37,096 nt of DNA, from positions 1 through 37,096 of the forward strand of contig JARGOP010000043.1 in the NCBI GenBank assembly GCA_029233965.1, written 5' to 3'. This DNA is from Verrucomicrobiales bacterium. GTDB taxonomy: Bacteria > Verrucomicrobiota > Verrucomicrobiia > Verrucomicrobiales > DEV007. The notes under the pieces are model-generated. The model saw only the letters and a list, made by a program, of their open reading frames with translations, had not been told where the DNA came from and made no database searches. This document shows, one piece after another, positions 1 to 37,096 of the stretch (position 1 is the stretch's first letter; each line of letters opens with the position of its first letter). Made by a program: the position numbers and the translations under genes.

Positions 1-264
1 ATCCCTGCGGACAAAGCCTACGGGAGCGCGGTCTTTCGCGCTCTTCTGGAATCGCACGGGCTGAAGGCCTGCATCCCTCCGAAAGCAAACGAAAGGAATC
101 CCCCGAAATATCACAAGGGGCATTACCGGAAGCGTCATCATGTGGAGAACTTTTTCCAGCGCATCAAGGAATCGCGAGCCATTGCCACTCGGTATGAAAA
201 GCCGGCCTCCAGGTACCTTGGCCTCGTCCAACTCGCTGCCATCTGTGATTGGTTGAAAAAGTAG
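1..264 (+). CDS. IS5-family transposase, C-terminal fragment
   Basis: This is the open 5' end of a gene entering from the left, with 87 codons visible before the TAG at 262-264. The visible part contains KRHHVENFFQRIKE, which fits the Y/R...E...K signature of DDE transposases of the IS5 superfamily (IS427/IS1031-like). The conserved Glu is in HVENFF and the Lys in RIKE. Upstream DKAYGS matches the segment around the second catalytic Asp. The tail (LVQLAAICDWLKK) is the normal C-terminus for such proteins. The first catalytic Asp and the N-terminus are outside the window, so intactness of the whole transposase cannot be judged. Confidence 0.85.
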   Translation: MPADKAYGSAVFRALLESHGLKACIPPKANERNPPKYHKGHYRKRHHVENFFQRIKESRAIATRYEKPASRYLGLVQLAAICDWLKK

Positions 265-280
265 GTTTTCGAACACACCC
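1..280 (+). mobile_element. IS5-family insertion sequence, right-hand end only
   Basis: The window opens inside an insertion sequence. It contains the C-terminal part of a DDE transposase and, just after its stop codon, a candidate terminal inverted repeat at about 265-280 (gttttcgaacacaccc). The next bases (ctagtaa) resume a disrupted methyltransferase gene, so the element boundary lies at about 280-284. IS5-type elements often target TA or CTAG, which fits the cta at 280-282. The left end of the element is outside the window, so the inverted-repeat match and the target duplication cannot be confirmed. Confidence 0.75.
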
Positions 281-283
281 TAG

Positions 284-574
284 TAACCGTTTCGAGTCAC
301 CGGTGGACCAAAACCCCGATTTTGAAAAAGGTTGGCAAGGTGGCCCGCCGATCAAGACTGCAGCCTCTCCTGTTCGTAGTTTGCCTTCTGAAAGGATCGT
401 TGAACTGGAGACTTGATGAATATCCCCATGGATTACAGGCCATGTCCGGTTCCGTCGGAGCGTTTCGACGCAAAGGTCATCCATCTCAACAGCTACAGCA
501 GTCTCGAACCCGGCCGCCTCAAATCCCAAGTCAAGCCCACCTGCGCCAGTGAAAAGGCTGATGATCTTGCGCGT
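284..574 (-). pseudogene. DNA (cytosine-5) methyltransferase, N-terminal remnant cut by the IS
   Basis: The minus-strand frame reads through C5-methyltransferase motif I (ISLFTGAGGLDLGFEAAGF, SAM binding), a motif II-like acidic segment (VAVEMDDLCVETLRRN), HGDI, and motif IV with the catalytic Cys (GGPPCQPFSKSGFW). Identity stops after GDSKRL at about 284, exactly where the insertion sequence begins, so the catalytic and target-recognition regions beyond motif IV are lost or lie left of the window. Motif I has no ATG, GTG or TTG just upstream in frame. An ACG at 572-574 sits where family members normally start, and the frame continues open to a stop at 638-640. The first conventional start (TTG at 529) would delete the SAM-binding glycines. 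This is probably a dead gene with a lost start and an IS disruption. No restriction endonuclease gene is visible. Confidence 0.85.
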
Positions 575-641
575 CTTACCTATGCAGTTCAGTTGAACAT
601 ACTTTCCGCGTTTGTCAAAGAAGTGTTGGATTTCGGGCTAT

Positions 642-3600
642 TCACGCCTCCAGCTTCGCGAGGAGGTCATCCGTCTCCACTGACTCACCTTTGCTGACGA
701 GGATTTCGGTGACGGTGCCGTCCTGGCTTGCGGAAATCGTGGTGAGCATTTTCATCGCCTCGAGCGTGACGATGGGATCACCCTCTTTCACTTTCATACC
801 CACTTCGGCGTTCACGGCGGTGACCATGCCCGGCATCGGCGCAACCGCCTGGAGGGGGTCGTTCTGATTTCCTTTCGCTTTGGTGACAACATTCTTCGGT
901 GCCATCGCTTTGTCGATGACCTGCGCTTCACGCGGCATCCCATTCAACTCGTAGAAGATGTTTCGCTGACCGTCCGGGTCAGGCTCACTGATCCCGATGA
1001 GCTTGATAAAGAGCACCTTGCCATGCTGAATCTCCACGGAGATTTCTTCGCTGACCGAGAGACCGTAGAAGAACGAGGTCGTGGGGAGACCGGAGACACG
1101 ATCATATTCCTTCAGGAAGTTTTCGAAGTCTTCGAAGACCTGCGGATACATGAGGTGGCTGTAAAGATCGTCGTCGTTCGCGGGGCGTCCCAGCTTTGCT
1201 GAAAGCTCTTTACGGGTTGCTTCGAGATCGACAGGCTCGGCGAGGTCGCCGGGACGCATCGTCGTTGGATTGCGATCGCCGAGAACCACTTTCTGAATTT
1301 CGGCGGGCCACCCTCCGTCCGGCTGACCAAGTCCACCCCAGAGCATGTCGATGACCGATTCGGGGAAATCGACGCTGCCGGGAGTGAGGTTTTTGACTTC
1401 CGAAGGCTTGATTCCGCGGGTGATGAGGAACATGCACATATCGCCGACCACTTTCGAACTCGGCGTCACTTTGATGATGTCACCAAAGAGCTGGTTCACT
1501 TCCGCATAGGTGCGGGCGATTTCAGGCCAGCGGTGACCGAGTCCCATTGCGTTGGCCTGCTCCTTCAGGTTCGTGAACTGCCCCCCGGGCATCTCATGGA
1601 TGTAGACTTCGGCAGAGCCTGCGCGCGGGGCGGTGTTGAAGGGGTGGTAAAACTCGAGCACTTCCTCCCAGTAGTCTGACATCTCGTTGAGCGCATCAGA
1701 ATCGAGTCCGGGATCGCGATCCCGGCCGGAAAGGGCGGCACAGACGGAGTTCAGATTCGGCTGGCTTGTCGATCCTGACATCGACGCCAAAGCGAGGTCG
1801 GCGATGTCGACCCCGGCGTCAGCGGCGGTCATGACCGAAGACGCGTTGATGCCTGAGCTGTCGTGGGTATGGAAGTGGATCGGGATCCCGATCTCCTCGC
1901 GGAGCGCTTTCACGAGTTTCGGAGCGGCAAAGGGGCGGCAGAGCCCTGCCATGTCCTTGATCGCAAGGATGTGAGCGCCCATCTTTTCGAGTTCCTTCGC
2001 CTTGGCGACGTAGTATTTGAGAGAATACTTGTCGCGCTTCGGATCATCGATGTCGCCGGTGTAGCAGACTGCGGCTTCGCAAACGGCGTAGGGCTGATCG
2101 CGGACCGCTTCCATGGCGACCTGCATGTTGGGCAGGTAGTTGAGTGAGTCAAAAATGCGGAAGATATCCATTCCCGAGTCGGCGGCGTGCTTCACGAAAC
2201 CGGCGACGACATTGTCCGGGTAGTTCGAGTAACCGACCGCATTCGATCCCCGGAACAGCATCTGGAAACAGATGTTCGGGATCCTCGCCCGCAATTCGCG
2301 GAGACGATCCCAGGGGCTCTCTTTGAGAAAGCGCATGGAGGTGTCGAAGGTTGCCCCGCCCCACATTTCGAGACTGAAGAGATTCGGGGTGCGTTGCGCG
2401 ACGTAGTTCGCAATGTTCAGCATGTCGATCGTTCGCATTCGCGTCGCGATGAGTGACTGGTGGGCGTCTCGCATCGTCGTGTCGGTGATAAGTAGAGGCT
2501 TTTGCTCACGAATCCATCCTGCGAATTTTTCCGGTCCGAGTTCGCGCAGCTTGTCGCGTGAGCCCGGCTGGATATCGGCCCTGACATTGCACTCAGGGAT
2601 GCGGGCGGGCTCGATGATCTTCGCCGGCCGCCATCCTTTTGCGGTGTCGTTTCCGTTCACCGTGATATCACTGAGATAGGAAAGCAGCTTGGTCGCGCGG
2701 TCGCGCTTCGGATGAAATTTGAAAAGGTCGGGATTTTCATCGATGAGCCGGGTCGTGGCCATGCCGCTCTTGAAAGTCTCATCGAGAATGACGTTTTCGA
2801 TGAAGGGGATGTTTGTCTTCACGCCACGGATTCGGAATTCGCGCAGAGCGCGATCCATTCGCTGGAGTGCGATGTCGAAACGGGGGCCGTAGGCGGTCAG
2901 CTTCACCAGCATCGAATCATAGTAAGGCGTGATCACTGATCCGGCGTCACCGGCTCCGGCATCGAGGCGGATTCCGAATCCGGCAGCCGACCGGTAGTTG
3001 GAAATTTTCCCGTAGTCGGGGGAGAAATTGTTTGCCGGATCTTCGGTCGTGATGCGTGCCTGGACCGCGTAGCCATTGCGGGGAATGTCCGCCTGCGCGG
3101 GCATGTCGACATCGTGGCTGAACATATCGTGCCCCTGCGCGATGAGAATCTGCGAGCGGACGAGATCAATTCCGGTGATGACTTCGGTGACGGTGTGTTC
3201 GACCTGAATCCGCGGATTCATTTCGATGAAGAACCACTCATTCGTGTCGAGGTCATAGAGGAATTCAACGGTTCCCGCGTTGTTGTAGCCCACTGACTCA
3301 GCAACTTTCACGGCAGCGTCACAAAGTTCTTCGCGGATGCGGGGATCGAGGTCGACCGAGGGCGCAATTTCGATGACTTTCTGGTGGCGGCGCTGCACGG
3401 AACAGTCGCGTTCATGGAGGTGAACGATATTGCCGTGCTTGTCTCCGAGGATCTGGACTTCGATGTGTTTGGCCCGTCCAACAAAGCGCTCAAGGAAAAC
3501 GGCCGGATTGCCAAAGGCGTTCTCGGCTTCGTTCTGCGCCTGATCGAGGAGGGAGTCGAGGTCTTCCTCTTTCTGCACGACACGCATGCCGCGGCCTCCT

Positions 3601-4121
3601 CCGCCGAAGGCGGCCTTGATAATGAGTGGGAATCCGACTTCACGGGCGACTTTGAGCGCCTCGGCACGATCGGAGACGGGCTCTTCTGTTCCCGGGAGCG
3701 TCGCGACGTCCGCCTTCTTCGCAAGCGCCCGCGCGGAGACCTTGTCTCCCATGGCATCGAGCATTTCAGGATCGGGGCCGATGAAGGTCAGTCCGGCTTC
3801 GCGACAGGCGCGGGCGAAGTCGGCGTTTTCGGAAAGAAATCCGTAGCCCGGGTGAATCAGGGTGACGCCCTTTTCTCTGGCGAGACGGACGATGCCTTCG
3901 ATATCGAGATAGGCGCCGACGGGTCCTTTTTCTTTCCGCAGCTGGTAAGCTTCATCCGCTTTGAAGCGATGGCGGGAAAAGCGATCCTCCTCGGCGTAAA
4001 TGGCAACGGTGCGAAGGCCGAGTTCGGTGGCGGCGCGAAAAACCCGAATGGCGATTTCGCCCCGGTTCACGACCATTAATTTTTCCTGTTTGGCGGGTTC
4101 CTGATTCTCCATCTGAGACAT
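642..4121 (-). CDS. pyc: pyruvate carboxylase, single-chain
   Basis: A biotin-dependent anaplerotic enzyme that makes oxaloacetate from pyruvate, bicarbonate and ATP. At 1159 residues it matches the usual single-polypeptide length. Domain order is normal. The biotin carboxylase domain begins with KLMVVNRGEIAIRVFRA, has an ATP-grasp glycine loop (FGGGGRGMRVV, about residue 174) and the MNPRIQVEHTVTE signature. The carboxyltransferase domain begins with LLITDTTMRDAHQSL (about 540-560). The C-terminal biotinyl domain carries EAMKM, with the biotinylated Lys at residue 1124. The reading frame extends upstream to a GTG at 4148, but the ATG at 4121 is preferred because family members start just before the NRGEIA segment. 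Another ATG lies at 4112. No Shine-Dalgarno sequence precedes any of them. The biotin synthase gene is in the same window but 28 kb away. Confidence 0.97.
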   Translation of the reverse strand: MSQMENQEPAKQEKLMVVNRGEIAIRVFRAATELGLRTVAIYAEEDRFSRHRFKADEAYQLRKEKGPVGAYLDIEGIVRLAREKGVTLIHPGYGFLSENADFARACREAGLTFIGPDPEMLDAMGDKVSARALAKKADVATLPGTEEPVSDRAEALKVAREVGFPLIIKAAFGGGGRGMRVVQKEEDLDSLLDQAQNEAENAFGNPAVFLERFVGRAKHIEVQILGDKHGNIVHLHERDCSVQRRHQKVIEIAPSVDLDPRIREELCDAAVKVAESVGYNNAGTVEFLYDLDTNEWFFIEMNPRIQVEHTVTEVITGIDLVRSQILIAQGHDMFSHDVDMPAQADIPRNGYAVQARITTEDPANNFSPDYGKISNYRSAAGFGIRLDAGAGDAGSVITPYYDSMLVKLTAYGPRFDIALQRMDRALREFRIRGVKTNIPFIENVILDETFKSGMATTRLIDENPDLFKFHPKRDRATKLLSYLSDITVNGNDTAKGWRPAKIIEPARIPECNVRADIQPGSRDKLRELGPEKFAGWIREQKPLLITDTTMRDAHQSLIATRMRTIDMLNIANYVAQRTPNLFSLEMWGGATFDTSMRFLKESPWDRLRELRARIPNICFQMLFRGSNAVGYSNYPDNVVAGFVKHAADSGMDIFRIFDSLNYLPNMQVAMEAVRDQPYAVCEAAVCYTGDIDDPKRDKYSLKYYVAKAKELEKMGAHILAIKDMAGLCRPFAAPKLVKALREEIGIPIHFHTHDSSGINASSVMTAADAGVDIADLALASMSGSTSQPNLNSVCAALSGRDRDPGLDSDALNEMSDYWEEVLEFYHPFNTAPRAGSAEVYIHEMPGGQFTNLKEQANAMGLGHRWPEIARTYAEVNQLFGDIIKVTPSSKVVGDMCMFLITRGIKPSEVKNLTPGSVDFPESVIDMLWGGLGQPDGGWPAEIQKVVLGDRNPTTMRPGDLAEPVDLEATRKELSAKLGRPANDDDLYSHLMYPQVFEDFENFLKEYDRVSGLPTTSFFYGLSVSEEISVEIQHGKVLFIKLIGISEPDPDGQRNIFYELNGMPREAQVIDKAMAPKNVVTKAKGNQNDPLQAVAPMPGMVTAVNAEVGMKVKEGDPIVTLEAMKMLTTISASQDGTVTEILVSKGESVETDDLLAKLEA

Positions 4122-4130
4122 AGCGGGGCA

Positions 4131-4136
4131 AATATA
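4131..4136 (-). promoter_or_regulatory. candidate -10 element for pyc
   Basis: On the minus strand TATATT ends ten bases before the preferred pyc ATG at 4121, so transcription would begin within a few bases of the start codon. No good -35 hexamer is seen at 16-18 bases, so this is a weak prediction. Confidence 0.3.
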
Positions 4137-4220
4137 GACGGTCGCCACGACACGGAAAGATCGAATTCACCGAATTCGCACTTTGAAACGACGGGATTGT
4201 GTCGGATCTCGCTGGAAATG

Positions 4221-4251
4221 AACAGGGTTAGGTGAATGACTTAACCCTGTT
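4221..4251. repeat. perfect inverted repeat, 10-bp arms, between ndk and pyc
   Basis: AACAGGGTTA (4221-4230) and TAACCCTGTT (4242-4251) are perfect inverted arms around an 11-base loop. The element sits in the gap between ndk and pyc, which share a strand. There is no T-run on the minus strand, so if it ends ndk transcription it is not a classic intrinsic terminator. The AACAGGGT core recurs in the larger hairpin at 30536-30576. Confidence 0.7.
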
Positions 4252-4320
4252 GGACCCTTTTGCATCCTTCTCCTGCGCTTTCGCGGCTTCCGGGATCACT
4301 CCACGGTAAGGAGAGTTGGA

Positions 4321-4339
4321 TTCCGCTGGTCGAGCGGAA
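4321..4339 (-). terminator. hairpin just downstream of ndk
   Basis: TTCCGCT (4321-4327) and AGCGGAA (4333-4339) form a perfect 7-bp stem with a 5-base loop, beginning about 15 bases beyond the ndk stop codon. No T-tract follows on the minus strand, so termination is inferred from position and stem quality only. Confidence 0.45.
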
Positions 4340-4353
4340 GGAGAGGTAAAATT

Positions 4354-4779
4354 CTAGTACTCGAAGATCTCGCTCTCGTCGAAAAAGCGGGCCACTTCGA
4401 TGGCTCCGTTCCCGGGTGAATCGGAGGCGTGGCAGATATTGATCATCATGTCTTCGCCAAAATCGCCGCGGATCGTGCCTTCGGGAGCTTCAGCGGAGTT
4501 GGTGGGTCCAAGCATGCTGCGGACCTTTGCGATGACGTCGTCCCCTTCGAGAATCAGAGCAATCACCGGAGCGGACTGCATGAAGTCGCGGATGCTCGGG
4601 AAGAAGGGTTTATCGGCAACATGACTGTAGTGATCGGCGAGAATTTCGTCGGAAAGGCGCATCATTTTCGCTCCGCAGATCTTGAATCCGGCTTTTTCGT
4701 AGCGGGCGATGACTTCGCCGCAGTGTGCCTTTTTAACGCAGTCAGGTTTCAGGAGGATGAGGGAACGTTCGGTAGCCAT
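4354..4779 (-). CDS. ndk: nucleoside diphosphate kinase
   Basis: Transfers the gamma-phosphate of ATP to nucleoside diphosphates through a phosphohistidine, balancing cellular NTP and dNTP pools. The 141-residue product has the normal bacterial Ndk length. It starts with MATERSLILLKPDCVKK, which includes the ATP-contacting Lys of the family N-terminus. It contains GPTNSAEAPEGTIRGDFG and the active-site segment NICHASDS with catalytic His117. The frame is open for 33 more codons upstream, but they do not resemble the family, and the ATG at 4779 gives the canonical N-terminus. It is transcribed in the same direction as the lipoprotein gene that ends 73 bases upstream. Two hairpins lie between it and pyc. 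Confidence 0.97.
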   Translation of the reverse strand: MATERSLILLKPDCVKKAHCGEVIARYEKAGFKICGAKMMRLSDEILADHYSHVADKPFFPSIRDFMQSAPVIALILEGDDVIAKVRSMLGPTNSAEAPEGTIRGDFGEDMMINICHASDSPGNGAIEVARFFDESEIFEY

Positions 4780-4852
4780 GGAAAAGTCGGTGAAGGTATT
4801 TTTGTCGTGAGGCCTATCAGTAGGCGTTTTGGGAGGGAAAAAAAGTAAAAAT

Positions 4853-5689
4853 TCAGATGCCGTGTTTGTAGCTTTCACAGCGGTTCATCCAGCCGGCATT
4901 CCAACGGGATTCGCCACGCTCAGGAGGGGAGTTGCGGATGCGGCGTTGCAGAACGCGCTTCGCGGCTTCGCTGTATTCGTTGGCTGACTCCTGTCCACCG
5001 GAGGTCCGGCCCATTTCAAGAAGGACGTCGCGAAGCCCCCAGCCTTCGCCTTTGTATTTTTCCTCCGCTTGGACGCCTTCGCCTTTGAAATTCACGTAGT
5101 CGATGAGCGCGTAGACGCCGGTGCGGGTTTCGGCGACCTTGTAGAAATTCTCTTTCAAGCGCTGTTTATCACCGGGATCAGGCGTGGCCTGCTGCATAAG
5201 AGGAAGGGCCTGCTCAAGTCGCTGAACGATAAAGCCGGTCTGCGTCGGCACGGTGTTGGCGAGGAAGGAGCGCATCTCCTTCATTTGCGCGCTGTTTTTC
5301 GAAGACTCAAACTCGGAGCGGGATTTCCAGGGGCTCCCTTTCGCTTCGGCGACCCAGCGGGGAACGGCGACCCCGTTTGCCTGCATGTATTTCACGAGAG
5401 GCGGAAAGCTTTCCTTAAACGGGCCGGGCCGACCCTCAACGTACCAGATGAAGTGACCGATGCCGAGCGAAGGAAAATCTTCGCCGACGTTCCAGGTCGT
5501 GAGGCCCTCGACGGTGCCGGCACATTCGTTCTTCCAGATCTTGCGACCGATCGCGTCTTTGTCCGCTTCGGAAAGCGTGATTCCCGACGTCGCGGGTGTC
5601 GGTCCGGGATCGGCAGGGGTGTCCACGGACACGCAACCAGTGAAAAGGAGAAGAGTCGTGACAAGAAGACAGCAGCGGAGGAGATGCAT
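4853..5689 (-). CDS. lipoprotein with lysozyme-like motif, unknown function
   Basis: A 278-residue protein with a lipoprotein signal (LLLFTGC, lipidated Cys19), so it should be membrane anchored outside the cytoplasm. The mature region opens with IGRKIWKNECAG (Glu55), followed by WNVGEDFPSLGIGHFIW (about residues 66-82). A Glu placed about 20 residues before an S/T-[IL]-G-[IY]-G-H segment recalls the T4-type lysozyme fold (Glu, then TIGYGH), so peptidoglycan binding or cleavage is a reasonable guess, not a demonstrated function. The rest is helical and charged, ending in WNAGWMNRCESYKHGI. I do not recognise a named family. It is divergent from the zinc-ribbon gene across an AT-rich spacer. 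Confidence 0.8.
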   Translation of the reverse strand: MHLLRCCLLVTTLLLFTGCVSVDTPADPGPTPATSGITLSEADKDAIGRKIWKNECAGTVEGLTTWNVGEDFPSLGIGHFIWYVEGRPGPFKESFPPLVKYMQANGVAVPRWVAEAKGSPWKSRSEFESSKNSAQMKEMRSFLANTVPTQTGFIVQRLEQALPLMQQATPDPGDKQRLKENFYKVAETRTGVYALIDYVNFKGEGVQAEEKYKGEGWGLRDVLLEMGRTSGGQESANEYSEAAKRVLQRRIRNSPPERGESRWNAGWMNRCESYKHGI

Positions 5690-5741
5690 CGGTAAACTGT
5701 CGTTAAGATAACTAAAAAATCAAACTGCAGTGAAAAACTTT

Positions 5742-5770
5742 TTGATAATTTCAATAATTACCAGTAAAAT
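5742..5770 (+). promoter_or_regulatory. sigma70-type promoter for the zinc-ribbon operon
   Basis: TTGATA (5742-5747), a 17-base spacer and TAAAAT (5765-5770) lie in an unusually AT-rich spacer, about 35 bases before the ATG at 5806. Each hexamer differs from the consensus at one position and the spacing is ideal, which makes this one of the two best promoters seen in the window. Confidence 0.7.
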
Positions 5771-5805
5771 GAGAACGGGATTTTTGCCAAGCCTTGAAAT
5801 TCTCG

Positions 5806-8403
5806 ATGGATTCTCAAAATACTTCCTTTTCCCGGCCCCCTTCCGCAATCGATCCAGACGAGGCTCGTCGCCGTTTTCTCGCTTCGATGGGGATTGGAGA
5901 CCCTGAGCCTGAAGCGCCCGCCAAACCGGTTCAGGAGGAGTGGGAGTTGGAAGAGAATGATGAGGAAGTGGCCCTTTCCTCCTCACCGGACGATCTTGAG
6001 CTCCCCGGTGCCCCGAAGTCGTCTTCGGCTCGCGGTTGTGTCATTTCGTATGAGGTAAAGCCCGGGACCGCGGATAAAGAACCGCAAGCCGAAGCAGAAA
6101 ATAAGATACCGGCAGATGAGCCCGGCATTTTGGAGTCAGAAGAAGCTCTGAAAGCGACTGAGATGGAGGAAGCGGTCGAGCACCCTGCCCCTGATCATCA
6201 CACCGAAGAGATGAATGAAAAGGAAGTGGTGAACGAAACGCCATCCGCAAAGGTCGAAGCAAGCCCTGCCGAAGAGTCCCAGCCCATGAGTGAATCCACC
6301 GCAGACATTGAAGGTCCGCTGCAATTATCCTGCCCGAAATGCAAAGGCGACCTTGTTCTGATGCCTGAGCATATTGGAATCGAGGGTGCCTGTGTCTGGT
6401 GCGAAACGAAGATTGTCGCAGCCCGCTCCGGGACCGATGGCGAGGTGCGTGTTTTTCCCCTGTTTCAGCCGGATTCCCTGAAGCCTCTGGCAGAAGTGAT
6501 TTCAGAGCCGAGCCCGGAGCCGAAAACTGTCGAGCCGATTTCAGAAGTTCCTCAGGAAGTGACTGAGGTGGTTTCAAGGGAGGAAATGGATCCCTCTCCG
6601 GAATTTGCAGAGACGGCTGAAGCCGGGTTTGAGACAGTTCCGGAAAAGGAAGGCCCTGCCACTGAGTCCGCCTCTGCAATGGAGGCGGCGGCTCCTGAGT
6701 GGAGTGGTGGATTCGAAACTCCCGCAGCGCCCATTGCTGAGCATGGCGAAGAGCCAAGTCCATCACCGGCAGTCGGTTCAGGTGACCTGCCGTCCGGGTT
6801 TGGTGATGCTGCTGCTCCTCAGCTTGCTCCGGAAACGGGGGAAGGGTTCGCTGAGTCTGTTCCTTCCGGTTTTGAAGACCTTACTGCTTCTTCCGGCGGG
6901 AAGAGCGATTCTACACTCGATGCTGCGGTCAGTGATGCTGTTGCCGGGATGCCCTCCGGATTCGGGGAGCCCGCTGGTTTTTCTTCTGCTCTCACGGCGC
7001 CTTCCACACAAGATGACGAGCCTGCGCCGGATAGTGGTTCTCAAGTTTCGGCCGCTGCCGGATTCGCCGATGGATTCAGTGCTGATCCATTCGCGTCGGC
7101 AATGCCTCCCTCAGTGGATGCAAAAGAGGAATCCGCGGAAGCAGAAGCTCCGGCCGGATTTTCAGAGGGCTGGGGGGAAGCGCCGTCTTCTGACGGTGCG
7201 CCCGCTAACCTCAGTGGATCTCCTTTTTCGGATGCCGCTTTCGTAGAGTCTGAAACTCCCGGTTCACCCGGGCCGAAAGCAGGCGAGTCAGCCGGGGCGG
7301 AAGCACCTGACGGGTTCTCTGGTGCGTCGTCGTGGGGGCCTCCTGCGGCTTCCGGGGCGAATGATTCATCTCCTGCTCCGGAAAAAGATGAGGCTCCGAA
7401 ATCCCTTGAAGAGCCTCACGGCTTTCAATCGGGTATAAACGCTGCATCACAGAAAGAGGCTAAACCGTTCGCTGAAACGGGGGAGCCGCTTTGGGGCAGC
7501 GCTGAAAAAGCTCCAGCTTCATTGGAGGACGCTCCGGCACCTCTGGATCCCGGTAGCGGTTCGTTTTCCGAGGTCAAACCGCTAGCCCGGGATGAGGATG
7601 CTCCGCCTTCCGCGTTCGGCGAAACCGCATCAGAGTTTGGTTCCGGGTTTGCTATTTCCGATTCCGGGAACGGTTCTTTCCCTTTCGCTCCGGCGCCTTC
7701 GACGGACGATGCCGATTCTATCTTTTCTGACGCCACCAACACGGATGAGGCGGTGAGTGACGAGATCGCATCCTGGGGTAGTGGACCCGGGGCGGAAGTT
7801 GCTTCCACGGAGCCGCTGGTCGAAGACGGCGGGAAGGAATCTGACCGGACTCCGGTTAGTAATCCGGAGCCCAAGCCGCAATTGTTTGCCGCTGCGCCTT
7901 CAAATGACACAGGAGGTTCTATCTTTGGCAATCAGAATGGTGCGAAGGCGGGCCCGCCACCGATTCCCGGTGCCACTCCCGCTGCCGAGCCGTCCGGGAA
8001 CGGTCTTTTCAGCGGAACACCCACCGTGACTTCTCAGCCCCTTGGTGCAAAGGCAGCGAAAAAGAAAGGCAGGGCATTGATCGTTTTCCTTGTGATCCTG
8101 CTCGGTTTCGTTTGTGGGGCTGCCTTGGCCTCGTTTGTGCTTCCTGTTGACGAGTACGTAGAAAAGGCACGAGCATTCATGGAGCAGAAACTGAATATGG
8201 AATCCGGAGTGGATCCCGCTTTGTTTCTTTCAGAATTGGTAGCTCCCGGAACTGAGTCAGCCGCACCGCAGTTTCCTTCCGGCCCCGAAGCCGCAAATGC
8301 TTCCGCCGGAGTTCAGGGTCCTGAATCAGCTTCCATTCCGGAGCCTGCGCCTGCTCCCGGCAACCCTGTTGATGCTCCGGTCGAGGCACCGGTAACTCCG
8401 TAA
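5806..8403 (+). CDS. large zinc-ribbon protein with low-complexity linker and C-terminal membrane segment
   Basis: Function unknown. The 865-residue product (ATG at 5806; a TTG 12 bases upstream is also possible) has four parts. First is an acidic N-terminus with PDEARRRFLASMGIGDPEPE. Second is a zinc ribbon with two CxxC pairs (Cys176/179 and Cys196/199, CPKCKGDLVL and CVWCETK). Third is a linker of over 500 residues rich in Ala, Pro, Glu, Ser and Gly with a recurring degenerate [AP]-x-GF-x-[DES] unit (PSGFGD, PSGFED, PSGFGE, AAGFAD, PAGFSE, PDGFSG). Fourth is one hydrophobic segment at about residues 757-780 preceded by KKKGRA, then a Pro/Ala-rich tail. The positive side before the helix suggests that the long N-terminal part is cytoplasmic. 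The gene at 8434 is a shorter paralogue with the same plan, 30 bases downstream. Confidence 0.9.
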   Translation: MDSQNTSFSRPPSAIDPDEARRRFLASMGIGDPEPEAPAKPVQEEWELEENDEEVALSSSPDDLELPGAPKSSSARGCVISYEVKPGTADKEPQAEAENKIPADEPGILESEEALKATEMEEAVEHPAPDHHTEEMNEKEVVNETPSAKVEASPAEESQPMSESTADIEGPLQLSCPKCKGDLVLMPEHIGIEGACVWCETKIVAARSGTDGEVRVFPLFQPDSLKPLAEVISEPSPEPKTVEPISEVPQEVTEVVSREEMDPSPEFAETAEAGFETVPEKEGPATESASAMEAAAPEWSGGFETPAAPIAEHGEEPSPSPAVGSGDLPSGFGDAAAPQLAPETGEGFAESVPSGFEDLTASSGGKSDSTLDAAVSDAVAGMPSGFGEPAGFSSALTAPSTQDDEPAPDSGSQVSAAAGFADGFSADPFASAMPPSVDAKEESAEAEAPAGFSEGWGEAPSSDGAPANLSGSPFSDAAFVESETPGSPGPKAGESAGAEAPDGFSGASSWGPPAASGANDSSPAPEKDEAPKSLEEPHGFQSGINAASQKEAKPFAETGEPLWGSAEKAPASLEDAPAPLDPGSGSFSEVKPLARDEDAPPSAFGETASEFGSGFAISDSGNGSFPFAPAPSTDDADSIFSDATNTDEAVSDEIASWGSGPGAEVASTEPLVEDGGKESDRTPVSNPEPKPQLFAAAPSNDTGGSIFGNQNGAKAGPPPIPGATPAAEPSGNGLFSGTPTVTSQPLGAKAAKKKGRALIVFLVILLGFVCGAALASFVLPVDEYVEKARAFMEQKLNMESGVDPALFLSELVAPGTESAAPQFPSGPEAANASAGVQGPESASIPEPAPAPGNPVDAPVEAPVTP

Positions 8404-8433
8404 CTCATCGAGAAATCCTGACGCTCATTTTCC

Positions 8434-9717
8434 ATGAATTCCAATATCGCCCCCCAGTCGATCCAGGATGACGCTGTCATCAAGTTGACCTGTCCTGAAT
8501 GTTCAGGTGGATTAAACCTTCGCCGCAAGCATCTAGGCATCAGCGGCAAATGTGTGCATTGCGAGGCTCCGATCACCGCAGTAGAGGAGGAGGGAATCGT
8601 TTCTCTCAAGCACTCTGCAGAAGTGCAGAAATCTCCTGAAATTGAAACGATGGCGGAAGTCCCGCCTGCTCCGGCTCCACAGCTCGAGAAGGAGGCTTCA
8701 CAACCTTTTCCTGCCCCGATTTCGACACCAGCTCCGGAAGGGAAGGCAGTTGAAGAGGCGTCCGCCCCGGCCTGGGGATTCCCGAAGCGCGAGGAAGTCT
8801 CCGTCGCGGCGCAGCCGACTACTCCTGCCGAAGAATCTGCAGAAGCAGAAACGGCATTCAACCTTCCCGGCGTGATACCGCCTTCGTTTTCCGCCATCGC
8901 TCCTCCATTGCCGGATCCTGAGGGTGAAGCAGTTGAGCGACCTGAAGAGAGGGCAGAGTCTGTCCCGCCTTTGAATGAAGTCGCTCCTCCGGCGCTGCCA
9001 ACCGGCTTTGGATTTTCTGAGAAGCCCTCCTTTGAAGCGGCGAAAGACTCTGTTCCGGTGGAAGAGGCGCCGGAGAAAAATTCCAAAGTTCCCGCGTCCG
9101 ATTCTTCCGATTTGTTTGAGTCGAAGACAGAGTCGATGGGGTCCCCGCTCTTTTCGAACCAAGCATCCAGTGGCGAAGTGAATGCCGGCTGGGGAGCGAA
9201 GGTGCCGAACCAGAATCATGCCAGCATTTCACCGTTTTCCACGGGATCTGCGGAGCCTGATCCGGGATTTGCGGAGACTCTCTTTCGCGAGAAGGCCGGG
9301 GGAGATACCGGAGCGATTCAACCGAAGTCGCCGTTCGGTGACCTCGACGGAGGCGATGATGCACCGCTCGCTTCGGGAGCGCTCTTCAGCAATCCGGTAA
9401 ATTCGCAGAAGCCTGCTCCGGTCGGGCCTGAGAAGGAGGTCCTCCTCGTTGGAGATGGTCGTCCTTTGCGCGAGATGACTCCCGAAGAGAAAGAGCAGTT
9501 CGCCAGTGACATCATGCATTTCGGTGATTACCACAAGCGTTCCTCCTGGATGAAACGCATTGTGAAATCCTTTGTCACCCTTGCTGTCCTTGTCGGCATC
9601 GGATATGCGGCTTACGTTTTTCTTCCCCGGGAACAGGTCGAGGTCGCGAAGGCGAAAGTGTTGAACTGGCTGGAGCCCGGTTCCGACCTGATGGACTACC
9701 TTCCGTTTGAACTGTGA
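8434..9717 (+). CDS. zinc-ribbon/low-complexity/membrane protein, paralogue of the preceding gene
   Basis: This 427-residue protein repeats the layout of its neighbour on a smaller scale. A zinc ribbon lies right at the N-terminus (Cys20/23 and Cys40/43, CPECSGGLNL and CVHCEAP). A linker of about 320 residues rich in Ala, Pro, Glu and Ser follows (with a PTGFGFSEK unit). Then come a conserved-looking segment, LREMTPEEKEQFASDIMHFG, and a single membrane helix at about 378-396 after WMKRIVKS. The two ribbons align closely (SCPKCKGDL...LGI-like spacing...C-x-x-C), which points to tandem duplication and later linker expansion. It is 30 bases from the upstream gene and probably in one transcript. 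No catalytic motif is visible. Adaptor or membrane-tethered assembly roles are possible but unproven. Confidence 0.9.
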   Translation: MNSNIAPQSIQDDAVIKLTCPECSGGLNLRRKHLGISGKCVHCEAPITAVEEEGIVSLKHSAEVQKSPEIETMAEVPPAPAPQLEKEASQPFPAPISTPAPEGKAVEEASAPAWGFPKREEVSVAAQPTTPAEESAEAETAFNLPGVIPPSFSAIAPPLPDPEGEAVERPEERAESVPPLNEVAPPALPTGFGFSEKPSFEAAKDSVPVEEAPEKNSKVPASDSSDLFESKTESMGSPLFSNQASSGEVNAGWGAKVPNQNHASISPFSTGSAEPDPGFAETLFREKAGGDTGAIQPKSPFGDLDGGDDAPLASGALFSNPVNSQKPAPVGPEKEVLLVGDGRPLREMTPEEKEQFASDIMHFGDYHKRSSWMKRIVKSFVTLAVLVGIGYAAYVFLPREQVEVAKAKVLNWLEPGSDLMDYLPFEL

Positions 9718-9958
9718 GTCGGAGGACGGCGAAAAGGAGGTCAAGATCAAGGCTCTCGAAGGTCTCGCGGATCTTTCGACCCAGATGGATGCCTATCTCA
9801 CCACCTCTGAGAATCAGCTGAACGAGACGCTGCCTGAGGGAGCGGAAGGCTACGAGCGCGAAAAGCTGATCGACACTCCCGAGCTGCCAAAGATTCCGAA
9901 AATCCCCGGGGTGAAAATGCCCGGTCTTCCGGGGATGGACACCGGAACAGCCGGGTAG
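9707..9958 (+). CDS. small hypothetical protein overlapping the zinc-ribbon gene
   Basis: An 83-codon frame that overlaps the end of the upstream gene by 11 bases in the +1 frame. It ends three bases before the convergent leuD stop. Codon use looks coding (G/C-rich third positions), and the peptide is charged then proline-rich (LPKIPKIPGVKMPGLPG). The start is uncertain: TTG at 9707, or ATG at 9785. A very good Shine-Dalgarno sequence (aaaggaggt, about 9733-9741) sits 4 bases before an in-frame ATC. It could be a translationally coupled small gene or the real C-terminus of the upstream protein separated by a frameshift. No function is recognised. Confidence 0.5.
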   Translation: MNCESEDGEKEVKIKALEGLADLSTQMDAYLTTSENQLNETLPEGAEGYEREKLIDTPELPKIPKIPGVKMPGLPGMDTGTAG

Positions 9959-9961
9959 ATC

Positions 9962-10558
9962 CTACACGTATCCGAGCTCTTTGACGGTCGAGGCAATGTC
10001 GTCCTCCGCCTCAAGGAGTTCGCCGATCGGGTCCCACTTGGCGGAAAGGAATGCATCGCGTGCTGTCGAGGGGATTTCCACAGGGACCGATTCAGCGCCG
10101 TAGCGAACGCACTTCTCTTCAACATCGATCGTGACTTCGAGGGAGGGATCGGCGCCGATCGCAGCCGCGATTTTCTCAATATCGTCGTGACTGGCGATGG
10201 CGCACGGGATGCCGAGGGTAGCGCAGTTTCCGAAGAAAATTTCAGCGAAGCTCTGGGCGATCACGGCGCGGAATCCTGCTTTGTAGATGGCCTGGGGAGC
10301 GTGCTCACGTGAGCTTCCGCATCCGAAATTGATACCGGAAAGAAGAATGCTCGCTTCGGCAAAGCGATCTTCGTTCAGGGGGTGGTTTTTCTTCGAACCA
10401 TCGGCTTCGTGGCGGACATCGTAGAAAAGATACTGGCCGAGGTCGTCGAAAGTGACGCACTTCATGAAACGGGCCGGGATGATCCGGTCAGTGTCAATAT
10501 CAGAACCGGGGACATAGACGCCTTTTCCGGAGACAGAAGTGATCTTTTCGAGAGCCAT
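9962..10558 (-). CDS. leuD: 3-isopropylmalate dehydratase small subunit
   Basis: The swivel-domain subunit of isopropylmalate isomerase, which interconverts 2- and 3-isopropylmalate in leucine biosynthesis together with the iron-sulfur large subunit LeuC. The 198-residue product shows the family signatures GSDIDTDRIIPARF near the N-terminus, NFGCGSSREHAPQAI in the middle and FAEIFFGNC after it. The frame remains open for 56 codons upstream, but the ATG at 10558 gives the expected MALEKITSVSGKG start. leuC is not adjacent and not in the window, so the subunit genes are split, or leuC lies elsewhere. A homoaconitase-type small subunit is a less likely alternative. Confidence 0.93.
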   Translation of the reverse strand: MALEKITSVSGKGVYVPGSDIDTDRIIPARFMKCVTFDDLGQYLFYDVRHEADGSKKNHPLNEDRFAEASILLSGINFGCGSSREHAPQAIYKAGFRAVIAQSFAEIFFGNCATLGIPCAIASHDDIEKIAAAIGADPSLEVTIDVEEKCVRYGAESVPVEIPSTARDAFLSAKWDPIGELLEAEDDIASTVKELGYV

Positions 10559-10680
10559 GGTTTTAGGGAAGTTAAGGATGGATTCTTCGTTCCGGAGCGG
10601 CCTAAACTCAAGTGGAAACTGTTTTTCGGGGTCCACGTACGTCACGAAGAAGTGCGCGGAAACAAGAGAAAGAAGAGGCT

Positions 10681-10708
10681 TTGAAAGCGATTCAGAGTCC
10701 GTTATCAT
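10681..10708 (+). promoter_or_regulatory. promoter giving a leaderless transcript
   Basis: TTGAAA (10681-10686), a 16-base spacer and TATCAT (10703-10708) end only six bases before the ATG at 10715. Transcription would begin at or next to the start codon, predicting a leaderless mRNA. This matches the absence of any Shine-Dalgarno sequence. Confidence 0.5.
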
Positions 10709-10714
10709 AAAGAC

Positions 10715-11221
10715 ATGAGGCTTCAATCAGCAGGATGGATCATCGCTGCGGGCTTAGCCTCCCTGCCTGCGGCAGGGAGTGCCGACTTGATCGAGAAACA
10801 GTTCGTCCAGCCCGGGGGAACGGGCACGGCAGCGGGAATCGTGTTTCAGGGATCGCGAAACATGAAGCATCTCGGGAAAAAGCGATCGACCGTTTCGTCC
10901 GTGGTCGTTCCTTCGTTGCATCCTGTCACCGTGATTCCTGCGCTGCGGAATGAGGAGCTTCAGCCGAAGCCGCGTTTTGGTTATGGATCGGACTATCAGT
11001 CTGAGGTCCGTTCACAGGAACGCGTCGTTCCACAGGTTCAGGCAGGTCCGGCCGTCTCTGCTCCGGTGTACCAGTTTCGATACAGTTACCCTGTGTCTCG
11101 CGAGTATTGGATCACCTCTCCGTATCAGCGTTATTTTTCCCCTTACCATTCGTGTTGGCATCGGGGTGGCAGCTGGTGGGGAGGCGGCTTCACGCGATTT
11201 TCGCTTTCTTTCGGGTGGTAG
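10715..11221 (+). CDS. small secreted protein, unknown function
   Basis: A 168-residue product with a clear signal peptide (hydrophobic residues 7-20, cleavage probably near AAGSA-D). The mature part has no recognised domain. A Val/Pro/Gln-rich middle (SSVVVPSLHPVTVIP) is followed by an aromatic Tyr/Ser/Trp/Gly-rich tail containing WHRGGSWWGGGF and ending SFGW. The aromatic C-terminal residue resembles outer-membrane proteins, but the length is short for a barrel. The ATG follows a promoter so closely that the transcript may be leaderless. It is divergent from leuD and 107 bases upstream of the esterase gene. Confidence 0.75.
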   Translation: MRLQSAGWIIAAGLASLPAAGSADLIEKQFVQPGGTGTAAGIVFQGSRNMKHLGKKRSTVSSVVVPSLHPVTVIPALRNEELQPKPRFGYGSDYQSEVRSQERVVPQVQAGPAVSAPVYQFRYSYPVSREYWITSPYQRYFSPYHSCWHRGGSWWGGGFTRFSLSFGW

Positions 11222-11285
11222 GCGCGTCCGCCCTGCACAGCCCCGGGGAAAGGATCCGGCCATTTGCTCTGACCGATCTACGTCC

Positions 11286-11314
11286 TTGTCAGGCGTGAGG
11301 TCATCAGGCAGTAT
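11286..11314 (+). promoter_or_regulatory. possible promoter for the esterase gene
   Basis: TTGTCA (11286-11291), a 17-base spacer and CAGTAT (11309-11314) end 14 bases before the ATG at 11329. The -35 is good and the -10 is only moderate, so confidence is low. Confidence 0.3.
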
Positions 11315-11328
11315 CCGGATCTTCATTC

Positions 11329-12210
11329 ATGAAACCCCGATTTTTCCTTCTCCTTTTCACCGCCTTTCTCGCACCCGTTCACGCGGCTGACGAAGACTAT
11401 ACTCCCGGACCCGACGCGATGCCGAAAGAGGAGGTTCCGAAGGGCGAAGTGAGACAACACACCTGGACCAGTGAAATCTTCCCGGGCACGATTCGTGATT
11501 ACTGGGTTTACGTCCCTGCCCAATACGACAAGGAAAAACCCGCTGCGTTATTGGTTTGTCAGGATGGTGGTGGTTTTGTCCGCGAGAACGGTGCCTTCCG
11601 TGCCCCGACCGTTCTTGATAATCTTATTCATGCCGGAGACATTCCGGTGACGATCGGGATCTTCATCAATCCGGGAGTCGTGCCGGCGGCAAAGGAGGGG
11701 CAGGAGCCCCGTAAGAACCGGAGCTTCGAGTATGACACTCTCAGTGATCAGTATGCCCGCTTCCTCCTCGAAGAAATCATTCCCGAAGTCGAAAAGACCT
11801 ATCGTCTCACTGACGATCCGAAAGACCGGGTTATCTGTGGCAACAGCTCAGGCGCCATTTGCGCTTTCACCGTTGCCTGGGAGCGTCCCGAATCGTTCGG
11901 CAAGGTCATCAGCCATATCGGGAGCTTCACGAACATCCGCGGCGGTCATGTCTATCCCGCTTTGATTCGCAAAACCGAGCCCAAGCCGATCCGGGTATTT
12001 CTGCAGGACGGGGAAAACGATCTCGATAACCTTCACGGCAACTGGCCTATCGCGAATGAGCAGATGGCCGCAGCCCTCAAGTTCGCGGGCTATGACTACC
12101 GGTTTGTGATGGGGACCGGAAAGCACAGCTCAAGACATGGAGGCGCTATTTTCCCGGACACCCTGAGATGGATCTGGGAGGACTGGAAGGAATCTGTCGC
12201 CGCGAAATGA
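11329..12210 (+). CDS. secreted alpha/beta-hydrolase, enterochelin-esterase-like
   Basis: A 293-residue exported hydrolase. Residues 1-19 form a signal peptide ([16 protein letters not shown]). The fold signature is that of the esterase D/enterochelin esterase group: an [13 protein letters not shown] strand region, an [10 protein letters not shown] oxyanion segment, the nucleophile elbow GNSSGA with Ser173, and a C-terminal catalytic His in GKHSSRHGG. The acid is probably the Asp in [12 protein letters not shown]. The substrate is not visible. Relatives in PVC bacteria are often carbohydrate-ester esterases, and the next gene, only 38 bases downstream, encodes an SMP-30 type lactonase-like protein, so a shared role in sugar-ester or lactone breakdown is plausible. 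Confidence 0.9.
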
Positions 12211-12248
12211 AACCACTTATCCCGACTTACTTTCACGTATCTACATCC

Positions 12249-13175
12249 ATGAAGCATCAGTGTCTATCCGCGCTCATTAGTGGTTCCCTTCTCCTGGCCG
12301 GTATCGGTAAGGCGCAGGACATGCCCCTGAGACAGGTTCTCATCGAAGGCGAAAACTGGGAGGTCGCCGCAGAGGGTTTCAACTTTGCTGATGGTCTCTC
12401 CACCGACGCCGACGGCAATCTTTACTTCTCCGATGTCAAGGGTGGCACCGCGGTCTACAAGGTCGATCTCGATGGCAGGATGACGGAGTTTATCAAAGAC
12501 GCGCCCGGCATCAGCGGTCTCCAGTGGGGAAGTGATGGACGGCTCTACGCCTGTGTCGCCCGTGAACAGCGTGTCGTGGTTTTCGACGCCGACGGAAAAG
12601 AAACCGAACTCGTCAACGAAGTGCGTCCGAATGATCTCGTCGTCACCCATGACGGGAATCTCTATTTTACAATGACGCCGACTTCAGAGATCCGCCGGAT
12701 CGATCCATCCGGAAAAATGAGCGTCGTCAGCGAGGGTGTGGTTACGAAGCCGAACGGAATCACTCTTTCAAGAGATCAGGGAACTCTCGCGGTGTCGGAT
12801 CATGGAGGAAAGTTTGTCTGGGCATTCCGCATCGAAGAGGACGGGAGCCTTGGCTGTCCCGGAAACTATATGGAAATGCGGACGCCGGTGGCTGATCCTG
12901 AGATCGCCCGTGGAGACGGCATGGCCACCGATGTTCACGGCCGCTACTACGTGACGACGGCAGAGGGGCTGCAGATGTTTGACCCGACCGGGCGCATGGG
13001 CGGGGTGATTGCGACTCCGGACCCGGAGGAGATGCTCGTGAGCGTTTGCTTTGCCGGTCCTGATCACTCGTATCTCTACGTGGCGAACGGCGGGAAAATC
13101 TATCGTCGCAAAACAAAGACGAGAGGCGCGCTCTTTTTCGAGGAGCCGAAGCCGGCCGAGGCACCGCCGAAATAA
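12249..13175 (+). CDS. secreted SMP-30/gluconolactonase-like beta-propeller protein
   Basis: A 308-residue protein of the SMP-30/gluconolactonase/LRE-like group. The ATG at 12249 gives a clear signal peptide (CLSALISGSLLLAGIGKA), while the longer frame from 12168 does not. Propeller blades are marked by the repeated pattern G-x-LYF-x(D/S), as in GNLYFSDVKGG, GRLYACVAREQ, GNLYFTMTPTS and GRYYVTTAEGL. Metal-binding positions of the family are consistent with the Glu in AAEGFNFADG, the Asn in KPNGITLS and the Asp in ARGDGMATD. Family enzymes hydrolyse sugar lactones with a divalent metal, but the exact substrate cannot be read. It follows an esterase gene by 38 bases and is likely co-transcribed with it. 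It converges on ribE with only seven bases between stops. Confidence 0.9.
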   Translation: MKHQCLSALISGSLLLAGIGKAQDMPLRQVLIEGENWEVAAEGFNFADGLSTDADGNLYFSDVKGGTAVYKVDLDGRMTEFIKDAPGISGLQWGSDGRLYACVAREQRVVVFDADGKETELVNEVRPNDLVVTHDGNLYFTMTPTSEIRRIDPSGKMSVVSEGVVTKPNGITLSRDQGTLAVSDHGGKFVWAFRIEEDGSLGCPGNYMEMRTPVADPEIARGDGMATDVHGRYYVTTAEGLQMFDPTGRMGGVIATPDPEEMLVSVCFAGPDHSYLYVANGGKIYRRKTKTRGALFFEEPKPAEAPPK

Positions 13176-13182
13176 GTTTTTG

Positions 13183-13776
13183 TCAGGACTTTGAGAGTTC
13201 GGTGATCCTTGCAATATGCTTCGCGAGCATGTCAAATTCGAGGTTCACGCGTGACCCGACAGTGGCGGCCTTGAGGCTCGTGACCTCATGCGTGTGCGGG
13301 ATGATCCAGAGGGTGAAGCGATCTTTCTGCAAATCGGCGACGGTCAGGCTGATGCCATTCACGCAGATCGATCCTTTGTGAACCACGAGGTGCGCAAATT
13401 CGTTCGGAAGGGCCACGGTGAACTGATGGTCCTGTCCCACCGGCTCATAGGCGAGAATTTCGGCGCAGGCATCGACGTGCCCCTGGACGAAATGCCCGGA
13501 GAGCCGGTCGCCGATGCGCAGGGAACGTTCCAGGTTGACGGGGTCGCCGGGAGCAAGGTCCCCCAGATTGGTAAGGCGAAGAGTCTCGTGAAGTAGATCA
13601 AAACGCATCGCGCCGTCTTTGACTTCAGTGACGGTGAGGCAGGCGCCGTTGTTGGCGACACTTTCGCCCAGTGCGACTTCACCGGTGAAGGTCGAATTCA
13701 CCCAAAGCTCAGCCCCTGTCTCGACTGGTTTCAGGGCGGCCACTTCGCCGCATTCTTCGATGATTCCGGTAAACAT
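13183..13776 (-). CDS. ribE: riboflavin synthase, alpha chain
   Basis: Dismutates two molecules of 6,7-dimethyl-8-ribityllumazine to riboflavin. The 197-residue product starts MFTGIIEECGEV, the invariant N-terminus of the family. It shows the internal duplication of two lumazine-binding barrels: NNGACLTV in the first half and VNGISLTV in the second, with HFVQGHVD at the beginning of the second barrel. The upstream extension of the frame (to 14001) is not family-like and overlaps a divergent esterase gene, so the ATG at 13776 is used. No FMN riboswitch was recognised upstream, and no other riboflavin gene is adjacent. Confidence 0.96.
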   Translation of the reverse strand: MFTGIIEECGEVAALKPVETGAELWVNSTFTGEVALGESVANNGACLTVTEVKDGAMRFDLLHETLRLTNLGDLAPGDPVNLERSLRIGDRLSGHFVQGHVDACAEILAYEPVGQDHQFTVALPNEFAHLVVHKGSICVNGISLTVADLQKDRFTLWIIPHTHEVTSLKAATVGSRVNLEFDMLAKHIARITELSKS

Positions 13777-13882
13777 GAGGGACTCTAGCACAGGATTGAT
13801 CGGACTTGCAAAAATCATCCTGACTCGATCAGGCTTGACCGTGGAGCAACCAAACTGGTTCGATGGGCGCGATTCGCTTTTC

Positions 13883-14806
13883 ATGAAATTCCTCTCCATC
13901 TTCTTCAGTTTGTGCCTGTCATTCGCGACCGCAGCAGAGCGCGAGCCTTCGATCATTTGGATCAATGAATTGTCGGCCGACAAATCCCTTCCTCCGAACA
14001 CGACGCATCAAACCTTTTACTCTGAGGCTGCGGGCGAGGATGTGGGCTATTGCCTCTACCTTCCGCCCGGCTACGCGGAAAACACAGAGGTGCGCTACCC
14101 GGTAATCTATAACCTGCACGGCAACGGCGGGAATGAGTTTCACAGTTTTGAGGACGTCGAGGTCCTTCACGCGGGCATTCTCGCCGGGAAGTGGCCGCCG
14201 ATGATCATGGCGTTGCCGAATGGAGGTCACAGCACTTTCTACAAGGATTCACACGACGGCAAGCTGCCGATCGAGACGATGGTCATCCGGGAGTTTCTTC
14301 CACACATCGACAGGACCTACCGGACGATCGCGGCCCGTGAAGGAAGATGTATTGAGGGATTTTCGATGGGAGGTCGTGGCTCACTGCGTCTTGCCATGAA
14401 GTATCCCGATCTATTCTGCTCGCTGTTTTGTCAGGCGGGAAATGTGCCGAGGACGTTGGCGAATTTTGATGCCGCTGAAAAATGGGAGGACGTGATTCAG
14501 GGCTATCTCGGTCCGGACCGGGAGAACTATGTGAACAACGATGCCTTTCTCCTCCTCGAAAAGAATCTGAAGAAGATCAAAGGCCGCCTCCGCATTCAGA
14601 TGGCCTGCGGCACGAAGGACGGAGGTCACCTTCCGACGGTTCGGGATTTTCATCGCCATCTCGTCGAGCACGGGGTGGATCACACTTACATCGAGTTGGA
14701 AGGACTCGCCCACCGACGCACGGAAATGATCAAACGAATGGAGCCGATCTGGTTTGACTACCACGTGGAATCAATCCGCCTCGCGACGGAGGCGGCCGGA
14801 AAGTAG
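13883..14806 (+). CDS. secreted esterase, esterase D/feruloyl-esterase-like
   Basis: A 307-residue exported alpha/beta-hydrolase. The ATG at 13883 gives a signal peptide (FLSIFFSLCLSFATAAE). Characteristic segments are VGYCLYLPPGY, VIYNLHGNGGNEF (oxyanion hole), nucleophile elbow GFSMGGRGS with Ser161, an acid near ACGTKDGGH and a final His in LEGLAHRRTEM. This matches the esterase D/S-formylglutathione-hydrolase/feruloyl-esterase superfamily. Export makes a polysaccharide-ester or ester-releasing role more likely than the cytoplasmic glutathione role. It is divergent from ribE across about 105 bases and lies 62 bases before the ABC transporter operon. It is a second, distant relative of the esterase at 11329. 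Confidence 0.9.
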   Translation: MKFLSIFFSLCLSFATAAEREPSIIWINELSADKSLPPNTTHQTFYSEAAGEDVGYCLYLPPGYAENTEVRYPVIYNLHGNGGNEFHSFEDVEVLHAGILAGKWPPMIMALPNGGHSTFYKDSHDGKLPIETMVIREFLPHIDRTYRTIAAREGRCIEGFSMGGRGSLRLAMKYPDLFCSLFCQAGNVPRTLANFDAAEKWEDVIQGYLGPDRENYVNNDAFLLLEKNLKKIKGRLRIQMACGTKDGGHLPTVRDFHRHLVEHGVDHTYIELEGLAHRRTEMIKRMEPIWFDYHVESIRLATEAAGK

Positions 14807-14868
14807 GGAATCGCTCATCCCGCTCTGGTCCTTTGCCTGATACGGGGTAGCTTCATCCTGACAACACC

Positions 14869-15774
14869 ATGACGACAGAGACTCCCACTGCCGCCCCGCC
14901 CGAAGCTGTTTTGTCCGTTTCGGGACTCCGTCGTGCCTTCGGTCGCTTCACCGCGGTGAACGAACTCGATTTGTCGGTGAATGCCGGCGAGATCTACGGA
15001 TTTCTCGGAGTGAACGGAGCCGGGAAGACGACGACGATTCGGATGCTTATGGGAATCATCGCCCCGGACAGCGGGACAATCGAATTACTTGGGCAGAAGA
15101 CGAAGCGGACCACGCTGAAGTTGAAACAGCAGATCGGCTACGTTTCGCAGGATCAAACTTTCTACCCCTGGATGACTGCCGAAATGCTGGGGAAGTTCGT
15201 CGGTGGTCTCTATCCCACCTGGGACCCGGAGGAGTTCCGCCGTCTCCTCAACGTGCTCGAAGTTCCCGCGAACCGGAAGGTTTCCAACCTCTCGGGCGGG
15301 ATGCGCGTCAAGCTGGCGCTCGCGCTTGCAATTGCCCCGAGACCGCCGCTCCTGATCCTCGACGAACCCACTGCCGGACTCGACCCGGTCGCCCGCCGCG
15401 AGTTTCTTGAGATCATCATGCACCAGTCCCGCGAGTACGGGCGGACGACCTTTTTCTCAACGCACCTCCTCGACGAAGTGGAGCGGGCGGCGGATCGGGT
15501 CGGAATCATTCACCAGGGCCAAAAGCGTTTCGAAGGGCCACTCGATGACCTGCGTCGGCGCGTGAGGGAGATTACGCTCGCGCCTGAAGAGACGTTGCCG
15601 GAGGGATTTGAGCTGTGGCGTGAGTTGGAAGTCACGGAGGCGGAGACCGGAACCCGACGAGTCATCGTGGATGCCGACGCCGGGGTCTGGGGTCAATATG
15701 GCAAACAGGGGAAACAACTTTCGCTGGATGACATCTTTATCGCCTGCGTGGGAATTTCAACGACCCGGATTTGA
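14869..15774 (+). CDS. ABC transporter ATP-binding protein (ABC-2 type)
   Basis: A 301-residue ATPase with all nucleotide-binding motifs: Walker A GVNGAGKT (47-54), Q-loop around YVSQDQ (91-96), signature LSGGM (141-145), Walker B LLILDE (161-166), the D-loop following it and the switch His199 in STHLLDE. The C-terminal 70 residues form the accessory domain typical of CcmA/YxlF/DRR-type ATPases that serve ABC-2 permeases. The stop codon overlaps the start of the first permease by one base, and the second permease overlaps the first by four. The trio should therefore be produced together and assemble as an ATPase dimer with a heterodimer of the two permeases. The substrate is unknown. Confidence 0.95.
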   Translation: MTTETPTAAPPEAVLSVSGLRRAFGRFTAVNELDLSVNAGEIYGFLGVNGAGKTTTIRMLMGIIAPDSGTIELLGQKTKRTTLKLKQQIGYVSQDQTFYPWMTAEMLGKFVGGLYPTWDPEEFRRLLNVLEVPANRKVSNLSGGMRVKLALALAIAPRPPLLILDEPTAGLDPVARREFLEIIMHQSREYGRTTFFSTHLLDEVERAADRVGIIHQGQKRFEGPLDDLRRRVREITLAPEETLPEGFELWRELEVTEAETGTRRVIVDADAGVWGQYGKQGKQLSLDDIFIACVGISTTRI

Positions 15775-17363
15775 TGACCGGAGTTCTCCTGCGCAAAGAG
15801 CTCCGGCAGCATGGAGTTTGGATGGCGATCATTCTTCCGGTGACGTGGATGCTCTTCGCTCTCGTCGTTTTTGCCAGCCTTGCCAGCGGTCTCGGCGGCG
15901 GTGTTTTTTACGGGATCGGGCAGGGCCTCTCATATCTCCTGATCATCCCCGTCTACTTGCTCTGTCATCGTCTCGTCGCAGTGGAGTTTCGCAGTCGCTC
16001 ACGGCTCTTCCTTGAGGGCTTGCCGCTGTCTCTGTTTCGACTCGTGACGGTGAAGGCCGGACTCGCTCTCTTCATCGGCGTGGTCATGGCGGTGGGGGCT
16101 GTGCTGGTTGGGGTGTTGGCCTCGGCAGGATCGGAAGCGGTTTCCACCAATTTTCTAGGCATCCTGTTCTCGTCAGCGGCGATGTGGACCGCTTTCCTCG
16201 TGGGTTTCTGTTTCTTTCTTTCGTTTCTCGGGCGCTACAAGACGTTCGTGATCATCGCGATCCTGATCGGGCTGACGATCTTTTCGAACTCAGCCCCGGT
16301 TCCTCTCAGCGCCTTTCCACCTTTCGGTTTGATTCACCGCTTTGGCTTTGAGCGAGACCAATGGCCGGTCACCGAACTTTGGCAAACCGGCCTTATCACC
16401 ACCGGATTTCTCGCAGCCGGTTTTGTAATCGGGTTGGCGAAGGAAGGATCGGTCGCGGCGCTCCTCGGGGAAGTCATGAGCTATCGGGAAAAAATGATGC
16501 TCGGAGCCGGACTTGTGATCGTCTTTCTCGCAGTCTCGCCGCTTCTCGAAGAAAAGGCCGAACCTTTCGGAATTCCCGGCGCCGTCGAGGAAACTCATGA
16601 CGGCGCTCAGGTATTTGTTTCGCCGGAGGATATTGATCGTGCTGTCGATGAAGACATTGCTCTCGCCGCATTCCTTGCCCGGGAAGTCGCGGCGAAGCGC
16701 GATTGGCTGGGGATTCCCGCAGAGGACTTTCCCCCGGTCTACGTAGTGGAGGACACCGGGCTGGAGGACGAAATGATCGACTGGGAACTGGTTGAAGGGG
16801 ACCGCGTTGTCCTCATGTATGCCGGATACCGCGAGCCCGGGTTCTCCCGGGCGAAGCTTCTCGCTTACACCATGAGTGTGTCTTTGTCAGTGCACACCCT
16901 CGGCAGGGTTGACCGGGAGCATCGCTGGTGGCTCGTCTGCGGAATTGAGGGACTGTGGGAAATGGAATCCGCCGGCGAAGCGGCGGTCGCGGCTCGTGAA
17001 AAAGTCGCGTTCGATACGATCAAAGAGCACGGGTTTTCCCTCGACCGGTTGATGGGGCGCGATCTTTATTCGGAAGAAGCCGGGTGGCGGGAGGCGGATG
17101 CCGTCGCCTGGATGTCGTTTCGATACCTCGAGGAAACGGTCGGGATGGATAAGGTTCAAAATCTGGTGCGCGCTGCCCTGACTCGCAAAGTTTCCCGGAG
17201 AGACAGTCGTCCTGTCTGGCGGGAAATGATTCAAACTGTCCCGGGGGTTTTTGCGGCGGAAACCGGACTCACCCTTGAGGAGTTTGCCGCAGGGGTGAAA
17301 GACTACATAGAGGCACATCCCGGTGAAGCCGTGGCTGCGGACGAAGAGGGAGGAGAATCATGA
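15774..17363 (+). CDS. ABC-2 permease with degenerate metallopeptidase domain
   Basis: A 529-residue protein (ATG at 15774, TGATG overlap with the ATPase gene). The N-terminal half has about six hydrophobic segments, an ABC-2 type permease start (LLRKELRQHGVWMAIIL), and a last helix near MMLGAGLVIVFLAVSPLL. The C-terminal half is hydrophilic and colinear with the gluzincin domain of the next gene. LLAYTMSVS (Tyr365 to Val369) takes the place of the zinc-binding GHEVAH segment, and CGIEGLWEM (Ile391, Glu392) takes the place of FHEGLASYIE. The spacing between the two sites is 26 residues in both proteins. The HExxH residues are absent, so this domain should not bind catalytic zinc. It is likely a partner or regulatory copy. 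Confidence 0.88.
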   Translation: MTGVLLRKELRQHGVWMAIILPVTWMLFALVVFASLASGLGGGVFYGIGQGLSYLLIIPVYLLCHRLVAVEFRSRSRLFLEGLPLSLFRLVTVKAGLALFIGVVMAVGAVLVGVLASAGSEAVSTNFLGILFSSAAMWTAFLVGFCFFLSFLGRYKTFVIIAILIGLTIFSNSAPVPLSAFPPFGLIHRFGFERDQWPVTELWQTGLITTGFLAAGFVIGLAKEGSVAALLGEVMSYREKMMLGAGLVIVFLAVSPLLEEKAEPFGIPGAVEETHDGAQVFVSPEDIDRAVDEDIALAAFLAREVAAKRDWLGIPAEDFPPVYVVEDTGLEDEMIDWELVEGDRVVLMYAGYREPGFSRAKLLAYTMSVSLSVHTLGRVDREHRWWLVCGIEGLWEMESAGEAAVAAREKVAFDTIKEHGFSLDRLMGRDLYSEEAGWREADAVAWMSFRYLEETVGMDKVQNLVRAALTRKVSRRDSRPVWREMIQTVPGVFAAETGLTLEEFAAGVKDYIEAHPGEAVAADEEGGES

Positions 17364-19318
17364 AAGCCTTCCGCGCAGTTCTCTGGAAAGAGTGGATGTC
17401 GCTTCGCCCCTTTGCCTGGCTTCTCATGGCTCTGTTCTTTGTGGGCCTCATTCTCGTGCAGGCGACCGAGTACTTCGACGAGTATCCCTTCTGGGGGAAA
17501 GTCATGAGCGATCCTGTGACGGTTTCGAGCGTGACCTTTGTGCTCGCGTTGGTGGTAGCGTTAGGGCTCATGGTCAGGGAGAGTGATGAAGGAACCCTGC
17601 GCTACCTCGACGGACTTCCGGTGCGGCGACTTACCGTCTATTTCGCAAAGTGGCTTGTCGCGGTTGGTTTGATCATTGGCGTGAACCTGCTCTGGTTTGC
17701 CGAGGGACTGGTCTACGACTGGTTTTCGAGAAGCAGTGCGTCTCCACCGGCTCCATGGCGTTCCTACGGGATCTTTATCGGGCTCGAACTCTTCCTCAGT
17801 GTTTACTTCGTCACGATCCTTGTCTGCTTCTCATTCCTCCGGCGCTGGGCTTTGTTGGTGATTGGAGGGATCTTCTGGATCGTCTTCTGGCTCACGTCCC
17901 TGCAAGTGCCCTACGCCGAAGTATTGAATCCTTTCCTTCTCATTCAGACACCGGCTGATATTGAAACGCATTGGGAGTGGCCGGTCTTGCAGCTCGTCGT
18001 CATGACAGCGGGGGGAGTCATCGCCTGGTGGATTGGCTACGGAATTTTTTCTCTGAGGCTTGGTTGGGCCCGCGCGATTCAGAAGGTGATGCGGGAGACC
18101 TGGTGGGGGAGGCTGGCGGGTGGATGTTCGATCCTGTTGATTGCGGTGGTGTGGTTCGGACTGCTCCTCGTCACATCGTGGGATGAGGGCATGGAGGAGG
18201 CTGAGGAAATCGCCCGCGCATACGAGGAGGAAATGGAACTGATCGAATCGGGGAACAATATTCTGACTGCGGAAACAGATCACTTCCGGTTCATCTATCG
18301 GGGGAAAGTAGAGAAACGTATGAAGCGGGTTCTGGCGAAAGCTGACCCGGTCTTTGAGGAGGTCGCGCATTTTCTGCAGGTGCCGGAGGAGATGCGGGAG
18401 GATCTCATCACGGTGGATCTTTCAAGCCCCCTTGCTTCTCATAATGCCGGTCAGGCCTACTGGAAGAAGATCCGCATGGCTCTGCCGGCGAAGCCGGGGA
18501 AAGGGAAGCAGCGTGAGGCGGAGACCTTCGCGATTCTCGGGCACGAGGTCGCTCATGTCTTCATCGATCAGCTCACGAAAGGCCGTCTAGAGGCGTCTTT
18601 CAATTCGGCGCGCTGGTTTCACGAGGGACTCGCGAGTTACATCGAGTTTCGCTTTTTCCGTGAAGAAGGCGCCGATGAGAACTATCGCCGATGGGTCGGA
18701 ATCGCCTCAGGCTGGGGTGAGGTTCACTTTTCTGAGATGGTGAACAACGCGGAATTCAGTCAGCGGCGGGATCTCAATCTGGCCTACCCGGCGGGCTATC
18801 TCTGGGTGGATTCGCTCGTGCGGGTTTACGGGGATGACGCCCCGGCCAAACTGCTCGCTGCGATCGGTCGGGACGGCGGCCCCGAAAAGCTCGATGGCAT
18901 GGCCCTGTGGCGTGATGGATGTCTCGCCTCTGATTTTGATCTCGAACGGATTCGCTCCGATTTCCGGAAGCAGCTCGCCGCGTTGAGAAAGGAATACAGC
19001 GCTGAGGCCCGGAGTTTCGAAGAAATCAAGGAGGGCGAAGCCTTTCGTCGCGGTGGGCAGATTGTTGTGAAACCGGTCCTGCCGGAGGATTGGAAAGACA
19101 CCCTCCCCGAAGGTTGGGAATTAATCTGCCGGTTCCGTCCGAGACAGGATTCCCCGCCGATGCAATGGCGCTACAGCAAGCCCGGGGCAGACGATACCTT
19201 CAGCGTTCCCGCACTTAATTTCCCCGCCAGAGAAATCGGCTTTCAGGTCGGGATTCGCTTCGAAGAAGAGATGCCGATTTTCGGGGAGTGGGTGAATGTG
19301 ACTGTGGAAGTGAAGTGA
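17360..19318 (+). CDS. ABC-2 permease fused to an intact gluzincin metallopeptidase domain
   Basis: A 652-residue protein. Residues 1 to about 275 are a permease with about six hydrophobic segments (start FRAVLWKEWMSLRPFAWLL, last helix SILLIAVVWFGLLLVT). After an acidic coiled linker comes a peptidase-like domain with GHEVAH (His395, Glu396, His399), then WFHEGLASYIEFRF, where Glu422, 23 residues after His399, fits the third zinc ligand of gluzincins (clan MA(E)). A further C-terminal region of about 180 residues is probably beta-rich. Family knowledge: HExxH plus a downstream Glu binds zinc and cleaves peptides. Inferred: the domain lies on the far side of the membrane and acts on a peptide or protein handled by the transporter. 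The gene overlaps the upstream permease by ATGA and has a GGAGG sequence before its start. Confidence 0.9.
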   Translation: MKAFRAVLWKEWMSLRPFAWLLMALFFVGLILVQATEYFDEYPFWGKVMSDPVTVSSVTFVLALVVALGLMVRESDEGTLRYLDGLPVRRLTVYFAKWLVAVGLIIGVNLLWFAEGLVYDWFSRSSASPPAPWRSYGIFIGLELFLSVYFVTILVCFSFLRRWALLVIGGIFWIVFWLTSLQVPYAEVLNPFLLIQTPADIETHWEWPVLQLVVMTAGGVIAWWIGYGIFSLRLGWARAIQKVMRETWWGRLAGGCSILLIAVVWFGLLLVTSWDEGMEEAEEIARAYEEEMELIESGNNILTAETDHFRFIYRGKVEKRMKRVLAKADPVFEEVAHFLQVPEEMREDLITVDLSSPLASHNAGQAYWKKIRMALPAKPGKGKQREAETFAILGHEVAHVFIDQLTKGRLEASFNSARWFHEGLASYIEFRFFREEGADENYRRWVGIASGWGEVHFSEMVNNAEFSQRRDLNLAYPAGYLWVDSLVRVYGDDAPAKLLAAIGRDGGPEKLDGMALWRDGCLASDFDLERIRSDFRKQLAALRKEYSAEARSFEEIKEGEAFRRGGQIVVKPVLPEDWKDTLPEGWELICRFRPRQDSPPMQWRYSKPGADDTFSVPALNFPAREIGFQVGIRFEEEMPIFGEWVNVTVEVK

Positions 19319-19409
19319 AAGGGCTTCATTTTTCTGCATAATTTCGATCAAAGAGTCGTCCTCCTCTTCGAGACGGAAACTTCCGACTTCTTCTCAAACC
19401 ACTCGCGTC

Positions 19410-19697
19410 ATGAAAACCTCTCTGTTTACCACTCCGAAACTCATCCTCTCTGCAATCGCATCGCTCTCGCTCACTCTGGGAGTCCCAATCAACGCAAGCG
19501 CCTCTGAAGGCTTGATGGTCAGGAAAGTGAAGGTAAAGGACCACAAGGTGAAAGTGAAGACGGTGGGCGGTAAGGCCAAGATCAAGAACAAGGCGAATGG
19601 TAAGCAGAAGTTCAAAGCGAAAGGCTGGAGCGGTGATCTTGCTGCTTCCATTGCCCACGACGCGGTGAGCGGGCCGGGCTGTCGGCACGGGAAGTGA
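19410..19697 (+). CDS. small Lys-rich secreted protein
   Basis: A 95-residue product with a signal peptide (LILSAIASLSLTLGVPINASA) and a strongly basic mature part built on alternating Lys and Val/Ile (VRKVKVKDHKVKVKTVGG, then KAKIKNKANGKQKFKAKG). No Cys pattern or known domain was seen. The alternating pattern would favour an amphipathic strand with one lysine-rich face. Binding to a polyanion such as DNA, lipopolysaccharide or acidic polysaccharide is a guess. It follows the ABC-peptidase operon by 91 bases and has no Shine-Dalgarno sequence. It could be an unrelated small envelope protein, or a substrate of the transporter by proximity only. Confidence 0.65.
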   Translation: MKTSLFTTPKLILSAIASLSLTLGVPINASASEGLMVRKVKVKDHKVKVKTVGGKAKIKNKANGKQKFKAKGWSGDLAASIAHDAVSGPGCRHGK

Positions 19698-19704
19698 AGC
19701 AGAG

Positions 19705-19727
19705 CCGGAAGCCCCTCGGGGTTCCGG
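19705..19727. terminator. hairpin between convergent genes (end of Mrp operon)
   Basis: CCGGAA (19705-19710) pairs with TTCCGG (19722-19727). Inside it, after one bulged G, CCC(C) pairs with (G)GGG. AGA and TCT extend the outer stem with another bulge. It lies directly beside the last Mrp stop codon on the minus strand and eight bases after the plus-strand stop at 19697, so it may end transcripts from both sides. No T-tract is present. Confidence 0.5.
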
Positions 19728-19728
19728 T

Positions 19729-21531
19729 CTACGGCTTCTCCAACAAAAAGATGATCGACAGCAATCCGAGCAGAATCACGGCGCAGAAGGCAGTGATTCC
19801 GATCGGGAAGGCGCCACGTTTGGAGCGCTTGAAGAGTGACTGCTGGAGATGATCGATGTCTACCGCGCTCCGTCCCTGCAGCATCCAGATCGGGGTCATG
19901 ACCCACGCAGCGGTGTGGGAGCCGCCTGACTCGAAGAAGTTACAGACGGACTTCACGACGCCGTCGATAAAGAAACGCTTCGCGAGGACGTTGGCGCCGT
20001 TGAGGATCGTGTCGGCTGCCCGGTAGAACTGCATACTGCCCTTGCGGTAAAACCAGTCAAAGTCGAGCGAGATGCCCGGCTTCGGAGCGAGCCACTTCTT
20101 CAAGAAGAGGAAGGCGATTCCGGAGGCGAGAATCCACTGCATCACCATCGTGATTTTGGCGAGGCTGTAAGGGTGGAAGTCGATTTTGTAGGGAAGCAAA
20201 TCGTAGAGGGTTCCCGGAGCGACGCCGAAGAAGAGGCAGAAAAACCCTAACAAGGCCATTCCGCCGAGCATCGTGATGGGGGCGTCTTTCGGGGTGAGCC
20301 CTTTGTCTTTGCCGAAAAAGAGGAAGTAGGGAAGCCGGATCGCGACGGCGAGGAAAATTCCGGCGGCGGAGATTTCGAGAAGGAGCCAGGGCCAGAAAAG
20401 GTGTTCGTGCTCAATCGCATGGATGATGATGTTTTTGCTCGTGAAACCACAGGTTCCCGGCAGGGCCATCGACAGACATCCGATCAGGAAAAACACGGTC
20501 GTGACGGGCATGGTGCGATACAGTCCGCCGAGGTCACTGAGCCGACTTTTCCCGAGGCGGTAGAGAACGACGCCGGTCGTCATCCAGAGGAGGGACTTGT
20601 AAAGAATGTGGCAGAAGGCGGCGGCGGTGGCTCCGCTGATGGCCTCGTGAGTGCCGACACCGGCCGCGCAGACCATAAAGCCGACCTGATTGATGATGGC
20701 ATACGCAAGGATGCGGCGGATGTCGCTTTCCATGAGCGCGTAGATGACGCCGTAGACGGCCATGGCGCAGCCGATCCAGATGAGAGGCTCCCATCCGGGA
20801 TAGCCGCGGAGGAGGGTGTAGACCGCGGTTTTTGTCGTGTAGGCGCTGAGGATTAGCCCTCCGGTGACGCTCGCGGCGGGGTAGGAATCCGGCAGCCAGG
20901 CGGACAGTGGTGGTGCCCCGCAGTTCACGAGGATGCCAATGAGAATGAGCCAGGTGCCGGCGTGATTCGCGGTCTCGAAATCGAAGCCGTTGAAGGCGAT
21001 ACTTCCGTCCTGTTGCGCGATGGTGAGGATCACCCCGGCGAGGAGGAGGAGTCCCCCCACGAGGTGGATCATGATGTAGCGGAAGGCCGCACCTTTCGCC
21101 TGCTCGGTGTTGCGGGCGAGGATGACAAAGGTTGAGCTGACGGCCATCGACTCCCAGAAAACGTACATCGAAAGAAGATCGCCCGCGAAGACCGTGCCTA
21201 TCGCTCCGCCGATGTAGAAGAGCGCCGCGACGTGCTGGGTGCTCTTCTTGTAGTAGAAAGCGTAGATGAAAGCGGCGACGGCGTTCAGGGAGAAGATGAT
21301 CCCGAACGCTTTGGAAAGTGTATCCACCCGCAGAAATTCGACGGGTTCTTTCGCGAACGAAAAGAGATCGAACTGCCAACCATTGCCCGTTTTGAGCTGA
21401 AGGATATAGAAAAGCGTCGCGAGGGGGAGCAGGATCAAGTAGACCGGGCGCCACGACGGTTTCAGCAACGGAACGAGGAGCGCTCCGGCGAAGAGGATCA
21501 GCGCGGGTGGAAAATCAGCGAAGTCGTTCAT
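19729..21531 (-). CDS. proton-conducting transporter subunit (NuoL/NuoM/MrpA-like), last gene of the Mrp operon
   Basis: A 600-residue membrane protein of the complex I antiporter-like superfamily with more than a dozen hydrophobic segments. Recognisable segments are YVFWESMAVSSTFVIL, carrying the key Glu of the TM5-like helix, APPLSAWLPDSYPAA (broken-helix region), and SAYTTKTAVYTLLRGYPG with the pump Lys. A further polar position is NQVGFMVCAAGVGTHEA. It has a C-terminal extension with an additional helix at the very end (FCAVILLGLLSIIFLLE). It is the third large channel subunit of this operon. The start ATG at 21531 overlaps the end of the small membrane protein gene by 17 bases. The longer frame to 21624 lacks family-like sequence. 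No quinone-reducing or hydrogenase module accompanies it, so cation/proton exchange is the likely role. Confidence 0.9.
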   Translation of the reverse strand: MNDFADFPPALILFAGALLVPLLKPSWRPVYLILLPLATLFYILQLKTGNGWQFDLFSFAKEPVEFLRVDTLSKAFGIIFSLNAVAAFIYAFYYKKSTQHVAALFYIGGAIGTVFAGDLLSMYVFWESMAVSSTFVILARNTEQAKGAAFRYIMIHLVGGLLLLAGVILTIAQQDGSIAFNGFDFETANHAGTWLILIGILVNCGAPPLSAWLPDSYPAASVTGGLILSAYTTKTAVYTLLRGYPGWEPLIWIGCAMAVYGVIYALMESDIRRILAYAIINQVGFMVCAAGVGTHEAISGATAAAFCHILYKSLLWMTTGVVLYRLGKSRLSDLGGLYRTMPVTTVFFLIGCLSMALPGTCGFTSKNIIIHAIEHEHLFWPWLLLEISAAGIFLAVAIRLPYFLFFGKDKGLTPKDAPITMLGGMALLGFFCLFFGVAPGTLYDLLPYKIDFHPYSLAKITMVMQWILASGIAFLFLKKWLAPKPGISLDFDWFYRKGSMQFYRAADTILNGANVLAKRFFIDGVVKSVCNFFESGGSHTAAWVMTPIWMLQGRSAVDIDHLQQSLFKRSKRGAFPIGITAFCAVILLGLLSIIFLLEKP

Positions 21532-21814
21532 CGAGGTCCTCCGGTAAAGATTCTTCCTCCTGATTGCCGTAGTAGGACTTGTCACGGCGGACAAGTCCAC
21601 CAAGAGCCCGCGCGAGGACGACAAGGATCGCGCAGGCGATCAGCCCAAGGAGTGCGTAAAAAGCAAACCACCCATCAATCTTGAAGTAGGCGTGACGGGC
21701 ATGCGAGATGAGCAGCGGGATCTCAATGAGGAGAAAAACCGACATGAGAATCACGAGCCATTTGAAGGCCCGGTTTGAGAAGTTCAGGGGAGATTTGTCA
21801 GGATCCTGTTTCAT
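21515..21814 (-). CDS. small two-helix membrane protein of the Mrp operon
   Basis: A 99-residue product with two hydrophobic segments (FKWLVILMSVFLLIEIPLLI and FYALLGLIACAILVVLARAL) separated by a short loop HARHAYFKIDGWFA. It ends in an acidic tail after RRDKSYYGNQEEESLPED. It is locked between two channel-subunit genes by overlaps of 4 bases upstream and 17 bases downstream, so it must be made with them. Similar small proteins with a GW/FxAxYAL-G second helix followed by a charged xDxxYY tail accompany Mrp-like antiporter gene sets in other bacteria, from memory. It is probably an accessory subunit of the complex, but no specific role is established. Confidence 0.8.
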   Translation of the reverse strand: MKQDPDKSPLNFSNRAFKWLVILMSVFLLIEIPLLISHARHAYFKIDGWFAFYALLGLIACAILVVLARALGGLVRRDKSYYGNQEEESLPEDLDERLR

Positions 21815-23325
21815 GGTTTCACGCTGCCGACAAAGAGATCAGCCAACTCGAGGAGGAGGCCCGGGAAAAAGAAGAGTCCCACCGTGAGGGAGGCGGTCAC
21901 ACAGAGCGGGATGACGCAGGCGAGAGGGGCCTCTTTGACGCCGGACCACTGAAATTTCGTGTTCACGAGATCGCCTTCTGAATCCTTCTTCGGAAAGAAG
22001 GCCTCGTAGGAAATGGGGAGGAAGTAGGCCGCGTTCAGGATCGTGGAGATCAGAAAGACAACCATGAGGGCGACCTGACCGGCTTCCGCGGCGCCGAGGA
22101 GAAGGTGGAATTTCGAGATCAGGCCGATCGAGGGGGGGAGGCCGATGACGCCAAGCGATCCAAGAAAGAAGGCGGCGAAGGTGAAGGGCATCTGCTTTCC
22201 GAGGCCGGCCATTTGACTGATGTATTTTTTTCCGGTCGCGACAAAGATCGCTCCGGCGCAGAAGAAGAGGGTGATCTTGCCAACGGCGTGCGCGGCGATG
22301 TGGAGGACGGATCCTTTGATCGCGAGCTCGTGCAGAAGCGCGACTCCGAGAACAATGTAGGATAGCTGCCCGATCGTGGAAAAGGCGAGACGGCGTTTCA
22401 GGTTGTCCTGTGACAGGGCGATGAGCGAGGAAACGATCACGGTGAAGGCGGCGATCCAGCAGAGCACGAGATTGGCCCCGAACTTGCCGAGGAGGTCGAT
22501 TCCGAAGACCCCGGTGACGACGCGGATCACGCAGAACACTCCCACTTTCACGACAGCGACTGCGTGGAGCAGGGCCGAGACGGGCGTGGGCGCGACCATG
22601 GCACCCGGGAGCCAGGAGTGGAAGGGCATGAGGCCTGCTTTGGAGAAGCCAAAGGCGAAAGCGAGGAGAAGTAATACAGCGGGGAGAAATCCCATGTCAC
22701 TTCCCGCGAGGATCGCCGGCCCCGAGAAGGAGAGATCGCCGTCTGCTTTCAGGTAAGTAAAAAGGATCGCCGGAATCGCGAAGGCGACGGAGGTGCCGAG
22801 GAGATAGGAGAGATAAGTCCGCCCGCCGCCGCGTGCCTCTTTGTCCTGGTGGTGCGTCACGAGCGGCCAGGTTGAGAGCGAGAGCATCTCGTAGAAGAGA
22901 TAGAGCGTAAGGAGGTTTCCGGCAAAAGCGACCCCGAGCGTCGCGGACAGGGAAAGCGCGAAGAAAGCGAAGAAGCGGGTCTGCGAGTGTTCGTTCAGTC
23001 CCCGCATGTAACCGATCGCGTAGATCGAAGTCGCGATCCAGAGGGAGGAGGCGACGAGGGCGAAGATCATGCCGAGGGCATCGACGCGAAAGACGATCGG
23101 CACGTTGATTCCGGAAATGCCCGGCACCAGCTCGGTCACGATCGTTTTTCCTTCGAGAATGATCGGGAGCATCATGAGGACGAAGCCAAGCTTCACGACC
23201 CCGGCGAGAAGCGTCGACATCTCACGGAGGAAAATCTCTTTCCGGAAAATGACAATGAGGGGCACTGCCAGGAGTGAAGCGAGGCAGGCCCAGACGGGAA
23301 GTAAACTGTTAACCGTGTTCTCCAT
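21811..23325 (-). CDS. Mrp-type proton/cation channel subunit (MrpD/MbhH-like)
   Basis: A 504-residue antiporter-like subunit with about 14 hydrophobic segments. The functional signature is present: LYLFYEMLSLSTWPLVTHHQ with the TM5 Glu, then SKAGLMPFHSWLPGAMVAPTPVSALLHAVAVVKVGVF containing the pump lysines, split here as FGFSKAGLMPFHSWLPGAM and the VVKVGVF helix. The segment HIAAHAVGKITLFFCAGAIF contains the later Lys. The YEMLSLSTWPLVTHH form is typical of subunits in Mrp/Mbh-like sets. It is one of three such subunits here, with overlaps or gaps of under ten bases to its neighbours, so subunit stoichiometry is fixed by a single mRNA. Confidence 0.92.
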   Translation of the reverse strand: MENTVNSLLPVWACLASLLAVPLIVIFRKEIFLREMSTLLAGVVKLGFVLMMLPIILEGKTIVTELVPGISGINVPIVFRVDALGMIFALVASSLWIATSIYAIGYMRGLNEHSQTRFFAFFALSLSATLGVAFAGNLLTLYLFYEMLSLSTWPLVTHHQDKEARGGGRTYLSYLLGTSVAFAIPAILFTYLKADGDLSFSGPAILAGSDMGFLPAVLLLLAFAFGFSKAGLMPFHSWLPGAMVAPTPVSALLHAVAVVKVGVFCVIRVVTGVFGIDLLGKFGANLVLCWIAAFTVIVSSLIALSQDNLKRRLAFSTIGQLSYIVLGVALLHELAIKGSVLHIAAHAVGKITLFFCAGAIFVATGKKYISQMAGLGKQMPFTFAAFFLGSLGVIGLPPSIGLISKFHLLLGAAEAGQVALMVVFLISTILNAAYFLPISYEAFFPKKDSEGDLVNTKFQWSGVKEAPLACVIPLCVTASLTVGLFFFPGLLLELADLFVGSVKP

Positions 23326-23333
23326 GCGAAGGG

Positions 23334-24890
23334 CTAGAGCGAGGATGCCACAATCGGCAGCTCTTCAAGAAAGGTTCGAATGAGGGCGACGACGGGGCCG
23401 TTGTAGATGCCCAGGAGAATGATGATGACAGCAGTGGCGAAGAGCGGAAGATTTCCGGACCAGACTGGCGGTGCTTCGTTGGAGGCGACAGGGAGCTCTT
23501 CGGTCTCATGAGGGTCATGGGAATGATCGTGGCCCTCTGCAGGCTTGTTTCCAAAGAACGCGATTTCAAAAATACGGAAGAATAGAACCGCATTGATGAG
23601 GCTGGAAATGAGAAGTGCGCCGACGTATTCCCAGTGACCGGCGTCGAGTCCGCCCCGGATGAGGTAGAACTTGCTGAAGAATCCGCAGGTCGGGGGAACA
23701 CCGATCATGGCGAGGGCACCGATAACAAAAGCGGCCATAACCCAGGGGGCTTTCCTGAACATGCCTTCGAGGTCGCTGATCTCGCGGGCCCGGAAGCGTT
23801 TCACAAAAATGCCGGCGGCGAGGAAAAGGCAGAGGGTCATCGCGGCGTCCGCGAGGATATGATACAGAGCTCCCGTCATTCCCCAGAGGCCTTCGTCGGC
23901 GAGCCAGGCTCCTCCCACCATGTAACCGACTTCCGCGACGATGAGATAACAGAGCATCTTTTTGATCTCCCTCTGTGCGAGGGCAAGGACTGATCCGGCG
24001 AGAATGGCAATGACCGCGAGCCAGACGACGAGGTGACTCCAGCCGAGACTGACGAAGATCCACTCGAGTCCGAAGACGCTGATCATGACGCGGATCATGA
24101 CGTAGACCGAGATCTTCGTCATGAGAGGTGCGAGAAAGCAGGCTGTGCTCGAAGGAGAGTAGCTGTAGGCATTCGGAAGCCAGCCGTAGAGCGGGAAGAA
24201 CGCCATTTTGATCCAGATCCCAACGAGGATGAAGATGAAGGCAATCGTCACCGCTTTCGACTGCGCGATTTCAGGATTGGATCCGAGGATCGTGTGAATG
24301 TCCTGCATGTTCAGCGAGCCTGTTGTCAGGTAAAGATACCCGACGCCGAGGAGATAGAACGAAGCCCCGACTGTCCCCATGAGGACATAGTTGAACGCTG
24401 CGTAGGTTCCGCTCCGCGAGCTGCCCATCGCGATGAGGCCGTAGCTGGTAAGCGAAGACACTTCAATGAGAACGAAGAGGTTGAAGGCATCGGCTGCGAT
24501 CGTGATTCCGAAGAGACCGAGGCAAAGGAGCAGGAAAAGGATATAAAAGTAATGAGTCTTCTCGGTGTTCTTTTCCCCGACGCGACGGATCGAAAAGAAG
24601 GTCACGAGGACGGCGACGGTGGCGATCGCGATGAGAAGCAGGGCATTCAGGGCGTCGATTCGGAGATGGATGCCGATACCGAGCGGCTTTTCCCATCCGC
24701 CGACGAAGTAATCCATCGGGCCGTTCGTGAAGACATGCTGCGCGGCGGCAATCGCGCCGAAGAAGGTCACGGACAATGACGCAAGGGCGATCGGAAAGCA
24801 CACGCGGTGGTCGCGGTGCCCGATGAGACCGATGAGGAGCGCTCCGAAGAGGGGCGCGAGAACAAGGACTGCTGGAATTTGATCAACCAT
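23334..24890 (-). CDS. mrpD: Mrp cation/proton antiporter subunit D
   Basis: A 518-residue subunit; the ATG at 24890 gives the normal MVDQIPAVLVLAPLFGALL start. It overlaps the C-subunit gene by eight bases, as in other mrp operons. Key features are LFVLIEVSSLTSYGLIAMG (TM5 Glu), KMAFFPLYGWLPNAYSYSP with the TM7 Lys, LAPLMTKISVYVMIRV with the TM8 Lys, and AEVGYMVGGAWLADE. Near residue 455 there is a His-rich hydrophilic loop (GHDHSHDPHETEE) before the last helix that most MrpD proteins lack. Together with the His-rich loop of the adjacent C subunit it may form a metal or pH-sensitive surface. It conducts protons in exchange for Na+ or another cation in concert with the other subunits. Confidence 0.94.
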   Translation of the reverse strand: MVDQIPAVLVLAPLFGALLIGLIGHRDHRVCFPIALASLSVTFFGAIAAAQHVFTNGPMDYFVGGWEKPLGIGIHLRIDALNALLLIAIATVAVLVTFFSIRRVGEKNTEKTHYFYILFLLLCLGLFGITIAADAFNLFVLIEVSSLTSYGLIAMGSSRSGTYAAFNYVLMGTVGASFYLLGVGYLYLTTGSLNMQDIHTILGSNPEIAQSKAVTIAFIFILVGIWIKMAFFPLYGWLPNAYSYSPSSTACFLAPLMTKISVYVMIRVMISVFGLEWIFVSLGWSHLVVWLAVIAILAGSVLALAQREIKKMLCYLIVAEVGYMVGGAWLADEGLWGMTGALYHILADAAMTLCLFLAAGIFVKRFRAREISDLEGMFRKAPWVMAAFVIGALAMIGVPPTCGFFSKFYLIRGGLDAGHWEYVGALLISSLINAVLFFRIFEIAFFGNKPAEGHDHSHDPHETEELPVASNEAPPVWSGNLPLFATAVIIILLGIYNGPVVALIRTFLEELPIVASSL

Positions 24891-25422
24891 CGGAGGCGCT
24901 CGCTTTGATTTCTTCCAGAATTTCGTCTTCCTCAAGAGAGCCGAACTCCTTGAAGATCATTTGAGAGATGGCCAGGGCGACTCCGAGAGTAGCGACGCCC
25001 ACGACGATCGCGGTGAGCATGAGGACGTGGGGCAGAGGGTTTGCGATCAGGTCCGGATTCGTTTTGTGATGCCCGGCATGACCATGGGTGTGATCTTCCC
25101 CGTGTTCATCGTCGGCAGCATGATGATCGACCGGTTTTCCGTGAGCTTTTTTCGGTTCTTCTTCATCCAGATCCTCGAAGAGTCGATGTTCGGAGGCTGG
25201 CGGAGAAGATCCGTGATGACCAAGAATCGGAATCGTCGCTCCGTCCTTCACGCCCATCGAGACATAGAAGAGAATGATCGCAGTTTGAAAGATCGAGAGG
25301 CCGATGAGCTTCTTGATCAGATTGTTTTTCGCAATGAGCGCCCAGAGACCGATCATCATGATGATGACGTAGACCCAGTAATTGAAATAGGGCTGGATGT
25401 GATCGTGGATGAATTCCGCCAT
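24883..25422 (-). CDS. mrpC: Mrp antiporter subunit C (NuoK-like) with long His-rich insertion
   Basis: A 179-residue protein; typical MrpC is about 110-120 residues. It has three hydrophobic helices: residues 17-31, 38-57 (KKLIGLSIFQTAIILFYVSMG) and 130-156 (HVLMLTAIVVGVATLGVAL). The family signatures GLSIFQTAIILFY and NPLPHVLMLTAIVVGVATLGV are intact. The extra length is an acidic, His-rich loop at about residues 68-120 between helices 2 and 3, with 12 histidines in roughly 50 residues (HHAADDEHGEDHTHGHAGHH at the centre). It is likely a metal-binding or pH-responsive loop. The rest suggests a normal Mrp role. The gene sits in the standard B-C-D order. Confidence 0.93.
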   Translation of the reverse strand: MAEFIHDHIQPYFNYWVYVIIMMIGLWALIAKNNLIKKLIGLSIFQTAIILFYVSMGVKDGATIPILGHHGSSPPASEHRLFEDLDEEEPKKAHGKPVDHHAADDEHGEDHTHGHAGHHKTNPDLIANPLPHVLMLTAIVVGVATLGVALAISQMIFKEFGSLEEDEILEEIKASASDG

Positions 25423-25431
25423 GATGGGTGG

Positions 25432-26223
25432 TTAGAGTCCTTTTACAAGTTGACCCCGGCTCGCGAGGTTGGCGTAAATCGCGAACATGATCGCAGTGAC
25501 GGTGAAGGCGACTCCGATTTCCACTCCAAGCATGGAGTGGGAGCGGGCCATTTCGGGGCCGTCCGTCATGAAGATCGGCTGCAGCGCTCCGTAGTCGAGG
25601 AAGTTACTGCCGAGAACCTGAGCCATGATTCCAAAGGCGGCGTAAATGAAAATTCCAATCGCGGCAAGACGGACGTAGTTTAGTTCACTGAGACGGCGCA
25701 GGGCGGCATTCAGATTCTCCGCGAGGGCAATGATGATGAAGCTGGCACCGAGGATCACGCCGCCCTGGAATCCGCCCCCCGGACTGTGGTGCCCGTGGGC
25801 GACGACGTAGAGGGCAAAGAGCTGGATCACAGGGACGACGATTCTTACGGTCGTGCCGACGATGATCCGGTTGTGGTCGCCATTGGTGAACGAATCTTCT
25901 TCAGCGGCTTTTGCGGCGGTCTCCTCTTTGTTTCCGACGACCCGGAGGATTGCAAAAATAGCCATGCCCGCCGCGAAGATGACGACCGTTTCGAACATGG
26001 TGTCATAGCCCCGATAGTCAGCGAGGACAGAGGTCACGATGTTCGGAACCTTGGTGTCCTTGTAGCTTTCCTCGATGAAATAGAGAGAGACACTTTCACT
26101 GCCGGGAACGCCCGCATTGGCCGGCGAATGCGGATCGCCGAACGCGGGGAAGTCCGAGACCCCGTAGAGCAGGATACTCCCGGTGATGGCGACGGCGATA
26201 GTGGCAAAGACTTTGGAGAGCAT
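25432..26223 (-). CDS. mrpB: Mrp antiporter subunit B (MnhB domain with N-terminal MbhE-like part)
   Basis: A 263-residue membrane protein; the ATG at 26223 starts a clean hydrophobic N-terminus (LSKVFATIAVAITGSILLYG). The N-terminal half holds VTSVLADYRGYDTMFETVVIF, the conserved block of the MrpA C-terminal/MbhE region. The C-terminal half is the MnhB domain with VVAHGHHSPGGGFQGGVILGASF and a final long helix after HSMLGVEIGVAFTVTAI. The fusion of the MbhE-like part onto MnhB is common where the full-length MrpA is absent. It is ten bases from its upstream neighbour and nine from mrpC. Confidence 0.92.
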   Translation of the reverse strand: MLSKVFATIAVAITGSILLYGVSDFPAFGDPHSPANAGVPGSESVSLYFIEESYKDTKVPNIVTSVLADYRGYDTMFETVVIFAAGMAIFAILRVVGNKEETAAKAAEEDSFTNGDHNRIIVGTTVRIVVPVIQLFALYVVAHGHHSPGGGFQGGVILGASFIIIALAENLNAALRRLSELNYVRLAAIGIFIYAAFGIMAQVLGSNFLDYGALQPIFMTDGPEMARSHSMLGVEIGVAFTVTAIMFAIYANLASRGQLVKGL

Positions 26224-26233
26224 CAGGAAGAAG

Positions 26234-26479
26234 TTAATCCGAAGAACGGCGACGGGTATTGAAGACGGTCGCAACGAGCAACACGGTGCTGACTCCCGCG
26301 CCGACTGAGGCTTCCGTAAAGGCCACATCGACGGCCCCCATTTCGGCCCAGAGGAGACAGATGAGGAATCCGTAGATGCCGTAGATCATCGACGCGCTGA
26401 GAAGATCCTTCACGTTCAGCGAGATCAACGCCGCGACGACGAGGAAAACGAGAATGATGATGTCGAATGCAAAAATCAC
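26234..26479 (-). CDS. MbhD/DUF4040-type subunit (detached C-terminal MrpA piece)
   Basis: An 81-residue membrane protein with three hydrophobic segments. The signature DLLSASMIYGIYGFLICLLW followed by GAVDVAFTEASVGAGVSTVL is that of the DUF4040/MbhD part, which in classic Mrp is fused into the C-terminus of MrpA. Its separation here, next to the MbhE/MnhB fusion, shows that the operon uses the split, hydrogenase-like arrangement. It lies 12 bases after mrpG and 10 bases before mrpB. Confidence 0.9.
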   Translation of the reverse strand: MIFAFDIIILVFLVVAALISLNVKDLLSASMIYGIYGFLICLLWAEMGAVDVAFTEASVGAGVSTVLLVATVFNTRRRSSD

Positions 26480-26491
26480 GTCGCAGTAGAG

Positions 26492-26863
26492 TTAGAATTT
26501 TTCACAATCGTCGTTGAGGTGATTGGGCCGGTCCCGGTGGATCTTCGGCTCGGTCCCGTCCTCCCATCCCGCATCCATCAGTGCATGGGTGCTTGTAGGG
26601 CTTGTAATGAGGATGAACACGGAAATTCCCAGCATTTTGAGGATCACAAGAAGCGTGAGCCAGTCGTGGCTGAGACTCTCAAAGTCATGGAGTTGATAAA
26701 TCGCGAACCCGAGGATAACGAGAAGGCTCGAGAGCGTATCGCCTTTTCCGGCGGCATGGGTGCGAGTGTAGAAATCGGGGAACCGGATCAGACCGACCGC
26801 TCCGCCGATGAAAAAGATGAGGCCGGCAAGGATGAAGATGACGCTGATGGCGGTGATAATCAT
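26492..26863 (-). CDS. mrpG: Mrp antiporter subunit G
   Basis: A 123-residue product; the ATG at 26863 overlaps the mrpF stop (ATGA) and has a good Shine-Dalgarno sequence (GGGGAGGAAGC). Three helices and the invariant segment GLIRFPDFYTRTHAAGKGDT identify MrpG/PhaG. A C-terminal hydrophilic tail (DGTEPKIHRDRPNHLNDD) is longer than in many homologues. The upstream in-frame extension to 27112 is the shadow of mrpF. Confidence 0.93.
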   Translation of the reverse strand: MIITAISVIFILAGLIFFIGGAVGLIRFPDFYTRTHAAGKGDTLSSLLVILGFAIYQLHDFESLSHDWLTLLVILKMLGISVFILITSPTSTHALMDAGWEDGTEPKIHRDRPNHLNDDCEKF

Positions 26864-27177
26864 GCTTCCTCCCCGCTTGATGGTTTTCCGCCGCTGAATC
26901 CTTCGTTCCGGTCTTTGGTGCGGTGGAGATAGCGCGCCGCCGCGAGGGAGCCGGTGAAGTTTAAAAGAGCATAGGCGAGCGCGAAGTCGACGAACATTTC
27001 GACGCGGCCGAAGATCACACCGATGATGACCAGCAACACGGCGGTCTTTGTGCCAATGACATTCACCGCGACGATCCTGTCGAGCGCTGTCGGCCCGACC
27101 ACGATTCGCCACATGGAGGGAATCATGAAGAGCAGGAGCGCCACTCCGGATAAGATGGAAAACTGTTCGAAGTTCAT
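26860..27177 (-). CDS. mrpF: Mrp antiporter subunit F
   Basis: A 105-residue membrane protein with three hydrophobic segments and the family block VVGPTALDRIVAVNVIGTKT. It overlaps mrpE by four bases at its start and mrpG by four bases at its end, the usual E-F-G coupling. The C-terminal tail (HRTKDRNEGFSGGKPSSGEEA) is hydrophilic and not conserved. A structural subunit of the antiporter complex. Confidence 0.93.
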   Translation of the reverse strand: MNFEQFSILSGVALLLFMIPSMWRIVVGPTALDRIVAVNVIGTKTAVLLVIIGVIFGRVEMFVDFALAYALLNFTGSLAAARYLHRTKDRNEGFSGGKPSSGEEA

Positions 27178-27713
27178 GAGGTGGGCGCTTCGAGAGCCTG
27201 TTTTGCTTCCTTCATCGCGAAAATCCGGGCGATGCGGCGTTCCATTTCCCCATCGAGACCTTCCGCCGCGATGTCCGAAATCGCATGAACGTAGAATCGG
27301 TCGCCCATGATCTTGATCGTCACGGTCCCCGGTGTCAGGGTAATGCTGCTCGCAAGAAGGTATTTTTCGAAGTCGGTCTTCAGTTTTGTCTCATAGCGAA
27401 CGATGTGTGGCTGAAGCGCTTTCGGGGAGCTGAAGGCAAGGCGGAAAAGGTGAAGGTTCGAGAGAACAATCTGCCACAAAAGCCAGAAACAGTATCCGCC
27501 GAGCCGAACTCCCTGTCGCAGGCGGGCACTCAGAGGAATCGTCCGGTCCTCAAAGAGAAGGTCAGACGACATCCAGGTGATGATCCCGCAGGAAATCACT
27601 CCGAGCGTGAGATGAAACGCATCGAAGAGCCCGGAAAAAATCATCCAGGTCAGGAAGAGAAGTCCAAAGACCACTCCCCGGTAGAGGTTGCGTTTCGTTT
27701 CAGGGCTGGCCAT
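27174..27713 (-). CDS. mrpE: Mrp antiporter subunit E, first gene of the operon
   Basis: A 179-residue protein with two to three N-terminal helices and the characteristic ASSITLTPGTVTIKIMGD block followed by a small cytoplasmic domain (FYVHAISDIAAEGLDGEMERRI). This is the typical MrpE/PhaE layout. As the first gene it is served by the TTGACA-type promoter at 27744-27772. The order E-F-G-(DUF4040)-B-C-D differs from the classic Bacillus order A-B-C-D-E-F-G and matches rearranged operons of other phyla. Confidence 0.93.
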   Translation of the reverse strand: MASPETKRNLYRGVVFGLLFLTWMIFSGLFDAFHLTLGVISCGIITWMSSDLLFEDRTIPLSARLRQGVRLGGYCFWLLWQIVLSNLHLFRLAFSSPKALQPHIVRYETKLKTDFEKYLLASSITLTPGTVTIKIMGDRFYVHAISDIAAEGLDGEMERRIARIFAMKEAKQALEAPTS

Positions 27714-27743
27714 TCGTGTTGCGGTCCCTTTCTAGGGAGGGTA

Positions 27744-27772
27744 ATCCAAGCAACGGACGTGCCCAATGTCAA
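27744..27772 (-). promoter_or_regulatory. sigma70-type promoter for the Mrp operon
   Basis: On the minus strand TTGACA (27772-27767), a 17-base spacer and TTGGAT (27749-27744) lie 31 bases before the mrpE ATG. The -35 is perfect and the -10 is fair. A divergent gene lies on the other side. Confidence 0.65.
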
Positions 27773-27890
27773 TTTTCCTATCAGTGAATTCCGTGCTTTG
27801 TTACCATTGGGAAACCCCGGTAAATTCGTGAATAAGCAAGACAGAGCAGTTTTGAGCGGTACGGTCGACGGCGCTTCGGCAGTTTCCGCC

Positions 27891-28946
27891 GTGATTGCCG
27901 GAATTTTTCGAAAGTTCCGCAGCGGGGGAGCGGGAGCGGCGGAGGATCTCAAATTCTCCTATTGCCGGAGACACGCGTCTTCGAGATTGGCAGGGCTTGG
28001 CCTCGCAGGCCTCATGATCAGTCACCCTGCTTTCGGACAGGAAGCCCCGGCTGCTCCGGCACCCCCGGTTGCCGCCCCGATTCAGGCCAGCCCGGTACCT
28101 GCGGGAGAGCCTGTTTTCGCCCCGCAGGACGGAGGTCCGGCGACGGCAGCTCCGACAGCGGCCCCGATGGCGACTCCGGATCTAGTGCCTGTACCGGTTG
28201 CGTCTCCTCTGCTTCCGACACCCGGGGCCGCGGCGCCGATGGGGGCGTCGGTTGGATCGATGCAGAGCGATGCTAGGGTCATCGAGACCATGAGACCTGA
28301 GCGTGTTCAGGTTTATCCGGATGACCCCGAAAGTGCCTGGTGGGAGATCAATCCTCACTACGCCTTTGATCGGGCTCAACGCGAACAAAAGCCTCTCCTG
28401 CTGCTCTTTACCGGGGTTTGGAACAGTCAGGCGATGGCGCTGTCGCAGGAGGTCTTTGCGACCAAGAGTTTCAACGAGTATGTGAAAGACAATCTCGTGA
28501 TCTGTTATCTGCACTATGAGCGGAATTTTACAGACAATCCCGACGTTCTCCGACGCATAAAGGAAAAGTTCAAGGTTCGAGGCTACCCCAATGTGCTGCT
28601 CTTCAACCCGAACGGGGAGGTGGAACAGGGCATTCGCGGCTATCGTTCCGGTCGTCCTATCGATTACTTCAACCGCATGAGAGCCCTTTGTCAGCCAATT
28701 CTCGAATCGATCGAGGTGCAGAAGCAGTCACTCTCCAGGCATGGCTATCGCGACTGGTCCAATTACATGGGGAAAGTGATCTTCGCAAAGTTCATGGAGC
28801 ACGATGGTGTCCAGGTTCGTCTGCAGGATGTTTCCGGCGAAAAATGGATCATAAAACTGAACGATCTCGCGCCCGAAGATCAGCGCCTCGTCGAGTCCTT
28901 CCCTGTGAATGAGCACATGAAAGTGGAACTCCCGCCCGGGGAATAG
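27891..28946 (+). CDS. exported thioredoxin-like protein with C-terminal SHD1-like domain, no CxxC
   Basis: The frame opens far upstream over mrpE. The most likely starts are the in-frame GTG codons at 27891 (used here, 351 residues) or 27828, because no ATG precedes the hydrophobic signal segment ASSRLAGLGLAGLMISHPAFG. After a Pro/Ala-rich linker comes a thioredoxin-fold domain: REQKPLLLLFTGVWNSQAM, KFKVRGYPNVLLFNPNGEV and GYRSGRPIDYFNRM. At the active site WNSQAM (Trp177) replaces WCxxC, so no thiol redox chemistry is expected. The last 60 residues (DWSNYMGKVIFAKFMEHDG, then VRLQDVSGEKWIIKLNDLA) resemble the SHD1 domain, which is frequent in Planctomycetes and Verrucomicrobia. It is 28 bases upstream of an HtrA-type protease gene. 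Confidence 0.85.
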   Translation: MIAGIFRKFRSGGAGAAEDLKFSYCRRHASSRLAGLGLAGLMISHPAFGQEAPAAPAPPVAAPIQASPVPAGEPVFAPQDGGPATAAPTAAPMATPDLVPVPVASPLLPTPGAAAPMGASVGSMQSDARVIETMRPERVQVYPDDPESAWWEINPHYAFDRAQREQKPLLLLFTGVWNSQAMALSQEVFATKSFNEYVKDNLVICYLHYERNFTDNPDVLRRIKEKFKVRGYPNVLLFNPNGEVEQGIRGYRSGRPIDYFNRMRALCQPILESIEVQKQSLSRHGYRDWSNYMGKVIFAKFMEHDGVQVRLQDVSGEKWIIKLNDLAPEDQRLVESFPVNEHMKVELPPGE

Positions 28947-28974
28947 TGCTCTCCCTGCATACCCCTCACAGAAT

Positions 28975-30531
28975 ATGTCCCGTTTTTTCCTTCAACTCGC
29001 CAGCCTGACGGCACTCTCTGTTGTCTCCGCGTTCGCTTACCTTCTCATGATCCATGGAGAAGAGCGCTACGACATCTTTGATCTGATTCAGGGCAGGCCG
29101 CTCACCGCTGTGATTGGCGCTGAAAATCCGATTCTCGCACAGTCCGGTGATGCCGCACCGCTGCTTCGCGCAGTGCCACTCGATCTCAATGACACCGGGG
29201 TTCTCGAAGAGGTGAATGCCGCGCTCTCCGACCTTACCGATGCGGTTGTTTCGTCCGTGGTCAGTATTGATACCACCACGAATGTGAACGTGAGCCGCAT
29301 TGTGCCGACGGATCCGTTCGGTTTTTTCGGCTATCGGCAGAATCAGGAATACAAGGCGCCCGGCCTCGGTTCCGGTGTCATCGTGACGGAGCAGGGGCAC
29401 ATCGTGACGAATCATCATGTTGTTGCCGGGGTGGATGAAATACGCATCACCATTCACGATGGAAGCCAATACGAAGCGGAATGGGTTGGAAGTGACCCCA
29501 ACGTGGACGTCGCGGTTCTTCAATTGAAAGCCCCGGAGGGTGGAACGCTTCCGAAATTCCGTCCGCTTGGATTCGCCGATTCGGACTCCGTGAGGGTCGG
29601 GGAAATGGTCCTCGCCGTCGGAAACCCGTTCGGCCTCAATGAAACCGTGACCCGCGGAATTATCAGTGCGAAGCAGCGGGAGCTCAGCGATGGATCCAAT
29701 GAATACTTCCAGGTTGATGCGGTCATCAACCCGGGGAACTCGGGCGGGCCCCTCGTCAACATCCGGGGGGAAATCATCGGGATCAACGTCGCGATTTTTA
29801 CCGGCCAGCAGGACGTCCGCGTCTGGCAGGGAATCGGTCTCGCGATCCCGGCGAACGAAGTGAAAGAGGTCTTTGAGGCGATTGTTTTGGGGCGTCCCCT
29901 CATTCGCGGCTACATCGGGATTGAACTGGAGAATATCTCGCGCAATCTCGCGATCGCGCTCGGACTCAAGAGCACCCAGGGAGCGCTGATCACGAATGTG
30001 GTAAAAGATTCGCCGGCAGAAGAGGCAGGGTTGAAACCAGGGGATGTCATCCTTGAGTTCGATAGCAAAGCCACGAAGACAGCAGAGGACGCCCTCAACC
30101 GGATTCGCGGCAAGAAGGCGGGCGAGGACGCTGTCATCACCCTCGTGAGAAAAGGCGAGTCGCTTCAAACCTCGGTGCCCGTGATCGCGAAGTCGGACAC
30201 CAACACCCTGAAGTTGCGTTCTGATATTTCGGCCAACGGCCAGAGTATCGCGGAGGCACTGGGCATCACCGTGTCGAACCTGACACCACAACAACGTCTT
30301 GCTCTCGGCTTGAGTGAAACCACCGCAGCCGTTCTCATCAGCGACGTGAAAGAGGGCTCGCAGGCGGAGCAGCGATTTCAGGCCGGGGATTTGATCCACA
30401 AGATCAATCAGGATTTTGTCACGGACACGGCCACGTTTTACGATTTGTTAGGTTCGCTCCCGCAGGGGAAAACCACCGTCATGTTGCTGAGCCGGGACGG
30501 TCGGCCGATCCGGGCATTGCTGAATCCGTGA
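28975..30531 (+). CDS. htrA: HtrA/DegP-type serine protease with two PDZ domains
   Basis: A 518-residue periplasmic protease with an N-terminal hydrophobic anchor or signal (FFLQLASLTALSVVSAFAYLL). The trypsin-like catalytic triad is complete: His148 in TNHHVVAG, Asp178 in NVDVAVLQL and Ser256 in NPGNSGGPLV. PDZ1 begins at about YIGIELENISRNLA with the carboxylate loop and contains SPAEEAGLKPGDVILEFD. PDZ2 is near the end (EGSQAEQRFQAGDLIHKIN). The family degrades or refolds damaged envelope proteins. It follows the thioredoxin-like gene by 28 bases, probably in one transcript, and is followed by a strong hairpin. Confidence 0.95.
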   Translation: MSRFFLQLASLTALSVVSAFAYLLMIHGEERYDIFDLIQGRPLTAVIGAENPILAQSGDAAPLLRAVPLDLNDTGVLEEVNAALSDLTDAVVSSVVSIDTTTNVNVSRIVPTDPFGFFGYRQNQEYKAPGLGSGVIVTEQGHIVTNHHVVAGVDEIRITIHDGSQYEAEWVGSDPNVDVAVLQLKAPEGGTLPKFRPLGFADSDSVRVGEMVLAVGNPFGLNETVTRGIISAKQRELSDGSNEYFQVDAVINPGNSGGPLVNIRGEIIGINVAIFTGQQDVRVWQGIGLAIPANEVKEVFEAIVLGRPLIRGYIGIELENISRNLAIALGLKSTQGALITNVVKDSPAEEAGLKPGDVILEFDSKATKTAEDALNRIRGKKAGEDAVITLVRKGESLQTSVPVIAKSDTNTLKLRSDISANGQSIAEALGITVSNLTPQQRLALGLSETTAAVLISDVKEGSQAEQRFQAGDLIHKINQDFVTDTATFYDLLGSLPQGKTTVMLLSRDGRPIRALLNP

Positions 30532-30535
30532 TCTG

Positions 30536-30576
30536 GACTCAACAGGGTCAGGCCGACGACCTGACAGGGTTGAGTC
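30536..30576. repeat. 41-base imperfect hairpin after the htrA gene
   Basis: GACTCAAC (30536-30543) pairs with GTTGAGTC (30569-30576). GTCAGG (30547-30552) pairs with CCTGAC (30560-30565). The intervening AGG faces AGG in a symmetrical 3x3 internal loop, and CCGACGA is the terminal loop. The element begins five bases past the htrA stop. Position suggests a transcription terminator or mRNA-stabilising structure, but there is no following T-tract. The AACAGGGT core is shared with the hairpin at 4221-4251. Confidence 0.75.
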
Positions 30577-30595
30577 ATGTGCCACTCCCGTTTTC

Positions 30596-31555
30596 ATGAG
30601 GCGCCTGAGTCTGAACGGTTTTCTCGAGGAAAGCAGCTCCTTCGATGAAGCGGTGGGAAGATCGCCGGGGCTGGCTCAGTTTTGTTCGTCGACGCTTTGG
30701 CAACTGGCGGCGCACGATTTTTTGCGTCCACCGGGCCCCAACGATGAGCACTTTATCGTCGAAGACGAGGGGAACTGGCTCCTCTTTGCTGAACGTGAGG
30801 GAAACCGCGTTTTCTTTCCCTTCGAAGCGGCGTGGATGTTTGGTTGCCCGATCGTCGGGAATCCTCTCGATGGGGTTGCCCTGCTTAAGGCGGCCTCCTC
30901 CGAATTTCTGGGTGGACGGGTGGGCTTCTGCCTGGGCGGGATTCCCAAAGACGGGACTTTAAACCGTTCCGTCCGCAGCCGCAGTGCGGAGTTCCTCCGG
31001 TATGAGGAATTCCCGGCGACAGACTGCATGATGATCGATTTGACCGGAGGCTATGAGCCCTGGCTCGAACGCCGGTCGAAGAAGTTTCGTAAATCCGTGC
31101 GTCAGCTCCGGATCGGGGAAGGGGTTGAGATCGTTGAGGCTTCGGGAGACGATCCCGAAACGCTCTTCGATCGGATCCTTGCGGTTCAGAAGCAGACCTA
31201 CAAATGGGAAGAAGGGACGGATATTTTTCTGGGCAATGACTACCGCCCTTTTTACCGGTGCCTCCTCAGCGGGCTTCGGGACACTGAAGATCTCCGACTT
31301 CTTTTTGCGAGAAGGAATGGTGAGGATCTTGCCTATATTTTCGGAGGCGTGAGGGGAAAGGCCTACCGCGGTTTTCAGATGGGATACATCGAAGCGGAGA
31401 GGAAGTCCGGTCTCGGGAACGCCCTGCAACTCGCCAATTTGAGAGCCAGGGCAGAAGAGGGGATTATCAGTTATGATCTCGGCATGCACGCCGAATACAA
31501 GGAGCGCTGGGCGGATCGGCGGGACGAATTCGTCGGAGCGTTTATGGTTTTGTGA
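30596..31555 (+). CDS. GNAT/FemAB-like acyltransferase
   Basis: A 319-residue cytoplasmic protein of the GNAT-related Acetyltransf_6 (BioF2/CelD-like) type. The segment GYEPWLERRSKKFRKSVRQL is the characteristic linker helix before the acyltransferase fold. RLLFARRNGEDLAYIFGGVRG and KAYRGFQMGYIEAERKSGLG follow with the usual beta-bulge and CoA-loop arrangement, and DLGMHAEYKERWA is the C-terminal block. Relatives transfer acyl or aminoacyl groups in exopolysaccharide or envelope synthesis. The acceptor cannot be read here. It is 64 bases after htrA across a hairpin, and its last 14 bases overlap the end of the convergent folP. Confidence 0.8.
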   Translation: MRRLSLNGFLEESSSFDEAVGRSPGLAQFCSSTLWQLAAHDFLRPPGPNDEHFIVEDEGNWLLFAEREGNRVFFPFEAAWMFGCPIVGNPLDGVALLKAASSEFLGGRVGFCLGGIPKDGTLNRSVRSRSAEFLRYEEFPATDCMMIDLTGGYEPWLERRSKKFRKSVRQLRIGEGVEIVEASGDDPETLFDRILAVQKQTYKWEEGTDIFLGNDYRPFYRCLLSGLRDTEDLRLLFARRNGEDLAYIFGGVRGKAYRGFQMGYIEAERKSGLGNALQLANLRARAEEGIISYDLGMHAEYKERWADRRDEFVGAFMVL

Positions 31556-32381
31556 GAATTGCCTCGGTCATGCGAAGCGCTTCGCAGTTCGGGCGGACTT
31601 CGTGAACGCGGTGCAGGCAGATCCCCTGCTCGCGGGCGCGGGAAGTGATCGCGACAGTCGGCCAGTTCCGGTCTTCGACCGCGTCGGATCCGATCAGTTT
31701 CCCGATGAAGGATTTTCTTGAAACACCAAGGAGGATTGGTCGATCCGCGATGGTGAGTTGATCAAGAAATTTCAATAGCTCCAGGTTGTGATCGAGGGTT
31801 TTTCCGAATCCGATCCCGGGGTCGTAGACAATCGATTCCGGCTCGATTCCGGCGGAAGTCAGGGTCTCATGCCTCTCCTCGAAAAAGGAACGAATCTCGG
31901 CGACGACGTCGGTGTAGCGTGGGTTTGCCTGCATTGTTTGCGGGGTGCCCTGCATGTGCATGACGACTGCCCCGGCCTTCGTTTCCGCTGCGACTTTGAT
32001 CATGGCCGGATCACGGAAGCCGCTGATGTCGTTGATGATGACTGCTCCGGATTCGAGAGCGGCCCGGGCGACTTCAGCCTTGGAAGTGTCGATCGAGAGG
32101 CAGGCCTCCGGAGATTGCCCGAGGATGGCTTCGATCACGGGAAGAACGCGCTCTTTCTCTTCCGTGATACTGACTTCGGCAGCACCGGGACGGGTGGATT
32201 CTCCGCCGACATCGATGATCGCAGCACCGTCTTCAATCATGGAGAGTGCCTCTGCGACGGCTTTCTCGACGGAATCGAATCGCCCCCCGTCGGAGAAGGA
32301 ATCGGGGGTCACATTCAAAATCCCCATGATCTCCCCCCGAAGCGAGAGATCGAAGGTGTGATGAAGACAGCGCCAGTTCAT
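31542..32381 (-). CDS. folP: dihydropteroate synthase
   Basis: Joins p-aminobenzoate to the pterin diphosphate in folate synthesis. The 279-residue TIM-barrel protein has the two diagnostic loops: MGILNVTPDSFSDGG (19-33) and VGGESTRPGA (58-67). Further conserved blocks are VIINDISGF, GAVVMHMQGTPQTMQANP and YDPGIGFGKTLDHN, then GVSRKSFIG near the C-terminus. It lies 48 bases downstream of bioB on the same strand and is likely co-transcribed. It shares 14 bases tail to tail with the acyltransferase gene. Confidence 0.97.
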   Translation of the reverse strand: MNWRCLHHTFDLSLRGEIMGILNVTPDSFSDGGRFDSVEKAVAEALSMIEDGAAIIDVGGESTRPGAAEVSITEEKERVLPVIEAILGQSPEACLSIDTSKAEVARAALESGAVIINDISGFRDPAMIKVAAETKAGAVVMHMQGTPQTMQANPRYTDVVAEIRSFFEERHETLTSAGIEPESIVYDPGIGFGKTLDHNLELLKFLDQLTIADRPILLGVSRKSFIGKLIGSDAVEDRNWPTVAITSRAREQGICLHRVHEVRPNCEALRMTEAILTKP

Positions 32382-32429
32382 GGGGAGGCCGCTTCCGATT
32401 CCGTGGCAACGCGCTCGATGAACGGTCGG

Positions 32430-33425
32430 CTAGGCGAGAGCAGGCTCGCGAGGACGGGTATCCTCCGCATCGGGCGCGGAAAGGTCGCGGTTGGGCTTTT
32501 GAGGCTGGAGACCGAGCTTCTTGAGAAGGTTCAGATCCGCTTCCGATTGGGGGTTGCCTGTCGTGAGCAGTTTGTCGCCGTAGAAAATCGAGTTGGCCCC
32601 GGCAAAGAAACACAGCGTCTGAAGCTCTTCACTCATCTGCTTGCGTCCCGCGGAAAGGCGAACCTTCGCCTTTGGAATTGTGATGCGGGCGATCGCGATC
32701 ATGCGGACCACTTCAAAGGAATCGACTCCCTGTGACTCCGCGAGCGGAGTGCCCGGAATCGGGACGAGTGAATTGATCGGAACGCTCTCGGGCTGTGGAT
32801 TGAAGTTGCTGAGAATCTCGAGCATCTTGAGGCGGTCCTCAGTGCTTTCGCCGAGACCGAGAATTCCGCCGGAGCAAACCGACATGCCGGCATCCTGCAC
32901 GTGGCGGAGGGTGTTGAGACGGTCCTGAAAGGTATGGGTCGAGACGATGTTCTTGTAGTGCTCGGGAGAAGTGTCGATATTGTGGTTGTAGGCGGTGACG
33001 CCGGCCTTTTTCAGCTTTTCGGCCTCCACTTCACCGAGTTCACCGAGGGTGGTGCAAACTTCCATGCCGAGTTCGGCGACACTTTCGACGATGTCGAGAA
33101 CCTGATCGAAGCGCTTCGTCCCGTCGCGAACGCCCTTCCAGGCGGCGCCCATGCAGAAACGAGTCGAGCCGTTTTCCCGCGCCGCCCGGGCCCGCTCCAG
33201 GATGTCGCACTTTTCCATGAGTCGTTCCGCCCCGACTTCGGTTGTGTAGCGGGCGGACTGGGCGCAGTAGGAGCAGTCCTCGGAACAACCGCCCGTTTTG
33301 ATGCTCAGCAGGGTGCAGAGCTGAATTTCGTTCTCCGGCCAGTTTGCCTCATGCACCTTGCGGGAGCGCTGGATGAGATCGAAAAAAGGAAGATCGTAAA
33401 GGCTTTTGAGTTCGTCGAACTGCAT
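32430..33425 (-). CDS. bioB: biotin synthase
   Basis: A radical-SAM enzyme that inserts sulfur into dethiobiotin. The 331-residue product contains GGCSEDCSYCAQ, the CxxxCxxC cluster for the SAM-binding 4Fe-4S center (Cys47, 51, 54). Other conserved segments are FCMGAAWKGVRDG, AYNHNIDTSPEHYKNIVSTH, GGILGLGESTEDR, SVPINSLVPIPGTP and FFAGANSIFYGDKLLTTGN. The N-terminus (MQFDELKSLYDLPFFDLI) is normal. It is probably the first gene of a bioB-folP unit. No other biotin gene is present and no clear BirA operator was seen upstream. Its product is needed by pyruvate carboxylase in this window. Confidence 0.97.
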   Translation of the reverse strand: MQFDELKSLYDLPFFDLIQRSRKVHEANWPENEIQLCTLLSIKTGGCSEDCSYCAQSARYTTEVGAERLMEKCDILERARAARENGSTRFCMGAAWKGVRDGTKRFDQVLDIVESVAELGMEVCTTLGELGEVEAEKLKKAGVTAYNHNIDTSPEHYKNIVSTHTFQDRLNTLRHVQDAGMSVCSGGILGLGESTEDRLKMLEILSNFNPQPESVPINSLVPIPGTPLAESQGVDSFEVVRMIAIARITIPKAKVRLSAGRKQMSEELQTLCFFAGANSIFYGDKLLTTGNPQSEADLNLLKKLGLQPQKPNRDLSAPDAEDTRPREPALA

Positions 33426-33515
33426 GAGAGGTAACGGTGTCTGAGTGAACGTTTCGGCAAGAAGTGACCACGAAATGGTCGAATTTCACCTAATTGTTGC
33501 ACAAAAACGTCCGGG

Positions 33516-34244
33516 TCAGCTCGTCCAGCGCCCTCCCGGGGAAACGTGAGGCAGCTGTTGCTTCCAACTCTCGGAGTAGTCGGTCTTTCCGACAGCACCG
33601 ATCATTTTTACGCCGGTCTGGCGGCGAAACTCCTGGCAGAAGGCTTCGCCGCTGTGGCAGCCCCAGCTCTTGCAATAGGCGCCGCGCGCAAAGGCTTTGC
33701 GATCAAACTTCTTCAAATCGCTTTGGTGAAGGAAAGTCTTCGACGCGCCGAGGATGCGATTGCTGTAATCGAATACGAAACAGTATTTGTTGGAGTGGCC
33801 GAAATATTCAAAGCCCGAGACCTTGGTTTCGCGCCGGTTCTGGCCGGAATTGACGTAGTTGAAAATTTCCTCTGTCTCGCTGAAATAGACGAGTTTGACC
33901 CCGAATTTATCCCGCACACTTTCGATGTAGGAGAGCAGTGGCTCGCCATCCTCAGTCGCGCGACGCTCATAGCCGGGGCGATACACCATCCAGGTGATAT
34001 TCACCTTTTTGTCCGTCGCTTTCTGGAGCTGCTCGATCCGGATTCTGGCGGTGCGGATAAAATTTCCCCACCAGCGGTCGTGGCGGTGGGCTTCGCGGCG
34101 GTAGTTTTCCCAGTAGAGAAGGGCCGGACCGCCGGACAGGATAATGTATTCGTCGTTCGGATCGAGTCCTGCCTCTGCCGACTCAGGAGTCGAAATCAGG
34201 AAGAGCAGAGCAAAAACGGAGAGGATGAACGTTCGGAGCGTCAT
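33516..34244 (-). CDS. secreted protein with His...Cys arrangement like clan CD cysteine peptidases
   Basis: A 242-residue product with a signal peptide (FILSVFALLFLISTPESAEA). The mature part starts EYIILSGGPALLYWEN, followed by a helix with Trp-Trp (DRWWGNFIRTARIRI), a strand VNITWMVYRPGYERR, and FEYFGHSNKYCFVFDY with His150. Then comes SWGCHSGEAFCQEF with Cys196, and IGAVGKTDYSESW. A strand ending in (G)H followed about 45 residues later by a strand ending in (G)C with a following Ser-Gly is the layout of caspase/gingipain-type clan CD peptidases. I infer a caspase-like fold, but I do not recognise the family by name. It lies between bioB and the amidase gene, all on the minus strand. Confidence 0.75.
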   Translation of the reverse strand: MTLRTFILSVFALLFLISTPESAEAGLDPNDEYIILSGGPALLYWENYRREAHRHDRWWGNFIRTARIRIEQLQKATDKKVNITWMVYRPGYERRATEDGEPLLSYIESVRDKFGVKLVYFSETEEIFNYVNSGQNRRETKVSGFEYFGHSNKYCFVFDYSNRILGASKTFLHQSDLKKFDRKAFARGAYCKSWGCHSGEAFCQEFRRQTGVKMIGAVGKTDYSESWKQQLPHVSPGGRWTS

Positions 34245-34327
34245 GGTCGAAGTATCCTGACAGTAATCGCACGGAAGATAAAGGCAAGATACGGACGCTA
34301 AAACGCCGGTTCTTTCAGAATATTGAT

Positions 34328-35140
34328 TCAGCTGATCCGCAGCCAGTGGGTGAATCGATCCCAGACATGTTCCACGATCGAATTCCGGCGGCGCTCTTCC
34401 TCTTCGAGACGCTTTTGCTCCTGAACTGCTTTATCGTAAGCGACGAGGCGCTGATAATGCCGGTTGATGCGTCCGACGAACCAGCGCCAGGTATCCCCGG
34501 GTATTCCGTTCTCCATGAGGAAGTGCGGGCAGTTCTTGTTCGGGGTCGAGTAGCCCTCGCGGGGCCAGTGATAGTGGGCGCGAATATTTTCGATAGGAAT
34601 CTTGTGGTGATACATCAGGTTCGCCGCCAGTTTCGCGGTGCGCTCCATTGTTTGTGTCTGACTGTTTCCGGTGTGCTCGCACATCTCGATTCCGATGGAA
34701 TAACGGTTGCCGGGGCCGTCAAAGTCAGCGTGCTCGCCGCGTTCGTCGGTCGGGATGTGTTGGATAACGGTGTCGTCCTGCACGGTGAAATGCCAGCAGA
34801 GGTAGCCGATCACGCCGCCCCTGAGAGCCCCTCGTTTCAGGGCTTTCGCGTGAGCAAAAGCATCGCCGGTGTAGTTCTGCGTGCTGTGGATCGTGATGTA
34901 GCGGGGCGTCATTTCCCGGAAAATCCGGCGTCCGTAGCTGCCTTTGGGAATGAGGTCGACTTTGATATTCAACTCCTCATGAGCACGGTTCGGATCCTCC
35001 GGGGTGTTGAGGACAGCGCCCAGCTCCCTCTCCCAGATCGAACTCTTCCGGCTGACGGTTGAATTGGTGTTACATCCGGGCAGAAGCAAGAGAATGCCCG
35101 AGAAAAGAGCGATAGGGATGGCGATACGGAACACTTTCAT
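34328..35140 (-). CDS. lipoprotein N-acetylmuramoyl-L-alanine amidase (Amidase_2)
   Basis: A 270-residue cell-wall amidase of the AmpD/PGRP zinc type that cuts the lactyl-L-Ala bond of peptidoglycan. The ATG at 35140 gives a lipoprotein signal (LFSGILLLLPGC, Cys23). Zinc and catalytic residues are visible: His85 in YITIHSTQNY, Glu152 in SIGIEMCEH, His189 in IRAHYHW, and Cys204 in NKNCPHFL. This Cys-for-third-ligand form is known from CwlA-type amidases. CWHFTVQDDTVIQHIP is the usual central strand pair. A basic coiled C-terminal helix (QEQKRLEEEERRRNS) follows. Its 5' region is strikingly AT-rich. The neighbouring lysozyme-like lipoprotein at 4853 is a second possible wall enzyme. Confidence 0.92.
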   Translation of the reverse strand: MKVFRIAIPIALFSGILLLLPGCNTNSTVSRKSSIWERELGAVLNTPEDPNRAHEELNIKVDLIPKGSYGRRIFREMTPRYITIHSTQNYTGDAFAHAKALKRGALRGGVIGYLCWHFTVQDDTVIQHIPTDERGEHADFDGPGNRYSIGIEMCEHTGNSQTQTMERTAKLAANLMYHHKIPIENIRAHYHWPREGYSTPNKNCPHFLMENGIPGDTWRWFVGRINRHYQRLVAYDKAVQEQKRLEEEERRRNSIVEHVWDRFTHWLRIS

Positions 35141-35296
35141 CAAACCGAAGCAATTAGCGGAACGGATGAGAATTTACTCTCGCAGCAAAACTTTCGCAAA
35201 TTTATTTCGAAAAATTTAAAAACTTACCAATAATGATAGTTTAAAGATTCTAACCGTTTTTTCTGCGAACCTTTACCGTCTGACCGGCGACCCTGA
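35141..35296 (-). promoter_or_regulatory. AT-rich intergenic region upstream of the amidase gene
   Basis: This spacer between the VOC gene and the amidase is far richer in A and T than the flanking genes, with runs around 35190-35235. It contains several promoter-like hexamers on the minus strand (for example TTGGTA with A/T-rich sequence 17-18 bases later), but no single combination stands out. It most likely holds the amidase promoter. Confidence 0.35.
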
Positions 35297-35677
35297 TCAA
35301 CGTTCAAGAATTTCGACTTCGTAGCCATCCGGATCGGTCACGAAAGCCATCTTGGATTTCTCTCCGGAGGGAAAAGCTTCGCGCCAGTCCCCGGGCCAGA
35401 CTTCGATTCCTTTTTTCTCGAGGTCATCGCAGTATGCCATGATGTCTTCGACGCCGACGGCGGTGTGCATGAGGTCTTCGGGGAATTTGACTTCGAAATC
35501 GGGCGAGTAGCAGAGTTCGAGAAAGTGATCGTTCCCGTCGAGTTCGAGGAAGGCGAGCTGATTTCCGGCCGGGGATTTGTCGGTGCGGCGGGTCAGGGTG
35601 AACCCGAGGTTCTCGTAAAAGGAGATCGTCTTTTCAAGATCGCTGACACGGATGCGGGTGTGGAGGAATTTGATCAT
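35297..35677 (-). CDS. gloA: VOC-family glyoxalase I-like protein
   Basis: A 126-residue protein with the start MIKFLHTRIRVSDLEKTISFYENLG, closely resembling lactoylglutathione lyase, which converts the methylglyoxal-glutathione hemithioacetal to S-lactoylglutathione. The two beta-alpha-beta-beta-beta halves are seen. Metal ligands of the family fit His (LHTRI), Glu (FLELCYS), His (MHTAVGVED) and Glu (YEVEILER). The ATG at 35677 is the likely start; the TTG at 35683 is not. It stands alone with its own promoter region. Another VOC dioxygenase or a metal-thiol conjugate enzyme is possible. Confidence 0.85.
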   Translation of the reverse strand: MIKFLHTRIRVSDLEKTISFYENLGFTLTRRTDKSPAGNQLAFLELDGNDHFLELCYSPDFEVKFPEDLMHTAVGVEDIMAYCDDLEKKGIEVWPGDWREAFPSGEKSKMAFVTDPDGYEVEILER

Positions 35678-35896
35678 ATGCAAATGGAAAGCCCATCACG
35701 CTCCTCTGCAAGTGGCAGATTCGGCCGTTGGGGACGTTTTTGGTAATCATGACGATCCAGTCAACTCGGGGCAGACCGGCGATGCTCTCCCGGGACTCAG
35801 CGGGTTAAACCGGCGCGATGGTGCCCTCTTTCACGTCGACAGAACGTTGGGAAACCTGACAGCATACGCGGAGCACTTACTTCATCGCCGTTTTCA

Positions 35897-36598
35897 ATGA
35901 AACCGATCGTTCAAATTTCCCTCGACCTGACGAATATCGACGAAGCTCTTGATACAGCAGCCCTGGCGATGCGTGCCGGAGTGGACTGGCTCGAGGCAGG
36001 GACTCCGCTCATTCTGGCCGAAGGGTTGCATGGCGTCAGCAAGTTGCGTGAGGCGTTTCCGGATACGCCTATCGTGGCGGATTTGAAAACGATGGATGGA
36101 GGCTACCTCGAAGCGGAGATGATGGCGAAAGCCGGGGCCACTCATGTCGTGGTGATGGCCCGCGCTCACCCTGAGACGATCAAATGTGTCGTCTCGGCCG
36201 GAGCAGACTTCGGAGTAAAAGTCATGGGGGACAACCTTGGCTGCCCCGACATGATTGCCGGGGCCAGAGAGCTGGAGGACCTGGGCTGTGACTACGTGAT
36301 TCACCATATCGGCTATGATGAGCGTCGCGGGATCGCTGCCGCAGGCCGGCGCATGCCGAGCCCGCTCGATCAACTCCGTGAGGTGGTCGATGCGGTGAAC
36401 ATCCCGGTCCAGGCCGTGGGCGGGTTGAGCCTCGAAGAGGCGATCCAATGTCCGCAATACGGAGCCCCGCTCGTCGTTCTCGGAGCGCCTTTGACGATCG
36501 ATGCCGAATCTTTCAAGACTGCGGACGGTGACCTTGAAGCATCCCTGCGTCTGATTTGCGAAGCGATTCACAGACAGGAGGTGGCGGAGTTTTCATGA
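35897..36598 (+). CDS. hexulose-6-phosphate synthase/3-keto-L-gulonate-6-phosphate decarboxylase-type enzyme
   Basis: A 233-residue TIM-barrel protein of the orotidine-phosphate-decarboxylase suprafamily. VADLKTMDGGYLEAEMMAKAG carries the D-x-K-x-x-D metal/phosphate-site motif (Asp62, Lys64, Asp67), and AVGGLSLEEA is the C-terminal phosphate loop. The same fold serves formaldehyde fixation with ribulose 5-phosphate (HPS) and decarboxylation of 3-keto-L-gulonate 6-phosphate in ascorbate use (UlaD/SgbH). Without a neighbouring hexuloisomerase or ascorbate gene the reaction cannot be fixed. The first 213 bases upstream contain no other gene. The stop codon overlaps the next start (ATGA). Confidence 0.88.
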   Translation: MKPIVQISLDLTNIDEALDTAALAMRAGVDWLEAGTPLILAEGLHGVSKLREAFPDTPIVADLKTMDGGYLEAEMMAKAGATHVVVMARAHPETIKCVVSAGADFGVKVMGDNLGCPDMIAGARELEDLGCDYVIHHIGYDERRGIAAAGRRMPSPLDQLREVVDAVNIPVQAVGGLSLEEAIQCPQYGAPLVVLGAPLTIDAESFKTADGDLEASLRLICEAIHRQEVAEFS

Positions 36599-36981
36599 GT
36601 TCCTCAGATGATGAGACTTATGCGATCATCGGTTGTGCGATGCGGGTGCATAATGCGCTGGGTCCGGGCCTTCGCGAGAAGCCGTATGAAAATGCACTCG
36701 TCATCGACCTGAGGATGAACGGGTTTGATCCGGATGCTCAGCGAGGCTACCCGATTCGCTATCTTGATTTTGTCGTGGGGGACTGCGTTCCTGACATCAC
36801 CGTGAATGGTCGTATCTTGGTCGAAGTGAAATCAGTTGAGGGATTGGGTGATGGTGAACTCTCACAGATGCTGAATTATCTGAGGATTTCCGAATTGAAG
36901 ATTGGGTTGATCATCAATTTCCGGAATTCGAAGATTGAGTGGAGACGCGTTGTCGGAGGCAATGCGGAAGCTGAAAAGTGA
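36595..36981 (+). CDS. GxxExxY family protein
   Basis: A 128-residue protein with the motif GLREKPYENAL (G-x-x-E-x-x-Y), the mark of the GxxExxY family (PF13366). Members have a small nuclease-like fold with an Asp/Glu-x-Lys type core, here DITVNGRILVEVKSVE (D...EVK). Function is not established. The fold has been compared to PD-(D/E)xK nucleases, and such genes often occur in repeated or mobile contexts. It overlaps the preceding enzyme gene by ATGA, which predicts translational coupling. Its C-terminal residues (IIINF-like IGLIINFRNSKIEWRRVV) are normal. Confidence 0.9.
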   Translation: MSSSDDETYAIIGCAMRVHNALGPGLREKPYENALVIDLRMNGFDPDAQRGYPIRYLDFVVGDCVPDITVNGRILVEVKSVEGLGDGELSQMLNYLRISELKIGLIINFRNSKIEWRRVVGGNAEAEK

Positions 36982-37096
36982 AGGCACTGGGAGGCTTCGG
37001 ATATGAGATCACCGATGGCCGTGAATATCCGTTCATGTGCATGAATCGGAGTCTCCGCAGCGCCAGTCTGACCAAGCCCAGATTCACGAAGATTGA

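Follow-up and report, generated by a model that had tools for sequence, protein, structure and literature searches.

Fusions that place an ABC-2 permease and an M1 aminopeptidase-type domain in one chain exist in phyla other than the Verrucomicrobiota. In M1 enzymes the Glu of a GxMEN motif binds the N-terminus of the substrate, and TAF2, a eukaryotic transcription factor of TFIID with the M1 fold, is a pseudo-aminopeptidase. ABC-2 permeases also take part in NosDFY, which works mechanically, and in LanFEG, a lantibiotic immunity system laid out as one ATPase and two unequal ABC-2 permeases. To our knowledge, NosY, PmtD and ABCG lack a seventh helix that would connect them to a peptidase domain, and we know of no live/dead pair of peptidase domains of the kind that we propose here; nor, among the literature matches listed, did we find a description of such a trio of one ATPase and two permeases.

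The DNA analysed here (the window) is a stretch of 37,096 nucleotides from a Verrucomicrobiales bacterium (contig JARGOP010000043.1). It carries three overlapping genes, for an ABC ATPase and two permeases, PER1 and PER2, each of which ends in a domain predicted to adopt an M1-like fold. The features of this trio are as follows.

14869-15774, plus strand: ABC ATPase, 301 aa (PF00005, E = 3.8e-31; Walker A, LSGGM, Walker B and H-loop)
15774-17363, plus strand: permease 1 (PER1), 529 aa, with ABC-2 core, extra helix 7 and apparent pseudopeptidase domain (PF12730, E = 8.8e-4, below cut-off; NosY match)
16557-17321, plus strand: PER1 residues 262-516, predicted M1-like fold without HExxH, an apparent pseudopeptidase (matches to 7edx_B and 8sw0; HExxH in 0 of 18)
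17360-19318, plus strand: permease 2 (PER2), 652 aa, with ABC-2 core, extra helix 7, zinc-peptidase-like domain and C-terminal beta region (PF12730, ABC2_membrane_4, E = 8.2e-7, above cut-off; NosY match)
18251-19027, plus strand: PER2 residues 298-556, predicted M1-fold (gluzincin-type) domain (PF13485, Peptidase_MA_2, E = 3.8e-5; M1 matches at Z 13.8-15.3)
18542-18556, plus strand: HEVAH, PER2 residues 395-399 (HExxH in 19 of 19 PER2)
18623-18625, plus strand: Glu422, proposed third zinc ligand (HExxH-x22-E in 19 of 19 PER2)
18785-18787, plus strand: Tyr476, invariant, 81 residues past the first His (12 of 12 rows and 3 further rows)
19028-19315, plus strand: PER2 residues 557-652, C-terminal beta region (beta strands in the model)

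A preliminary description of this DNA had reported an ATPase gene and two permease genes that overlap by one and four bases, and the three reading frames and both overlaps are indeed present, with PER1 starting at the ATG at 15774 (the mechanical list of reading frames gives a TTG at 15771). The ATPase has a Walker A motif (GVNGAGKT, at residue 47), LSGGM (141), a Walker B motif (LLILDE, 161) and an H-loop (STH, 197). Together with PF12730, which scores over its cut-off in PER2 and under it in PER1, and with the NosY fold of both permease models, these features give the trio the ATPase and permeases expected of an ABC-2 transporter. The long C-terminal domain that had been described on each permease is also borne out, the extensions past the last predicted membrane helix being 270 aa in PER1 and 381 aa in PER2. 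No Pfam family scores over its cut-off for these domains, either in the window proteins or in sets of 12 domain sequences, and no NCBIfam family does so in the window proteins.

The preliminary description had proposed searching other Verrucomicrobiota for the same three-gene arrangement, and we find it in one genus, four other families of the class and a named record whose genus is unplaced (Akkermansiaceae bacterium UBA6138). The order ATPase, PER1, PER2 is kept in each of the 18 fetched loci whose DNA ahead of PER2 could be read, which comprise 11 genomes of the genus, a second copy in one of these (G024), the UBA6138 record and five genomes from other families; a nineteenth PER2 (G014) starts at a contig edge. 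The motif counts below cover 19 PER2 proteins and 18 whole PER1 proteins. The overlap between the two permease genes is exactly 4 bases in 14 of the 18 loci; it is 0 in L023, replaced by a gap of 49 in L045, and 38 and 40 in L027 and L046 if the first possible start is taken. Among 56 genomes searched, PER2 occurs in 12 of 33 within the genus and in none of 23 relatives outside it. A class-wide search of 384 genomes with the peptidase-domain profile found five besides the window's own, in four other families (E = 6e-74 to 6e-101), two of which were also found in a search of 286 genomes, and a contig scan with peptides of the window protein returned eight loci, all titled Verrucomicrobiales, Verrucomicrobiaceae or Akkermansiaceae. 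In a sample of 387 genomes from the phylum, the full PER2 profile gave, besides the window's own, three weak matches to permease halves with no peptidase visible by eye; at most three candidates were scored per genome there, and seven in the class-wide search, so that absence is to be read softly. Among plasmids, PER2 had no match and the peptidase domain alone had one weak match (E = 0.6).

The patchy presence of the trio, in about a third of the genus and in very few genomes of the class, is what one would cite in favour of a chance or assembly-born fusion confined to one strain, but 18 loci with identical gene order in several families rule this out, and we give it practically no probability. 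Flanking genes argue for inheritance with losses within the genus, because they are common to the window, L016, L017 and G025: in the first three a riboflavin-synthase-like gene flanks the trio on one side and an antiporter/NADH-dehydrogenase-like cluster on the other (named by eye), and G025 has a match to the cluster (L010) as well as a riboflavin-synthase-like gene identified by eye (L032). We also note three individual cases. The genus member G024 has its second, divergent trio on contig C141 (L027, 3407-5722); in L023 (5537-7472) permease 2 is split near its end into frames of 600 and 78 aa, through a frame break or an assembly error; and L036 (G522) holds a permease frame of ABC-2 type whose C-terminus extends for more than 300 residues, with no HExxH seen by eye, and is thus a further permease with an unassigned extra domain.

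Both permeases appear from hydropathy to have approximately seven helices, with helix ends set by hand. The predicted fold of the first six resembles that of the ABC-2 permeases NosY, PmtD and ABCG: residues 1-223 of the PER1 model match NosY chain 7o12_E (Z 15.1, rmsd 3.8, 216 aligned) and residues 2-234 of the PER2 model match NosY chain 7znq_y (Z 15.7, rmsd 3.6, 218 aligned). Since the NosY-like core ends at about residues 225-234 in both proteins, helix 7 is extra, and it would place both C-terminal domains on the outer side of the membrane. The Lys and Arg counts per loop support an outer C-terminus in PER2 (inside 3, 3, 2, 5; outside 1, 2, 0, 1, given the hand-set helix ends) and give a weak signal in PER1 (inside 3, 4, 0, 1; outside 0, 0, 2, 2). 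At its C-terminus the divergent PER2 of L027 has an F5/8 type C domain (PF00754, E = 4.7e-16); such domains are usually extracellular, which agrees with the outer location, and its presence hints at sugar or surface binding.

HEVAH at residues 395-399 and the downstream Glu422, which lies in HEGLA (421-425), are where the preliminary description had placed them in PER2. All 19 PER2 proteins have HExxH-x22-E, the combination of HExxH with a downstream Glu that characterizes gluzincins (clan MA, the group of PF13485), and both elements are unchanged throughout two alignments, one of 12 rows and another of 12 rows that reaches down to 20% identity. The equally invariant Tyr476 lies, we presume, near the place of the transition-state Tyr of M1 enzymes. 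From about residue 298 on, the PER2 model matches M1 aminopeptidases at the Z values given above, among the matches listed, and it also matches the M30 peptidase lugdulysin (Z 14.2). Structure prediction of the C-terminal domains, which had been proposed as a check, thus gives an M1 aminopeptidase fold when AlphaFold models are compared with the PDB, clearly for PER2 and less strongly for PER1. We note that these are comparisons of predicted models only, made with AlphaFold2 from 9-row alignments for proteins that both exceed the 400 residues advised for the tool, with mean pLDDT of 73 and 69, pTM of 0.51 and 0.46, and values under 50 in some parts of the region ahead of HExxH. Foldseek was weaker, giving a best E of 2.1e-5 for PER2, with rmsd of 15-17 and TM below 0.3 over long multi-domain alignments. 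In sequence searches, the window domain reaches 24 bits against PF13485, below the curated cut-off of 32.4; 8 of 12 domain members match this family, all below cut-off (best E = 1.5e-5); phmmer with PER2 found no match among PDB sequences up to E = 10; and a PER2 domain profile reached aminopeptidases only at E = 0.07. PF13485 is the Pfam family that the majority of domain members match, although here the domain is fused to an ABC-2 permease.

PER2 resembles the M1 aminopeptidases (PF01433) in predicted catalytic-domain fold, HExxH and downstream Glu, but differs in having HExxH-x22-E rather than x18, in lacking GxMEN (0 of 19) and in having a permease in place of the N-terminal domain. By comparison, of 30 M1 loci of the phylum, out of 38 matches, 29 have HExxH-x18-E and GxMEN and at most two hydrophobic segments; for the thirtieth, the script picked a different frame. 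On plasmids, 155 records have an M1 match, and none of the 5 examined is annotated as an ABC-2/M1 fusion. PER2 therefore looks like a gluzincin of M1 fold, as far as its model goes, and not like a canonical M1 aminopeptidase. Because GxMEN is absent, the domain may accept substrates that lack a free N-terminus.

Both permeases had been described as carrying a gluzincin-type domain. For PER1 the fold part of this claim is supported by the predicted model and the catalytic part does not hold: HExxH is absent from all 18 whole PER1 proteins, and a Pfam search of PER1 domains gave a peptidase match in 0 of 12 members. Residues 262-515, approximately, of the predicted model match M1-type chains at Z 12.8-14.2, with weak sequence support; the top M1-type match is the TFIID chain 7edx_B (Z 14.2, rmsd 3.8, 227 aligned), which we take to be TAF2, and puromycin-sensitive aminopeptidase 8sw0 also matches (Z 13.8, rmsd 3.4, 217 aligned). 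Because PER2 matches 7edx_B as well (Z 14.6), this match bears on fold and not on deadness, and we claim no functional relation to TAF2. Foldseek with the PER1 model gave nothing under E = 0.001, the best values being 7e-3 to NosY and 0.015 to an M1 enzyme. In a MAFFT alignment of PER1 and PER2 domains, the HExxH helix of PER1 does not fall in a sensible place; judging from the order of predicted elements, its equivalent would lie at about residues 359-374. In four of six divergent PER1 proteins (L028, L029, L044 and L046) the presumed stretch reads, by eye, R-E-x-x-hydrophobic, which looks like a decayed site.

BLASTP between PER1 and PER2 gives a best E of 2.1. Their membrane halves are homologous (hhalign, E = 1.2e-16). 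Their C-terminal domains show a weaker relation: hhalign gives a probability of only 3.6 with 12 rows and, with 15 rows each, a collinear local match with E = 6.8e-4 and a probability of 27%; and the PER1 profile reaches just one PER2 (L046, E = 1.3e-4). These hhalign and profile values are compatible with a scenario in which a fused permease was duplicated and one copy then lost its active site. Relative to L016, dN is 0.122 for the PER1 domain and 0.096 for the PER2 domain, and relative to L017 it is 0.207 and 0.196; dS is saturated or undefined, and we do not rely on dN/dS ratios. By dN, the apparently dead PER1 domain is about as constrained as its PER2 counterpart, and with its catalytic motif lost and the domain under selection it looks like a conserved pseudopeptidase.

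Starting from the gene order, its conservation and the presence of HExxH in PER2 and its absence from PER1, and from the predicted folds and topology, we infer a heterodimeric machine, its zinc and activity, its substrate and its direction. A PER1/PER2 heterodimer is likely because the two permeases are homologous, the trio is conserved and an M1-like fold is predicted for both, and, since no PER1 retains HExxH, one active site per pair is expected. The product of the single ATPase gene, presumably as a dimer, would drive this heterodimer, in which each six-helix core carries a seventh helix that would set an M1-fold domain of approximately 250 residues on the periplasmic side. The PER2 domain would act as a zinc peptidase through H395, E396, H399, E422 and Tyr476, and the conserved dead copy in PER1 might be a scaffold, a lid or a receptor for the substrate. 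Powered by ATP cycling, the machine would move a peptide-type substrate through the inner membrane or extract it from there, and would present it to the live/dead pair for cleavage; an exported peptide or an anchored protein would thereby mature, or harmful peptides would be eliminated. Coupled export and cleavage is a plausible possibility, and we give about even chances to the overall reading, an ABC-2 machine with an outward live/dead peptidase pair by which peptide substrates would be processed or removed.

It is possible that the outer domains are moved and nothing crosses the membrane, such that ATP cycling opens and closes the live/dead pair; the complex would then be a surface protease gated by ATP, with periplasmic or membrane-anchored proteins as its targets. 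The best permease matches include NosY of the mechanically working NosDFY, and large outer domains are predicted on both permeases; on the other hand, the core bears a likeness to exporters too, PmtCD and ABCG among them. MacB-type ABC proteins work in the periplasm without transport across the membrane in which they sit, although their fold differs, being four-helix (PMC5985334). On balance we regard such a protease as rather unlikely. We are more doubtful still that the trio is a peptide-resistance device that frees the membrane of a toxic or antimicrobial peptide by extracting and degrading it, combining LanFEG-like immunity with a protease. It does share the LanFEG layout, and among the profiles matched by the ATPase are those of lantibiotic-protection and PSM-export subunits, with scores roughly half of the cut-offs, but these matches are generic (195 families were matched) and inspection by eye of the neighbouring frames listed revealed neither a sensor gene nor a biosynthetic one.

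That both C-terminal domains are non-catalytic binding modules, with the HExxH of PER2 a relic, would be in keeping with the persistence of the PER1 domain without that motif. Nevertheless, HExxH, Glu422 and Tyr476 of PER2 stay invariant while overall identity falls to the lowest level aligned, and we find this reading very improbable. Returning to the machine with an outward live/dead pair, we suggest, tentatively and with more doubt than confidence, that it may represent a new class of ABC machine, in which an ancestral permease-peptidase fusion was duplicated, one site was lost, and the pair forms an ATP-gated chamber on the outer face that couples passage through the ABC-2 gate to cleavage. 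If so, a single heterodimer, in which a pseudoenzyme is the permanent partner, would combine ATP hydrolysis, membrane passage and peptide cleavage. The locus would then offer a testable case of how a dead peptidase domain retains a role next to a live twin, and the trio would give studies of function in Verrucomicrobiota a defined target.

By eye, among the frames listed around the loci, no further gene is a constant neighbour of the trios. Immediately downstream in the window (19410-19697) is a gene for a small Lys-rich, secreted-looking protein with VKVK and KAKIK stretches, which had been raised as a possible client. We reject this candidate, whose distribution does not track that of the trio: relatives occur in 13 of the 56 genomes, 8 of which lack PER2, and among the 33 genomes of the genus 7 have PER2 only, 8 the Lys-rich gene only and 5 both; in 2 of the latter the Lys-rich gene adjoins PER2, and in the remaining 3 it lies on a different contig. 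Lastly, two esterase-like genes, in which GNSSG and GFSMG were read by eye, lie near the trio in the window, at 11329-12210 and 13619-14806; the second ends 62 bases upstream of the ATPase gene, with which it could share a transcript, and a similar frame is present in L016 and L017.
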